This document shows, in pieces, positions 1-64,000 of a stretch of 64,000 bases of DNA; position 1 is the first letter of the stretch; each line of letters starts with the position of its first letter. A program made the position numbers and the translations under genes. Under the pieces are notes generated by a model that was given only the letters and a program-made list of their open reading frames with translations, did no database searches and was not told where the DNA came from. Origin of the DNA: an uncultured Candidatus Actinomarina sp. (GTDB lineage: Bacteria; Actinomycetota; Acidimicrobiia; Actinomarinales; Actinomarinaceae); the NCBI GenBank assembly GCA_902596545.1, contig CACJUH010000002.1, forward strand, positions 62,001-126,000, in the 5' to 3' direction.

Positions 1-1
1 G

Positions 2-880
2 TCAATATATCTATTGACAGTTGCAACTTCTTTTTATCTTATATCAAATCTTGGATATCCAATATTTCTCGCACTAGTTTTGTGTACAACAAGTGTAGAT
101 ATAGTTATTACAATTTTACGAAGCGACGACACAATTAAGACAGCTTATGGGCAGACTTTATTTATGGTTGCATTGCTTGCTGATATACTCACTCTCTTAG
201 CAGCTACAGTTTATGCATCCTTTATAAGAGCTGGAGGCCTTTCTATTTCAAACTTAAATGTGGTCCTATATTTTGTAGTTGTTATTTTAATTCTAAGAAT
301 TATAAGAAGAGTTGCTTGGTGGAATCCTCAACTATTTTCTAGAATGTTTGACGGTAACGATCCTGATGAACTTGGAATAAGAAGCTCACTAGCTCTTATG
401 TTAACTTTAGTTGGGGTTTCAGTAATTTTTGATATTGAACCAATTCTTGGAGCTTTTCTTGCTGGTACTATATTTGCGTTCATTTTTTCTAACCGAGGTA
501 CATTAGAAAGTAGTTTGAAGGGATTTTCTTATGGATTTCTCATACCAATATTTTTTATCAATATTGGTCTGAATTATGATATTAGCGTATTTTCAAACAC
601 TCAATTTTTTGTAGATGTAGGATATCTTTTTTTAATAGCTGTAGGTGTGAAATTCTTACCATCAGTATTATTAATATTTTCAAAAATCAAATTTAGAGAT
701 ATTATTGCTGGTGGTTTTTTACTTTCAGCAAGATTTAGCTTAATTATTGCAATGGCAGAAATAGGAGTACATTTAGATTTAATATCAGTTGAGCTAGAGC
801 AGCAGATAATTCTTTTAGCTGTAATTACTGCTACTTTCTCACCAATACTATTTAGAATTTTTAGAAGTAAAGCTAATTAA
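2..880 (+). CDS. Kef-type cation:proton antiporter, C-terminal part (5' end outside window)
   Basis: Open frame continues upstream of the listed TTG at 14; multi-TM protein with 'DIEPILGAFLAGTIFAF...GFLIPIFFINIGLNYD' typical of CPA2 antiporters. Confidence 0.8.
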   Translation, partial: SIYLLTVATSFYLISNLGYPIFLALVLCTTSVDIVITILRSDDTIKTAYGQTLFMVALLADILTLLAATVYASFIRAGGLSISNLNVVLYFVVVILILRIIRRVAWWNPQLFSRMFDGNDPDELGIRSSLALMLTLVGVSVIFDIEPILGAFLAGTIFAFIFSNRGTLESSLKGFSYGFLIPIFFINIGLNYDISVFSNTQFFVDVGYLFLIAVGVKFLPSVLLIFSKIKFRDIIAGGFLLSARFSLIIAMAEIGVHLDLISVELEQQIILLAVITATFSPILFRIFRSKAN

Positions 881-1782
881 TGAATTTCAAAATTTCTTTA
901 TTTTTTAAGGGAATGTTAATGGGTATAGCAGAGATAATACCTGGTGTTTCTGGTGGTACATTAGCTTTTATAACAGGTATCTATCAAGAACTCATCAACT
1001 CAATAAAATCAATAAATATTGAATCAATTAGGGTTTTGACTAAATTTCAGTTTAAAAAATTTTGGACAAATATAAATGGAAGTTTTCTATTAACTTTATT
1101 AATTGGAATGATTACATCAATATTGTTGCTATCAAGATTAATTACATTTCTTTTAAATAATTACAATTTTCAAATATGGGGATTCTTTTTTGGTCTAATA
1201 ATTTCATCTGCATTTCTCATTTCAAAAAGTATAAGTGATTTTAATTTTCAAAATTATTGTTGGTTGTTTCTAGGACTAGTTGTTTCGGGCTATATTTCCT
1301 TAGTAGCACCATCATCAAGTCCAAACTCAAGTTTTTTTATTTTCTTATCTGGTGCAGTTGCTATTTCAGCAATGATTTTGCCAGGGATTAGTGGTTCTTT
1401 TATTCTTGTTTTTTTGTCAAAATATGAGTTTATATTAAACGCACTTAATAGTTTTGACATAAATATATTGAGTGTATTTATTTTTGGTTGTATTTTTGGA
1501 TTGATAACGTTTAGTAGATTGTTGTCGTATTTATTTAAAAATTTCAATGATATTGTTATAAGCACACTTATAGGATTTTTATTAGGATCGTTAATTAAAA
1601 TATGGCCATTTTATGAAGTTGTTGAGTATGATTTAAACAACAATCCTATCTATACAACCCCTGTGTTTCCTACAACAGAATTGTTATCAGAGATTGTTTA
1701 CTTTACTCTCTTTTCATTAATTGGAATTTTTATGATGTGGGTTTTAGAAAAGAAGTTTATAGGAATTAGTAAATCTAATTAA
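880..1782 (+). CDS. DUF368 family membrane protein
   Basis: N-terminal 'GMLMGIAEIIPGVSGGTLAFITGIYQELI' is the DUF368 signature; 1-nt overlap with the upstream gene. Confidence 0.88.
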   Translation: MNFKISLFFKGMLMGIAEIIPGVSGGTLAFITGIYQELINSIKSINIESIRVLTKFQFKKFWTNINGSFLLTLLIGMITSILLLSRLITFLLNNYNFQIWGFFFGLIISSAFLISKSISDFNFQNYCWLFLGLVVSGYISLVAPSSSPNSSFFIFLSGAVAISAMILPGISGSFILVFLSKYEFILNALNSFDINILSVFIFGCIFGLITFSRLLSYLFKNFNDIVISTLIGFLLGSLIKIWPFYEVVEYDLNNNPIYTTPVFPTTELLSEIVYFTLFSLIGIFMMWVLEKKFIGISKSN

Positions 1783-1799
1783 GCTAGTAAAATAGAAGT

Positions 1800-1937
1800 A
1801 TGAGATTAGGATTACCAGAATTATTAATTATTTTGTCGATATTGTTATTGCTGTTTGGAGCTAAAAGACTTCCTGGGCTTGCAAAATCACTCGGTAAATC
1901 AACAAAAGAATTCAAATCTGCACTTGAAGAAGAATAA
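1800..1937 (+). CDS. tatA: Sec-independent translocase TatA/E-like protein, 45 aa (below ORF-track cutoff)
   Basis: Manual translation MRLGLPELLIILSILLLLFGAKRLPGLAKSLGKSTKEFKSALEEE; canonical TatA TM, 'FGAKRLP' hinge and amphipathic helix. Confidence 0.9.
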   Translation: MRLGLPELLIILSILLLLFGAKRLPGLAKSLGKSTKEFKSALEEE

Positions 1938-2232
1938 AGCATTACTAGCTAAATTAATCATATTTTCTTTGGCTTTTGCTGCATGTGGAAGTGAAACTGT
2001 CACAGAATTATCAACTGGAGAAGAAGTTTATGAAGCAAGATGCTCTGCTTGTCATGGTGCAGATCTCGAGGGTAGAGTAGGCCCTGCGTTAGATGCTGAT
2101 AGTTCATCTGCTAGCATGCCAGATTCATATTGGGTACAAACAATTACGATGGGCAAAGGGTCAATGCCAGCACAAAGATTAACAGATAATGAGGTTCAAT
2201 TAGTTATTGATTATATAAAATCTAAGTGGTAA
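1924..2232 (+). CDS. c-type cytochrome lipoprotein
   Basis: CxxCH haem motif (CSACH) and lipobox LAFAAC; probable TTG start at 1924 within the tatA 3' end rather than the listed 1855. Confidence 0.82.
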   Translation: MKKNKALLAKLIIFSLAFAACGSETVTELSTGEEVYEARCSACHGADLEGRVGPALDADSSSASMPDSYWVQTITMGKGSMPAQRLTDNEVQLVIDYIKSKW

Positions 2233-3706
2233 CTCTCTCACAAGCTTGATTCAATAACTTTAATTTTTCTAATGGCTCTGATAACTGATCTAAGTCTTCT
2301 ATTCTCCATTTCCAGTTACCTTTTTGAGTACCAGGTAAATTGAATCTACCTTCAGCACCTAATTCAAGTAAGTCCTGTATTGTTGTAATTGCTACTTTAC
2401 AAGGAGACTCCCAAGTCATTGATATAAAATTCCAAACATCAGATTCAAATTTATTGTTTAATTCTTTTTTATATTGATTGAAAAATTTAATCTGCTCACC
2501 ACTAGTTTCATCAAACCATTGACGTATTGTTGGACTATCATGAGTACCTGTATAAGCTACAACACTTTCACTCCAATTTTTAGGGTTTATTTCATCATGA
2601 TCTTTTTTATCAGGTATTCTTTGTTGCAATACCTTCATACCTGGAATTCCATATTTTTCTAATATTTGAGCAGTTGTATCTAGTACAACTCCTAGATCTT
2701 CAGCTAATAATTTATCGAAATTAACTTTGTTTGAAATTTTTTCAAAAAATGTTTCCCACGGTCCATCTCTCCAATGACCGTCTAAAGCTGGTTTTCCAAA
2801 AGGTATTGCCCAAAATTTGAAAAAACCAATAAAATGATCAATTCTTAAATAGTCAAAATTTTTTAAATTTTCATTTAATTTTTCTATCCAGTATGAGTAA
2901 TCAGTTTCATTGTGATTGTTCCAATCGTATAATGCTGTATTCCATATTTGACCTTCCACTGTAAAATCATCAGGCACTGCACCAGAGACATATCCCATTT
3001 GATTATTCTCATCAAGATCGAATAAATCTTTATTCAACCAAACATCTGCAGAATTATGGTTAACATATATTGGAATATCTCCAAGTATGGAAACATTATT
3101 TAAATTTGCATAATTTTTTAGTTTTTTCCATTGAGAATTAAATTCATATTGTAAAAAAACATTTTTTGCAAAAGTATCTTTAAATTTTTCTATAACTTTT
3201 TGGAAAGTATCTTCAGAATAATTTAAATAATCTTTATCCCATTCAACCCAGTTATTACCGTGCACTTCACTTAATGTCACAAAAGTGAGGTGTTTTTTAA
3301 TTAGCTCATTTTTGTTTAAAAAATCAGAATAAATTGAATCATTTAAATCAATTCTTTTTGATACAGATTGAAATAGTGATTGTTTATATGAGTAAACTTT
3401 TTTAAATTCAACTTCATAAGTCGACAACTCTTTCAAATTATTCAAATTATCTTTATCAAACATATTGTTTTCTATATCATTTATGGAAATCAAATATGGA
3501 TTTCCCAGTATTGATGATTTACTCGAGTAAGGCGAGTACTCAACCTCATCAGTTATACCTAAAGGTAAAACTTGCCAGATTTTAGTTTTTGAAGATTTTA
3601 GTAAATCAACAAAATTAAAACTATTTAAACCTAAGTCTCCTATGCCATATTCTCCAGGCAGAGAAGATGGATGGAGAATTAACCCACTACTTTTTTTTAT
3701 ATCCAT
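2222..3706 (-). CDS. malQ: 4-alpha-glucanotransferase (amylomaltase)
   Basis: 'SSGLILHPSSLPGEYGIGDLG', 'YLRIDHFIGFFKFWAIP', 'AEDLGVV' and 'YTGTHDSPTIRQW' motifs. Confidence 0.95.
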   Translation of the reverse strand: MDIKKSSGLILHPSSLPGEYGIGDLGLNSFNFVDLLKSSKTKIWQVLPLGITDEVEYSPYSSKSSILGNPYLISINDIENNMFDKDNLNNLKELSTYEVEFKKVYSYKQSLFQSVSKRIDLNDSIYSDFLNKNELIKKHLTFVTLSEVHGNNWVEWDKDYLNYSEDTFQKVIEKFKDTFAKNVFLQYEFNSQWKKLKNYANLNNVSILGDIPIYVNHNSADVWLNKDLFDLDENNQMGYVSGAVPDDFTVEGQIWNTALYDWNNHNETDYSYWIEKLNENLKNFDYLRIDHFIGFFKFWAIPFGKPALDGHWRDGPWETFFEKISNKVNFDKLLAEDLGVVLDTTAQILEKYGIPGMKVLQQRIPDKKDHDEINPKNWSESVVAYTGTHDSPTIRQWFDETSGEQIKFFNQYKKELNNKFESDVWNFISMTWESPCKVAITTIQDLLELGAEGRFNLPGTQKGNWKWRIEDLDQLSEPLEKLKLLNQACERVTT

Positions 3707-3755
3707 TACTCTTCAAAATAGAGTATATAATAAATTTTTAGGTTATTAATTATTT

Positions 3756-5687
3756 ATGGTTGAAGAACACAGTCCGGAGTTTATAGACGCAGGAGAGCGT
3801 CAAAAAATTGATTTTTTTGAAGGTGACGTTCATCTAGGTTATTATGATTTTAGATTTGATTTTAATGACAAAAAACATTTTTCTATTTCTCAAGACGGAA
3901 CAGGCAGATTTAGAGTACATACTGAAAAAAATATCTCTAAATTGTGGCTTTTGCTTGAAGATGAAGATTTTAGACCTGTCGAATTAAGAAAATATGCTGA
4001 AACTGACAGGTTTGTGTTTTGGGGAGTACAAGTTGAATTTAGAGCAAACGTAGCTAAATTTAGTTTTGCTGCAACCACTGAAGACAATTTAAATTTATAT
4101 TTAGGCACAAGCGGCATAGCAAACTTCATATCACCATCTGAAAAGTGGATTTATGATTCTTCTATTTATCAAAGACATAGTATTCCAGACTGGGTATACG
4201 GTTCAGTAATGTATCAGGTCTTTCCAGAAAGATTTGCTAACGGAAGATCAGAAATAAACCCAGAAAATACAGTTGAATGGGGCAGTGTTCCGACAAGGCT
4301 AGATTTCCAAGGAGGGGATCTTTATGGTGTAATTGATAAATTAGATCATATAGAGAGCTTGGGTGTAAATATTTTATATCTGAACCCAATTTTTTTATCC
4401 GGTAGTACCCATAAATATGATTCTTGGGACCACTTTAAAGTTGATCCAACACTAGGTGGAGATGATGGTTTAAGAGATTTAATATCAAATTGTCATGATA
4501 GAAATATTAAAGTTATCCTAGACTGTTCTCTGAATCACGTACACCCAAGACACTTCGCATTTCAAGATATAGTTAAAAATGGAGAAAATTCAGAATATAA
4601 AAACTGGTTTACTATTTTTGATTATCCTGTTCGATTGATACACCGACCTCATCTTTATGCAAATACATACAAAGTGGGATGGGACGGTAATGAAGAAGAA
4701 TACAAAAGATATCTTGAAAAGACTTTTGATGAGACAAAAGTACCTGTAGAAGTTAGAGATGATGATGGTCCAATTGTTGAACCATCATATAAAGCATGGT
4801 GGGGCGTACCTGATATGCCAAAAGTAAATTTTGAGAGTAAAGAAGCCAGACAGTGGGCTCTTGATGTTACAAAACATTGGATAGAAAATTTTGATATAGA
4901 CGGCTGGAGAATGGATGTCGCTAAGGAATTAGATTTCTCTTTTTGGAAAGAATTTAGAGATATTGCTCATAAAGCTAATAAAGATACATTATTAATCTCA
5001 GAAATATTCGGTGACACTTCACAATGGCTCCAAGGTGATAGGTTCGATGGGACAATGAATTACTCATTCAGAGAGGCTATGACGGATTATTTTGCTACTA
5101 AGAGAATTAACAACAAAGAGTTTGCGGATTCACTGGCAAATCTGTATTCTATGTACTCTTTTGAGGCACTGTCATCTTGTCAAAATCTTTTAAGCTCCCA
5201 TGATGTTAAAAGATTTCTAAATAGATGTGGCAATGAGGAAGATGGGATTTTAGGTGCTATATTTTTACAAGCTACTTTCCCAGGAATTGCAGGTATCTAT
5301 TATGGAGATGAAATTGGACTTGGTGGTGCCGATGATCCTTTCAATAGAGAACCTTTCCCGTGGCACAGTGAGGAATCTTGGAATTCTACAATTTTAGACT
5401 ACACAAAAAAACTTATGAACATAAAAAAATCAAGTTCCATATTCAAATATGGCAGATTCGAACTTTTAGATGATAATGAACAGTTTGTTGCATTTAGAAG
5501 AATATTGAAAGATGAATCTATGCTGTGCATTATCAACAGATCAAAGTCTAATGATGACTTTAATATTATTTCTAACGCACACAGTGTAAATGTAATTCAT
5601 GGTGATTGTGCAGCTAATCTTGATCAAGGAATGATTCGAATAACAAATAATGACGGTAATATTGGGATTATTCTTCATGAACAATAG
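3756..5687 (+). CDS. GH13 alpha-amylase family enzyme (neopullulanase/cyclomaltodextrinase-like)
   Basis: 'YQVFPERFANG', 'DCSLNHV', 'GWRMDVAKE', 'SEIFGD' and 'LSSHDVKR' GH13 motifs, with an N-terminal beta-rich domain. Confidence 0.92.
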   Translation: MVEEHSPEFIDAGERQKIDFFEGDVHLGYYDFRFDFNDKKHFSISQDGTGRFRVHTEKNISKLWLLLEDEDFRPVELRKYAETDRFVFWGVQVEFRANVAKFSFAATTEDNLNLYLGTSGIANFISPSEKWIYDSSIYQRHSIPDWVYGSVMYQVFPERFANGRSEINPENTVEWGSVPTRLDFQGGDLYGVIDKLDHIESLGVNILYLNPIFLSGSTHKYDSWDHFKVDPTLGGDDGLRDLISNCHDRNIKVILDCSLNHVHPRHFAFQDIVKNGENSEYKNWFTIFDYPVRLIHRPHLYANTYKVGWDGNEEEYKRYLEKTFDETKVPVEVRDDDGPIVEPSYKAWWGVPDMPKVNFESKEARQWALDVTKHWIENFDIDGWRMDVAKELDFSFWKEFRDIAHKANKDTLLISEIFGDTSQWLQGDRFDGTMNYSFREAMTDYFATKRINNKEFADSLANLYSMYSFEALSSCQNLLSSHDVKRFLNRCGNEEDGILGAIFLQATFPGIAGIYYGDEIGLGGADDPFNREPFPWHSEESWNSTILDYTKKLMNIKKSSSIFKYGRFELLDDNEQFVAFRRILKDESMLCIINRSKSNDDFNIISNAHSVNVIHGDCAANLDQGMIRITNNDGNIGIILHEQ

Positions 5688-5802
5688 TTATGTTCGCTTG
5701 TGAAATCTTTTTTTCATTTAATTAGAAATTTATCTAATTAAATATTATATTTAGCCTGACATTCTTTATTGAGTGAATATACGTATATACGAAAGGGAGT
5801 AT

Positions 5803-7107
5803 ATGAAAACTAATAAACTACGATTTATCGTATTTTTATTAATGCTTTCTATGGTCGCTGTTGCTTGTGGAGGTGGAACTGCTGAAGAAGCAGAGGAAGC
5901 ACCTGCTACAACCGAAGCGCCTCAAGAAACATTAGCTGCTCCTGCAACCACAGCTCCACCACCGGAAGTAATTGTTGTGTGGGCTGAAGAAAAAGTCGCC
6001 GTAGCTTTGGAACCATTAGTTGGTGCTTATGAAGCAGCAGCTGGAGTGGACGTAGAAGTTGTTGTGTATGACTTTGGTGCTATTAGAACAGACGTTCAAA
6101 CAGCCGGTCCGGCTGGAGAAGGTCCTGATGTATTTCTAGGAGCGCATGACTGGGTTGGAGAATTAGCAGCGAACGGAGTTTTAGCACCTGTAAATATTGG
6201 TTCTATTGCTTCTGACCTTTTTGATGTAGGTATTGCAGGCTTTAGTTATGGTGGTATGACTTACGGAGTACCTTATGCAACTGAAGCAATAGCAATGTAC
6301 TACAACGCTGATTTAGTAGATGGAGTCCCTGCTTCCTGGGATGATGTCAAAGCTGCTTGTGAAGCTGCTGGCACAGAACTATGTGTAGGCGCACCAGGTG
6401 GTGGTGGTGGAGCAGATGCTTACCACAACCATCCATTCGTAGCATCAGCAGGCGGATACGTCTTTAAAGTTGAAGGCGGATTCGACCCTAATGACGTTGG
6501 TCTAGATAATGAAGGTGCCTTAGCATCTGCAGAGTATCTTGATACATTAGTAAAAGAAGGTGTTGTTGCATCAACTGATTATGGTGGCTCTATGTCAGCA
6601 TTCCAAGAAGGTAGGTCATTGTTCTGGATGACTGGCCCATGGGCAAGAAATGATGCAAGTGCTGTTAATTACGGTGTAGGATTAATTCCTGCATTTGGTG
6701 ATAGTCCTGCAACTCCATTCGTTGGAGTAAGAGGTGCAATGGTATCCTCATTCAGCGAAAAGAGATTGTTAGCAGAAAGCTTTATACTAGATTTCTTTGT
6801 AACTGTAGAAGTTCAAGAAGCAATGTATAATTCTGATCCTCGTTTACCAGCAACAAAATCATTATTTGCAATTGTTGAAGCTGCAGATCCAATCGCAGCG
6901 CAATTTGCAGCTAGTGCAGCAAATGGTATTCCAATGCCAAATATTCCAGAAATGGGAAGTGTATGGGGTCCATTTGGTGATGCATTATTAATCATTAGAG
7001 ACCAAGCTTATGGTACTAATGAAGAAACAGGAGTAACAGTTAATTCCGCTTCAGATGCTATGAAATTAGCAGCTGAACAAGTAAGAACTGCTATTGCTGG
7101 AGGATAA
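5803..7107 (+). CDS. Maltose/maltodextrin-type ABC transporter substrate-binding lipoprotein
   Basis: RBS GAAAGGGAG upstream of ATG 5803 (ORF track starts at 5773); lipobox 'MVAVACGGG'; solute-binding family 1 pattern 'GPDVFLGAHDWVGELAANGVLAP'. Confidence 0.88.
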   Translation: MKTNKLRFIVFLLMLSMVAVACGGGTAEEAEEAPATTEAPQETLAAPATTAPPPEVIVVWAEEKVAVALEPLVGAYEAAAGVDVEVVVYDFGAIRTDVQTAGPAGEGPDVFLGAHDWVGELAANGVLAPVNIGSIASDLFDVGIAGFSYGGMTYGVPYATEAIAMYYNADLVDGVPASWDDVKAACEAAGTELCVGAPGGGGGADAYHNHPFVASAGGYVFKVEGGFDPNDVGLDNEGALASAEYLDTLVKEGVVASTDYGGSMSAFQEGRSLFWMTGPWARNDASAVNYGVGLIPAFGDSPATPFVGVRGAMVSSFSEKRLLAESFILDFFVTVEVQEAMYNSDPRLPATKSLFAIVEAADPIAAQFAASAANGIPMPNIPEMGSVWGPFGDALLIIRDQAYGTNEETGVTVNSASDAMKLAAEQVRTAIAGG

Positions 7108-7125
7108 AAAGATAATATCTTTTAT

Positions 7126-7159
7126 AATTGGGGCTCAATATGAGCCCCAATTTTTTTTT
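7126..7159 (+). terminator. Intrinsic terminator between substrate-binding protein and permease genes
   Basis: AATTGGGGCTCA-ATA-TGAGCCCCAATT perfect 12-bp stem followed by a T run. Confidence 0.93.
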
Positions 7160-7173
7160 ACTAAACTAATATT

Positions 7174-8760
7174 ATGAAAACTTCAACAATCTTTAGATAC
7201 ATATTACTTGCAGTATTTAATGCTGGAGTTTTTTATGCGATACCATTATCAATAGCATTTGAAGCTTGGTTTTTATTAAGTTTAATTATTCTTAATGCTT
7301 TTTTAGTCAATATTGTTTATCTAACTGACAGATTTAAACCAATGAAATGGATTCTTCCAGGTATGATTTTTATGATTTCTTTTGTTGTTTTCCCTGCAAT
7401 TTACAATACTTATGTATCTTTTACTAATTGGTCTACTGGTCATATCCTTAACAAAACACAGGCTATAAAAGTTTTGGAGGATAGAACTTTCACACCTGAA
7501 GATCAAAAAGATATACTATTTGATTTATATGTTCTTCAAGATCAAAATTTACAGTTTTATTTCTTCGCAGATTTAGATGAAAATAATATGTTTTTTGGCA
7601 AAGCTGTTACTGATGAAGATATTATTACTGCCAGTTTTGCAACTCATGAACCTTCTTTGAAAAAAAATGGCGAACTTAGTATACCCGATGGTTTTTATTT
7701 ACTTTCTGGCAAAGAACAAATTGCAAATGCCGATGCTCTTCAGGATTTATCACTAGTTATTGACTCAAAAACGAGGGCAAAATTATTTAAAATTTCGGTA
7801 TTTGGTGCATCAACCGGGAGCTTATCTTCAACCTCACAACTTTATACATATGACAGCACTAATGATGCCTTGATAAATAATTCTACAAATACTATATGTC
7901 CAGCGGTTGATGATAACTTTGAATGTAATGGAAAAGAAATTGATCCTGGTTGGCGGATATATGTTGGTTCTGAAAATTATGAAAATTTATTTTCAAATCA
8001 ACGTATAAGAGGCCCTCTTAATATTGTTACAAAGTGGACATTTCAGTTTGCAATCCTAACAGTCATATTTTCTTTTTTTGTTGGGTTACTTCTTTCTATG
8101 ATACTTAACAAAGACAATTTGAAGTTTCAACGAATATATCGTTCACTTTTTATACTTCCGTATGCAATTCCAGCATTTGTATCTGTTTTAGTTTGGAAAG
8201 GACTATTGAATCCAGATTATGGTGTAATTAATAATTGGTTTGCGCCGATTTATGAAATTCTAGAAATTGAACCTATTAAATGGCTTAAAACTAAAGAAAG
8301 TGCTCGTGCAGCAGTTTTATTGGTAAATACTTGGCTTGGTTTTCCATATATGTTCCTAATTACAACAGGTGCTTTACAATCTATTCCAAAAGAGTTGATT
8401 GAAGCTGCAAAGGTTGATGGTGCATCTGGAATACAATCTTTTTGGAGGATTACATTTCCGTTATTAATGGTATCTATATCACCACTACTAATAGGTTCAT
8501 TTGCATTCAATTTTAACAATTTCACTTTGATTTTCTTATTATCTGGAGGAGGTCCGCCAGTTATTGGTAGCGAGGTTGCTGTTGGATGGACTGATATACT
8601 GATTTCCTTTACATATAAACTGGCAATATCTGGAGGTAGAGGAAATATGTTTGGATTAGCTTCTACTGTTACGATTGTTGTTTTTGGTATTGTATTATTA
8701 ATTTCTGCACTTTCATTTAGGTACACTAAACGTCTAGAGAGAATATATGGAAATATCTAA
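7174..8760 (+). CDS. malF: MalF-type ABC sugar permease with a large extracytoplasmic insertion
   Basis: BPD permease EAA loop 'EAAKVDGASGIQSFWRITFPLL'; 'PYAIPAFVSVLVWKGLLNPDYGVIN'. Confidence 0.88.
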   Translation: MKTSTIFRYILLAVFNAGVFYAIPLSIAFEAWFLLSLIILNAFLVNIVYLTDRFKPMKWILPGMIFMISFVVFPAIYNTYVSFTNWSTGHILNKTQAIKVLEDRTFTPEDQKDILFDLYVLQDQNLQFYFFADLDENNMFFGKAVTDEDIITASFATHEPSLKKNGELSIPDGFYLLSGKEQIANADALQDLSLVIDSKTRAKLFKISVFGASTGSLSSTSQLYTYDSTNDALINNSTNTICPAVDDNFECNGKEIDPGWRIYVGSENYENLFSNQRIRGPLNIVTKWTFQFAILTVIFSFFVGLLLSMILNKDNLKFQRIYRSLFILPYAIPAFVSVLVWKGLLNPDYGVINNWFAPIYEILEIEPIKWLKTKESARAAVLLVNTWLGFPYMFLITTGALQSIPKELIEAAKVDGASGIQSFWRITFPLLMVSISPLLIGSFAFNFNNFTLIFLLSGGGPPVIGSEVAVGWTDILISFTYKLAISGGRGNMFGLASTVTIVVFGIVLLISALSFRYTKRLERIYGNI

Positions 8761-9613
8761 ATTTACTAACTGGTTTAAAGAGTATGGCTGGAGACATCTT
8801 GTAGGTTTGATGTTTGTAACTTTTGCAATCTATCCAATACTTTTTGTTCTTACAAACTCTTTTGCTGATTTTGCTAATTTAACAAATTCAAAGTTGATAC
8901 CAAATTCATTGACACTTAAACATTACAAACTTTTGTCAGGAGATCCTTTAGTGCCATATTTTCAATGGCTATATAACACTTATAAGGTTGCATTTTTAGC
9001 TGCATTATTCAATGTGTTTCTGGGTACATTAGCAGCATTTGCATTTTCAAGATTACAATTTAGAGGTAGGAGAGCAGGCTTGCTTACTTTAGTAATTGTT
9101 CAAATGTTTCCTTCTTTCTTGGCATTCGTTGCTATCTATTTGTTGTTTTTTCAGATTAGTGATGTTGCACCATTTATGGGATTGGGTACCCACTTTGGTC
9201 TTATTTTGGTTTACCTAGGCGGATCTATAGGATTTAATTCATGGCTAATTAAAGGATTTATGGACACAATTTCACCATCCTTAGACGAAGCTGCAAAAGT
9301 AGATGGCGCTTCAGAGTACCAAATTTTTAGTAAAATAATCGCTCCACTTTCAAGGCCAATTCTAGTGGTCATTTTTGTGATAACTTTTATTGGAATTTAT
9401 TCAGATTTTATTCTTGCAGCAATATTTTTAAAGGATAAAAACTTATGGACAGTAGCGGTTGGAATTAATACAGTATTTGTTGATGATTTTAATGCTGATT
9501 GGGGGGTGATAGCAGCATCATCAGTCATAGCAGCTACGCCTATTGCTGTTTTATTCATATTTTTCCAAAAACAAATTACAGGTGGCCTAACTGCTGGATC
9601 TGTAAAGGGTTAA
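8747..9613 (+). CDS. malG: MalG-type ABC sugar permease
   Basis: 'DEAAKVDGASEYQIFSKIIAPLSRPIL' EAA motif; overlaps malF. Confidence 0.9.
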   Translation: MEISKFTNWFKEYGWRHLVGLMFVTFAIYPILFVLTNSFADFANLTNSKLIPNSLTLKHYKLLSGDPLVPYFQWLYNTYKVAFLAALFNVFLGTLAAFAFSRLQFRGRRAGLLTLVIVQMFPSFLAFVAIYLLFFQISDVAPFMGLGTHFGLILVYLGGSIGFNSWLIKGFMDTISPSLDEAAKVDGASEYQIFSKIIAPLSRPILVVIFVITFIGIYSDFILAAIFLKDKNLWTVAVGINTVFVDDFNADWGVIAASSVIAATPIAVLFIFFQKQITGGLTAGSVKG

Positions 9614-9675
9614 TTAAAAAAACACTTTAGATTAGAGAATTTGTCTTTAAAATATTAAAATTTAAGTAGCACTTT

Positions 9676-11613
9676 ATGGGAGGAAATTTGTCAAATTTAC
9701 ACGAGTATTTAAAAAATCAAGAGAGCTTAATCACATCTGCAGTTGAAGGAAAAACTTTATTAGACTTTATAGATCGAAATGCTAATGAGTATCCTGACCA
9801 TCCTGCACTTAATTCCCCTGCAAACGCAGAATACTCTGCATGGGATTCTATATCATGGTCTGAATATAGAGAGACATCAAAAAATTTAGCATCTGGGCTA
9901 ATGACTTTAGGTTTGGGTCCAGGAGATACAGCTTTTATTATGTCAAACAATACAAAAGAACATAATATTGCTGATCTAGGAATCGTGTACTCAGGCGCCA
10001 CACCATCAACTTTGTATAAGCAACTTAAATATTCCCAAATTGAATATGTGGCAAATTTAATGGAAGCTAAAGTTGCAGTTGTTGGAGATCTTGAGTTATT
10101 CGAAGAAGTAAACAAAGCAAAAAAAGATTGTATCAATTTAAACGCAATTGTTCTAATTGATGGATATGAAGAGAAGAAAGATCTTGATTATGTCTACAGT
10201 TATCACGAATTAATTGAAAAAGGTAAAAGCATAAATAGCGAGGACAGTTCAAAACTTGATTCTGCTATCGCTACAGTAACACCAGACTCCTTAGCTTGTC
10301 TTATTTTCACTTCTGGTACAACTGGTAAGCCAAAGGGTGTGATGATATCGCATAAAAATGTACTATGGACTATTGAAAGTTTGTTTGGTCAGATGATTCC
10401 TGCAACAAAATTTCCAAGAATAGTTTCTTACCTACCAATGGCTCACATAGCAGCCCGTGCAGGGGATCATTATCAAGCAATTTACAGAATTGGTCAAATA
10501 TTTCCAGTTCCAGTACTTGAAGATATGAGAGATGCACTCCCTACAATTAAGCCATCAGTGTTTCTTGCTGTTCCAAGAGTTTGGGAAAAGTTTAAGGCAG
10601 GACTCGAAGCAAGAATTGAGGAAAATCCAAAAAAAGACCTAATAGCTAAAGCTATTCAAAATGGACTTGAGAAGGTTGATTACGAGCAAAAAGGTGAATC
10701 GGTTCCATTTATGGTTGGCCTTAAAGATAAAATCTTTGCAAAATTAGTCTTTTCAAAATTTAAAGAAGGATTAGGAATAGTTGATACGGAATATTTTGTG
10801 ACTGCTGCAGCTCCAATGAATAAAGACGTTCACAGGTGGTTTCATGCTATTGGCATAGACGTTACAGAAATTTACGGAATGACTGAGGATACTGGTCCTG
10901 CAACAATAGGCGTGCCTGGTAACGCAGTTGAATCTTTTGAAAAAAGATTAAAAGTAGATTCAATTAAAGTTCCAAGTGTTTTAAATCCAATTGGAAAAGT
11001 AGGCATTCCTATTCCTGGAACAGAAGTAAAAGTTATGGAAGATGGAGAACTATGTATTAAAGGCAATCACGTTGCTCAGGGATATTTCAAGTCTGAAGAG
11101 CAAACCAAAGAAACATTTGATGCAGATGGATGGCTACATACTGGTGATTTAGCAGAAATTGATGATGAAGGTTATGTAAAGATAATTGGAAGAAAAAAAG
11201 AAATCCTCATAACTTCAGCTGGAAAAAACATTGCTCCTGTTGAAGTTGAAGATTTAATAAAACCACATCAATTGATTGGTCAAGTCTGTGTTGTTGGTGA
11301 TGGAAAGAAATATCTCACAGCTTTGATCGTTTTAGATGGAGATGGAGGTGCAGAAGCATGGGCCTCAGAAAATAATGTTGAGTATTCTATTGCAGCTATG
11401 TCCAAAGATCAATCGGTTATTGATGCAATACAAAAGCAAGTAGATGAGGCTAACTCTCAAGTTGCACAAGTTCAACAAATTAAAAAATTTGTAGTTTTAG
11501 AAAAAGAGTGGACTGATTCAAGTGGTGAGTTAACTCCCACTTTGAAATTAAAGCGCAATGTTATTGCTGAAATGTATAATGATGAAATTGAATCAATGTA
11601 TGAGGAAGGGTAA
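9676..11613 (+). CDS. Long-chain fatty acid-CoA ligase (AMP-forming)
   Basis: 'CLIFTSGTTGKPKGVMISHKN', 'YGMTEDTGPATI', 'GWLHTGDLAEIDDEGYVKIIGRKKEI'. Confidence 0.95.
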   Translation: MGGNLSNLHEYLKNQESLITSAVEGKTLLDFIDRNANEYPDHPALNSPANAEYSAWDSISWSEYRETSKNLASGLMTLGLGPGDTAFIMSNNTKEHNIADLGIVYSGATPSTLYKQLKYSQIEYVANLMEAKVAVVGDLELFEEVNKAKKDCINLNAIVLIDGYEEKKDLDYVYSYHELIEKGKSINSEDSSKLDSAIATVTPDSLACLIFTSGTTGKPKGVMISHKNVLWTIESLFGQMIPATKFPRIVSYLPMAHIAARAGDHYQAIYRIGQIFPVPVLEDMRDALPTIKPSVFLAVPRVWEKFKAGLEARIEENPKKDLIAKAIQNGLEKVDYEQKGESVPFMVGLKDKIFAKLVFSKFKEGLGIVDTEYFVTAAAPMNKDVHRWFHAIGIDVTEIYGMTEDTGPATIGVPGNAVESFEKRLKVDSIKVPSVLNPIGKVGIPIPGTEVKVMEDGELCIKGNHVAQGYFKSEEQTKETFDADGWLHTGDLAEIDDEGYVKIIGRKKEILITSAGKNIAPVEVEDLIKPHQLIGQVCVVGDGKKYLTALIVLDGDGGAEAWASENNVEYSIAAMSKDQSVIDAIQKQVDEANSQVAQVQQIKKFVVLEKEWTDSSGELTPTLKLKRNVIAEMYNDEIESMYEEG

Positions 11614-11617
11614 GTAA

Positions 11618-12520
11618 ATGTCAGATATATCTTTTGAAGATAGAACGGTAATTGTCACTGGTGCTGGAAATGGATTAGGAAAAGCATACGCCATTGAACT
11701 AGGTAACAGAGGTGCAAAAGTTGTTGTCAACGATCTAGGTGGTTCAGTTGACGGTTCAGGTTCTGGTAGTACTCCAGCTGACGAAGTTGTTAATGAGATT
11801 ATTGCTAATGGTGGCGAAGCTGTTGCAAATTATGACTCAGTTGCTACCAAAGACGGTGGTGAGGCAATTGTACAAACAGCTATAGATAGTTTTGGTACTG
11901 TAGATGCAGTAATTAACAATGCAGGAATTTTACGTGATAAAAGTTTTGCAAAAATGACGGAAGAAGAACTCTCATTAATTATTGATGTTCATTTGAAAGG
12001 TACATTTTTTGTCTCTCAACCAGCATTCACAGTTATGAAAGAGAAAAATTATGGCAGAATTGTCAATGTAGCATCACCTTCTGGTTTATTTGGCAACTTT
12101 GGGCAATCAAATTACGGTGCGGCAAAAATGGGAATTGTAGGTCTTACAAATGTTTTGGCAATTGAAGGTGCTAAATACAATATAAAAGTCAATGTAATTG
12201 CACCGACCGCTTACACACGCATGACAGAAGCATTACTTCCAGAAGATGTCGGTAAGTTATTTGGACCAGAGTTAGTGACTCCAATGGTAACTTACTTAGC
12301 TTCTGAAGCTTGTGAACCATCCCATGAAATATTTGGTGTTGCAGCAGGAAGATTTGCTCGTATTGGAATTATTACTCATAAAGGCTATGTCAACACAAGT
12401 GCGTCTGCAGAGGATATTGCCAGCAATATTGATGAAATTAGAACAATTGTTGATGGAACGTATCCTTTTAGTAATGAAGATGAACTAGTCATAATTCAAA
12501 AAGCAATTCAAGGAAATTAG
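11618..12520 (+). CDS. SDR family 3-hydroxyacyl-CoA dehydrogenase (MFE-2-like)
   Basis: 'VTGAGNGLGKAYAIELGNRGAKVVVNDLGG', YxxxK 'SNYGAAKMG'. Confidence 0.92.
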   Translation: MSDISFEDRTVIVTGAGNGLGKAYAIELGNRGAKVVVNDLGGSVDGSGSGSTPADEVVNEIIANGGEAVANYDSVATKDGGEAIVQTAIDSFGTVDAVINNAGILRDKSFAKMTEEELSLIIDVHLKGTFFVSQPAFTVMKEKNYGRIVNVASPSGLFGNFGQSNYGAAKMGIVGLTNVLAIEGAKYNIKVNVIAPTAYTRMTEALLPEDVGKLFGPELVTPMVTYLASEACEPSHEIFGVAAGRFARIGIITHKGYVNTSASAEDIASNIDEIRTIVDGTYPFSNEDELVIIQKAIQGN

Positions 12521-12550
12521 TTTTCTAATAATTTTGATGTATAATTTTCT

Positions 12551-13768
12551 ATGACAAAAATCGAAACCAAACCCTTAGACTCTGAAGAGTTAGTTAAAAG
12601 TAAGCTGCAAGAACTAATTGATTTTAGAAAAGAAAATAATGACATTAAGGAATTTTGGGGAAAACAATTTGATCTAGGTTTAGCTTGGGTTCAATTTCCT
12701 GAAGGAGCAGGTGGTCTTGGATTAAACCCTAAATACCAACTGATGGTAATTGAAACTCTTAGAAATGAAGGTATCTCTCAACAAAATAGGGTAGCGAACA
12801 TTCTGGGAATTGGAATGGGAGCACCTACAATCATTGAATACGGCACAGAAGAGCAAATATCTAAATATTTAAGGCCTATGTTCACCACAGAAGAAATCTG
12901 GTGCCAACTATTTTCAGAACCTGGTTCAGGGTCAGACTTAGCAAGCCTATCAACAAAAGCTGTTGATGATGGGGACGGATATATCGTTAATGGACAGAAA
13001 GTTTGGACAACTCTGGGGCATTTAGCAAAATGGGGATTAATAGTTACAAGAACAGATCCTAATGTTCCAAAACACAGAGGCCTCACATTCTTCATAGTTG
13101 ATATGGAATCCGAGGGAGTTGACGTAAGACCACTCAGACAAATTACAGGCGAAGCTGAATTTAATGAAGTGTACTTTACTGATGTAAAAATTCCTAAAGA
13201 AAATATTTTAGGCTCTTTAGGTGAAGGCTGGAGAGTTTCATTAACAATTTTGATGAATGAAAGAGTTGCAATAGGAGGAAATGTTAGAGAAAGAGGTAGC
13301 GGCGCCCCTGGTCATCTTGTCCAGCTTTGGAAAGAAAAAAACCTTCAAGATCCAGTCACTCGAGACAAACTCATAAAACTATGGATTGAGCAAGAAGCTG
13401 TAAGATTAACTAACATGAGAGCTGTTGAAAATAGAGAAAAAGGCACTCCTGGTCCAGAAGGATCAACAAGTAAATTATATGAAGCCGAAATCAACAAAGC
13501 CTCATACGAATTTGGTATGGATATGTTGGGTAATGATGGCCTTTTGTTTCCAAGGGGTTATGCATTAACTCAACCTGAGCTAAATTTTGAAAATGAAACT
13601 TTTGGATTTACTGATACACAAAGCTTGTTTCTGAGATCAAGAGCAAATTCAATTGAAGGTGGTACATCAGAAATTATGAGAAATATAATTGCTGAGAGAG
13701 TCCTTGGACTACCTAGCGAACCCAAATTGGATAAAGATAAAGCTTGGAAAGATATTCCTAGGTCTTAA
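12551..13768 (+). CDS. Acyl-CoA dehydrogenase
   Basis: 'LFSEPGSGSDLASLSTKAVDDGDGYIVNGQKVWTT', 'SIEGGTSEIMRNIIAERVLGLP'. Confidence 0.95.
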   Translation: MTKIETKPLDSEELVKSKLQELIDFRKENNDIKEFWGKQFDLGLAWVQFPEGAGGLGLNPKYQLMVIETLRNEGISQQNRVANILGIGMGAPTIIEYGTEEQISKYLRPMFTTEEIWCQLFSEPGSGSDLASLSTKAVDDGDGYIVNGQKVWTTLGHLAKWGLIVTRTDPNVPKHRGLTFFIVDMESEGVDVRPLRQITGEAEFNEVYFTDVKIPKENILGSLGEGWRVSLTILMNERVAIGGNVRERGSGAPGHLVQLWKEKNLQDPVTRDKLIKLWIEQEAVRLTNMRAVENREKGTPGPEGSTSKLYEAEINKASYEFGMDMLGNDGLLFPRGYALTQPELNFENETFGFTDTQSLFLRSRANSIEGGTSEIMRNIIAERVLGLPSEPKLDKDKAWKDIPRS

Positions 13769-14379
13769 TAAATAAGAGCGAAAACTCCTTTATCGCATCT
13801 AATATTAAGTTGTTCTTCATTAGTGTTATTTCTTAAAGTTAAAGTTTCTCCAAATTGAATATCTTTATTATCTAAATTCCACTCTGCACCATCTATTGAA
13901 AGATTCGTTAAATCTGTAAGTGGAATTACGCTAAATTTGGTTAACTTTTTAATATTTAATTCAAGTTTTTGTCGAAAGATTATCCTTTTATCTCCATAAA
14001 GCCATATGATATTTTCAAAAAATGATTTTGAAGGAATTAATAAAAAAATCGAAATTAAATGATCAATCTCACCTGATTCTCCACCAATAATATAAACTTT
14101 TGATTTTTCGGTTTCCTCAAGATAATTCAGTGCAAGTTCAAAGTCAGTTTGGTCTTTATTACTGTTAAAAGCCAAAATTTTAACTCCATTCTTTTTGACC
14201 TCGTCTAATGATTTTTTTGATATTGAATCTAAATCTCCTATTAAAGTATTTGGATCTAAGGAAAGATTGTGTAAATGTTCTATTCCCGAGTCAACAGCAA
14301 TTATTTCTTCAAAGTTACTTTCAATACTTAATACATTACTTGTTGAATTTCCACCAATTGAAATTAGGTAATTTTTCAT
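13765..14379 (-). CDS. Thiamine pyrophosphokinase family protein
   Basis: 'IAVDSGIEHLHNLSLDPNTLIGDLDSIS' and 'NKDQTDFELALNYL' TPK signatures. Confidence 0.88.
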   Translation of the reverse strand: MKNYLISIGGNSTSNVLSIESNFEEIIAVDSGIEHLHNLSLDPNTLIGDLDSISKKSLDEVKKNGVKILAFNSNKDQTDFELALNYLEETEKSKVYIIGGESGEIDHLISIFLLIPSKSFFENIIWLYGDKRIIFRQKLELNIKKLTKFSVIPLTDLTNLSIDGAEWNLDNKDIQFGETLTLRNNTNEEQLNIRCDKGVFALIY

Positions 14380-14440
14380 ATTTTCTTAGTTTAATGTTAA
14401 AAAATTTCTCACATATCTCAAATCTTGTATCATTAATAAT

Positions 14441-15067
14441 ATGAGTAACGAATTTACATTTAAAATTGGTGATGAAGCAGTAAAAACTATTATTGAGTTA
14501 AGAGATCAAGAGCCTGGTGACAAGCAGTATGCTTTATTTCTTCAGATTGACGGTGTTCATGGAAATCAATTTACCTATGACTTAAGTTTCTTAGACATTG
14601 AACAAACTAGATCAGATGATAAGAGAGTAGATTTTGGAGATTTAGCTGTTGTCATTGCTTCAAAAGATATTGATAAATTCGATGGTGCAAGTTTAGATAT
14701 GTCAGACGATGATCAAGCACCAGGACTTACTATGGATAATCCAAATACACCAAGCCCTGCGATGATCGGAAATCCAGCAGATTTACCAGAATTAAAGGGT
14801 GAACTAGCTGAAAAAGTTCAAGCAGTTTTAGAAAATCAAATAAATCCAGCAATCGCTTCCCATGGAGGCGCTGCTCAACTAATTGGTGTCGAAGGAAATG
14901 ACATTTATTTAAGACTCGGTGGTGGTTGCCAAGGATGTGGTATGGCACAAGTCACACTCACTCAAGGTATTGAAGCATCTCTACGTGAAGCTGTTCCTGA
15001 AATAGGAAACATTATAGATGCTACTGATCATGCAGCTGGCGAGAATCCATATTTTGCCTCTCACTAG
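14441..15067 (+). CDS. NfuA-like Fe-S biogenesis protein (A-type-like N-domain plus NifU C-domain)
   Basis: C-terminal 'INPAIASHGGAAQLIGVEGNDIYLRLGGGCQGCGMAQVTLTQGIE' with NifU CxxC. Confidence 0.9.
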   Translation: MSNEFTFKIGDEAVKTIIELRDQEPGDKQYALFLQIDGVHGNQFTYDLSFLDIEQTRSDDKRVDFGDLAVVIASKDIDKFDGASLDMSDDDQAPGLTMDNPNTPSPAMIGNPADLPELKGELAEKVQAVLENQINPAIASHGGAAQLIGVEGNDIYLRLGGGCQGCGMAQVTLTQGIEASLREAVPEIGNIIDATDHAAGENPYFASH

Positions 15068-16035
15068 ACGCTAATAACTGTTTTACCTATATTTTTCCTA
15101 TTTAAAAAGTTTTCTAATGCTATTGAAGTATTTTCAATTTTGTAATTATTTTTTGGAACAATATTTAATTTTCCACTTTCAACAAAAGAAACTAATTCAC
15201 TAAAATCTTCTGCTGTTTCATGAGGAGAAGTATTAGTCCATCGACCCCACCAAACACCAACAATAGACACCCCCTTAACAAGTGTTAAGTTAAGTGAAAT
15301 TTTAGGTATCTCCCCATTAGCAAAGCCAATAACTAATAGTCTGCCATTAAATGCTGTAGCTCTTAATGCTTGTTCAGAAACTGCACCACCAACAGGATCA
15401 ATAACTATATCTACACCTTTTCCATCAGTAAGTTCTTTCACCGTTTCTTTTAAGTCAACTTGATCATATCTTACTATTTCATCTCCACCTAAACTTTTTA
15501 CATATTCTGCTTTATCATCAGAACCGACAGCACAAATTGTTTTCAGTCCCATAACTTTTGCTAATTGAATAGTTGCAGTTCCAATGCCACCAGAGGCACC
15601 AAGGACTAAAAGACTTTCTCCACTTTGAGCATTTGCTCTTCTTTTTAGAGCGTAATATGAAGTGCCGTAATTAATAGGTAAGCTTGCTCCAGCCAAAGAG
15701 TCAAAGTTCATATTTACCGGAATTACCAAATTTTTATTTATTGTAACGAATTCAGCAAACCCTCCAATTGGTGGAATCCCAATTACCTTTGTTCCCAAAG
15801 GGATATCAACATTTTCACCTTTGTCTTCAATGATTCCACAAACTTCATTGCCTGGAATAAATGGTGGATCAATTACAATTTGGTACTTTCCTTGAACAAG
15901 AAGTGCATCTGGAAAATTAACTCCAGCGACTTCAACTTTAATTAAGACTTCATCTTTATTAATCGTTGGCTTATCAACTTCTTTTATCTCTAATAAATTT
16001 GGCTCACCTAGTTTTGTACATACAACTGCTTTCAT
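15064..16035 (-). CDS. Zinc-type NADPH:quinone oxidoreductase family protein
   Basis: MDR fold; 'PFIPGNEVCGIIEDKG', 'LVLGASGGIGTATIQLAKVMG'. Confidence 0.92.
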   Translation of the reverse strand: MKAVVCTKLGEPNLLEIKEVDKPTINKDEVLIKVEVAGVNFPDALLVQGKYQIVIDPPFIPGNEVCGIIEDKGENVDIPLGTKVIGIPPIGGFAEFVTINKNLVIPVNMNFDSLAGASLPINYGTSYYALKRRANAQSGESLLVLGASGGIGTATIQLAKVMGLKTICAVGSDDKAEYVKSLGGDEIVRYDQVDLKETVKELTDGKGVDIVIDPVGGAVSEQALRATAFNGRLLVIGFANGEIPKISLNLTLVKGVSIVGVWWGRWTNTSPHETAEDFSELVSFVESGKLNIVPKNNYKIENTSIALENFLNRKNIGKTVISV

Positions 16036-17486
16036 TATTCCCTCTCTGTAATTCCCGATAATTTTTTAGCAAAATCTTTTTTTTCTTCAATATCTACTTT
16101 CCTTCTAATCTGTACTCTCTGTGCTTGTGGTGAGCCCGCACCATGTAAAGATTCAGTTAAATAAGCAACGGCATTTCTACCTAATGTCATATTTTCAATC
16201 AACCTTAGAATTTTTACTCGATCTTCTGAGTTAATATCTTTTTTACCTTTTAAATATTTTTTTAAATCTTCAGACATTGTCCCCTCATTAAAATCAATTC
16301 CTGAAGGCATAGATCCTACTAGACCACCCGCAAGATCTTGTGCAATTCGACCAATCTCGTATGTTTCTTTTGTTACATGTTGCTTACACACATTTGCCAA
16401 AAGATCATCATTAATGAAGTTTCCTGACTTAGTGCTTGAACCTTGAAGTGACGAAGCGATACCTGTTGCATATATTGTTTCATTGAGCTTATTCATTTCA
16501 ACAAGCTTATCTTTAATATGCGATGCTTCTTCTACACCGTTGTACTCCGCAATAGTAGCTGCAGCTCCAATAAGTACATCACCAACTCCTGATTTACAAA
16601 CATAAGATCTCCTATGGTATGTTGTAAATCTCTCAACTAACATTGATGCAAAATCATATTCACCATTCATAAAAATGTATTCATTTGGTATAAAAACATT
16701 ATCAAAAATCACCATTGCTTCTTGGCCAGCAAAATATTTATTTCCAACATCATATTCGCCAGGTTCCATACTTCTTGTGTCACATGACTGTCTACCATAA
16801 ATATAGGTTATTCCTTCTGCATCAACTGGGATTGCACCAACTATTGCATAGTCTCTATCTTTATCAGATAACCTCAAGGTAGGCATTACAACCATCCAGT
16901 GTGAATTTATACAGCCAGTCTGATGCGCCTTTGCACCCTTGACATAAACACCATCTTCTGTTCTTTTTACAATTCTTAAATACACATCTTCATCTTCTTG
17001 TTCGTGTGGTAATTTTGACCTATCACCTTTCACGTCTGTCATTGCACCACCAATTACCAAATTATTTTTATGCATTTCAGTTAGAAAATTAATAAAATTC
17101 TTGTGGTATTCAGTATTGTGCTTTTCATCAATTTCAAATGTTACAGAATGAAGAGCATTGAACGCGTCCATGCCTACGCATCTTTGAAAGCAGGTACCAG
17201 TTAGTTGACCAAGCTTTCTTTGCATTTTATTTTGCAAAAATAAATCCTCATTACTTTCTGCGATGTGTAAAAATCTATTTATACTTTCACCAGTGTATGG
17301 AGATATTGCTGATGCTAATTCAGGTTCTCTGAATGCTAGCTCATATGTTTCCGCCATCGCTTCAATACTAGGTCTAATAATTGGATGATCTAAAGGTTCC
17401 TTTATGAGTTCACCCATAAGATAAATTTTTAAATTTCTATTTTTAATTGAATCTAAATAACTGTTTTTGTCAGTAATTTTATTCAT
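16035..17486 (-). CDS. 4-hydroxyphenylacetate 3-hydroxylase / 4-hydroxybutyryl-CoA dehydratase family protein, 4-HBCD-like
   Basis: HpaB-family fold; 'TCFQRC' (CxxxC) and 'YHRRSYVCKSGVGDVLIGAA' match the four Fe-S ligand positions of 4-HBCD. Confidence 0.85.
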   Translation of the reverse strand: MNKITDKNSYLDSIKNRNLKIYLMGELIKEPLDHPIIRPSIEAMAETYELAFREPELASAISPYTGESINRFLHIAESNEDLFLQNKMQRKLGQLTGTCFQRCVGMDAFNALHSVTFEIDEKHNTEYHKNFINFLTEMHKNNLVIGGAMTDVKGDRSKLPHEQEDEDVYLRIVKRTEDGVYVKGAKAHQTGCINSHWMVVMPTLRLSDKDRDYAIVGAIPVDAEGITYIYGRQSCDTRSMEPGEYDVGNKYFAGQEAMVIFDNVFIPNEYIFMNGEYDFASMLVERFTTYHRRSYVCKSGVGDVLIGAAATIAEYNGVEEASHIKDKLVEMNKLNETIYATGIASSLQGSSTKSGNFINDDLLANVCKQHVTKETYEIGRIAQDLAGGLVGSMPSGIDFNEGTMSEDLKKYLKGKKDINSEDRVKILRLIENMTLGRNAVAYLTESLHGAGSPQAQRVQIRRKVDIEEKKDFAKKLSGITERE

Positions 17487-17537
17487 ATTTAATTATACGT
17501 TTAGATTTTATGCCAAGTCTTTTAAATACTTGTAAAT

Positions 17538-18716
17538 TTATATGACTTCAAATAATCCAGCGGCACCCATTCCACCACCAACACACATTGTGACAACAAC
17601 ATATTTTGCACCTCTTCGTTTACCTTCCATAAGCGCATGCATTGTCATTCTTGCACCAGTCATTCCATATGGATGTCCTATTGATATTGAGCCACCATTG
17701 ACATTGTAAATTTCATTATCAATACCTAAATAATCCCTGCAATACAAAGCTTGTACAGCAAATGCTTCATTCAGTTCCCATAAGCCTATATCATCAACAC
17801 TTAAGTTATATTTTTCAAGCAATTTAGGAACAGCATATATTGGCCCAATTCCCATTTCTTCTGGTGCTAAACCTGCAACTGCCATTCCTCTGTAATAGCC
17901 AAGGGGAGTAAGGCCCTTGTTTTCAGCAACCTTTGATTCCATTACAACTACAGATGCAGATCCATCAGATAACTGGGACGCATTTCCTGCAGTTATGAAC
18001 TTTCCTTCTCCATAAACTGGGACTAATGATGACAGACCTTCTAAATTTGTTTCTGGTCTGTTGCCTTCATCTTTTTCTAATATAGCTTCCTGTTCAGAAA
18101 TTTCACCGGATTCTTTGTCCTTTACTAACTTAGTGGTAGTAGTTGAAAAGATTTCATCTTTGTAAATACCAGCTTCTTGAGCTGCTGCTGTTCTTTGCTG
18201 ACTTTGTAATGAGTATTCGTCTTGACTTTCTCTTGTTACATTATATTTTTCGGCAACATGATCAGCAGTTTCAATCATTGGCATATACGCATGTTGTGCA
18301 TGAGCAGTAACATTAGGATCAATATCTACTCTAAATTCTGCAGTTTGTACAAGTGAAATAGACTCAACTCCTCCAGCTACAACAACATCCATATTGTCTG
18401 TTACAACTTGTTTTGATGCGGTCGCAATTGCCATCATCCCAGATGAACATTGTCTGTCTATTGTCATGCCTGGAACATTATCAGGAAGTCCAGCTGCTAT
18501 ACCAGCTAATCTTCCTATATTTATAGCTTGTGAGCCTTGTTGCTGTGCACACCCTAAAACAACATCTTCAACCTCTTTAGGATCTATGCCAGCTCTTTCT
18601 ACAGCTTCTTTTATAGAGTAAGAGGCTAGGGTTGGGGCAGCTGTATTATTAAATGCCCCCCTATAAGCTTTGCCAATTGGCGTTCTAGCTGCTGATACTA
18701 TTACTGCTTCTCTCAT
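17538..18716 (-). CDS. Acetyl-CoA C-acyltransferase (thiolase)
   Basis: '[15 protein letters not shown]', '[20 protein letters not shown]', '[13 protein letters not shown]'. Confidence 0.95.
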
Positions 18717-18731
18717 TTTTTTCTCCTAAAT

Positions 18732-19193
18732 CTATTCGTTTACAACATATAAAGTTAAAGCCTCTACAACTGCAGCAGGCTTTTCTTTACCTTCAATTTC
18801 AATTGTTACAGTAAATTTAACTAACCATCTACCGTTTTTCTTATAATTGACTTCTGATAAAACAAACCGTCCTCTAATTTTACTATCTACTGGAACAGCT
18901 TCCATAAATCTAACTTTGTCAGCACCGTAATTGATAGCCATTTGCATCCCCTCAGGCATAAAACCATTTTGGGCTGACATATAAGACAGAAGGCTTAAAG
19001 TTAAAAAACCATGTGCAATTGTGGTACCCCATGGAGTTGCTTTAGCCATTTCGGGATCTACATGTATAAATTGATGATCATTTGTGGCGTCAGCAAATTG
19101 GTTAATTCGTTCTTGGGTAATTTCTAGCCATTCAGAAACTCCAGTTTCTTGACCAACATAATTTTCAAATTCAGTAGCGGGAATAACTTTCAA
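18732..19193 (-). CDS. MaoC-like (R)-enoyl-CoA hydratase
   Basis: 'FADATNDHQFIHVDPEMAKATPWGTTIAHGFLTLSL' hot-dog hydratase motif. Confidence 0.93.
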   Translation of the reverse strand: MKVIPATEFENYVGQETGVSEWLEITQERINQFADATNDHQFIHVDPEMAKATPWGTTIAHGFLTLSLLSYMSAQNGFMPEGMQMAINYGADKVRFMEAVPVDSKIRGRFVLSEVNYKKNGRWLVKFTVTIEIEGKEKPAAVVEALTLYVVNE

Positions 19194-20212
19194 AATATCT
19201 CCTTAAGTAGATTCTTATTGGATGCTTTTTTTGCAAAACTTAATGTGCTTTGACCAAATGCATCTACATCTTTCTTATCAACATTACCATAATAACCAAG
19301 AGAATACCTTACATAGACTCCTTCCATTATCATTGCATGTTTCCAAAACGAAAGTCGTACATAGAATTCAATATTGTTTAAATCGAGGTCTGATTTAGAT
19401 TCATATAGATTAATTATTTCTTGCCTACTTGGAAATCCATCGCTCAATGATGGTGAATATATAAACGGAGTATCAGTTTCATTCTTATTTGACCAAGAAG
19501 CAATCACAGTTCCTAGATCAGCTAATGGATCACCTAATGTACAGAGTTCCCAATCAACAATTGCTGCAACTAAGTTATTATTTACCCTTACATTATCTAA
19601 TCTATAATCACCATGAACAATACTTACTTTTTGTTGTGTGGGGATAGTATCGAATAATAATTTTGTAGCAATATCTAAATCGGTAATATCTCTTACTTTT
19701 TGCGCATTAAATTGTTTTGTCCATCTGTTTAACTGTCTTAAGACATAGTCTTCATGTTTTCCTAAATCATTTAATTTAGAATTTTTTACATCGAAAGTAT
19801 GCAATTCAGCAAGTGTTGAAATAAATGAATTGGTAATTTCTTCTTTATCATTTTTCGAATAATTTTCAGCTATTACATTATCTGCAATAGTTACCCCTTC
19901 AATATATTCCATAATGTAAAAATCATCGTCTGAAACTGTTCTATCGGTGCATAAAAGAATAGGTTTTGGAACTTTTATATTATTTTTACTCAGTTCACTA
20001 ATAATTCTGTATTCACGTTGCATATTATGTGCAGACTCTAATTTATCTCCAAACGGAGGTCTTCTTAGAACATAACTGTGCATATCGTCAAAAATTTTAA
20101 AAGTAATGTTTGATCTACCTACTTTAAATTTTTCAAATTTAAATTGGTTATCCAAGTCAAGATTGGAAGCTATATAGTTTCTTATTTTTTCATTAAAAAA
20201 TTCCATTAACAA
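19190..20212 (-). CDS. Phosphotransferase family protein (ACAD10/APH-like)
   Basis: 'IVHGDYRLDNVRVNNNLVAAIVDWELCTLGDPLADLG'. Confidence 0.92.
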   Translation of the reverse strand: MLMEFFNEKIRNYIASNLDLDNQFKFEKFKVGRSNITFKIFDDMHSYVLRRPPFGDKLESAHNMQREYRIISELSKNNIKVPKPILLCTDRTVSDDDFYIMEYIEGVTIADNVIAENYSKNDKEEITNSFISTLAELHTFDVKNSKLNDLGKHEDYVLRQLNRWTKQFNAQKVRDITDLDIATKLLFDTIPTQQKVSIVHGDYRLDNVRVNNNLVAAIVDWELCTLGDPLADLGTVIASWSNKNETDTPFIYSPSLSDGFPSRQEIINLYESKSDLDLNNIEFYVRLSFWKHAMIMEGVYVRYSLGYYGNVDKKDVDAFGQSTLSFAKKASNKNLLKEIF

Positions 20213-20264
20213 ATATCTTATGATTTAATTCTCTTGGTCTCAAGTTAATTGATAGAATAAAGCA

Positions 20265-21470
20265 ATGGATTTTAAATTTTCTCAAAAGTCATTAGATCTT
20301 CAAGAAAAGATGAATAAATTTTTTGAAGAACATATTTTTCCTAATGAAGAAGCCTACGAAAAAGCAATATTAGATTCAGGAGACCCTTTACACATTCCTG
20401 AATTACTTGATGAATTAAAAGATAAAGCAAGAAAAGAAGATTTATGGAACTTATTTTTACCTGATACTGAATACGGTGCTGGACTAACAAATGTTGACTA
20501 TGCGCCATTAGCAGAAATAACAGGTCAGGTTTGGTGGGCTCCTGAGGTATTTAATTGTTCTGCACCAGATACTGGAAATATGGAAATACTTGCAGAATTT
20601 GGAACACAAGAACAAAAAGACCAATGGTTAAATCCGTTACTTAATGGAGATATCCGCTCTTGTTTTGCTATGACCGAACCGGATGTTGCTTCATCTGATG
20701 CAACTAATATTTCAAGTTCAATAGTTTCTGATGGAGATAATTATATTATCAATGGAAGAAAATGGTGGACTTCAAATGCAATCAATCCACGCGCCAAGAT
20801 ATGTATTTTTATGGGAATAACAAATCCTGAAAATCCTCCACACACAAGACAAAGTCAAGTACTTGTCCCTATGGATTCAGAAGGGATAACTATAGTTAGA
20901 CCGATGCATGTTTATGGCTATGATGACGGGTACACTGGCCATCCAGAATTAAATTTTGAAAATGTTGTCGTACCAAAATCAAATATTATAGGTGGGGAAG
21001 GTATGGGCTTTAAAATTGCCCAAGCGAGGTTAGGTCCCGGAAGAATACATCACTGCATGAGAACAATAGGAATGGCTGAGAGAGCACTTGAATTAATGAT
21101 AAAGAGAGCTTTGTCTAGAGAAACTTTTGGTACAAAAATATCTGATCATGGTGTTGTACAGGATTGGATTGCAAGGTCAAGAATTAAAATTGAAGAGGCT
21201 AGACTACTTACTTTAAAAACGGCATGGTTGATTGACAATGTGGGTAAAGAACAAGCCAAAATTGAAATATCTGCGATAAAAGTTGGAGTTATTGAAGCTG
21301 CTTCGTATGTAATTGATAAAGCCATTCAAGCACATGGAGCCATGGGAGTTTCACAAGATACCCCATTAGCAAAAATGTCAGCTGGTGTCAGAACTTTAAG
21401 GATTGCCGATGGACCGGACGAAGTACACCTAAGATCTATTGCAAGACGTGAAATAAACAAACACTCATGA
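20265..21470 (+). CDS. Acyl-CoA dehydrogenase
   Basis: 'CFAMTEPDVASSDATNISSSIVSDGDNYIINGRKWWTSNA', 'LGPGRIHHCMRTIGMAERALELM'. Confidence 0.95.
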   Translation: MDFKFSQKSLDLQEKMNKFFEEHIFPNEEAYEKAILDSGDPLHIPELLDELKDKARKEDLWNLFLPDTEYGAGLTNVDYAPLAEITGQVWWAPEVFNCSAPDTGNMEILAEFGTQEQKDQWLNPLLNGDIRSCFAMTEPDVASSDATNISSSIVSDGDNYIINGRKWWTSNAINPRAKICIFMGITNPENPPHTRQSQVLVPMDSEGITIVRPMHVYGYDDGYTGHPELNFENVVVPKSNIIGGEGMGFKIAQARLGPGRIHHCMRTIGMAERALELMIKRALSRETFGTKISDHGVVQDWIARSRIKIEEARLLTLKTAWLIDNVGKEQAKIEISAIKVGVIEAASYVIDKAIQAHGAMGVSQDTPLAKMSAGVRTLRIADGPDEVHLRSIARREINKHS

Positions 21471-22327
21471 ACGAAAAAATTGCAGTAATTGGCGGGGGGC
21501 AAATGGGAAGCCAAATTGCAGCTTTAGCTGCCATGGCTGGTTATAAAACAAATATTTATGACGAGAATAAAGACAATTTGGAATATAGATATAAATTTGT
21601 AGAAGAAAACATCAAAAATTTAATAGACAAAAAAATATATTCTAAAGATAAATTAGATTCCTATAAAGAAAATTTAGAACTCACTTATTCACTTGAAGAC
21701 GTAATTGAAGAAAAAACATTTGTAATAGAAGCAGTAGTTGAAAGATTTGATGTAAAGCTTGAAATTTTTAATCAAATATCTAAATTGATGAATGAAGAGG
21801 TTGTAATGGCAACTAATAGTTCTTTCATTCAAGCTTCTGAAATCTCAAAACATTGTGAACATCCTGAAAGGTTCATAAATATGCACTTTTTCTATCCACC
21901 AATACGCATGGATTTAATTGAAATTTCATATCCAGCTAATGTATCGAAAGAAGTATTAGAACGTACTAAAACTGTAAGTGAAAAAATGGGTAGATCAGTG
22001 GTTGTACTAAAAAAGGAAACCCCTGGATTTATTGTAAATAGGATGCTGGCAGCTCTGGTAGATGAAGCTTATGAACTCTATGATGAGGGAATTGCTGATT
22101 TTGAAGATATAGATCTTGCTATTAAAAAAGGACTAAATCATCCTTTGGGCCCGTTTGAACTTTCAGATTATTCAGGATTAGATATACATTACTATGCTAA
22201 ATTGAAAAAATTTGAAGAATCTGGCGACCCAAAAGATGAACCAAAAAAGTTTTTAGAAGAAAAAGTTATGAACGGTGATTTAGGGGTAAAAACCGGTAAA
22301 GGCTTTTACGAATATAAAAAAGACTAA
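21467..22327 (+). CDS. 3-hydroxybutyryl-CoA dehydrogenase
   Basis: 'IAVIGGGQMGSQIAALAAMAGYKTNIYD', 'NMHFFYPPIRMDLIEI', 'KETPGFIVNRMLAALVDEA'; ATGA overlap with the upstream ACAD. Confidence 0.94.
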   Translation: MNEKIAVIGGGQMGSQIAALAAMAGYKTNIYDENKDNLEYRYKFVEENIKNLIDKKIYSKDKLDSYKENLELTYSLEDVIEEKTFVIEAVVERFDVKLEIFNQISKLMNEEVVMATNSSFIQASEISKHCEHPERFINMHFFYPPIRMDLIEISYPANVSKEVLERTKTVSEKMGRSVVVLKKETPGFIVNRMLAALVDEAYELYDEGIADFEDIDLAIKKGLNHPLGPFELSDYSGLDIHYYAKLKKFEESGDPKDEPKKFLEEKVMNGDLGVKTGKGFYEYKKD

Positions 22328-22328
22328 A

Positions 22329-22739
22329 TTATTCAAAATCTTCGTCTTTTAGATTAAACATCACTTCCTTGTTTGGTTTTATAACAAGTACAATTCTTTC
22401 GCTTTGTATAGGGAATGGATAAGGTTTGTCCCAATATTTATGAGATAATTTATCAATATTGTCTCTTGCTTCTTGTCCAGAAATTTCTCCGATTACTTCA
22501 CCTCTTATTTCAACAAATTTAAAAGGATTGTCGTGTTTCCAAATCATAACTGTGACTCTGGGATCTTTTAAAATATTCTTGTATTTGAATCTGTGTATCT
22601 CAGTATTGATTAAAATATTTTCGCCATCTGTGTCAACCCACATTACATGTGTTTGGGGAACACCATCTTTAAATAAAGTTGTTAACGTTGCATAATTTGG
22701 GCCAGATGCCATTTGAATTGTTTTATTGTCTAATCTCAT
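22329..22739 (-). CDS. PPOX-class F420-dependent oxidoreductase
   Basis: 'PNYATLTTLFKDGVPQTHVMWVDTDGENILINTEIHRFKYKNILKDPRVTVMI'. Confidence 0.85.
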   Translation of the reverse strand: MRLDNKTIQMASGPNYATLTTLFKDGVPQTHVMWVDTDGENILINTEIHRFKYKNILKDPRVTVMIWKHDNPFKFVEIRGEVIGEISGQEARDNIDKLSHKYWDKPYPFPIQSERIVLVIKPNKEVMFNLKDEDFE

Positions 22740-22756
22740 CTGTTAAATTATAGTTT

Positions 22757-23221
22757 ATGAAAGTTGTTTTGCAGAGAGTTAAAAGTGCTTACGTAAAAGT
22801 TGATTCAAGTATTATTTCAGAAATTAATCATGGATATTTACTTTTATGGGGGATTGAAGAAGCTGATTCTGAAGTTGAAAGTGAAATTCTCATAAATAAA
22901 ATTTTAAATTTCAGAGTTTTTTCAGATGAAAATTTAAAAATGAATAAATCGATAATAGATATTTCTGGGGAAATACTAATTGTTAGTCAGTTCACATTAG
23001 CTGGAAAATTTCTAAAAGGGAACAGGCCTTCGTTTGTTAAAGCAAAATCTCCAGAAATAGCTGAAGAGATGATTTCAAAAATTGTTCAGGCTTTTTCTAA
23101 ACATGTAACTGTAAAAACTGGTAGCTTTGGTGCCATGATGGACGTGGGTTTAATCAACGATGGTCCAGCAACTTTTGTATTGACGGCTAGAAATGGTGAA
23201 TTAATTGATCAAGCAGATTGA
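22757..23221 (+). CDS. dtd: D-aminoacyl-tRNA deacylase
   Basis: 'MKVVLQRVKSAYVKVD', 'LIVSQFTLAGKFLKGNRPSF', 'GSFGAMMDVGLINDGPATFVL'. Confidence 0.96.
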   Translation: MKVVLQRVKSAYVKVDSSIISEINHGYLLLWGIEEADSEVESEILINKILNFRVFSDENLKMNKSIIDISGEILIVSQFTLAGKFLKGNRPSFVKAKSPEIAEEMISKIVQAFSKHVTVKTGSFGAMMDVGLINDGPATFVLTARNGELIDQAD

Positions 23222-23637
23222 AGTTTAGTTTTTTTTCCAATTTCTTTTTTATCAAGTTGTTTATCAAGATAATATTCTTCTCCAGCCCATAAATGTAATC
23301 CAAGTCCAAGTTTCATTGCACATCTCTTAAAAGAATCTGATTCTGCGTGTTTTGCATTACTGCCATCATTTTTTTGATCGTGCTCTACATCACCGATAGA
23401 TGTTACAGTGACTAATTTCCCATCAATTTCAACAGTTAATTTTCCAAAGCAACCTACCACTGCTCCTGTTGTTTCCTGTCTGACCAACTCAACAACTTCC
23501 CAGTCAAAAGGTCCACAAACTTCTAAAAGACGTTGTGTAATTACTGGATGTGGAACGTAATTTCCAAACTTGCCCTTAGGTGCTTTTTTTATCCAATCTT
23601 TTGGAAATTTTCTTGATAGCTCATACAATTGTTTCAT
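23209..23637 (-). CDS. Rad52/Rad22-like single-strand annealing protein
   Basis: 'LSRKFPKDWIKKAPKGKFGNYVPHPVITQRLLEVCGPFDWEVVEL...TVTSIGDVEHDQ...NAKHAESDSFKRCAMKLGLGLHLW' matches the Rad52-type SSAP pattern; start set at internal ATG (MKQLYE) overlapping the upstream stop. Confidence 0.72.
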   Translation of the reverse strand: MKQLYELSRKFPKDWIKKAPKGKFGNYVPHPVITQRLLEVCGPFDWEVVELVRQETTGAVVGCFGKLTVEIDGKLVTVTSIGDVEHDQKNDGSNAKHAESDSFKRCAMKLGLGLHLWAGEEYYLDKQLDKKEIGKKTKLQSA

Positions 23638-24155
23638 TTTCTTCTCTCCATTTCTTTCAAATCTTTTGCCCATACTGGAGCAGTATCATTGCTTGTTTTA
23701 ATAACCTGTAATTTAGGTTCCTCATCCCAAATTTTTTCTATAAAAGTATCTCTTGCTAATTGTTTATCCATTCCTTTTTTTTCTGCAACTGCATCTAGGC
23801 CCCTTAATTTTGGCACAAAAGTATTTCCACAAAGTGCTATTAAGTTTTCAATCTCATCATCTGACAGCTTCTTGTTTGTAGCCCAATCGATTAATTTATT
23901 TAAATCTAGAGTTTTTGACTTGTAACTTTTAGAGTAATTAAAGACAGTATCAGATATTTTTATCGCTCCTTTTTCTTGAACATCGAGTGCAATTTTATTA
24001 TCTACAAATTTATTGATTTTATAAGTACTATCTTTTGCTTCTATAGAAACTCCTCTTGCTACAAACAATTCTTTAGGTTCTTCAATTGTTTGTAGTTCTG
24101 TGTTTTCTAAAGCTTCCTCTCCACTTTTGGCAATATCCCAGATCAAATCTTTCAT
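23634..24155 (-). CDS. Uncharacterised protein coupled to the Rad52-like gene
   Basis: 173-aa ORF, RBS AGGAGAATAAATG, ATGA overlap with the downstream SSAP. Confidence 0.7.
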   Translation of the reverse strand: MKDLIWDIAKSGEEALENTELQTIEEPKELFVARGVSIEAKDSTYKINKFVDNKIALDVQEKGAIKISDTVFNYSKSYKSKTLDLNKLIDWATNKKLSDDEIENLIALCGNTFVPKLRGLDAVAEKKGMDKQLARDTFIEKIWDEEPKLQVIKTSNDTAPVWAKDLKEMERRK

Positions 24156-24168
24156 TTATTCTCCTAAT

Positions 24169-24285
24169 TTATGCTGCTTCATCATATATTCTATGACAAT
24201 TGCACCTGTCATTGTGGTCTATGCAAATAAAATTTGCTTTGATCCCGGATGATTCAAGTAATTTAATTATTTCTTTATCTTTCAT
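24169..24285 (-). CDS. Putative 38-aa Cys/His-rich microprotein
   Basis: MKDKEIIKLLESSGIKANFICIDHNDRCNCHRIYDEAA; stop lies just ahead of the RBS of the next gene; no strong RBS of its own. Confidence 0.45.
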   Translation of the reverse strand: MKDKEIIKLLESSGIKANFICIDHNDRCNCHRIYDEAA

Positions 24286-24364
24286 ATCTATTAATTTAGA
24301 AATGCAGTGAGACAAAAAAAATAAAATAACAACCTTTCTAACGAAACCTATATATGATGAGCTA

Positions 24365-25630
24365 GTGATAGTTGAAAATAATCTCTTTGACTCACATATG
24401 TATAAAGAAGTCATCAAACAGTATGATGAAGTCTCTGATTTAATAAATCTTGATTCCAATATAAGAGAAAGGCTTAAATTACCCCAAAGGTCTTTAGTCG
24501 TCACTTTTCCTTTTAGAAGAGATGAATACGATGATGTAGAGACAGTTATAGGGTATCGTGTCCAGCATGTATTGTCGATGGGACCTACTAAAGGTGGTAT
24601 AAGATATGCTCCAGATGTAAATCTAGGTGAAGTTACAGCTTTAGCTATATTGATGTCTTGGAAATCTGCAATTGTTGGATTACCTTATGGTGGAGCCAAG
24701 GGAGGAGTAGCAATTGATCCCAATCCTTTAACAAGAGCTGAAAAGCAAAGAGTTACTAGAAGGTATACAGCAGAGTTACTACCGATTATAGGAGTTGATA
24801 AAGACATACCCGCTCCAGATTTAGGCACGGATGAGCAAACAATGGCATGGATTATGGATACCTACAGTAACTTTGTTGGTTCTCCTCAGCCAGGAATAGT
24901 CACAGGAAAACCCGTGTCTCTTGGAGGCTCTATAACAAGACGAGAATCAACCGGAAGAGGAGCTGTTGCTGTCGGGCAAGCAGCGATGGAAAAAATAGGC
25001 AAAAATTATAAGGATTCACGTATTGTAATTCAAGGATTTGGAAATGTTGGAAGGTATGCTGCTTTAGATTCTTATGAAAGAGGGGCTAAAGTAATTGCAG
25101 TTAACGATCTAGGCGGCGCTGTATTTAACAAAGATGGATTAAATATTCCAGAACTTTTTAAACATATTGCAAAAAACCCATCTGTCAAAGGTTTTGAAGG
25201 TGGCGAAGATTATGAAGGTGAAATTTTAGAAATAGAATGTGATGTTTTAATACCTGCAGCTGTTGGAGGTGTAATTACTTCAAGTAACGCAGAGAAAATT
25301 AAAACAAACGTACTTATTGAAGGTGCAAATTCGCCAACAACTTTAAATGCTGACAAGATTTTAAGAGAAAATGGAGTAATGATTATTCCAGACATATTAG
25401 CTAATGCTGGAGGAATTACTGCGAGTTATTTTGAATGGGTACAAAATACTCAAAATTACCTATGGAAAGAATCTGAATTACATGAAAAACTTATCGATGT
25501 AATGATTACTTCATTTGAAGAAGTTTGGACTATTTCGCAAAAGCAAAACTGTGATTTGCGAACTGCAGCATTAATAAAAGGAATTAAAAGAGTAGCTGCT
25601 GCCAAATTAACTAGAGGACTGTTCCCTTAA
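24365..25630 (+). CDS. gdhA: Glutamate dehydrogenase
   Basis: 'GPTKGGIRYAPDVNLGEVTALAILMSWKSAIVGLPYGGAKGGV', 'VIQGFGNVGRYAA'. Confidence 0.95.
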   Translation: MIVENNLFDSHMYKEVIKQYDEVSDLINLDSNIRERLKLPQRSLVVTFPFRRDEYDDVETVIGYRVQHVLSMGPTKGGIRYAPDVNLGEVTALAILMSWKSAIVGLPYGGAKGGVAIDPNPLTRAEKQRVTRRYTAELLPIIGVDKDIPAPDLGTDEQTMAWIMDTYSNFVGSPQPGIVTGKPVSLGGSITRRESTGRGAVAVGQAAMEKIGKNYKDSRIVIQGFGNVGRYAALDSYERGAKVIAVNDLGGAVFNKDGLNIPELFKHIAKNPSVKGFEGGEDYEGEILEIECDVLIPAAVGGVITSSNAEKIKTNVLIEGANSPTTLNADKILRENGVMIIPDILANAGGITASYFEWVQNTQNYLWKESELHEKLIDVMITSFEEVWTISQKQNCDLRTAALIKGIKRVAAAKLTRGLFP

Positions 25631-26590
25631 AAGCTTTTCGATTTCAGTTTGAATTTCATTTTTTTGATTTTCTAATTCAGAAATTTTTGATTCAATATCT
25701 GTTCTGTTAGTGTTTCCAATCGGACTATCTACTGGAATTTTATCATGATCTTTAAACATGTCTAAAACTTCAATTTCTTCTTCTAATTCAGCTATTGATT
25801 CATTTATAATTCTGAGATTTTCGGTATTTGGAGCATTTTCATTGAATACTGGACAGATTGGTTTGTAGTAACACCAGTCACACAATGTATTTTTAATTGC
25901 AGGAAACTCATTTTCTTCATATGCTTTTTTTATATTTTCCCAAATTTCTAAAATTTCATTTTTTGCATTTGATAAATCTTCTTCGGTTATTTTCAATGTG
26001 TGAATAGTTGAATTTTTCAGGTAAATTAACTTTAGCTCAACTGGCATCTCACCGAGTTCTTCTTTGATTAGCAGCGCATATAATTTTAAAGCAAAAAATC
26101 TAGGTTCTTTATATTTAGCCATAGGAGCTTTTCCACTCTTGTAGTCCACGATGATTAAATCACCATTTTGATTTCTATCCATCCTGTCCAAGATTCCTCT
26201 TAAGTTCAAGTCATTAATTGAGCCTTTAACCCAACGCTCGCGCTCTAAAGGTTCAAAACTTGTTGGGTCCTCTATTTCCATATAATTATTAAGCAATTTA
26301 AGTCCATCAACACCCCATTCTCTCTCTTCTTCTACATTGGAAAATAAATTATGATGTTCATCATTTCCTCTAACTTTTGTCCAAGCATCTCGAAATAAAT
26401 TATGTAGTTTTTCAATACTTCTATCTTCTTTTGGCAAATCAAACAAATCTTCTAGTGCTTGATGTACAGTAGTACCTTTTGCTTGGACTTCATTTGTAGG
26501 TTCTTTTAATTTATCAACATTTGCAAATTTAAATTGCTTGGGACAGGTTTTAAATTGAGACGCTCTTGAAGGAGATAAATTTTTTATCAT
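25607..26590 (-). CDS. PD-(D/E)XK nuclease family protein, RecB/Cas4-like with Fe-S Cys motif
   Basis: 'LSPSRASQFKTCPKQFKF...IVDYKSGKAP...CDWCYYKPICPVF'. Confidence 0.9.
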   Translation of the reverse strand: MIKNLSPSRASQFKTCPKQFKFANVDKLKEPTNEVQAKGTTVHQALEDLFDLPKEDRSIEKLHNLFRDAWTKVRGNDEHHNLFSNVEEEREWGVDGLKLLNNYMEIEDPTSFEPLERERWVKGSINDLNLRGILDRMDRNQNGDLIIVDYKSGKAPMAKYKEPRFFALKLYALLIKEELGEMPVELKLIYLKNSTIHTLKITEEDLSNAKNEILEIWENIKKAYEENEFPAIKNTLCDWCYYKPICPVFNENAPNTENLRIINESIAELEEEIEVLDMFKDHDKIPVDSPIGNTNRTDIESKISELENQKNEIQTEIEKLLREQSSS

Positions 26591-26636
26591 ATGTAAATTA
26601 TATCTATATTATTTCGAATATTTGTAAAATGTAATA

Positions 26637-26750
26637 GTGAACAGTTTTCTTAAAGTTTTACAAATCGTAGGCATTGCTACATTTATCTTGTATTTTGTTA
26701 TTGGTATTTTGTATAACTCTTTTAGCTGGTTTAATTACCTTTTCAATTAA
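26637..26750 (+). CDS. Putative 37-aa single-TM small protein
   Basis: GTG start; manual translation (V/M)NSFLKVLQIVGIATFILYFVIGILYNSFSWFNYLFN; no homology known to me. Confidence 0.25.
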   Translation: MNSFLKVLQIVGIATFILYFVIGILYNSFSWFNYLFN

Positions 26751-26793
26751 CACTATATTTTTGATAAATCTTATTGTTGCTAAAGTTATATGA

Positions 26794-27870
26794 ATGAGCA
26801 ATGACAAAATCAAAGTAGCCATTCTTGGCGTTGGAAATTGTGCAAGTTCATTTGTACAAGGTATTGAACACTATAGCAATACCGACAATGAAGATGGCTT
26901 AATATCAGATGTAATTGGCGGATATAAAGTTTCTGACATTGAAGTAGTTGCAGCCTACGACATAAACTCATTAAAAGTCGGAAAAGATTTAAGTGAAGCA
27001 ATCTTTGCTGAACCAAATAATACTATGAAGTTTTGCGATGTTCCAAAAACAGGAGTCACTGTTCAACCAGGTGTCATAAATGATGGAGTTGGTAAATTTG
27101 TCAAAGATATTATCAACACTACTCCTGATTCAGACAATTTTGAAGATTCTCTTAGGGAATCAGGAGCAGAAATATTGATTAACCTTCTACCAGTTGGATC
27201 TGACGAAGCAGTGAAATATTATGCACAAGCTGCAATAAATTCCAATGTCGGTTTTATTAACTGCATACCTGTTTTTATTGCTCGAGATGAAGAATGGTAT
27301 CAAAAATTTAAAGATGCTTCGGTTCCATTAATTGGTGATGATATTAAAAGCCAAGTTGGAGCAACTATTGTCCATAGAGCTCTTGCACAGTTATTCTCTG
27401 ACCGTGGCGTCAAGCTTGAAAACACCTATCAATTAAACGTTGGTGGAAATATGGATTTTCTTAATATGCTAGAAGAAGATAGACTAGAAACTAAAAGAAC
27501 AAGTAAAACTTCATCTGTGACTTCTGTTGCTAACAAAGGTACAGGCATTTCGGCTGATAATGTGAGAATAGGCCCATCGGATTACGTTAAGTGGTTAGAA
27601 GATAGAAAAAAAGCTTTTATTAGACTTGAAGGAAAAGCTTTTGGTGGTGCGCCATTAAATATAGAGGTTCAACTAGAAGTATGGGATTCTCCAAACAGCG
27701 CAGGTGTGACCATTGATGCAGTTAGGTATATGAAATTTTTTAAAGAGCAAAATGATTTAGAGTCACTCGATTTGGTTTCTGCTTGGTTAATGAAAGCACC
27801 ATTTAAACCCGTTAAAGACGGCGATGTATTATCAAAACTTCATGAGCTTACACATAAAGATAGTAATTAG
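26794..27870 (+). CDS. ino1: Inositol-3-phosphate synthase
   Basis: 'VAILGVGNCASSFVQGIEHY', 'LIGDDIKSQVGATIVHRALAQLF', 'NVGGNMDFLNM'. Confidence 0.95.
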   Translation: MSNDKIKVAILGVGNCASSFVQGIEHYSNTDNEDGLISDVIGGYKVSDIEVVAAYDINSLKVGKDLSEAIFAEPNNTMKFCDVPKTGVTVQPGVINDGVGKFVKDIINTTPDSDNFEDSLRESGAEILINLLPVGSDEAVKYYAQAAINSNVGFINCIPVFIARDEEWYQKFKDASVPLIGDDIKSQVGATIVHRALAQLFSDRGVKLENTYQLNVGGNMDFLNMLEEDRLETKRTSKTSSVTSVANKGTGISADNVRIGPSDYVKWLEDRKKAFIRLEGKAFGGAPLNIEVQLEVWDSPNSAGVTIDAVRYMKFFKEQNDLESLDLVSAWLMKAPFKPVKDGDVLSKLHELTHKDSN

Positions 27871-29129
27871 ATTAGAGATTCTTTAAATATTCCTAAAGCC
27901 TCTTCAACATGGTTTAGTGGTGTAGTAAGAGGTCCCATAAATCTAATAACGTTTCCATTTTCTCCACAAGTTACTAAAAGAAGACCATTATCTCTACAAT
28001 TATTGATTATTTCTTGAGCTTTTTCTTTGCTGGGCGTTTTTGAATCTTTATTTTCTACGATCTCAACACCGATCATTGGACCATAGCCTCTTACATCACC
28101 GATAGATTCATTTTCATTCATCAAATTTTTCAAAAAAGAATTCATCATTTCAGATTGTTTTGAAGCATTTCCTAATATATTTTCATTATCAAAAGCTTCT
28201 AATACACCTAAAGCAGCAGCGCATGAGATTGGCGAAGCACCAAAAGTACTTCCTATTCCTGCATCATGAATAGTATCCATTATTTCTGCTTTGCCTAATA
28301 CAGCGGCTAATGGAAATCCTCCAGCTATACCTTTTGCTAATGTAACTAAATCTGGATTAACTCCTACAGTTTCTGCGCCAAACATTTCACCAGTTCGTCC
28401 GTAACCAGTTTGTACTTCATCAAAAATAAGCAAAATATTGTGATAGTCACAAATTTCTCTCAAGCTTTTTAAGAAATAATTCGAAGCAGGAATATAGCCA
28501 CCTTCTCCGAGTTGTATCTCAACAACAACAGCAGCGGTATCATCAGGATTGAGTGTTTTTTTAAATAAATCTTTAATACTTGCCAATGCATCGTCATCAG
28601 ATATATCCCGATAAGAATATGGGTACAATGCATGTTTTACGAATTCTGGGAATGGGCCAAACCCCTCTTTATATGGCTTATCTTTGCCTGTTAAACCCAT
28701 CGCTAGATATGTTCTTCCGTGAAAACCACCTTTAAATGAGATGATTGATTTTTTATTTGTATAATATCTCGCTATTTTTACAGCATTTTCAACTGCTTCA
28801 GCTCCACTATTAACCATAAATGTTTTTGTATCTGAAGTTATTGGATATCTTTTATTTAACTCTTCCGATAGCTTTACAGCATTTTCATGAGGTGCAAATG
28901 CAAAACAGGAATGTGAAAAATCATTAAGTTGATTTTTTACTTTTTCGACTACTGTTGGATGAAGATGGCCGGTATTAAGCACTGCGTAACCACCAACAAA
29001 ATCTAGATATCTATTATCTTCAGAATCCCAGATTTCTGCATTTTTTCCTTTTACAATGAAATTTTCTAGAGTGCTATACCATGCACTCGGCACATTTTGA
29101 GTGATAGCATTGTTCATTAGATTAACCAT
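27867..29129 (-). CDS. gabT: Class III aminotransferase, 4-aminobutyrate aminotransferase-like
   Basis: 'GGYAVLNTGHLHPTVVEKV', 'LLIFDEVQTGYGRTGEMFGAE', 'LAKGIAGGFPLAAVLG'. Confidence 0.87.
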   Translation of the reverse strand: MVNLMNNAITQNVPSAWYSTLENFIVKGKNAEIWDSEDNRYLDFVGGYAVLNTGHLHPTVVEKVKNQLNDFSHSCFAFAPHENAVKLSEELNKRYPITSDTKTFMVNSGAEAVENAVKIARYYTNKKSIISFKGGFHGRTYLAMGLTGKDKPYKEGFGPFPEFVKHALYPYSYRDISDDDALASIKDLFKKTLNPDDTAAVVVEIQLGEGGYIPASNYFLKSLREICDYHNILLIFDEVQTGYGRTGEMFGAETVGVNPDLVTLAKGIAGGFPLAAVLGKAEIMDTIHDAGIGSTFGASPISCAAALGVLEAFDNENILGNASKQSEMMNSFLKNLMNENESIGDVRGYGPMIGVEIVENKDSKTPSKEKAQEIINNCRDNGLLLVTCGENGNVIRFMGPLTTPLNHVEEALGIFKESLI

Positions 29130-29190
29130 TAATGAATACTGTAACTGATTAATTATTAATACTCAATTCTGTAGCCACTAAAATAGAAAC

Positions 29191-29559
29191 ATGGATTTTT
29201 ACTATATGGAATTACCTTCATATATAAGTATTGTTATATGTGCATTAGTGGGTCTTGTTTTATTATTTATAAAATTCAGCAAATTAGAAGTAAGTATTAC
29301 TATCACCAATTATTTAATAACATTTTCTCTTGCAACTGTATTACTACAAGTCTTGATAGTTGTATATTATTCCCAAAGTAATGAAATTGGCTCTTTCAGC
29401 ATGTTCTATAATATTGTAAATTTATTCGTTTTAACATTTCTATATATTTACCGAAATGAGATGAGATTAAATTATTATTTATACTGGTCTTTTGCTTTAT
29501 TCTTTTTGATGGGAATGGAAATTAGGGCTATTCAAACTTTAGGATTAGGACTTAATTAA
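29191..29559 (+). CDS. Uncharacterised membrane protein
   Basis: Several predicted TM segments; 1-nt overlap with the downstream hydrolase gene. Confidence 0.65.
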   Translation: MDFYYMELPSYISIVICALVGLVLLFIKFSKLEVSITITNYLITFSLATVLLQVLIVVYYSQSNEIGSFSMFYNIVNLFVLTFLYIYRNEMRLNYYLYWSFALFFLMGMEIRAIQTLGLGLN

Positions 29560-30266
29560 TGGGATATAAAGTTCTTGATGATAATTTGACTCTCGCAAAT
29601 ATTAATTCTGATAAACCAAAAGTCTGCTTTCTTCATGGATGGGGCAGAAGCTCTAAAGATTTTATGAATATAGAAAATGAATTTGAATCTATCTCCTTAG
29701 ACATTCCTGGCTTTGGGAAATCTGTTCCATTTCCACAAAGCCTATCTCCAAAAAAATATGCTGAATATCTAGCTGATATAATTCCAAGTACTGTTGAGAT
29801 TTTAGTTGGACATTCATTTGGTGGAAGAATAGCAGTTCACTTATCACAGATAAAAAATTACAAGAAGATAGTGTTAATTGGTACACCATTAATAAGAAAA
29901 CAAAATACTAAAAAATCATTTTCTGCCTTTAACCTTTATAAGTTAATGAATAAATATAAATTAGTTGGTAATGAAAAGTTGGATCAGATGAAAAATAAAT
30001 ATGGTTCTGAAGATTATAAAAATGCAAAAAAGCATTTAAAAGATACACTAGTAATGGCAGTCAATGATGACTTGAAAGGCATTCTTCCATATATAGACAC
30101 TAAAGTCGAACTTGTGTGGGGAGAAGAAGACTTAGAAGTACCCCTTCAAGTAGGTTTGGACTCAAATGATATAATTCCTAATTCTGAATTAACGATAATC
30201 CCTGGTGGTGGCCACAATGTATTAATGAGTAGCTCAGAGATTATAATTGAAGTAATTAAAAAATGA
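29559..30266 (+). CDS. Alpha/beta hydrolase
   Basis: 'VCFLHGWGRSSKDF', 'LVGHSFGGRIAVHLS' nucleophile elbow, C-terminal 'GGGHNVL'. Confidence 0.9.
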   Translation: MGYKVLDDNLTLANINSDKPKVCFLHGWGRSSKDFMNIENEFESISLDIPGFGKSVPFPQSLSPKKYAEYLADIIPSTVEILVGHSFGGRIAVHLSQIKNYKKIVLIGTPLIRKQNTKKSFSAFNLYKLMNKYKLVGNEKLDQMKNKYGSEDYKNAKKHLKDTLVMAVNDDLKGILPYIDTKVELVWGEEDLEVPLQVGLDSNDIIPNSELTIIPGGGHNVLMSSSEIIIEVIKK

Positions 30267-31786
30267 ATATTCTTTATACAACTGTTTTAATTTTACTCAC
30301 ATTAAGTTCATGCGTAAATTCTTTAAGATGGGGTAGGATTGCTCAGAGAGAACATTATATCCCTGGGTATGTAACAAAGTTTTACTTTAGATGGGTTAGA
30401 TTAGTACCTTTTAACAATCTTTATTATTTGTCTTGCATCATATTAGCTTTTTTAAGCCTCTGGACTCCATACACCGCAATTGGCCTAGCCATAATAAATC
30501 TTTTCCTACCAAGGGGCCTATTATTTAAAGACAGATCTTCAAAGGTTGAATTTACTGAAAGATTAAAACGTTTAAATATTATTTACTATATTTTAATTAT
30601 TTCCATATCAGTCATATCAATAAACTCAGGATTTGGTTATTTTCTTGCACTTATTGCAAATGTTTTCTCACATTATGTATTTGATCAAGCTCTTAGAATC
30701 ACAAAAGGTTATGAAAAAAATAAATCTCAAATTTATGTTGATGAAGCAGAAAAGAAGCTATCAACATTCAACGGCCCAATAATTGCAATTACTGGTTCAT
30801 ATTCTAAGACAACGACTAAAAATACTATTTCTCAAGTAATCTCAACCAAAAGCAATGTGTTTGCTACACCAGAAAGTTTTAATAATCGACTTGGAATATC
30901 TAAATCAATTAATGAAGATTTAAATTCTTCACATGAAATTGCTGTCTTTGAAATGGGAACTTATGGATTTGGGGAAATACGTGAAATGTGTGCATGGGTT
31001 AAGCCTCATATTTCAGTTATAACTGGTATAGCACCTGTTCACTTAGAAAGAATGAAATCACTAGAAAATATTCTTGATGCAAAATCAGAGATTGTTGATC
31101 TTACAGGTACAGTCATAATTAACGGAGATGATGAGTTGCTACTTAATCAAGCTAGATTATGGACTGCACAAAAAATGGTGATCGATTGTTCAGTAACATC
31201 AAAAAATGCTGCTGTCTTTGTTGATTATGAAAATTCACTACATTCAATTTACATATCAGGTAAATTCATAACCTCTGTAAAAGGTTCTAAAATATTACAA
31301 CTCTCTATTGCATTGACGGTTGGTGTATTAATAGCTTTAGAGATGGACATAATAGAATATTTTCAAAAGATTGAAAATTTAGAGAAAACCTCTCATCGTC
31401 AGAATGTATTAAAAGGCAACATGGGCCAAACTATTATTGATAATTCTTTTAATTCAAACCCAATTTCAAATCTAACAAGTTTAGAACTATTGCATTCATA
31501 TGAAACTAATGGTAAAAAATATTTAATTACCCCAGGAATGGTAGAACTAGGTTCCGAACAGTTTTCATATAATTATGAGTTTGCTTTTAATGCAAGTGAG
31601 ATTATAGACGAAGCTCTTGTAGTAGGATTTACAAACAAAACATCACTTACACTGGCTTTTGAAGATAACAATGTTCCAGTTAAATTTTTTAAAAATAGAG
31701 ATTTAGCTGTTTCTTATCTAAACTCTGTGGTGAAAGATAATGATGTTGTATTATTTGAAAATGATTTACCTGACCATCACCCTTAA
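30263..31786 (+). CDS. Membrane-anchored Mur ligase (MurF-like)
   Basis: N-terminal TM region followed by 'IIAITGSYSKTTTKNTISQVI', 'AVFEMGTYGFGEIREMCAWVKPHISVITGIAPVHLERM', 'TIIDNSFNSNP'. Confidence 0.85.
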   Translation: MNILYTTVLILLTLSSCVNSLRWGRIAQREHYIPGYVTKFYFRWVRLVPFNNLYYLSCIILAFLSLWTPYTAIGLAIINLFLPRGLLFKDRSSKVEFTERLKRLNIIYYILIISISVISINSGFGYFLALIANVFSHYVFDQALRITKGYEKNKSQIYVDEAEKKLSTFNGPIIAITGSYSKTTTKNTISQVISTKSNVFATPESFNNRLGISKSINEDLNSSHEIAVFEMGTYGFGEIREMCAWVKPHISVITGIAPVHLERMKSLENILDAKSEIVDLTGTVIINGDDELLLNQARLWTAQKMVIDCSVTSKNAAVFVDYENSLHSIYISGKFITSVKGSKILQLSIALTVGVLIALEMDIIEYFQKIENLEKTSHRQNVLKGNMGQTIIDNSFNSNPISNLTSLELLHSYETNGKKYLITPGMVELGSEQFSYNYEFAFNASEIIDEALVVGFTNKTSLTLAFEDNNVPVKFFKNRDLAVSYLNSVVKDNDVVLFENDLPDHHP

Positions 31787-31789
31787 ATT

Positions 31790-32872
31790 ATGAGTAACAA
31801 ATTAGCAGTCATTTATGGAGGTCCATCTCCAGAACACGACATTTCAATATTGACTGGCTTACAAGCTGCAAAAATATTGTCTTCAAAATATGAAGTTTTG
31901 AACATCTATTGGTCTCGTGACAACAGATGGTTTTTAGTTGATAATGATCTTGAATCTAAGGATTTCATTGAAAATAAAAATATTTTTAAGAAAGAGATAA
32001 CAATTAAGTACGATTCAAATCCTGGTTTTTACATTAAAAAGAAAAAAATAGAAATAGATTTAATCGTAAATTCATGTCATGGTGGTCCAGGTGAAGACGG
32101 AACATTACAGAGTTTATTAGCTTTATTAGGGTTAGATTTTACTGGTCCTTCATTGACCACATCTCAATTATGTATGGATAAGTATGCTTTTTTTGCCTTA
32201 ATGAATAGTAATAACATACCAGTTCTGGAAAAACATTTAGTATCAGAAAAAGTTCTTCCAAAATTTGAGGGACCATATATTCTAAAACCTAGATTTGGAG
32301 GATCTTCAATTGGTGTAGAAGTTGTAGACGATTATAAAACCGCAATAACCATTTCTTCAAATTCAGATTTGTATAACCAAGGTGCAACCATTGAAAAGTA
32401 TCTTGAAAAATCCTCGGATTTGTTGGTTGCTGTAAGATCGTTTCCTCAAATTGATTATTCAGATATTGAAAAGCCAATTAGATCAAACAATTTTGAATTG
32501 TTTTCATACACTGACAAATATCTTGAAAATGGTGGATTAGAAGGTTCAAAAAGAGAACTGCCAGCAAATATATCGAAAGAAATTAAAGATGAAATTAATC
32601 GAATTTTAGATTTATTTATGTCAATTATTGATATTAGGGGAATAGCAAGGGTAGATTTTCTATTGAAAGATCAAGAATTATATATAAATGAAGTTAATAC
32701 AATACCCGGTAGCCATGCACTTTACTTATGGGAGTCAAAAGGGTTTAGTAAATTTGAGTTAATGAATGATATGATTTCTGAAGCCAGAAATTCTTTGTCA
32801 TCTTGGTCCACAGAAGGATCTGATGGGACTGCATTGAAATCAGCAAAAGATATTAAAAGTAAGTTAGGTTAA
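31790..32872 (+). CDS. ddl: D-alanine--D-alanine ligase
   Basis: 'VIYGGPSPEHDISILTGLQA', 'GGPGEDGTLQSLLALLGLDFTGP', 'INEVNTIPGSHALYLWE'. Confidence 0.95.
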   Translation: MSNKLAVIYGGPSPEHDISILTGLQAAKILSSKYEVLNIYWSRDNRWFLVDNDLESKDFIENKNIFKKEITIKYDSNPGFYIKKKKIEIDLIVNSCHGGPGEDGTLQSLLALLGLDFTGPSLTTSQLCMDKYAFFALMNSNNIPVLEKHLVSEKVLPKFEGPYILKPRFGGSSIGVEVVDDYKTAITISSNSDLYNQGATIEKYLEKSSDLLVAVRSFPQIDYSDIEKPIRSNNFELFSYTDKYLENGGLEGSKRELPANISKEIKDEINRILDLFMSIIDIRGIARVDFLLKDQELYINEVNTIPGSHALYLWESKGFSKFELMNDMISEARNSLSSWSTEGSDGTALKSAKDIKSKLG

Positions 32873-33507
32873 TGCTCGGTATACATTGGGACTGTGATGG
32901 AACAATCATGGATACTGAGCGACTCTATGCCTATGCATGGCAGACACATTTAAAAGCATTTGGATTAAGTATCCCTGAAGATGAAATAAAACAATTCATT
33001 GGAGTTGACGACAGGATAGTGCATTCGTTTTATTCGGATCAGGTAAATCTAGAAAATTTCGATCAAACGATGTCAAAGCTAGGTTCAATAATTGAAAACT
33101 CTCTAGATGAAAGAATAATATTTCAAGATTCAAAACAACTCCTTTATCAATTATCGCAACTAGAGCATAAACAGGCCTGTGTATCTGCAAGTCCATATGA
33201 GTTATTAAGTAAAAAACTTCAAAAGTTCAAGGTTGATTCTTATTTTGATTTTGTTATTGGAGGAGATCAGGTTAGTAGAAACAAACCATATCCAGACATT
33301 TACAATAAGGCGATAGAACAATTGGGAACTTCTAATAATTTAGTTATCGAAGATAGTCCGACTGGCATTTCATCTGGTAAAGCTTCAGGCTCTTATGTTT
33401 TAGCTATAGACAGAGGTATGTTTTCTAAAGAACAACTGAGTGAAGCAGATCAAATAGTTGAAATGTTAGATATAGAAATAATAAATCAGATTTTAAAAAG
33501 TCTATAA
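32872..33507 (+). CDS. HAD-superfamily hydrolase
   Basis: 'WDCDGTIMDTE', 'VIEDSPTGISSGKASG'. Confidence 0.92.
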   Translation: MLGIHWDCDGTIMDTERLYAYAWQTHLKAFGLSIPEDEIKQFIGVDDRIVHSFYSDQVNLENFDQTMSKLGSIIENSLDERIIFQDSKQLLYQLSQLEHKQACVSASPYELLSKKLQKFKVDSYFDFVIGGDQVSRNKPYPDIYNKAIEQLGTSNNLVIEDSPTGISSGKASGSYVLAIDRGMFSKEQLSEADQIVEMLDIEIINQILKSL

Positions 33508-33560
33508 ACAGGGGATATTTTTAAAATAAATTACAAAACTTTCTTAGGCGCATAATGTGA

Positions 33561-33983
33561 CTAAGAAATATTTAGTATTAATACAGGAATTTTTCTTTCC
33601 GTTCTTCTTTGATAAGCAGAGTAGCCACCGTTATTCATATAATCCATTTTGTTCCACCACTCATTTTTTTCATCTTCAAATATTTCTCTAGATACTGCTT
33701 TAAATTTTTCTCTTCCAATTTGGACTTCACACTCAGGATATTTTTTTAAATTGTGATACCAGCCTGGATTAGTATCACTTCCACCTTTTGAGGCTACAAT
33801 GCAAATTTCATTATCCTCTTTAAGAAAAACTAAAACATTTTTTCTTTCCAGATTTGTTTTTGCCCCAGTTGTATGAAGTATTAAACAAGGACGGTTATTT
33901 AAAAATTTACCGATTCTTCCGTTTGAGTAAATATAAATATAGTTATGAAAGAAAAGAAATAAAAATAATAAATATCTTTTCAT
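33561..33983 (-). CDS. Deazaflavin-dependent nitroreductase (Ddn) family protein
   Basis: 'LILHTTGAKTNLERKNVLVF...IVASKGGSDTNPGWYHNLKKYPECEVQIG'; ATG overlaps the upstream TGA (listed ORF starts at 34010). Confidence 0.85.
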   Translation of the reverse strand: MKRYLLFLFLFFHNYIYIYSNGRIGKFLNNRPCLILHTTGAKTNLERKNVLVFLKEDNEICIVASKGGSDTNPGWYHNLKKYPECEVQIGREKFKAVSREIFEDEKNEWWNKMDYMNNGGYSAYQRRTERKIPVLILNIS

Positions 33984-35179
33984 ATATTCAATTCTATTCT
34001 TTTTTTCCAAGAACTATAACTCGATGGATAAAAATTAATAGGCTTTACTAATCTAACAGATGGGAATTCGGAAGTTGGAATATTTACTCGAGTTATTTTT
34101 TTGTATTTTGGGACTGCCGCAAATGTGCATGCAAAATTTTTATTTTTAAGATATTCAATTGGATTATCTAAGTACACTTGAGTACTTCTCTTATTAGATA
34201 ATTCTCTTAGACAATCCAATAAAAATATAATTCTTTTAGTTGAAAGTTGTAAATAATTTAATAAAGGCTTGTCAAAAATAAAAACAGCTGGAAGATTTGA
34301 ATGATAATTCAATGCTGGATCATTGTCTCCTAGTGACTCAGCAGTCATCCAAACAAATTCAGGTTTTGAATCAATATTATTTTTTATACTTTCAGGTCCA
34401 AAATTAGTTTCAAGATTCAAATCAACATCTATTGTTTTTTTAGTTATGTTGATTTCTTCAGGCCAATTTTGTATAGGACAATTGTATTTGACCTCACAGT
34501 TGTCACAAAAACTTTTCGCTCTTTTGTCTACTTGGAATTTTGAAAAACCATACACTTTTCCAGTTTGAGAGCCCATAACCCAATGCCAACCTAATCTATT
34601 TGCAAATCTTGATCCATCAACTAGATGTTTAAACATGTAATCTTCATAATTTCTCCAGTTATCTCCAGTTCGCAATGAAAAATGGGATGCAAACCACATT
34701 CTTGTTTGATTAACCATGTATCCAGTACTTTCAAGCTCTGTTTTAATTGAATTAATACAATTCATGTTTTGATAGTTTTTTTCAATATTTTTATTTGATT
34801 TGATTGCATAATTTAAATAATCATTTGAATTTTTACCTACAATTGCGTATAAATGCCTCGAAAACTCTTGCCATAACAGCTCATCTCTGAATTTTGTTTT
34901 ATCTTGGTATTCAAATTTTTCTACAAAATTCCATACTTCGGGTAACGAAATTAAACCATGTCGTATATAAGCAGATAAATAAGACGAACCTCTTTTTTCA
35001 ATTGGAAATACATTATTTCTTGTTTTTGCATAATTTTTAATATCTAGTGTGTTTAAAGCATTATCTGCATTGGATTGACCCCCTTTTATTGAAGGTTCTA
35101 TGTACTTATCGCAGCATAAATCATTAAAATATTTGTTAATTATTTCTTCGTTGGATAAGTCTAAATTAATTAAGGACAT
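33980..35179 (-). CDS. Photolyase/cryptochrome-related protein with permuted domain order
   Basis: N-terminal FAD-domain motifs 'SSYLSAYIRHGLISLPEVW', 'FRDELLWQEFSRHLYA', 'VNQTRMWFASHFSL', 'FANRLGWHWVMGS'; C-terminal 'VWMTAESLGDNDPALNY...LPAVFIFDKPLL' resembles the usual N-terminal antenna domain. Confidence 0.85.
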   Translation of the reverse strand: MSLINLDLSNEEIINKYFNDLCCDKYIEPSIKGGQSNADNALNTLDIKNYAKTRNNVFPIEKRGSSYLSAYIRHGLISLPEVWNFVEKFEYQDKTKFRDELLWQEFSRHLYAIVGKNSNDYLNYAIKSNKNIEKNYQNMNCINSIKTELESTGYMVNQTRMWFASHFSLRTGDNWRNYEDYMFKHLVDGSRFANRLGWHWVMGSQTGKVYGFSKFQVDKRAKSFCDNCEVKYNCPIQNWPEEINITKKTIDVDLNLETNFGPESIKNNIDSKPEFVWMTAESLGDNDPALNYHSNLPAVFIFDKPLLNYLQLSTKRIIFLLDCLRELSNKRSTQVYLDNPIEYLKNKNFACTFAAVPKYKKITRVNIPTSEFPSVRLVKPINFYPSSYSSWKKRIELNI

Positions 35180-35187
35180 TAAGTTGT

Positions 35188-35403
35188 TTAGTACTTATCT
35201 TGTCCAATTCGGATATTTTTGACAACATTTACGTCATCTTGTGCTTCAATTTCGAAATTTATTCTCTGGCCCTGTCTTAATGTTCTAAAAATAGATCCTT
35301 TAAGTGAACCTGGAATAATAAAAACTTCTGATTTGTCGGTATCTAATAAAATAATCCCGTTTCCGGTATTTGGGTCATACGATTTAACAACACCTTGTGC
35401 CAT
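35188..35403 (-). CDS. Cold-shock-domain protein
   Basis: 'GVVKSYDPNTGNGIILLDTDKSEVFIIPGSL...LRQGQRINFEI'. Confidence 0.85.
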   Translation of the reverse strand: MAQGVVKSYDPNTGNGIILLDTDKSEVFIIPGSLKGSIFRTLRQGQRINFEIEAQDDVNVVKNIRIGQDKY

Positions 35404-35639
35404 TAAACTTTTTCGCCTCTTTGTCTAATTTCCTTAACAACTGACTCTATTCCACGCTTATCAATAATTTTGTTTCCTCTTGTACTAACTTTAAGTTTTA
35501 CCCATCTATTTTCGCTAGCAAGCCAATATTTTTTTGTTTGAATATTTGGTTTAAACCATCGAGGATTTCGTTTATGAGAAAAGGTAACGTTCTTCCCAGA
35601 GCGTGGTTCTCTTCCTGTAACTTGACATCTATTTGCCAT
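35403..35639 (-). CDS. rpmB: 50S ribosomal protein L28
   Basis: 'MANRCQVTGREPRSGKNVTFSHKRNPRWFKPNIQ'; start set at internal ATG preceded by GGAGG (minus strand). Confidence 0.95.
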   Translation of the reverse strand: MANRCQVTGREPRSGKNVTFSHKRNPRWFKPNIQTKKYWLASENRWVKLKVSTRGNKIIDKRGIESVVKEIRQRGEKV

Positions 35640-35723
35640 AATATTTCCTCCAAAATACAATTCTAACTATAACTAATTTATTAATTTGTAGGTACTTTCA
35701 TTTTAAAACTTTTTAGGTAATGT

Positions 35724-37850
35724 TTGATTGTGGTTGAAAGAAGCTTTAAATATTTAGATGAAATAGAACTTAGTTTTGTTAGGGGAATAGGCGAAAAAAA
35801 GTTTGCAAGTTTAAAAAAAAGTAAATTAAAAACTGTTGCTGATTTAATTCGCTATTTTCCAAGAACACATATTGATAGATCTAAGGTTAAGTTAATATCT
35901 GAAATCGATAAAAATGATGAAAATAATGAAGTAACTATCTTTGGAACTATTGATAAAGTATCCGTTTTTACTACTAAGACAAGATTAAGAATTGCAACAC
36001 TTAGTATTTCTGATGAATCAGGAAGTTTAAAAGCCAAATGGTTTGGTCCTCAATATATAGAGTCTAGATTTAAAGAAGGCGAAGTAGTTGCTGTATCAGG
36101 AAAGCCTGAAGTTAAAAAAACTGGAAGTGTTGATTTTAAAAATCCAGCTATTGAAAAATTTACAGATATTGAAGAATTAAATGAGACGGGTTCTTTTATT
36201 CCTATTTACAAAAAAGTAGAAGGCATGACAAGTGCAAGCATTAGAAAAGGGTTAAAGGAAATTATCGCTATATTAGAGTCGACAAAAGATGATTTTACAC
36301 CTGGATTATTTGATGTCTTACCTTCTGAAATCATAAAAGAACATTCTCTTGAAAATAGATTACAAAGTGTAAAAAAGATTCATTTTCCAAAAAACGAAGT
36401 TGATTATAAAAATGCAAGACGGAGATTAGTTTTAGATGAGTTTATTTATTTAAGGTCAATATTTGAAAATCTAAAGTCAAAATATAAGAATGAAAATAAA
36501 GGATTAGTTTACACATTTTCTAATTCAGACATAGATGAATTTATAGACCAACTCCCATTTCAGTTAACACAATCACAATTAAAAGCTGTAAACGAAATTT
36601 TAGAGGATTTTAGAAAAAATTATCCTATGAAAAGACTGCTGCAAGGCGATGTTGGTTCAGGAAAAACAGTCGTGGCTACTATCGCATCTTATGCTGCAAT
36701 TAAATCAGGCTATCAGGTTGCATTAATGGCTCCAACAGAGGTTTTAGCTGAGCAACACTTTGCCTCAATTAATCAATTTATGAATAAAGATCAATGTGAC
36801 ATATACCTACTTACTTCATCAATTAAAGATAGAGAAAACATTTTAGACAACTTAAATAATGGTAAACCAGCCCTATATATTGGTACTCACGCACTAATTC
36901 AGGAAAGTATTAAATTTTCAAATCTTGGATTTGCTATTATTGATGAACAACAGAGATTTGGTGTAGAGCAAAGAAAAAAGCTAATAAATGAAACTGGAGA
37001 TATTCCTGACCAGTTAGTTATGACTGCTACACCAATTCCAAGAACTACAGCATTGTCAATTTATGGAGATTTAGAAATTTCTTCGATTAATGAATTACCA
37101 CCTGGGAGAAAAGACATCACTTCACATCTAATAGAAGGATCAAAAAAAGATAACGAAACTATTTATGATATTTGTGAGTTTCATCTCCAGAAAAAATCAC
37201 AAATATTTGTAGTCTGCCCATTTATTGAAGAAAGTGAATTGGTGGATATTCAAGCTGCTGAAAATGTTTTCATTGAGTATAAAGAAAAGTTTAAAGATTA
37301 CAATGTTTCGATTCTTCATGGAAAGATGTCTTTTGATGAAAAAGACCAAATAATGCAAGATATGAAGAATGGTAAAGTAGATATCCTAGTTTCTACAGTC
37401 GTTATTGAAGTTGGAATAGATATACCGAATGCAACATTAATGATTATTGAAAGCGCTGAAAGATTTGGATTAAACCAACTACACCAATTAAGAGGTAGGG
37501 TTGGGAGAAGTGACAAACAATCAGAATGTATTTTTCATGTTTCTAAGAAAAAAACATTAAATACAATCAGTGAAGATGGAAAGAGAAGATTAGAAGCGAT
37601 TGTAAATATAAAAGATGGCTTTAAATTATCAGAAATTGATTTAGAGATTAGAGGTGAAGGTAAAGTTACTGGTACAAGCCAATCTGGGCAATCTGATTTA
37701 AAGATAGCCGATTTGAGATTCGATTATGAACTGCTTTTAGAATCAAAAAATATATTTGATAAAATTGAATCTGAAGATATTAAAAAACTACTGTTCGAGG
37801 AAGCGCAAATTCTATTTCCAAATTATTTTAAAGCAAGTGGAACTACATGA
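35724..37850 (+). CDS. recG: ATP-dependent DNA helicase RecG
   Basis: 'MKRLLQGDVGSGKTVVA', 'DEQQRFGVEQR', 'MTATPIPRTTALSIYGDLE', 'QLRGRVGRS'. Confidence 0.96.
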   Translation: MIVVERSFKYLDEIELSFVRGIGEKKFASLKKSKLKTVADLIRYFPRTHIDRSKVKLISEIDKNDENNEVTIFGTIDKVSVFTTKTRLRIATLSISDESGSLKAKWFGPQYIESRFKEGEVVAVSGKPEVKKTGSVDFKNPAIEKFTDIEELNETGSFIPIYKKVEGMTSASIRKGLKEIIAILESTKDDFTPGLFDVLPSEIIKEHSLENRLQSVKKIHFPKNEVDYKNARRRLVLDEFIYLRSIFENLKSKYKNENKGLVYTFSNSDIDEFIDQLPFQLTQSQLKAVNEILEDFRKNYPMKRLLQGDVGSGKTVVATIASYAAIKSGYQVALMAPTEVLAEQHFASINQFMNKDQCDIYLLTSSIKDRENILDNLNNGKPALYIGTHALIQESIKFSNLGFAIIDEQQRFGVEQRKKLINETGDIPDQLVMTATPIPRTTALSIYGDLEISSINELPPGRKDITSHLIEGSKKDNETIYDICEFHLQKKSQIFVVCPFIEESELVDIQAAENVFIEYKEKFKDYNVSILHGKMSFDEKDQIMQDMKNGKVDILVSTVVIEVGIDIPNATLMIIESAERFGLNQLHQLRGRVGRSDKQSECIFHVSKKKTLNTISEDGKRRLEAIVNIKDGFKLSEIDLEIRGEGKVTGTSQSGQSDLKIADLRFDYELLLESKNIFDKIESEDIKKLLFEEAQILFPNYFKASGTT

Positions 37851-38383
37851 GAGTTCTTGCTGGAAGATATAAGTCAAAATTAATTCGAACAATTAATGAT
37901 CCATTAACCAGACCTATGATGAGCAAAGTAAGGGAATCAATATTTAATTCTCTACAATTCAACATTGAAAATAAAGATATTTTAGATCTTTATGCCGGTT
38001 CAGGAAGCTTAGGAATTGAATCTTTGAGTAGAGGTGCGAATTTTGTAACTTTTATTGAAAATTCAGATGATTGCATAACTATTTTGAAGCAAAATTTAAA
38101 AGAATTTGAAAATAATTATAAAATCACTAAATCTAGTGTAGATAAGTTTTTAGAAACATCCTTGAGTACATACGATATTGTTTTTTATGACCCTCCTTTC
38201 AAAATAGAAACGGATGTTGTTAAAACCGAGGTCATGAAAATTTATAATATATTAAATACTGATGGATTTGTTGTAATACACCGCCATACAGCATCAAAAG
38301 AACTTGATACTTTAAAAAATTATAAAATTCATAAAGAAAAAAACTATGGTCAAAGTAATATTCTTATATTGAGGAAATTATGA
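37847..38383 (+). CDS. rsmD: 16S rRNA (guanine(966)-N(2))-methyltransferase
   Basis: 'RPMMSKVRESIFNSL', 'DLYAGSGSLGIESLSRGA', 'FYDPPF'. Confidence 0.95.
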   Translation: MRVLAGRYKSKLIRTINDPLTRPMMSKVRESIFNSLQFNIENKDILDLYAGSGSLGIESLSRGANFVTFIENSDDCITILKQNLKEFENNYKITKSSVDKFLETSLSTYDIVFYDPPFKIETDVVKTEVMKIYNILNTDGFVVIHRHTASKELDTLKNYKIHKEKNYGQSNILILRKL

Positions 38384-38844
38384 AAATTTTAATTCCAGGC
38401 TCTTTTGATCCACCAACAAATGGCCATATAGATGTAATAAAAAGATGTTCCAAAATCTTTACTGAAATCCTTGTTGGTGTTGTAGTTAATCCTTCAAAAG
38501 AATCATTATTTTCACGTGAAGAGAGATCATCAATGCTTGAGGAAATATTTAAAGACTACAAAAATATAAAAGTTATGAGTTTTGAAGGTCTTTTAGTTGA
38601 CTTTGCCTCAAAAAATTCTGTAGATGCAATTGTTAAAGGATTAAGAGCAATGACAGATTTTGATTACGAGTTTCAAATGGCTCAGGCAAATTCTACACTT
38701 GCTGGATTTGAGACCATATTCATTCCTTCTTCACCAGAATTTGGTTATTTATCCAGTTCAATGGTTAAAGAAATACATTCTTTTGGTGGGGATGTTTCTT
38801 CTTTAGTTCCACCAGAGGTTTTAAAAAGGCTAAACAATGAATAA
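38380..38844 (+). CDS. coaD: Phosphopantetheine adenylyltransferase
   Basis: 'IPGSFDPPTNGHIDVIKR', 'VKGLRAMTDFDYEFQMAQAN'. Confidence 0.96.
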   Translation: MKILIPGSFDPPTNGHIDVIKRCSKIFTEILVGVVVNPSKESLFSREERSSMLEEIFKDYKNIKVMSFEGLLVDFASKNSVDAIVKGLRAMTDFDYEFQMAQANSTLAGFETIFIPSSPEFGYLSSSMVKEIHSFGGDVSSLVPPEVLKRLNNE

Positions 38845-39340
38845 TTCTGAAACAAACTTTGAGGATGTTTTTAAAGGTGAAAGTAAAATCGAAATAGTAG
38901 ACAAATTAGAAAATTTAAGAAATCAATTAAATTCAAATACTCTTAAGGGGAGAATTAATAAAAAAGATATATTAAAGAGTATTGATGAAATAATTGACTC
39001 TATGCCAGTTGAGATGCGCACTGCAAGATGGATTGTTAGAGAACAAGAAAGTTTTATCAATCAAGCCAAAATTGAATCGAAAGCTCTTTTAGATGATGCC
39101 AAGGCAGAATCTGAAAAATTGATTGCAAATTCATATGTTATTCAGGAAGCTGTAATTGAAGCAAATGCAATAATAAAACAAGCTGAAGTTGAGATGCAAA
39201 CATATAGAACAAATATAGAAGATACAATTGATCAGAGAATAGATGACATTCAGAATAAAATTGATCAACTTTCTAATTTTTTAGAAAATGAAAAAAATAA
39301 ACTACGTGAGCCCAGAAACATAGAAAACCCAGAAAATTAA
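38837..39340 (+). CDS. Coiled-coil protein, positional and likely functional equivalent of SepIVA/DivIVA-like Rv2927c
   Basis: Long coiled coil, 'MPVEMRTARWIVREQESFINQAKIESKALLDDAKAESEKLI'; located between coaD and yceD. Confidence 0.65.
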   Translation: MNNSETNFEDVFKGESKIEIVDKLENLRNQLNSNTLKGRINKKDILKSIDEIIDSMPVEMRTARWIVREQESFINQAKIESKALLDDAKAESEKLIANSYVIQEAVIEANAIIKQAEVEMQTYRTNIEDTIDQRIDDIQNKIDQLSNFLENEKNKLREPRNIENPEN

Positions 39341-39837
39341 TGAAGCTCAATTCAAAGATAAAAACCATTGATATAGTTAATTCTCCTGTTCCTTTAGTTG
39401 TTAATCTTTCAGGGAAATTTGAAATTTCTTATGCAAATCATTTCACAGAAGATCAAGATTTAGTGAATTTAATTTCGGAACTTTATATTGATGATTCAAT
39501 ATTAAATATTGATATCAATTTAGAACTTTCTTATAAATCAGAATGCGCAAGATGTCTCTCTAAAAAGGCAAATAAGATGAAAAATTCAAGATTATTTAAG
39601 CTAAATATCGATGTAGAAAATGATTATGAAATTAATTTTGATAGAGAATATGTAGATATAGAGCCATTTATTTCAGAAATAATAATCGATAATTTAGATA
39701 GACTTTATATATGCAGTAATAAATGTAAAGGTTTATGCGGTATTTGCGGTAACAATATGAATAAAATTAAGTGTAATTGTGAAGAAAAAAACTTAAAAGA
39801 AAGTCCATTTTCTTCCCTAAGTCAGCTAGATTTGTAG
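39340..39837 (+). CDS. YceD/DUF177 family protein
   Basis: 'CARCLSK...CKGLCGICGNNMN' Cys pattern; immediately upstream of rpmF. Confidence 0.85.
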   Translation: MKLNSKIKTIDIVNSPVPLVVNLSGKFEISYANHFTEDQDLVNLISELYIDDSILNIDINLELSYKSECARCLSKKANKMKNSRLFKLNIDVENDYEINFDREYVDIEPFISEIIIDNLDRLYICSNKCKGLCGICGNNMNKIKCNCEEKNLKESPFSSLSQLDL

Positions 39838-39855
39838 TTTGAAAGGAATATAGCA

Positions 39856-40038
39856 ATGGCAGTACCAAAGAAGAAGATGTCTAAATCAAGAACTAGACGC
39901 AGAAAAGCTACGCATAAAATATCTAAACCTCATTTTGTAGTAGATCCTGAAACAGGTGTAGCAAAACAATCTCATAGAGTAAATCCTGCTGATGGTACTT
40001 ATAACGGTCGTCAAGTAAAAGAACCTGAAGTAAGTTAA
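39856..40038 (+). CDS. rpmF: 50S ribosomal protein L32
   Basis: 'MAVPKKKMSKSRTRRRKATHKISKP'; RBS GAAAGGA. Confidence 0.95.
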   Translation: MAVPKKKMSKSRTRRRKATHKISKPHFVVDPETGVAKQSHRVNPADGTYNGRQVKEPEVS

Positions 40039-40045
40039 GTTTGCT

Positions 40046-41017
40046 ATGAATACTATTGCTGTTGATGCAATGGGTGGAGACTCTGCTCCAATCGATATCG
40101 TTAAAGGAGCTATTAAAGCGAAAGATCAGGGTGTCGATGTTGTTTTATGTGGTGATAAAAATTTAATTAATCCATATTTAGAAAATCATGAAATACCTGT
40201 TTTTGATTTTCCCCAAGTTATTTCTATGGATGAAGATCCATTAAAAGCTATAAGAAATAAAAAGAATGCATCAATAGTTGGATGCATGCAATTACTTAAA
40301 GACAAAAAAGTACAGGCTGTATTTTCTGCAGGTTCTACAGGCGCAACATTAATAAGTGCAATTTCAATTCTTGGAAAACATAAGGGAGTTATTAGGCCTG
40401 TCATAGCTTCTGTGTTGCCTTCGTTAAGTGGTAATACAATTCTTCTTGATTCAGGAGCTAGTTTAGATGTAAAGCCAAAAGTTCTTTTTCAATATGGAAT
40501 AATGGGAGCAAAATTAGCTGAAGTAATAATGGATATCGACAATCCTAAAGTAGGTCTTCTAAATAACGGAGAAGAGGAAACTAAAGGTCGAGATGTAGAA
40601 AAAGCAGCATATAAATTATTAAAGAATAGTAATTTAAACTTTGTTGGAAATATAGAAGGAAGAGATTTTTCAACAAAAAAAGCTGATGTGTTTGTTACTG
40701 ACGGATTTACTGGAAATGTAGTATTAAAAACATTAGAAGGCACTGCAAAGTTACAGCAAAATCTAATTTCTTCAGCACTGTTAGATAATTTATTTAAACC
40801 TTTGTTAATTCCCGTAAAAAAAGCTTTGCAACCTGTTAAAGATCAGCTTAATCCAGATAAATCTGGTGCTTCATACTTACTAGGTGTAAACGGAGTAGTC
40901 ACAATAGGTCATGGTTCTTCTAATTCTGAAGCAGTCAAAAATGCAATTATATATACAGAAACTGCTGTAAAAAAAGATTTAATCAGTAAGTTTTCCTCCG
41001 CATTAAGTGAATTATGA
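40046..41017 (+). CDS. plsX: Phosphate acyltransferase PlsX
   Basis: 'IAVDAMGGDSAPIDIVKGAI', 'FSAGSTGATLISA', 'VFVTDGFTGNVVLKT'. Confidence 0.96.
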   Translation: MNTIAVDAMGGDSAPIDIVKGAIKAKDQGVDVVLCGDKNLINPYLENHEIPVFDFPQVISMDEDPLKAIRNKKNASIVGCMQLLKDKKVQAVFSAGSTGATLISAISILGKHKGVIRPVIASVLPSLSGNTILLDSGASLDVKPKVLFQYGIMGAKLAEVIMDIDNPKVGLLNNGEEETKGRDVEKAAYKLLKNSNLNFVGNIEGRDFSTKKADVFVTDGFTGNVVLKTLEGTAKLQQNLISSALLDNLFKPLLIPVKKALQPVKDQLNPDKSGASYLLGVNGVVTIGHGSSNSEAVKNAIIYTETAVKKDLISKFSSALSEL

Positions 41018-41691
41018 AAAGCATAGAAGATTTCGAGAAAACAATAGGGTATAGCTTTAAAGAAAAAAAACTTTTAAAAATTGCTTTAACTCATAAATCT
41101 TATTTAGACGAAAACCCAGATCTAATATCAAATCAGCGCTATGAGTTCTTTGGAGATACTATTTTGGATTTTGATTTAACTGAATACCTTTTTAAACATT
41201 TTCCAGATTTAGATGAAGGAAGTCTTACAAAGATAAGATCAAGTGCTGTTAATCAGACGAATTTAGTGAAATTAGGTAATGAAATAAATATTGGATCTTT
41301 TATGTTTTTAAGTAAAGCAGAGGATTCTACCGGAGGTAGGAACAAATCATCCATAATTGAAGATGCAGTAGAAGCTTTAATTGCAGCATTATATTTTGAC
41401 GGGGGATTAACCGCAGTAAATGGCTTTGTTTCTAAATACATATATCCGAGCATAAAAGAGCTTTCTGAAAATCCTGGACAGAAAGATTATAAAACAAGAC
41501 TTCAAGAGTATTATGCGAAAGTTGGGAAAAAAGTAAATTATATGGATTCATCTACTGGTCCGGATCATGATAAAAAATTTCAAACACAAGTTTTTTTGGA
41601 TAAAGAAATTATCGGAGTTGGAGAAGGCAAGTCAAAGAAAAGTTCACAACAAGAAGCCGCGAAACAAGCATTAGAAAAAATAAATGCCTGA
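41014..41691 (+). CDS. rnc: Ribonuclease III
   Basis: 'NQRYEFFGDTILDFDLTEYLF', 'EDAVEALIAALYFDGG', C-terminal dsRBD. Confidence 0.96.
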   Translation: MKSIEDFEKTIGYSFKEKKLLKIALTHKSYLDENPDLISNQRYEFFGDTILDFDLTEYLFKHFPDLDEGSLTKIRSSAVNQTNLVKLGNEINIGSFMFLSKAEDSTGGRNKSSIIEDAVEALIAALYFDGGLTAVNGFVSKYIYPSIKELSENPGQKDYKTRLQEYYAKVGKKVNYMDSSTGPDHDKKFQTQVFLDKEIIGVGEGKSKKSSQQEAAKQALEKINA

Positions 41692-42487
41692 ACTGCCTGA
41701 AGTAGAGTCAATTAAACGTTCGTTATCTTCAAATATTGTTGGTCAGAAACTAGAGAATTATAAAATCTATGATCATAGAACAAATAGATATAATACTAAA
41801 AAACCAACGATTAAAGAATCTTTATCAGGAATATCAAGAAAAGGTAAACTTTTAATTTTTGATTTTGAACATTATTCGATCATTTTTCATTTAGGAATGA
41901 GCGGAAGAATCCAAGTAAACGATAAAAAAAATAAACATACAAGAGCCCGTTTTTATTTTGACAAAGATACAGTAAATTTTGATGATATTAGAAGATTTGG
42001 ATTTATTAATATCATAAAAGCGGAATTTAAAATTGATTATTTGAATAAAATTGGTCCAGATGTGTTGGAGATTAGTACAAAACAATCAAGAATAATTATT
42101 GATAAAAGTAAGAAATCAAAATCATTGATAAAAGATTTTATACTTAACCAAAAATACATGAGTGGAGTAGGTAACATTTATGCAAACGAAATATTGTTTG
42201 CCTCAAGAATTCACCCTGAAACAAAAGTAAATGCTTTAAGTAGCAATAATTGGGAAGATTTATTTAATAACACCAAAAAAATTATGCGGTTAGCAATTAA
42301 AAACAATGGAACAACTTTAAGTGATATGACTTATTTTTTGCCTTATGGTGAATTTGGTTCAAATCAGAATTTTTTAAAAATATATAGCAAAACAAATTGT
42401 TTTAATTGTGGACATATAATTGATAAAATATACATTAACCAAAGAGCTACATATTTTTGTAGGAAATGTCAAAAATTAAAAAATTAA
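41684..42487 (+). CDS. mutM: Formamidopyrimidine-DNA glycosylase
   Basis: 'MPELPEVESIKRSL', 'FILNQKYMSGVGNIYANEILF', C-terminal zinc finger. Confidence 0.96.
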   Translation: MPELPEVESIKRSLSSNIVGQKLENYKIYDHRTNRYNTKKPTIKESLSGISRKGKLLIFDFEHYSIIFHLGMSGRIQVNDKKNKHTRARFYFDKDTVNFDDIRRFGFINIIKAEFKIDYLNKIGPDVLEISTKQSRIIIDKSKKSKSLIKDFILNQKYMSGVGNIYANEILFASRIHPETKVNALSSNNWEDLFNNTKKIMRLAIKNNGTTLSDMTYFLPYGEFGSNQNFLKIYSKTNCFNCGHIIDKIYINQRATYFCRKCQKLKN

Positions 42488-43401
42488 AAGTTCAACTAAA
42501 TAGAGACGGTTCTCTTGAATCGACTCACTTTGTTAACGTATATAAAAATGACCAAAATGAATATGATTATTTTTTTCCAAGATCAGCTGTTAAACCTTTT
42601 CAACTTATCCCTCTTCTTTATGAAGCCCAAAATCAAAATATATTATTAACAAGTGAAGAAATAGCTATATTTTCATCTTCTCATTCTGGTCAAGAAATTC
42701 ATACAGAATTAATTAAAACAATTGCAAAAAAATATGATTTAGATCTTGAAAGATTAGTTTGTGGAAAACAAAGACCTTTTCATGAACCTACCGCTGATAA
42801 ATTACTACAAAATAATAAAGAATATACAAAATTACACCATAACTGCTCAGGAAAGCACCTTGCCATGCTTTTATTTTCAAAAATTCTTAACGAGGATAAC
42901 AAAATTTATCATACCTTTAAAAGTAAAACACAATCGATAGTTAAAGAGTTCTTTCAATTTATTTTCACTGATAATGATATTGGTTTTGGCACAGACGGAT
43001 GTGGTCTTCCAGCGATACATTTACGAACTGATAGTTTTTTAAAAGCGGTTAATAAGATAAAAACTACAGAATACTCTAATAATTGGTCTGATATGTTTAA
43101 TTCTTACCATACAAACCCATTACTTATTGGCGGTGAAAATCGAACAGATACAAATATCATTCTCAATTCAAGCAAAACAGTTTTAGCTAAATCTGGTGCA
43201 GAAGGTGTTCTATTTGTTACGAATAACGATGAATCATATTTGTTTAAATGTATTGATGGAAGTAAAAGGGGAGTAGATTTAGCTGCAACTAAATACTTAA
43301 ACAAAATAGGAATGGTTAATGAAAAACCCTTTCAATATTTAAGCAATCTTTATAGTTTAAATACTCAAAACACTAAGGCAGTCACGATAACTGTTTCTTA
43401 A
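42466..43401 (+). CDS. L-asparaginase II family protein (PF06089-like)
   Basis: 'FPRSAVKPFQLIPLL', 'SSSHSGQEIHTELI', 'HHNCSGKHLAML', 'GTDGCGLPAIHL'; 22-nt overlap with mutM. Confidence 0.87.
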   Translation: MSKIKKLKVQLNRDGSLESTHFVNVYKNDQNEYDYFFPRSAVKPFQLIPLLYEAQNQNILLTSEEIAIFSSSHSGQEIHTELIKTIAKKYDLDLERLVCGKQRPFHEPTADKLLQNNKEYTKLHHNCSGKHLAMLLFSKILNEDNKIYHTFKSKTQSIVKEFFQFIFTDNDIGFGTDGCGLPAIHLRTDSFLKAVNKIKTTEYSNNWSDMFNSYHTNPLLIGGENRTDTNIILNSSKTVLAKSGAEGVLFVTNNDESYLFKCIDGSKRGVDLAATKYLNKIGMVNEKPFQYLSNLYSLNTQNTKAVTITVS

Positions 43402-43466
43402 ATTTTTTCAATTTAAAGCAAATTATTCTATTTTTTACTATTATTAAGTTAACAACAGGGTAAATA

Positions 43467-46118
43467 ATGTATTTAAAATCTTTAGATATTAATGGCTTTA
43501 AGTCATTCTATGAAAAAACTTCTGTTGACTTTTCTAATAAAGTCAATGTAATAGTTGGACCGAATGGTTCTGGTAAATCCAATGTCGTTGATGCAATTTC
43601 TTGGGTATTAGGTACTCAAAGTCCAGCAACCTTAAGAACTAATAAGATGGAAGATGTTATATTTGCTGGTACTGAAAAGTTGTCTCAAAAAGGTTTTGCA
43701 GAAGTTTACTTGAATTTTGAAGTGGATGAAAAATTATTCAATGGAAATTCTGAAATATCTATTGGGAGAAAATTGTTTAGGGATGGTACATCAGAATATT
43801 TTATGAACGGATTAAATTGCCGTTTGTTAGATATTCAAGAATTTTTAAATGATGTTGGGATTGGAAAGCAGCAACATATCATTATTTCACAGGGGCAAAT
43901 AGCTGAAATTTTGAATTCTAAACCTGAAGATCACAGAACAACCATTGAAGAGGCAGCCGGAATTCTTCCACTTAGAGTTAAGAAAGAAAAATCATTAAAA
44001 AGAATTGAATCTGGCGAGAAAGAAATTAAGAGAGCAAAAGATGTTCTTCGTGAGATTAAAAAACAACTTAAACCTCTGCAAGATCAAGCAGAAAAAGCAA
44101 AAATACATGAAGAGAGTACAAAGCTCCTAAAGAGTAAAGTTATTGAACTGAATGTCATGATGTTCAGAAAATTTGATGATAAATATAAAAGTTTTGTAAT
44201 TGAAGAAAATTCCTTAGATCAAAACTTAGAAGATATTGATAAAAAATTAAATACATTAAAAGATCAAAAAGGTCAGATAAATAATGAACTTGGTGATGGA
44301 TACTCAATAGGTTCAACATTTAAAGATTACTCTGGAAAATTTTTAAATCTATCTGAGCAACTTAGGTCTTTAGCTCAAGTTGCATATGAGAGAAAAGATA
44401 ATCTAGAACGTGAAGAAATTAAAGCTTCCGAAGAGCTAAATAAAACTATTAATAAAATAAATGAAAATAATAATCAAATATCAATGCTCACCTCTCAGTT
44501 GATGGATAAAAAGCAAAGCCTAACTAATTTAGAAAATCAAAGTGTAGACATTAAGTATCAAATTGAAGAGATTATTAAAAAACTATCTGCTTCTACAGAG
44601 GTAAATGAAGCAGTTTTAGAAAGTGAAATCAAACAAATTAGACAATCAATTGATATTACAAATAAAGATTTACAACTTTTTGAAAAGGAATTTTCAAAGT
44701 GGGAAGAAGATCTACAAATTTCAGAATCTTTGTTAAATGATTTAAACATAAAATTAGAATCGTATCAAATTCCAAAAGATTTAGTTGAAGAATTTCCGGC
44801 TCATACAAAAAAAATAATACGAAGAGAATTAGACATTAATAAAAATAATATTCTAAAAATTAATTTTGATTCTGAAAATTTAAATTCTGAACTTCTTAAG
44901 AAAGAAGAGCTCCTCTCAAATATTTTTCATAAAGAAGAATTTAAATCTGATATAAACAAACAAAAAGATGAATTAGAAAATAAACTTAAACAATTAGAAC
45001 AAGATATAAGTCTTATTAGCAATCAACTTATTACATCTCAAGAAAGAATAAAAAATCTTTCTAATCAGAATACTGAATTAAATATTGTAAAAAAGAATCT
45101 TGAGGGAATTGATAGATTACATCAGAAGTCACAGTTATCTGAAATAATCAATTCTGCAAAAACTTTTATAGAGTTTACAAACTCAACTTCTAATAAATTA
45201 GAAATAGAATCTGAAAAATTTGACCAAAAATATGGAAATTCTAATAAGAAAATTGAAAGAATAGATGAACAAATTGAAAATTTAAATAATGAGCTTTTCA
45301 ATACAAAAGATATGTTAACTAACGTAGCAATCAAAAAATCTGAAATGGAGAGTTCTAAGAGCAATCATTACTCTAATTTAGTAAATATATATGGTTTGAA
45401 TATTGATCAAATTAATCAATATGGAATTATTGCTGCAAATCAAAGTGAATTAGAAAATGAAATTAAACTTCTTGAAAACAAGTTAGAAGAGATAGGTACT
45501 GTCAATTACCTAGCAAAAGAAGACTTTGATTCTTTAAATCTCAGATATGAAGAAATACAGTCTACCATTGATGATTTACAGCTTTCAAAAAAAGAGTTGT
45601 TGTTAAACATTAAAGAAGTAGAAACTGAAATAGAATTCAGAATAGAATCATCATTTAATTCTATATCTGTACATTTTTCTGAAATATTTGAAACATTATT
45701 TCCAGGGGGTAAAGGATCACTTTCCTTCACTGATAAAACAAATATTTTAGAGACTGGCATAGAGATATCAGTACAACCAAGAGGCAAGAAAGTCAAAAAA
45801 CTTTCATTATTATCTGGTGGAGAGAGATCATTGGCTGCAATTGCATTTCTATTTTCAATATTTAAATCTTTTCCGAGTCCATTTTATATTTTAGATGAAG
45901 TTGAAGCAGCTCTTGATGATGCAAATCTTCATAGAATGATTAATTTGCTCGATAAAATAAAAGAAGATGCACAATACATAATTGTTACACATCAACAACA
46001 AACCATGCATGCTGGAGATGTGTTATATGGTGTAACTATGGAGCCAGGTTCTGGATCTAGAGTGTTCACAAAGACAAAAGAAGATTTTGAAAGTTTAATA
46101 GGTACTAATGAAAAATAG
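43467..46118 (+). CDS. smc: SMC family chromosome segregation ATPase (short, no recognisable hinge)
   Basis: 'GFKSFYEKTSVDFSNKVNVIVGPNGSGKSNVVDAISWVLG', 'LSGGERSLAAIAFLFSIFK', 'FYILDEVEAALDDANLHR'; only 883 aa. Confidence 0.93.
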   Translation: MYLKSLDINGFKSFYEKTSVDFSNKVNVIVGPNGSGKSNVVDAISWVLGTQSPATLRTNKMEDVIFAGTEKLSQKGFAEVYLNFEVDEKLFNGNSEISIGRKLFRDGTSEYFMNGLNCRLLDIQEFLNDVGIGKQQHIIISQGQIAEILNSKPEDHRTTIEEAAGILPLRVKKEKSLKRIESGEKEIKRAKDVLREIKKQLKPLQDQAEKAKIHEESTKLLKSKVIELNVMMFRKFDDKYKSFVIEENSLDQNLEDIDKKLNTLKDQKGQINNELGDGYSIGSTFKDYSGKFLNLSEQLRSLAQVAYERKDNLEREEIKASEELNKTINKINENNNQISMLTSQLMDKKQSLTNLENQSVDIKYQIEEIIKKLSASTEVNEAVLESEIKQIRQSIDITNKDLQLFEKEFSKWEEDLQISESLLNDLNIKLESYQIPKDLVEEFPAHTKKIIRRELDINKNNILKINFDSENLNSELLKKEELLSNIFHKEEFKSDINKQKDELENKLKQLEQDISLISNQLITSQERIKNLSNQNTELNIVKKNLEGIDRLHQKSQLSEIINSAKTFIEFTNSTSNKLEIESEKFDQKYGNSNKKIERIDEQIENLNNELFNTKDMLTNVAIKKSEMESSKSNHYSNLVNIYGLNIDQINQYGIIAANQSELENEIKLLENKLEEIGTVNYLAKEDFDSLNLRYEEIQSTIDDLQLSKKELLLNIKEVETEIEFRIESSFNSISVHFSEIFETLFPGGKGSLSFTDKTNILETGIEISVQPRGKKVKKLSLLSGGERSLAAIAFLFSIFKSFPSPFYILDEVEAALDDANLHRMINLLDKIKEDAQYIIVTHQQQTMHAGDVLYGVTMEPGSGSRVFTKTKEDFESLIGTNEK

Positions 46119-46491
46119 CGACTTAGCTGATTTAGCTAGAAATATTGCTGAAAAAGCATATGCACCATATTCAAATTTTAGAGTTGGTGCAGCACTGATT
46201 ACTGATTCTGGAAATATATATACTGGTTGCAATATTGAAAACGCATCATATCCAGCAACAGTTTGTGCGGAAGATGTTGCAGTTGTTAAGGCTATATCAG
46301 AAGGTGAAAAGAGTATTGACACAATTGCGGTTGCATGTATTGATGCTGAATCAGACACTGCAATATTTCCATGTGGAATTTCTCGTCAGAGATTAGCTGA
46401 ATTTGATACAAAGAAAGTGATTGTTGTTGAGAAAGACGGTTACAAAGAATATACCTTTGACGAAATACTTCCTTATAATTTTAAATTTTAA
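46108..46491 (+). CDS. cdd: Cytidine deaminase
   Basis: 'AYAPYSNFRVGAALITDSGNIYTGCNIENASYPATVCAE'; 'PCGISRQ'. Confidence 0.93.
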   Translation: MKNSDLADLARNIAEKAYAPYSNFRVGAALITDSGNIYTGCNIENASYPATVCAEDVAVVKAISEGEKSIDTIAVACIDAESDTAIFPCGISRQRLAEFDTKKVIVVEKDGYKEYTFDEILPYNFKF

Positions 46492-47405
46492 AGATTTTGA
46501 TTAATTTTTGGAATAACACTTAAAGTATCGCCAACAATACCTAAATCAGCTAATTGAAATATTGGTGCCTCTTCATCTTTATTAATTGCAATAATGAATT
46601 TTGAATCTTTCATGCCAACCTGGTGTTGCGTAGCTCCAGATATTCCACAGGCAATATAAACATCTGGTTTCACTGTTTTACCTGTTTGACCTACCTGCTG
46701 AGAATATGGCATCCATCCTGCATCTACAATTGCTCTAGTTCCGCCAATAGCTGCGTTCAATTTTGCTGCTAATTCTTCAACAATAACTAAATTTTCTTTA
46801 TCTACCATTCCTCTTCCAGCTGAAATCACCACTTTTGAATCTTCCAATTGTGGTCCAGTTTTTTCTTCTTTATAAATGTCAAAAATGGCAACGTCAGAAT
46901 TTTCAACTTCAATAGTTTCAAAATTATTATTTAATTCAACATCAGCGGGTTCAAAAGATTTCGGTCTTACTAATAAAAGCGAATGATTAGATGCAATCTT
47001 TGATTTATATAAACTTTCACCGCCATTTATGGAATTGATTGTTGAAACCGCATCTCCATTAATTTCAAAATCGATAACATTTGATACAGGACTTGAATTT
47101 AAGTCTACAGAGATAAAAGAAATCAGATCTCTACAAAGGTATGTGGATGACCCTAAGATCAAGTTAATACCTTCATCATTCACAATTTTTGTAATCAAAT
47201 CTGTAACTTTACTGAATTGTAAAGATTCACTGCTTCTTTTGATATAGGTTTGTTTAAAAGATTCAGAACCAATTGTTGGGTCATCGTCACTTCCTATTGT
47301 TACAACTTGATAATCGAGACTTTCATCTTGTGCTTTTTTAATTATCTCTAATGTTCCACTGCTAAGCGTTCCATTTAAAATTTCACCTAATATTAATGTT
47401 TTCAT
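46488..47405 (-). CDS. etfA: Electron transfer flavoprotein subunit alpha
   Basis: C-terminal FAD domain 'GGTRAIVDAGWMPYSQQVGQTGKTVKPDVYIACGISGATQHQVGM'. Confidence 0.95.
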   Translation of the reverse strand: MKTLILGEILNGTLSSGTLEIIKKAQDESLDYQVVTIGSDDDPTIGSESFKQTYIKRSSESLQFSKVTDLITKIVNDEGINLILGSSTYLCRDLISFISVDLNSSPVSNVIDFEINGDAVSTINSINGGESLYKSKIASNHSLLLVRPKSFEPADVELNNNFETIEVENSDVAIFDIYKEEKTGPQLEDSKVVISAGRGMVDKENLVIVEELAAKLNAAIGGTRAIVDAGWMPYSQQVGQTGKTVKPDVYIACGISGATQHQVGMKDSKFIIAINKDEEAPIFQLADLGIVGDTLSVIPKINQNL

Positions 47406-48151
47406 ATAACCTTAAGTTCCTTAAGTTTGTCTACAATAACTTGGAAAGCTTCTCCTTCATCAATAATTTTTTCACCATTTTTTGAATTTTCAAGTGCTTC
47501 AATGCTGATAAATTCTAAGTTTTGATCTGTTGTGATGTTTAGCGTGCTTAATTCGACTTTTTCTATTGGTTTCGACTTTGCAGCCATAATATCTTTAAAA
47601 TTTGGATATCTAGGTTCTACACCTCCAGCAGTTACTGATATAACACAATTTTGTGGCATTTTTACTTTTTCGGATCCCTCTGATGTTTGCCTAGTAAGTG
47701 ATACATCTTCACCAATTTCTATAGCTTTAACATAAGATATACAATCTAAGTTCAAAAATCTTGAAACTTGTTGTGGTACCGTTCCTGAATAACCATCAGT
47801 AGATTCGGTACCAAAAATAACAATATCTGCGTTGGTTGTTTTTGCGAGTTCACTTAAAACATTAGCTGTCATTAAAGAATTAGCGCCTTTTAAAGAGTCA
47901 TCATCTACATATAAGGCTTTATCTGCACCCATCTGTAATGCTTGTTGTAAGCCTTTCATAGTTCCTGCGGGACCCATAGAAATAATCGTAACTTCAGCAT
48001 CATACTTTTCTTTTAACTGAAGTGCTATTTCAATACCATACCTGTCAGTATCGTCTAAAACTTGTTCTTCAGGCCTGACGATTATCCCATTGTCATATGA
48101 TGTTTCGTTTGCTGGATCCGGAATCTGTTTAGCGCATACAGTGATGTTCAT
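47402..48151 (-). CDS. etfB: Electron transfer flavoprotein subunit beta
   Basis: 'MNITVCAKQIPDPANETSYD', 'ALQMGADKALYVDDDSLKGANSLMTANVLSELAK'. Confidence 0.95.
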   Translation of the reverse strand: MNITVCAKQIPDPANETSYDNGIIVRPEEQVLDDTDRYGIEIALQLKEKYDAEVTIISMGPAGTMKGLQQALQMGADKALYVDDDSLKGANSLMTANVLSELAKTTNADIVIFGTESTDGYSGTVPQQVSRFLNLDCISYVKAIEIGEDVSLTRQTSEGSEKVKMPQNCVISVTAGGVEPRYPNFKDIMAAKSKPIEKVELSTLNITTDQNLEFISIEALENSKNGEKIIDEGEAFQVIVDKLKELKVI

Positions 48152-48171
48152 AGATTTTATATTAATTAGAA

Positions 48172-48999
48172 TTAATTATTACCGATATTTATTTCAGACA
48201 AAAATTCTTTCATAAAGTTTTGAAGTTTTACTTTAGATTTCTCAGCAATTTCAATTACTTCATTATGATCTAATGGATTCTGGCTTATTCCAGCGGCTAA
48301 ATTAGTAACTAATGAAAAAGCTACAGTTTTTATACCTGCATGCTTGGCTACAATTGCTTCAGGAACTGTTGACATTCCAACAAGATCAGCTCCTATATTT
48401 TTAGCAAAATTTACCTCTGCAGGTGTTTCATAAGAAGGACCAGTAAACCAGGCATATACACCAGTTTTAAACTCAAAATGATTTTTCGCTACTTTTTCTG
48501 CTAACGTCAACAATTCAGAATTGTACACTTCAGACATATCTGGAAATCTTGGTCCAAATTCTTCTAAGTTTTTACCAATTAATGGATTATCACCAGTTAA
48601 ATTAATATGGTCAGTAATCGCAACAATATCACCAGGGATATACTCTGAAGAAATCCCTCCAGCGGCATTTGTAAGTATTAGAGTTTTTGCACCTAGCATT
48701 ATAAATGTTCTTATTGGGATAACTAATTCTTGAATAGGGTAACCTTCATAAAAATGAGCACGACCAGACAGAATTGCAGTTATTTTTCCCTCAATATTTA
48801 CAATACTTAATTTCCCAGAATGACCTTCGATAGAAGGCTGTAAAAAATTGGGTATTTCAGAATAATTTAATTGATATAAGGGTTTGTAGTTCTCTTCAAA
48901 ACCACTCATACCAGATCCTAATACAATTACAGATTCTATAGTTTTTCCTTCAATGATTTCTGAGATAAAGGCTTTAGACTCTGTTATTTTTTCGATCAT
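48172..48999 (-). CDS. Purine-nucleoside phosphorylase (trimeric type)
   Basis: 'VLGSGMSGFEE', 'ILTNAAGGISSEYIPGDIVAITDHINLTGDNPLIG', 'GADLVGMSTVPEAIVAKHAG'. Confidence 0.94.
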   Translation of the reverse strand: MIEKITESKAFISEIIEGKTIESVIVLGSGMSGFEENYKPLYQLNYSEIPNFLQPSIEGHSGKLSIVNIEGKITAILSGRAHFYEGYPIQELVIPIRTFIMLGAKTLILTNAAGGISSEYIPGDIVAITDHINLTGDNPLIGKNLEEFGPRFPDMSEVYNSELLTLAEKVAKNHFEFKTGVYAWFTGPSYETPAEVNFAKNIGADLVGMSTVPEAIVAKHAGIKTVAFSLVTNLAAGISQNPLDHNEVIEIAEKSKVKLQNFMKEFLSEINIGNN

Positions 49000-49018
49000 T
49001 TGATATTAGGTTAATAAG

Positions 49019-50170
49019 TTAAATTCGATTTAAAAAGCTTTTACCTGGAAATATATTATTTAACTCAAAAAAATCACAGATTGTTGAAGCTACATTATAG
49101 AAACCTTCAAGATCACCAATATATTCTGCTTTACCATTTTTTTTATAAGCAACCATCGGAACATATTCTCTTGAATGATCTGTTTTACCATCTGTTGGAT
49201 CTGTACCATGATCACCTGTAAAAATTATTAGGTCGTTTTCACTCATGATATCTAAAATTCCTTGAATTTTCCTATCAATAAGTTTTAATCCTTCATAATA
49301 TCCTTGTGGATCTTCTCTGTGGCCATACAGCATATCTAAATCAACTAAATTAACAAAAATAAAATCATGGTTACCATTTTTGGCTTCATTATGTAGGTAT
49401 TCAAGTCCATTTGAGTCACCCTCAGTATGTACAGCAGTTGTCAAAAACATTTCTCCAAATAAATCGCTAATCTTACCTATTCCATATGTAGATAGATTAT
49501 TTTTATATAAATAACTTAAAATTGTTTCGCCTGGAGGATTCATGCCAAAATCTTTTCTATCATAAGTTCTAACAAAATTGTCATATTCTCCAATAAATGG
49601 TCTCGCTATTACTCGTCCAATATTGTATTCATCACAATATTTTCTTGAAATCTCGCATATTTTGTAAAGTTCCTCAACAGAACAAACATTTTCGTGAGCG
49701 GCAATTTGAAAAACTGAATCTCCAGAAGTATATAAAATTAATTTTCCCGATGATAGATGCTCTCTTCCCAATTCTTTTAATATTTCAGTACCTGATGCAT
49801 GTTTGTTGCCTATGAATTCAATATTTGCTTCTTTTTGAATTGAGTGAATTAACTCCTGAGGGAATCCTTGAGGATAAGTTGAAAAATCTTGTTCAGTTAT
49901 TAAACCTGCGAGCTCCCAATGTCCAGTAGTAGAATCATTTCCAATTGACTTTTCTGAAAGTCTGCCAACAGTAGCAATATGGTTAGTATCCATATTTTTT
50001 ACTTCAGTAATTTTTCCAAAACCTAACTTTTCCATAGTTGGTAAATTGACACCACCTACAGCATTCGCAACATTTGAAAGAGTATTTGTTCCTAAATCAC
50101 CATATTTATCCGCATCAGGTGCTTCACCAACACCTAAAGAATCAATAACGACAAGAAAACATCTTTTCAT
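49019..50170 (-). CDS. deoB: Phosphopentomutase
   Basis: 'VVIDSLGVGEAPDADKYGDLGTNTLSN', 'NDSTTGHWELAG', 'FTGDHGTDPT'. Confidence 0.95.
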   Translation of the reverse strand: MKRCFLVVIDSLGVGEAPDADKYGDLGTNTLSNVANAVGGVNLPTMEKLGFGKITEVKNMDTNHIATVGRLSEKSIGNDSTTGHWELAGLITEQDFSTYPQGFPQELIHSIQKEANIEFIGNKHASGTEILKELGREHLSSGKLILYTSGDSVFQIAAHENVCSVEELYKICEISRKYCDEYNIGRVIARPFIGEYDNFVRTYDRKDFGMNPPGETILSYLYKNNLSTYGIGKISDLFGEMFLTTAVHTEGDSNGLEYLHNEAKNGNHDFIFVNLVDLDMLYGHREDPQGYYEGLKLIDRKIQGILDIMSENDLIIFTGDHGTDPTDGKTDHSREYVPMVAYKKNGKAEYIGDLEGFYNVASTICDFFELNNIFPGKSFLNRI

Positions 50171-50790
50171 TAAGTTGTACCAAAAAGCCTATCTCCCATA
50201 TCTCCAAGGCCTGGAACTATATACCAACTTTCGTTAAGTTTTTCGTCTATATTACCTGTTATCAATGTAATATCTGGATGCTCTTTTTCTAACCGTTCAA
50301 TACCCTCAGGGGCAGAAATAACAGTTAGAGCAATAATTTCTTTTGGTTTTTGTTCCTTTACTTTATCAATGGCAAAAGATAGAGAACCTCCAGTAGCAAG
50401 CATAGGTTCTAATATAAAAATGTTTTTGTTATTTAAATCAGGTAAATTTTCATAATAATATTCAGGTTCTGCAGTTTCTTCATTTCTTTGAACACCAATA
50501 TACCCAAATGAAACATTTGGTAAAAGCTCTTTAACTCCATCCATTAAACCTAGTCCAGCTCTTAGTACGGAAATAGCAACACTGTCGTTTTCTACTTCAT
50601 AACCCTTAGTATCTACTAATGGTGTAGTTATATTTTTTTCTTTTAATGAAATATTTTTAGTACCTTCAATAAAAAGTAAATATGAAAGCTTGGTTGCGTA
50701 TGCTCTAAATTCTTCACTGTTGGTATTTTCGTTTCTGAGTATTGTTAAATAGTGACTTTTAAGTGGATGAGATAATTCAATTACTTGCAT
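50170..50790 (-). CDS. upp: Uracil phosphoribosyltransferase
   Basis: 'LSHPLKSHYLTILRNENTNSEEFRAYATKLSYLL', 'SVLRAGLGLMDGV', 'VPGLGDMGDRLFGT'. Confidence 0.95.
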   Translation of the reverse strand: MQVIELSHPLKSHYLTILRNENTNSEEFRAYATKLSYLLFIEGTKNISLKEKNITTPLVDTKGYEVENDSVAISVLRAGLGLMDGVKELLPNVSFGYIGVQRNEETAEPEYYYENLPDLNNKNIFILEPMLATGGSLSFAIDKVKEQKPKEIIALTVISAPEGIERLEKEHPDITLITGNIDEKLNESWYIVPGLGDMGDRLFGTT

Positions 50791-50885
50791 TAAAAATTAG
50801 GTTAGCAAAACATTAAATCTTTTCTAGTTATTTTTGATAAGAAGTTAATCTAATAAAAGTACATTTTATGCTCTACTTAATGTAA

Positions 50886-50891
50886 TATAAT
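50886..50891 (+). promoter_or_regulatory. Putative -10 element upstream of the rpsP operon
   Basis: TATAAT in the rpsP upstream region; no clear consensus -35. Confidence 0.35.
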
Positions 50892-50917
50892 GTATTGCTA
50901 TTTAAAAAAGGAAATTA

Positions 50918-51310
50918 ATGCCTGTAAAGATAAGACTTGCACAAAGAGGTAAGAAAAAGAATAGAACATACAGAGTAGTTGTTGCCGATTCTCGCTCACC
51001 AAGAGATGGAAAGTTTATTGAGGACTTGGGTTACTATGATCCACATCATAACCCTTCAAAAGTCGAAATTAATGTTGATAAAGCTGTGTCATGGTTAGAC
51101 AAGGGAGCTCAGCCATCAGAGCGTGCACAAAAATTATTAGAAATTTCTGGGGCATGGGCTCAGTGGAGATCATCAAAAGGAGAAGTTGTTTCTATTCCTA
51201 CTGCTCCTGCAGAAAAAGTTAAAAGCAGTTCAAAGGCAAATAAAAAGAAAGAAGAAGCTACTCAAGAAGAAACTTCTGAAGAATCTTCAGAAGATACAGA
51301 AGAGGAATAA
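50918..51310 (+). CDS. rpsP: 30S ribosomal protein S16 with acidic C-terminal tail
   Basis: 'MPVKIRLAQRGKKKNRTYRVVVADSRSPRDGKFIEDLGYYDPHHNP'. Confidence 0.96.
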   Translation: MPVKIRLAQRGKKKNRTYRVVVADSRSPRDGKFIEDLGYYDPHHNPSKVEINVDKAVSWLDKGAQPSERAQKLLEISGAWAQWRSSKGEVVSIPTAPAEKVKSSSKANKKKEEATQEETSEESSEDTEEE

Positions 51311-51313
51311 TTT

Positions 51314-51565
51314 ATGGCCGCAGGTTCAATTGTAAAAAACGTAGTTGAATATATTGTTACGCAAATTGTGGAGGACACAAAGTCTGTGAAAGTCGACATT
51401 GCAGATTCAGACGATGAAAATGTAACAATTGAAGTTAGAACTTCTCCAGATGATATGGGAAGAGTTATTGGTAAAAGAGGAAGAGTTGCTAGAGCGATTC
51501 GTACAGTAGCTCAAGCAGCAGCAGATGAAGAAGGTCTTCAATCTAGCGTAGAATTTATTGACTAA
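51314..51565 (+). CDS. khpA: KH-domain RNA-binding protein
   Basis: 'EVRTSPDDMGRVIGKRGRVARAIRTVAQAA'; located between rpsP and rimM. Confidence 0.92.
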   Translation: MAAGSIVKNVVEYIVTQIVEDTKSVKVDIADSDDENVTIEVRTSPDDMGRVIGKRGRVARAIRTVAQAAADEEGLQSSVEFID

Positions 51566-52040
51566 TAATAATTTATATCAAGTTGCTAAATTAGGTAAAC
51601 CTCACTCACTTAGGGGATTTCAATATATAAACATAGACAATTTTTTTAGAAGGTTTGACTTAAGCAATATATCAATGCAAGTTGGTAATGAAGAATTAAT
51701 AGTTGAGAATTTTAAAACCCACTTAAAAGATAGAAATCTAATTAAATTTAAAGATTTTGATACTATTGAGTCAATTGAGAGATTAAGGGATGAGGTTGTC
51801 TCTATTTCAGATAAATATAAAAATGATTTTCTAAATGATAGTAAATTACCTTGGCCTGGTTTTTTTATAAATAAAAACTTAGGTAAATCAGATTTAGTTT
51901 TACTTGGGTTTAATTTTTCTCAAAACTTTACATTTTGCGAAGTTTCTAATTTAACTGATTTTCCAATTCCTTATAATGATAAGTTTTTTTCATATCAGAA
52001 TAATCAACTTATTTTAATTAATGACAACCTAACTGTTTAA
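51558..52040 (+). CDS. rimM: Divergent ribosome maturation factor RimM
   Basis: 'YQVAKLGKPHSLRGF' N-terminal motif; position between khpA and (displaced) trmD-rplS; C-terminal domain atypical. Confidence 0.65.
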   Translation: MTNNNLYQVAKLGKPHSLRGFQYINIDNFFRRFDLSNISMQVGNEELIVENFKTHLKDRNLIKFKDFDTIESIERLRDEVVSISDKYKNDFLNDSKLPWPGFFINKNLGKSDLVLLGFNFSQNFTFCEVSNLTDFPIPYNDKFFSYQNNQLILINDNLTV

Positions 52041-52733
52041 CCAGTCAAAAATTAAATTACTATATTTATCTTTTACCATATTTTCTGGATGCCATTGAAT
52101 ACCAATAGCATTCCATTCATTAGTAGTTTCAATTCCTTCAATCACACCATCATTTGATTTTGCAGTTATTTTTAAATCTTCACCTAATTTATCAATACCT
52201 TGATGATGTATAGAATTTACCATTATGTTTTTTTCTTTAATTATTTCAAATAGTTTTGATTCTTCATAAACTTCAATATCATGAATGTGAGATCGAGCAT
52301 CTTCGAATGGTTTATCGTGCTCAATTTCTTTAAAACCTGAATCATTAAGATCTTGATATAAAGTACCGTTTTTATAGACATTCAATAATTGATGTCCTCT
52401 ACATATTGCAAGAGTTTTAACATTGTTTTCTTCTGCAGATTTGAGTAGATTTAATTCAGTAAAATCTCTATTGTCTGATATTCGAATTGTTTTAGAATCA
52501 ATTTTTTGGTTATACCTTTCTGGGTTTATATCTCCACCTCCAGAAATTATCAAAGCATCAAATTTTGAAGCATCAATTGCAAGATTATTATTTTGTGGAC
52601 CAATAACTATTGCAGTATTCCCAAATTTGTTACATAAGTTTATAAAATCATTGTTTATTACAACACATGGAATATTTCCAGGTGCCATTTGAACATCTTT
52701 TATTCCAGTTGAGATTCCAATTAATTTATTCAT
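52029..52733 (-). CDS. Class I glutamine amidotransferase / gamma-glutamyl-GABA hydrolase-like
   Basis: 'LIISGGGDINPERY', 'TLAICRGHQLLNVYKNGTLYQDL', 'AIGIQWHPENM'; start set at internal ATG (MNKLIG). Confidence 0.88.
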   Translation of the reverse strand: MNKLIGISTGIKDVQMAPGNIPCVVINNDFINLCNKFGNTAIVIGPQNNNLAIDASKFDALIISGGGDINPERYNQKIDSKTIRISDNRDFTELNLLKSAEENNVKTLAICRGHQLLNVYKNGTLYQDLNDSGFKEIEHDKPFEDARSHIHDIEVYEESKLFEIIKEKNIMVNSIHHQGIDKLGEDLKITAKSNDGVIEGIETTNEWNAIGIQWHPENMVKDKYSNLIFDWLNS

Positions 52734-53142
52734 ATACAAAAATACATTGAACTTCCACTGACACATTCAGTGGTAAGCTGGAAACTCCAACAGCAGACCG
52801 TGTTGACTTTTCGTCAAAATATTCTGCAAGCTTATCCGTAAAACCATTCAATACTTTTGCGTGATCTTGAAAATCATTATCAGCATTTACGAATCCCAAT
52901 ACATTTACAGGCTGTAGATTTTCAATTTCACCATTTGCTAAAAGTGTAGATATAGTTAATTCAGCACATAGGGAAGCAGCCTCATAACCATCTTCTATTG
53001 ATACCTCAGAAGGTATCTTTCCTTGATATTTTTTCTTTTCAGTAAATGGAACGTGGCCAGATGTATATATGTAATTTCCAACTTTTTTATATGTTACATA
53101 ATTTCCAATAGCCGATGGTGCAACTGGTAATTCTTTATCCAT
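52726..53142 (-). CDS. RidA family protein
   Basis: 'GNYIYTSGHVPFTEKKKYQGKIPSEVSIEDGYEAASLCAELTISTLLANGEIENLQPV'. Confidence 0.88.
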   Translation of the reverse strand: MDKELPVAPSAIGNYVTYKKVGNYIYTSGHVPFTEKKKYQGKIPSEVSIEDGYEAASLCAELTISTLLANGEIENLQPVNVLGFVNADNDFQDHAKVLNGFTDKLAEYFDEKSTRSAVGVSSLPLNVSVEVQCIFVYE

Positions 53143-54139
53143 TATCTAGTAAGTTTCCAATTAAATCTACAACTCTATTTGAATATCCCCACTCATTGTC
53201 GTACCAGCAAACTACTTTTACATGATTTCCTTCTAGTAACTGAGTAGACGAAGCATCGTATATACTTGAATGCGGATTGTTCAAAATATCAGTAGATACA
53301 AGAGGAACTTCTGAATACTCTAATATTCCATTTAACTCATTTTCTGCAGCATTCTTAACTGCCTTATTGATATCATCTATAGAGACTTTTTTTTCTAATT
53401 CAACGACAAGATCAACTACGCTTCCATCAGGAACTGGTACTCTCATAGCCATTCCATCTAATTTACCATTAAGTTCTGGAAGAACCATACCAACAGCTTT
53501 TGCTGCACCTGTTGATGTAGGGATAATATTTTGAGTTGCACTACGTCCTCGTCTAAAGTCACTATGGGTAGTTTCAGCTAATGCTTGATCATTAGTATAT
53601 GCATGTACAGTTGTCATCAATCCGGATATAATTCCAAAGTTATCATCTAAAACTTTTGCTATAGGAGCTAAACAGTTTGTAGTGCAAGATGCATTTGATA
53701 CTATTTTATCTTCAGGCTTAAGATCACCATCATTGACACCGAGGACTATAGTCGCATCTATATCGTCTTTTGGAGGTACAGTTAGTAATACTTTTTTAGC
53801 TCCAGCATCAAGATGCTTATTTAATGATTCACTATCTCTAAATATTCCAGTTGATTCAACAACAACATCAACATCCATTTCTTTCCAAGGAAGCTCCGCA
53901 GGGTCTTTAATTGAAGTTAATTGTATAGTTCTATCATCTACAATTAATTTGTCCCCAGCAACGCTTACCTTTCTATCTAATATTCCCATTACTGAGTCAT
54001 GTTTAAGCAGATATGCAAGATTTTCATAGTTCCCTAAATCATTTATTGCCACAACATTTATATCAGAATCATTTTCTACAATAATCCTTAGAATTGATCT
54101 ACCAATTCTTCCAAAACCATTTATAGCAACGTTACCCAT
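53135..54139 (-). CDS. gap: Glyceraldehyde-3-phosphate dehydrogenase, canonical
   Basis: 'GFGRIGRSILRIIVENDSDINVVAINDL', catalytic 'SNASCTTNCLAP', 'TTVHAYTNDQ'. Confidence 0.96.
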   Translation of the reverse strand: MGNVAINGFGRIGRSILRIIVENDSDINVVAINDLGNYENLAYLLKHDSVMGILDRKVSVAGDKLIVDDRTIQLTSIKDPAELPWKEMDVDVVVESTGIFRDSESLNKHLDAGAKKVLLTVPPKDDIDATIVLGVNDGDLKPEDKIVSNASCTTNCLAPIAKVLDDNFGIISGLMTTVHAYTNDQALAETTHSDFRRGRSATQNIIPTSTGAAKAVGMVLPELNGKLDGMAMRVPVPDGSVVDLVVELEKKVSIDDINKAVKNAAENELNGILEYSEVPLVSTDILNNPHSSIYDASSTQLLEGNHVKVVCWYDNEWGYSNRVVDLIGNLLDNG

Positions 54140-55144
54140 TTAAAGTTCCTGTCCCAATCGTTTGATAGTGTCTATTATTCTTGCAGCGTAACCCCAGCCG
54201 TTATCAAACCAAATTATTAATTTTATTTTCTTATTATTAATACCCATTGTAGCAAGACCATCTATCAGTCCAGAAAATGTGCTTCTGACTACATCAGACG
54301 AAACAATTGGGTCGTATGTAATTCCGATTATATTTTTTAAATCATTTTCTGAATAGTTTTTTAGCAGATTGTTAATTTCTTCAATAGTCGTTTCTTTTTT
54401 AATATCTATTGTTAGGTCTACTGTACTTCCATCAGGAATTGGAACTGTCATTGATGAGGATGCTATTTTATTTTTTAAAAAAGGAAGTACATTTACAATT
54501 ACTTCTGATGATTTAGTAATACTAGGTATTATATTTTCGCCAGCGGCCCTATTTAGTCTAAAACCTTCACCAGCTACATCAGCTAATCTGTTTGAGTTCG
54601 AATATCCATGCACAGTTGTCAAAAAAGCTCTTTCTACGCCTACGTCTTTATTTAAAGCTTTTAGTATTGGTGCAACAGCATTTGCAGTATTTGATCCTAG
54701 AGAAAACACATTTGATTTAAAATCAATATTTTCATCGTTTGCACCAGGTACAAAAATTTGGATATCTTTAAAATTTTCTGGTGTAGAGGCAACTATTACT
54801 TTTTTACAGCCTTTTGATAAATGTACATCAACTTCTTCTTTTGTTTTTGGTTTACCAGTTGCAAGTACTACAACATCTGTCCCAATTTTTACCCAATCAG
54901 CTTCATCTCCATCTTTCCAAGAGTTAAATATAATTTCTTTTCCATCTACAACAATACCTGTTTCTGTCTCATGGATTTCAGCATTCAATTTTCCGTATAT
55001 AGAATCATATTTGAGTAAATAAATTAAGTTTTTTTTATCAGCAGTATCAGATATTGAGACTATGTTAATGTCTTTGTCTCCCAATGTCTGTCTAAATAGA
55101 TCTCTACCTATTCTTCCAAAACCAACAAGTGATACATTTGTCAT
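54140..55144 (-). CDS. GAPDH paralog lacking the catalytic cysteine
   Basis: Full-length GAPDH fold, but the active-site block reads 'SLGSNTANAVAP'; His motif 'TTVHGYS' retained. Confidence 0.92.
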   Translation of the reverse strand: MTNVSLVGFGRIGRDLFRQTLGDKDINIVSISDTADKKNLIYLLKYDSIYGKLNAEIHETETGIVVDGKEIIFNSWKDGDEADWVKIGTDVVVLATGKPKTKEEVDVHLSKGCKKVIVASTPENFKDIQIFVPGANDENIDFKSNVFSLGSNTANAVAPILKALNKDVGVERAFLTTVHGYSNSNRLADVAGEGFRLNRAAGENIIPSITKSSEVIVNVLPFLKNKIASSSMTVPIPDGSTVDLTIDIKKETTIEEINNLLKNYSENDLKNIIGITYDPIVSSDVVRSTFSGLIDGLATMGINNKKIKLIIWFDNGWGYAARIIDTIKRLGQEL

Positions 55145-55213
55145 TAACCCTCACAAAACTATTGATTAATTGTTGTTACAATCAACTAATAATATACCTT
55201 AAAAACACTAAGT

Positions 55214-56332
55214 ATGAGAGAATTAAGAAGAAATATTCACGATTCAATTTTTGGATCTGAACCAACTGAAGATTTGCTTACTAAAGCATTTGATAGAAAA
55301 AAAAACTATTTCGGGAATACAATAACCTACAGTCCAAAAGTATTCATACCACTTACGACAATGTGTAGAGATAGTTGTGGATATTGTACTTTTGTTAAAT
55401 CACCAAATGAAGGCGGAACATATTTAAACGAAGAAGAAGTTTTAAGTATTGCAAGTGCTGGTGATGAAGCCGGTTGTTATGAGGCTTTATTTACATTAGG
55501 GGATAAGCCTGAATTAAGATGGGACTTTGCATTGACTCAACTCGAGCAACTTGGATTTTCTTCAACTCATGATTACTTAATCAATTCAATGCAAAAAGTA
55601 AACGAAACGTCTAAGCTATTTCCACATGCAAATCCTGGATTGATGAGTTTTGAAGAAATAAAAGAGCTAAAAAAATATTCACCATCTGGTGGTTTAATGA
55701 TTGAAACATTTTCAAAAAATATTTATGATAAGGGACAAGCTCATTACAAAACTCAAACAAAATTTATCGATCTTAGAATTGAATCTTTAGAAAATGCTTT
55801 ACAAGCAATGTACCCTGTAACAACAGGGCTTCTTTTAGGGCTTACTTCTACCAAAGATGAAGTGATAGATGATATAACAAACCTCATTTTATTGATTCAA
55901 AATAATATGGCTATTCAAGAGGTCATCCTTCAAAATTTTAGAGCTAAAAAAAATACGATTATGAAAAATAATTCTGAAATTACAAATGACTTATTTTTAA
56001 GAATAATTGCGACTACTAGAATTTATTCTCCTTCTCATATTTCGATACAAGTTCCTCCTAATTTGTCGCCAGACATAAATTTGTTTCTTAAAAGTGGAAT
56101 AAATGATCTTGGTGGTATTTCGCCATTGACTATAGATTGGGTAAATCCAGATCACCTCTGGCCAAATATTAATAAATTAAAAAATGATACTTTATTAACT
56201 GGTCAAGTACTTAAAAAAAGACTCCCAATATATCCAGAATTTATAAAAAAAGAATGGTTAAACGACGAAATTTTTGAAAAAGTTAATAATATTATTGATA
56301 CAGATGGATATCCAAAAGACTCACATGAATAA
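55214..56332 (+). CDS. cofG: 7,8-didemethyl-8-hydroxy-5-deazariboflavin synthase subunit CofG
   Basis: Radical SAM 'CRDSCGYCTF', 'GDKPELRW', 'ANPGLMSFEEI', 'QNFRAKKNTIM'. Confidence 0.94.
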   Translation: MRELRRNIHDSIFGSEPTEDLLTKAFDRKKNYFGNTITYSPKVFIPLTTMCRDSCGYCTFVKSPNEGGTYLNEEEVLSIASAGDEAGCYEALFTLGDKPELRWDFALTQLEQLGFSSTHDYLINSMQKVNETSKLFPHANPGLMSFEEIKELKKYSPSGGLMIETFSKNIYDKGQAHYKTQTKFIDLRIESLENALQAMYPVTTGLLLGLTSTKDEVIDDITNLILLIQNNMAIQEVILQNFRAKKNTIMKNNSEITNDLFLRIIATTRIYSPSHISIQVPPNLSPDINLFLKSGINDLGGISPLTIDWVNPDHLWPNINKLKNDTLLTGQVLKKRLPIYPEFIKKEWLNDEIFEKVNNIIDTDGYPKDSHE

Positions 56333-58160
56333 AAACATTTCTTTTTTAAGAATAAGACCATGCGATAACAATAATGAAATTTATCTAAATTCTAGAAGAA
56401 AAGAGGGTACATCTGCTTTTTTAATTAAAAGTGAATTAGATCTTGATATTATGGAAATTCATAAAAAAGATTTTCAAACCTTATCTAATGATGCATCAGT
56501 AGATTCAGATTGTTGGATAATTAATGACAACAATTGGAAAAATTTTAAGGATATAAATCCCAAAAGAATTGTTTATGATTTTAAAAACAATAAAGAAACT
56601 TCTCTTGAGGTTATCGATAGATTGAAGCCCTACACTGTATTGGTTTCAAACTCATTAGATATTGAATTTTTAAAAGCAATAAACACAAAAACTAAATTTA
56701 TAACAACAGCATACGTTGACACTATTGACGAAGCACTTGACTACATTAAAAAAGGAATAACTGATTTATTGCTGAGAGATTGGAGTTCAGCACAAATTCA
56801 TGAATTACAAAATATTGATGGTTTTAATTTTTATGAGAGAACATTGCTATCACCAGTTTTTTCAATTGATGAAGCAAGGAATGAATTTACTAAAGAACGT
56901 TTTTTTAGATATTTAAGTACAAGAAATGTAAGAGGATTTAGAAGAGAGAAAACTGAATGGTTTCCTGGTAGTGGAAAAGACATACCTCAGTTAAACAATT
57001 TTGTCTATAACAATAAAAGCCAAATTAAACATTTTGAAATAGATGAGATTTTAAATAATGTGCTAAATGGTTATCAGATTAATGATGAAGAATTAAACCT
57101 ACTTTTTAATACTGCTGGTGAAAAAATAAATGATATCGCTGATGTTGCAAATCAATTAAATTTCCTAAAAAATGGTAATAAAGTATCTTTTGTTAAAAAC
57201 AGAAATATCAACTATACAAATCAATGCTATTACAAATGTGGTTTCTGTGGATTTTCAAAAGGTCCAAAAAGTTTTAATCTTAAAGAAAAACCGTACTCTA
57301 TTGATATCCAAGAAGTAGTGGATAGAACCGCTGAAGCTTTTGAAATGGGAGCTTCAGAAGTATGTTTGCAAGGGGGAATACATCCTGATTACACTGGTGA
57401 ATTTTATTTGAATATGGTGAAAGAAATAAAACAAACTGTTCCAGAAATGCACATTCATGGCTTTACGCCTTTAGAAATATGGCAAGGTGCTGAGACAATA
57501 AATTTGAGTATTGAAGATTATTTAAAACTTCTTTTAGATGCTGGTCTGAATACCCTACCTGGAACTGCAGCTGAAATATTAGATGATAGAGTCCGAAAAT
57601 ATTTGTGTCCGGACAAAATAACATCATCTCAATGGGCGTATGTGATGGAAGTAGCACACAGTTTAGGAATGAAATCTACAGCAACAATCATGTTTGGACA
57701 TATAGATGATATAGACTCGTGGGTTAATCATTTCTCACTAATAAAGAATATCCAATTAAAAACTGGAGGCTTTACAGAAGTTGTACCCCTGCCTTTTGTA
57801 CATATGGGATCTCCAATTTATCTGCAAGGAAAAAGCATGCCAGGTCCTACGTGGGATGAAGTTGTCTTAATTCATTCACTTGCTCGAATATATTTTTCAA
57901 ATGTAATAAATAATATACAGGCAAGTTGGGTCAAGCTTGGACATGATGGAGCTGGTAAATTATTAGATGCAGGTGTCAATGATTTAGGAGGTACATTAAT
58001 TAATGAAAATATTAGTAGAGCTTCCGGAGCCGACCATGGTCAAGAAACTACAGATCAGCAATTTATAGATATAATTGAAAATTGCAACAAAACACCTATA
58101 TTAAGAAATACTCTTTACACAGAATTTAAAAATCCTAAAACTTTAATCCCATATTCATGA
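56325..58160 (+). CDS. cofH: CofH (Fo synthase subunit 2) with a long N-terminal extension
   Basis: Radical SAM 'NINYTNQCYYKCGFCGFSKG', 'LQGGIHPDYTGEFYLNMVKEI', 'PGTAAEILDDRVRKYLCPDKI'; extension precedes 'EINDIADVANQLN'-type N-terminus; ATG 56325 preferred to 56274. Confidence 0.92.
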   Translation: MNKNISFLRIRPCDNNNEIYLNSRRKEGTSAFLIKSELDLDIMEIHKKDFQTLSNDASVDSDCWIINDNNWKNFKDINPKRIVYDFKNNKETSLEVIDRLKPYTVLVSNSLDIEFLKAINTKTKFITTAYVDTIDEALDYIKKGITDLLLRDWSSAQIHELQNIDGFNFYERTLLSPVFSIDEARNEFTKERFFRYLSTRNVRGFRREKTEWFPGSGKDIPQLNNFVYNNKSQIKHFEIDEILNNVLNGYQINDEELNLLFNTAGEKINDIADVANQLNFLKNGNKVSFVKNRNINYTNQCYYKCGFCGFSKGPKSFNLKEKPYSIDIQEVVDRTAEAFEMGASEVCLQGGIHPDYTGEFYLNMVKEIKQTVPEMHIHGFTPLEIWQGAETINLSIEDYLKLLLDAGLNTLPGTAAEILDDRVRKYLCPDKITSSQWAYVMEVAHSLGMKSTATIMFGHIDDIDSWVNHFSLIKNIQLKTGGFTEVVPLPFVHMGSPIYLQGKSMPGPTWDEVVLIHSLARIYFSNVINNIQASWVKLGHDGAGKLLDAGVNDLGGTLINENISRASGADHGQETTDQQFIDIIENCNKTPILRNTLYTEFKNPKTLIPYS

Positions 58161-58792
58161 ATACATATAATGTCATTACACTCTTCCCTAACTTAATTGA
58201 GGAGTGGAAAAATATAGGCATTGTGAGACAAGCTATTAAAAATCAGTTAGTAAATATTCAAACTACAAACTTAAGGGAATTTGGAATTGGAGAATATAAA
58301 CAAGTAGATGATGCTCCATATGGTGGGGGACCTGGAATGGTATTAATGCCTGAGCCATTAGATAATGCGATTAACTCTTCAAATTCAGAGGTTAATGTTT
58401 TTCTAACACCATCAGGAGAGCAGTTGGATGAAACTCTATTAATTAAATTATTATCATTTAAGTCCATAAATCTAATTGCAGGAAGATATGAAGGTTTTGA
58501 TCAAAGAATCTTGGATATGCATGCAGATTATAAAGTTTCTATTGGACACACAGTCATTTCTGGAGGTGAAGTTCCAGCGATGTATATGCTCGAAGCTTTA
58601 ATAAGAAGGATTCCAGGAGTATTAGGCAATCCAGATTCATTAAAGTATGAAACATTTAATGACAATAAATATGATTTTCCTGTTTATACAAGGCCGGAAA
58701 CATTTAAAAATCTGTCTGTACCTGAAGTTTTACTTTCTGGTAACCATAAAGATATCGAAGAGTGGAAAAAGAATAATTTAAAAGACATATAA
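58157..58792 (+). CDS. trmD: tRNA (guanine(37)-N1)-methyltransferase
   Basis: 'VITLFPNLIEEW', 'DDAPYGGGPGMVL', 'AGRYEGFDQRI', 'SIGHTVISGGEVPAMYMLEALIRRIPGVLGN'. Confidence 0.96.
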   Translation: MNTYNVITLFPNLIEEWKNIGIVRQAIKNQLVNIQTTNLREFGIGEYKQVDDAPYGGGPGMVLMPEPLDNAINSSNSEVNVFLTPSGEQLDETLLIKLLSFKSINLIAGRYEGFDQRILDMHADYKVSIGHTVISGGEVPAMYMLEALIRRIPGVLGNPDSLKYETFNDNKYDFPVYTRPETFKNLSVPEVLLSGNHKDIEEWKKNNLKDI

Positions 58793-58823
58793 AGTCTATT
58801 TACTTATATAATTCATTTCTGGA

Positions 58824-59174
58824 GTGATTATGGATCTAATCGAAAACATTGAAAAAGAGTATTTAAAAGAAGATTTACCAGAATTCAAATCGGGGGACAC
58901 TGTAAAGGTTAATGTTAAAGTCTCTGAAGGAAATAGAGAGAGAATTCAAACATTTGAAGGAGTTATTATAGCCGTCAACGGTGTTGGCATTAACAAGACT
59001 ATTACAGTTCGAAAATTATCATTTGGAGTTGGTGTAGAAAGAATATTTCCTGTACATGCACCAATTGTTGATTCCTTAGAAGTTGTTAGAAAAGGTAAAG
59101 TAAGACGCTCAAAACTTTATTATCTTCGGGATCGAGTAGGTAAATCTGCAAAAATTAAAGAAGATCGTAATTAA
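58824..59174 (+). CDS. rplS: 50S ribosomal protein L19
   Basis: '[33 protein letters not shown]...[18 protein letters not shown]'; a start a few codons downstream of 58824 is possible. Confidence 0.95.
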
Positions 59175-59188
59175 CTAATTATTATTAA

Positions 59189-59779
59189 ATTATTATCAAA
59201 AAACTATTTAAATTAATTTCAACAATTGTTTTAGCTGTTCTTGTAGCTACATTAGTTAGGACATTGTTAATTCAGATATATTATATTCCTTCAACATCAA
59301 TGGAACCTACATTAAAAATAGATGACCGAGTCCTTGTTGTAAAAGATACAATTGTGCAATTAGATATCGCTAGTGGCGATATTGTAGTTTTTTATAATAA
59401 TGACTCTGAACGCTCTATCAGTTTCTTTCAAGAATATATAGATGGGTTACAAATCTGGAAAATAAGTGATATAAATTCTCAAGAAAATACTGCAATTATT
59501 AAAAGAGTGGTTGGAGTAGGAGGCGATACAGTTGAAATATTAGAAAATGGGGAAGTGTTCGTCAATAATTCAAAATTCACAATATTTAATATTGATGAAG
59601 GAGTGAACTTCAAGAGAGAAACATTTTTAATTCCTGAAAACGAGATTTTTGTATTGGGAGACAATAGACCAAACAGTCAAGACTCCAGATATATTGGAAC
59701 TATTCCTATGAGAAATATTATTGGCAAAGCTACTCATTTGATTTATCCATTAGAAAACTTTAAGAAATTAGATGATTGA
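59189..59779 (+). CDS. lepB: Signal peptidase I, start codon uncertain (possible ATT/ATC)
   Basis: 'YYIPSTSMEPTLKIDDRVLV', 'IIKRVVGVGGDTVEI', 'VLGDNRPNSQDSR'; in-frame TM anchor (IIIKKLFKLISTIVLAVLVATLVRT) lies upstream of the listed TTG 59264 with no ATG/GTG/TTG before the TAA at 59186. Confidence 0.85.
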   Translation: MIIKKLFKLISTIVLAVLVATLVRTLLIQIYYIPSTSMEPTLKIDDRVLVVKDTIVQLDIASGDIVVFYNNDSERSISFFQEYIDGLQIWKISDINSQENTAIIKRVVGVGGDTVEILENGEVFVNNSKFTIFNIDEGVNFKRETFLIPENEIFVLGDNRPNSQDSRYIGTIPMRNIIGKATHLIYPLENFKKLDD

Positions 59780-60359
59780 AGATAAAATTTGGAGCTCCAA
59801 TCCAAGTACATACATCATTGGAAGTGATGAAGTTGGGAGGGGTTCTTTTGCTGGACCAATTGGAGCAGCTTCTGTAAGAATCAATTACGAACATATAGAT
59901 TTATTACTTGACGTTAAAGATTCAAAAAAGTTATCTCCAAAAAAAAGAAATCAAATTTTTGAATTAGTCCAAGAAAGTGAAATTGAATATTCCTATATAG
60001 AACGTGATAATGAATTTATTGATCTATATGGAATTAAGCTTGCAAATGAAAAAGTCTTAGAAGATTCTATTTCTTCAATATTTCAAGATGGAGATATTGT
60101 ATATGTTGATCATTTTAAGATCTCTAAGTTTAATGCCATCTCACTTATTAGGGGTGAAGATAATTGCAGGCCAATTGCTCTAGCAAGTATTATCGCAAAA
60201 GTTCTTAGAGATAATTTCATGATTGAGATATCAAATAAATACAGTAGATATGCATTTGATAAAAATAAAGGTTATGGAACTAAAGAGCATAGATTAGCTA
60301 TTAAAAAATATGGACTTACAGATGTCCATCGCAAATCTTTTAATTTAATGCCCAAATAA
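59772..60359 (+). CDS. rnhB: Ribonuclease HII
   Basis: 'IIGSDEVGRGSFAGPIGAASV', 'DSKKLSPKKR', 'ALASIIAKVLRDNFM'. Confidence 0.95.
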   Translation: MIEDKIWSSNPSTYIIGSDEVGRGSFAGPIGAASVRINYEHIDLLLDVKDSKKLSPKKRNQIFELVQESEIEYSYIERDNEFIDLYGIKLANEKVLEDSISSIFQDGDIVYVDHFKISKFNAISLIRGEDNCRPIALASIIAKVLRDNFMIEISNKYSRYAFDKNKGYGTKEHRLAIKKYGLTDVHRKSFNLMPK

Positions 60360-60447
60360 CAACAATTATTGTTAGAAGAAGAGCTGAAATTATATTTAGA
60401 TAATCTGTTTTATTTGCTTTGTAAGGTTTATTCGGATCAAATCCCAT
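60340..60447 (-). CDS. Putative 35-aa single-TM small protein
   Basis: Manual translation MGFDPNKPYKANKTDYLNIISALLLTIIVVIWALN; fills the intergenic region and overlaps the rnhB 3' end convergently. Confidence 0.5.
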   Translation of the reverse strand: MGFDPNKPYKANKTDYLNIISALLLTIIVVIWALN

Positions 60448-60485
60448 ACATACATTCTAAATAGATTTGTATTAAACTTTAAAAT

Positions 60486-61241
60486 ATGACACTTGAATCA
60501 AATATTGTAAATGAGATTAAATTCTTGCAATTTAATGATGAAAAAGCAATGAATGCTATTAGTGCTGATGATTGGATAAAACTGCAAGAAGAGATTGATT
60601 CATTTGAAAATAGTGATCAAAAGTATTTGGTAATCAAACACATCAATGGTAATTATTCTGCTGGAGCTCAATTAGGTGAGACAGTTAATGCTCTTATGGA
60701 TGATGTTTCGAAAGCAGCCATAAAAATGTGGAATTGCAAAAAACCAATAATTTCTCTTGTTGATGGAATTGCTGCAGGTGCAGGAGCAAACATGATGCTT
60801 CTAAGCGATTTTATTATTGCTACTCCACAGACAAGATTTATTGAAGTTTTCGTTAGAAGGGGATTAGTTGTTGATTTTGGAGGCTCATGGGTATTACCAA
60901 GAATAATAGGTATTCAAAAGGCTAAAGAATTAATGATGACATCTAATGAAATCAATGGTGAAGAATTAGATAGATTAGGTGTCCTTTACAAGCTAACAAA
61001 TGCAGAAAATATGGATACAGAATTTAAAAATTTAATTGAGAATTTAAACAAACAAAGTTTCATATCTATATGTATGGTTAAACAACAAATCAAAGATGGT
61101 CTAGATTTAACATTTGAAAAATCGATAGGAAATGAAACTATTAATCAAAATAGTAGATTTCAGCATTCAGACGTAGCTGAGGGTATGTCTGCCTTTTTTG
61201 AAAAAAGACAACCAGATTATAAAAATACATTGGATGAATAA
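60486..61241 (+). CDS. Enoyl-CoA hydratase/isomerase family protein
   Basis: 'IISLVDGIAAGAGANMMLLSDFIIATPQTRFIEVFVRRGLVVDFGGSWVLPRIIG'. Confidence 0.93.
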   Translation: MTLESNIVNEIKFLQFNDEKAMNAISADDWIKLQEEIDSFENSDQKYLVIKHINGNYSAGAQLGETVNALMDDVSKAAIKMWNCKKPIISLVDGIAAGAGANMMLLSDFIIATPQTRFIEVFVRRGLVVDFGGSWVLPRIIGIQKAKELMMTSNEINGEELDRLGVLYKLTNAENMDTEFKNLIENLNKQSFISICMVKQQIKDGLDLTFEKSIGNETINQNSRFQHSDVAEGMSAFFEKRQPDYKNTLDE

Positions 61242-61315
61242 AATAATTGTATAAATATTCATTTAAGTGTATTTTTATGCAATAATTTGTACTTAAGAAA
61301 TTGGAGGTTTACTAA

Positions 61316-62200
61316 GTGAAAACTAGAAAATCACTCCTTTTAATTTTTGTTCTAGCATTGGTAGCTGCTGCTTGTTCAACCGCTGCAACTCCATGTGATG
61401 AAGTAGAAATTACAACAGGAGAAAACGGATTACCTGATTTAGGTGGTTGTGAATTTACATTTGCTGTAGAGAATGCATATTTACCATTCAACTATATTGA
61501 TGCAGCTGATGGTGAAGCTAAAGGCTGGGACTATGATGTATTTAATCATATGGGCGAACTTATGAATTTCGTTCCTGTTTATGTACCAGCAGCTTGGGAT
61601 GGAATGATACAAGCTGTAGCTGATGGACAATTTATGATTGCTGGTGACGGTATCACAATCACAGCAGAGAGAGATGAAATTATTGACTTTTCTAATGGTT
61701 ACATCAATCTTGCCCAAAGAGTACTTGTAGCAGTCGGTAACGATGAAATTACAAGTATTGATGATCTTAAAAATGGAGACTATACAGTTGCAACTCAAAA
61801 AGGAACTACAAACTATGAGTTTGCTGTTGCTGAATTAGGTGAAGACAAAGTTAAAGCATTTGATGATTTTAACTTTGCTATCCAAGCTGTTATCTCTGGC
61901 GATGCAGATGCGTCTATTATTGACGAAACTGCTGGTTTAGGATATATGGGTGCAAATAAAGATCAAGTTAAATTGGTTGGTGGAGATTTAACATCTGAAC
62001 AACTAGGTTTCGCATTTCCTAATGGAAGCCCGTTAGTAGATGTTGTTAATCAAGGCCTTGCAGCTATGGAAAAAAGTGGAAAACTTGCAGAAATAAATGC
62101 AAAGTTCTTTTCACCAGATTTTACAGTTACTTATGATGATATAGCAGAGTGTGATGAAGACATTCCAGCTGAATATCTTCCTGAGGATTGTGACGTATAA
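61316..62200 (+). CDS. Amino-acid ABC transporter substrate-binding lipoprotein (SBP family 3)
   Basis: GTG start after GGAGG; lipobox 'LVAAACST'; 'WDGMIQAVADGQFMIAGDGITITAERDEIIDFSNGY'. Confidence 0.92.
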   Translation: MKTRKSLLLIFVLALVAAACSTAATPCDEVEITTGENGLPDLGGCEFTFAVENAYLPFNYIDAADGEAKGWDYDVFNHMGELMNFVPVYVPAAWDGMIQAVADGQFMIAGDGITITAERDEIIDFSNGYINLAQRVLVAVGNDEITSIDDLKNGDYTVATQKGTTNYEFAVAELGEDKVKAFDDFNFAIQAVISGDADASIIDETAGLGYMGANKDQVKLVGGDLTSEQLGFAFPNGSPLVDVVNQGLAAMEKSGKLAEINAKFFSPDFTVTYDDIAECDEDIPAEYLPEDCDV

Positions 62201-62230
62201 ATAAATAATTTATTTATATATAAATTTGTA

Positions 62231-62254
62231 ATAGGCACGGAAAACCGTGCCTAT
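62231..62254 (+). terminator. GC-rich hairpin, likely attenuator/terminator between SBP and permease
   Basis: ATAGGCACGG-AAAA-CCGTGCCTAT perfect 10-bp stem; downstream T tract weak (TGCTTTATTATT). Confidence 0.7.
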
Positions 62255-62276
62255 TGCTTTATTATTAGAAAAATAG

Positions 62277-63032
62277 ATGAAAATTAAAAATTTATTCAAA
62301 CCTGATAATTGGTGGTTACTGATATTGATTGGGATCATTTCTTGGATGATTTATGTCATCTTTTCTAATCCAGAATATAACAAAGCCTTCAATTTTATTC
62401 TTCCTGGTCTTTCCATAACTTTTTTATCAACAATTATTTCATTTGTAATTGCATTATTTTTGGGCTTGATATCAGGAATTGGGCGTATTTCTAAAAATAA
62501 AATTGCAAGTACGATTTCCAGAACTTATATAGAATTTATAAGAGGCGTACCTGTTCTGATTTTAATTTTTACTATTGCATTTGTTGTAGTTGTAAGAGGT
62601 GCTGAATTCTTCAACATTAATAATGGGAATGTACCTATGCTTGTAAGAGCAATAATTGCCTTATCAGTATTTTACGGTGCATATATTGCTGAAGTCTTTA
62701 GAGCTGGTATAGAATCTGTACCTGTAGGTCAGAGAGAGGGTGGGGCATCTCTAGGTTTAACAGACAGGCAAGTTATGAGATTTATAGTCTTACCTCAAGC
62801 TTTTAGAAATATGCTTCCAGCTTTAGGAAATGATTTCATATCAATGATGAAAGACTCTTCTTTGTTATCAGTTCTAGCTGTTGAAGATTTAACTTACAGA
62901 GGAAGATTGTATTCAGGAAGTACATTTAGATTTGCAGAGACATATCTTGTACTTACTGTTTTATATTTGATAATAACTTTGATACTATCAGGACTACAGA
63001 GAAGGCTTGAGAAAAGACTTGAATCTAAATAA
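62277..63032 (+). CDS. Polar amino-acid ABC transporter permease
   Basis: HisM/GlnP-type '[15 protein letters not shown]', '[58 protein letters not shown]'. Confidence 0.94.
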
Positions 63033-63876
63033 TCAATCAGATAGAAACAAAGTACTTGAAGAATATTTAATCTATATCAATAATGTGAAAAATTATTCAC
63101 AAAATACAATCAAATCATACAACTCTGACATAAAACATTATTTTGAAAATACAGAAAGTGTTGGAGAATTCTCGAGTTATCTAAAACATTTAAACAAGAA
63201 TAAATATTCAAAGACTTCTATTAATCGTAAAATCACTTCAATCAGGACTTTCTTATCTTGGGCTGTTGACAATAATTACTTTAATCAAAACCAAATAAAA
63301 ATTGTAAACAATTTAAAAGTTGAGAAAAAACTGCCAAATGTTTTAACTTCATCATATATAAATAGACTCCTAGACAATCTTCCTGAATCTTCTGAAAAAG
63401 ATATAAGAGATAAAGCAATTTTAGAATTAATGTATTCATCTGGTCTGAGAGTCAGTGAAGTTTCAAATTTAACTTCAAACAGTATTAACAAAAATAATTC
63501 TATAAGAGTTTTAGGTAAGGGGAGTAAAGAAAGAGTTTTACCTATGACCAAAAGAGCATATGTTAGTACAAAAAAATATATTGAGACTTCAAGGCCAAAA
63601 TTTGAGAATGATAAGTCAAAAAATTATCTTTTTCTTGGTGTAAGAGGAGGTCAATTAAGCGACAGAGAAATTAGAAGGATCGTTAAATTTAGAACTGGAA
63701 CATTTCCACATAGCATTAGGCATACTTTTGCAACACATTTATTAGAGGGCGGTGCTGATTTGAGAATAGTTCAAGAACTACTTGGTCACAACGACCCTAG
63801 TACAACACAAATTTATACTCATGTATCTAAAAAGCAACTCCAAAAAAAATACAAACAATCTCATCCGAGGGGTTGA
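63007..63876 (+). CDS. Tyrosine recombinase, XerC/XerD-like
   Basis: '[10 protein letters not shown]', '[11 protein letters not shown]', '[40 protein letters not shown]'. Confidence 0.93.
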
Positions 63877-63923
63877 ATAATATCTTTTTGATATTAGAAT
63901 TCAAATGAAAATAGACACCATAT

Positions 63924-63971
63924 TTGCAAGTTTCCTTGGTGAACGAAAGTTTGGAAACCGCTTAGGCAAGG
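63924..63971 (+). promoter_or_regulatory. Possible structured mRNA leader upstream of the next gene
   Basis: GTTTCC (63930-63935)/GGAAAC (63953-63958) stem; CCTTG (63934-63938)/CAAGG (63967-63971) complementarity; RBS AAAGGAG at window end. Confidence 0.35.
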
Positions 63972-64000
63972 AATATGGGATGTATTAACCAAAGGAGAAA

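Follow-up and report, generated by a model that had tools for sequence, protein, structure and literature searches.

A hinge-less SMC ATPase in Candidatus Actinomarinales and the apparent repeated loss of the hinge in Actinomycetota

The window analysed here is a stretch of 64,000 nucleotides from an uncultured Candidatus Actinomarina sp., and all the features described lie on its + strand. The conserved smc neighbourhood starts with a plsX-like gene (40046..41017, recognised by eye from its translation), followed by an rnc-like gene for RNase III (41014..41691, also from its translation), mutM/fpg for formamidopyrimidine-DNA glycosylase (41684..42487, PF01149 and PF06831), an L-asparaginase II-like gene (42466..43401, PF06089, E 2.4e-61) and then smc itself (43467..46118). 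The rnc-like gene has the same place in two other Actinomycetota families, f64 and f81, at whose loci the order plsX-rnc-smc was confirmed by Pfam. The original prediction had placed the gene at a typical smc position after rnc-mutM. The locus is indeed that of smc, but the gene does not directly follow mutM, since the L-asparaginase II gene lies in between. The 3' neighbour is a cdd-like gene and not ftsY, unlike the plsX-rnc-smc-ftsY arrangement of f64.

The open reading frame at 43467-46118 translates into a protein of 883 aa, with its ATPase motifs split between the N- and C-terminal ends. The Walker A motif GPNGSGKSN (aa 31-39, 43557..43583) is essentially invariant in 30 genus members, the ABC signature LSGGERS (aa 782-788, 45810..45830) is conserved in the genus, and the Walker B motif with the D-loop, FYILDEVEAALDD (aa 806-818, 45882..45920), is invariant; as a set, the catalytic motifs hardly vary. 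The head motifs were thus intact as predicted, with correct coordinates. The protein scores 627 bits against the NCBIfam model for the bacterial SMC equivalog, SMC_prok_B (TIGR02168, cutoff 567), and the other hinge-less proteins described below score 601-657 bits. It fails the NCBIfam recN model (49.6 bits, cutoff 407.9). The nearest solved chains are bacterial Smc heads with an E-value of 1e-106, Rad50 being far weaker at 1e-12. Judged from its sequence, this is a true SMC of the bacterial type whose ATPase motifs are complete.

A hinge of roughly 150-200 aa normally occupies the tip of the SMC arms. Here the Pfam SMC_hinge model PF06470 gave no match in the window protein even at E ≤ 10, and none in the 30 genus proteins at E ≤ 0.01, whereas 18 of the 19 full-length outgroup SMCs of the same class matched it. 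A six-frame PF06470 scan of whole genomes gave no matches in 42 genomes of the order, and a profile-profile comparison of the genus with the hinge of the class returned a probability of 0.3%. A divergent hinge missed by Pfam was ruled out by our own hinge HMM, by the profile-profile comparison and by the AlphaFold2 model, and a second SMC, or a hinge supplied in trans that is recognisable by homology, was ruled out by the whole-genome searches. The CxxC motif of the zinc hook was found in no member of the genus, nor in any other hinge-less SMC examined, and this rules out a Rad50-like hook in the Actinomarina SMC. The claims that the protein has neither an SMC hinge nor a Rad50 CxxC hook are both borne out.

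The AlphaFold2 model of the window SMC, built from 30 genus sequences, has a mean pLDDT of 71.7, with mostly 80-89 in the arms and a poorly modelled head. It shows long antiparallel helices that turn in a hairpin at aa 433-441, and the tip carries no globular domain. The N-terminal coiled-coil arm is predicted at aa 167-432 (43965..44762), interrupted near aa 273-280 and 375-376, the tip loop YQIPKDLVE at aa 433-441 (44763..44789) and the C-terminal arm at aa 442-744 (44790..45698); the helices that flank the loop are 377-432 and 442-484. The C-terminal arm includes the joint motif IGTVNYLA (aa 676-683), in which G677 and V679-A683 are invariant in the genus, so the protein has two long coiled-coil arms and a head-proximal joint. 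The proline-containing break YQIPKDLVEEFP (aa 433-444), at which two nearly equal arms had been predicted to meet, coincides with the interhelix loop of the model. Breaks that face each other, at about 273-280/587-596 and 375/485-488, could be kinks of the arms. Head to head, arms plus tip measure 546 aa or about 273 per side, and the arm comparison uses such head-to-head totals of hinge-less proteins only. The sequence of the tip is weakly conserved, with a mean identity of 0.36-0.42, and its net charge varies between sister species from -4 to +7 over 56 aa, which rules out a conserved basic DNA-binding tip. Four residues near the tip, W412, D415, R453 and E454, are nearly invariant in the genus.

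The search of 59 whole genomes showed that SMC is present in all 34 congeners, with one SMC per genome across the genus. Where the gene is unbroken, the protein is always 881-886 aa; the remaining copies are cut at contig ends, and one has a frameshift. The latter, near codon 596 in the single-cell genome AG-410-G16 (L149 / L075), splits the reading frame and is probably a sequencing error. SMCs of outgroups in the same class are about 1115-1240 aa. The distance from Walker A to the signature is exactly 751 aa in 35 of the 35 Actinomarinales loci that have both motifs, whereas the 28 closest canonical loci have 1015-1025 aa. All SMCs of Candidatus Actinomarinales that could be read over their whole length lack the hinge, and the copies with a title come from single-cell genomes and MAGs of Candidatus Actinomarina, Actinomarinales and the OCS155 cluster. 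An assembly deletion is excluded, since the same length is found in single-cell genomes and MAGs that were assembled independently of one another, tens of them in all. The short SMC of the original prediction is therefore real and not an artefact of one contig, the loss extends through the whole order when the relatives' smc genes are compared, and the check for a second SMC found a single gene.

When the class was surveyed, a hinge match was found in 327 of 395 genomes. Among the 26 non-member genomes without a match none had a complete short SMC; most of them held fragments or did not yield smc, and three had a long SMC (1115-1166 aa). The reading of this survey, that hinge loss is restricted to Actinomarinales, was overturned by a survey of the phylum, for which samples of 60 and 149 Actinomycetota genomes were searched with a hinge HMM built from the SMCs of the class. 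Together with Pfam, it revealed short or hinge-free SMCs in five further families. The hinge is missing in 8/8 members of f61, with 893 residues from Walker A to the signature in all, in 11/11 of f64 (608-649), in 2/2 of f81 (764 and 767), and in the one genome each of f85 (1/1, 653) and f89 (1/1, 782). PF06470 was found in none of the 22 proteins scanned with Pfam. Where checked, the genes stand at the normal smc locus, plsX-rnc-smc-ftsY-ffh in f64 and plsX-rnc-smc in f81. All other families score 17-205 bits with the hinge HMM, save one divergent SMC of 1115 aa (L066, genome G046, family f11), whose hinge-like region at aa ~480-605 is too divergent for Pfam and the class HMM (1.3 bits). We scored it as hinge-bearing because of its length and a hinge-like middle of about 120 aa recognised by eye. 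In the same genome ScpB and ParB were found, and a ScpA match and a recognisable parS were absent.

The centre of the f61 protein was modelled separately (AlphaFold2, 371 aa, 7 sequences), and the model consists of two helices without a break, 2-169 and 174-370, folded back on each other as a hairpin (mean pLDDT 94). According to this model the hinge of f61 is simply gone. The f61 SMCs can be aligned without gaps over about 1000 columns in 7 genomes (L223, L224, L226, L241-L244), and from head to head they count 688 residues; the resulting 344 per side equal the arm length of Bacillus subtilis. No resemblance is apparent among the tips of the six hinge-less families.

A tree of the heads only (LG+C20 PMSF) nests the Actinomarinales SMC inside the canonical Acidimicrobiia SMCs with a support of 99/99, which indicates vertical descent within them. 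On this tree the hinge state needs five changes, four of which are forced by well-supported branches, and none of the bootstrap trees could be explained by one change. A single hinge-less clade was rejected by the AU test (p = 4e-7), as were f1+f61 (p 0.028) and f1+f64+f81 (p 0.009) as constrained clades, values to be read with the long branches and the compositional bias of f64, f81 and f1 in mind. The change is read as loss and not gain on the general ground that hinges occur in SMCs of all domains. On this tree at least four independent losses of the hinge are needed in Actinomycetota.

ParB was found in 34 of 35 genus genomes, including the window's own assembly (G000). In nearly all of the genus genomes sampled, including G000 (contig G000:C5), a parS site with no or one mismatch was located at a distance of about 0.9-1.2 kb from parB. 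The check for ScpA and ScpB among 34 congeners showed that both are encoded in most assemblies, ScpA in 24/34 and ScpB in 25/34, with scpA and scpB adjacent. The window's own assembly is without the whole block pyrG-xerD-scpA-scpB-rluB-cmk. Since pyrG-xerD-scpA-scpB is present in G023, which has a 96%-identical SMC, and the contig of a near-identical strain (G034) stops just before scpA, an assembly gap is the most likely explanation.

An abundant, monophyletic clade of hinge-less SMCs without CxxC has been reported from marine actinobacteria by Sussfeld et al. 2025 (Environ Microbiome 20:65, PMC12153180), who gave no host lineage, partner genes or locus and considered that its function or its way of binding DNA might differ. 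Their clade shares with ours the SMC head and coiled coil, the missing hinge and CxxC, the marine habitat and the monophyly. NCBI places Candidatus Actinomarinales in the class Actinomycetes, to which their clade is annotated in PMC12153180, and from the description the two are very probably the same. Our search of the literature on hinge-less SMCs found nothing relevant beyond that study. The hinge-less clade itself is thus partly published; what is new here is the named host order, in which this is the sole SMC, its vertical descent, the persistence of ParB-parS-ScpAB, in which the N-terminus of ScpA is remodelled, and the recurrence in at least three further lineages. Neither the published clade nor the recurrence had been anticipated in the original prediction.

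Compared with Smc-ScpAB of B. subtilis, the Actinomarina system has in common the TIGR02168 family, the head, the joint motif, a ScpA kleisin and a ScpB kite protein, ParB-parS and the rnc-smc locus. B. subtilis Smc has a hinge and arms of 344 aa (PMC5344682), whereas Actinomarina has no hinge and only about 273 aa per side. According to Buermann et al. 2017 (PMC5344682), workable arm lengths in B. subtilis are only 253-267, about 321-373 and 407-435 aa, and the integrity of the arms is more important than the hinge fold. In the same study Smc(Zh), a chimera with the zinc hook of Rad50 in place of the hinge, grew normally on rich medium, so that growth there does not depend on the hinge fold. 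However, the chimera is engineered and keeps a strong dimeriser, whereas both hinge and hook are missing from the natural proteins. As one dimeriser was exchanged for another, the chimera does not speak for viability without any tip dimeriser. Rad50/SbcC and the archaeal ASRP/coalescin (ClsN) likewise combine an SMC-type head and an antiparallel coiled coil with the lack of an SMC hinge, but they dimerise through a CxxC zinc hook, and the head of the hinge-less proteins is that of a bacterial SMC and not of Rad50.

By its sequence and descent the sole smc of Candidatus Actinomarinales is the orthologous smc gene. We consider it likely, with a probability of about 0.68, that its product forms a working Smc-ScpAB complex in which the SMC pair is held together by the kleisin, the ATP-engaged heads and contacts between the arms, and not by a hinge. 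The ancestor of Actinomarinales would have lost the hinge and a part of each distal arm, leaving near-equal arms with a short helical hairpin between them. Smc-ScpAB would still be an ATP-driven chromosome organiser, loaded by ParB at parS. The ScpA kleisin and the sandwiching of ATP would bridge two SMCs at the heads, and the arms would be zipped, in place of the hold of the hinge, by coil-coil contacts of the kind described for the Smc rod, where up to seven were reported (Diebold-Durand et al. 2017, PMC5526789). Such a complex would be a clamp with two arms, only weakly closed at the far end by contact between the arms or between the tips, or else open there. The absence of indels suggests that the arm is a lever of fixed length, and the strict length, together with the low conservation of the tip, would agree with a lever that depends on register more than on a specific interface at the tip, although this is only suggestive, as antiparallel coiled coils resist indels anyway.

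The main rival to this kleisin-held complex is that the tip of the hairpin has become a new homodimerisation element, a cryptic dimer with a short four-helix contact or antiparallel overlap of two tips, in which case the ring is still closed and the ring model unchanged. We regard this as rather unlikely, but it is the alternative to be taken most seriously. The head-to-head length does not vary at all in 35/35 Actinomarinales loci and 8/8 of f61 despite a fast-evolving sequence, the nearly invariant W412, D415, R453 and E454 lie close to the tip, and the hinge fold is known to be exchangeable for other dimerisers. Against this, the strong variation of tip sequence and charge between sister species argues against a dedicated interface, the tips of the six families have nothing recognisable in common, and a fixed length is by itself no proof of a contact at the tip in a coiled coil that resists indels.

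It is improbable that the gene is decaying or of minor importance. Corynebacterium glutamicum can do without smc, whose loss is compensated by FtsK (PMC11898615), which may explain why hinge loss is tolerated in Actinomycetota, and the repeated loss is so far known from this phylum, the sole one surveyed. A degenerating gene would, however, hardly combine a highly conserved head and catalytic motifs, the absence of indels between the motifs in 35 loci and retention in 34/34 congeners searched, all of which imply strong purifying selection. Still less probable is a small separate protein that caps the tips of the arms as a hinge in trans. A non-homologous cap is conceivable, but nothing direct speaks for it, and PF06470-like sequence was found in none of the 42 genomes of the order in six frames. 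The idea that the gene results from misassembly or a frameshift, or that a Rad50/SbcC-like protein was taken for an SMC, has the unusual length in its favour and nothing else. The same result comes from tens of SAG and MAG assemblies made independently, and the equivalog-level TIGR02168 match, the missing CxxC and the far better match to Smc heads than to Rad50 make the chance of such an error close to negligible.

In all domains the hinge is considered to define SMC proteins and to be indispensable to them, and both the ring-entrapment and the loop-extrusion models depend on its serving as a closed gate. A natural, selectively maintained hinge-less SMC that has evolved repeatedly makes the purpose of the hinge directly testable. 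In Actinomarinales such a protein is found together with retained ParB-parS and ScpAB, and there and in at least three other Actinomycetota branches nature has already run the experiment on the need for ring closure. The f61 proteins separate arm length from the hinge, as the arms have the same 344 residues per side as in B. subtilis and the hinge is gone. The newer and more interesting part of these observations is that the hinge was lost several times independently and that the Smc-ScpAB-ParB context has been kept. A more general proposal, that bacterial condensin does not require hinge closure and that at least four Actinomycetota lineages, whose sole SMC lost its hinge independently, use an open, kleisin-tethered two-armed clamp with arms of a fixed length specific to each lineage, is tentative, and we hold it at somewhat less than even odds.

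The N-terminal region of bacterial kleisins binds the SMC neck, and in this genus that region of ScpA is altered. The Pfam kleisin match starts at profile position 24-31 in all genus ScpA, as compared to position 1 in ScpA of the same class. The GPFDLLL motif of the N-terminus has given way to other sequence, and the next helix, FLxLAsxLfElKAkrLLP, is kept (L067-L073 compared with L031-L038). This remodelling suggests that the link between head and kleisin may also differ, and it is possible that ScpA has co-evolved with the hinge-less SMC. Many actinobacteria have parA directly upstream of scpA. In L067-L073 the position directly upstream of scpA, after xerD, is taken by an ORF of 145-157 aa with an LHDIGK motif, which by eye is of the HD type.
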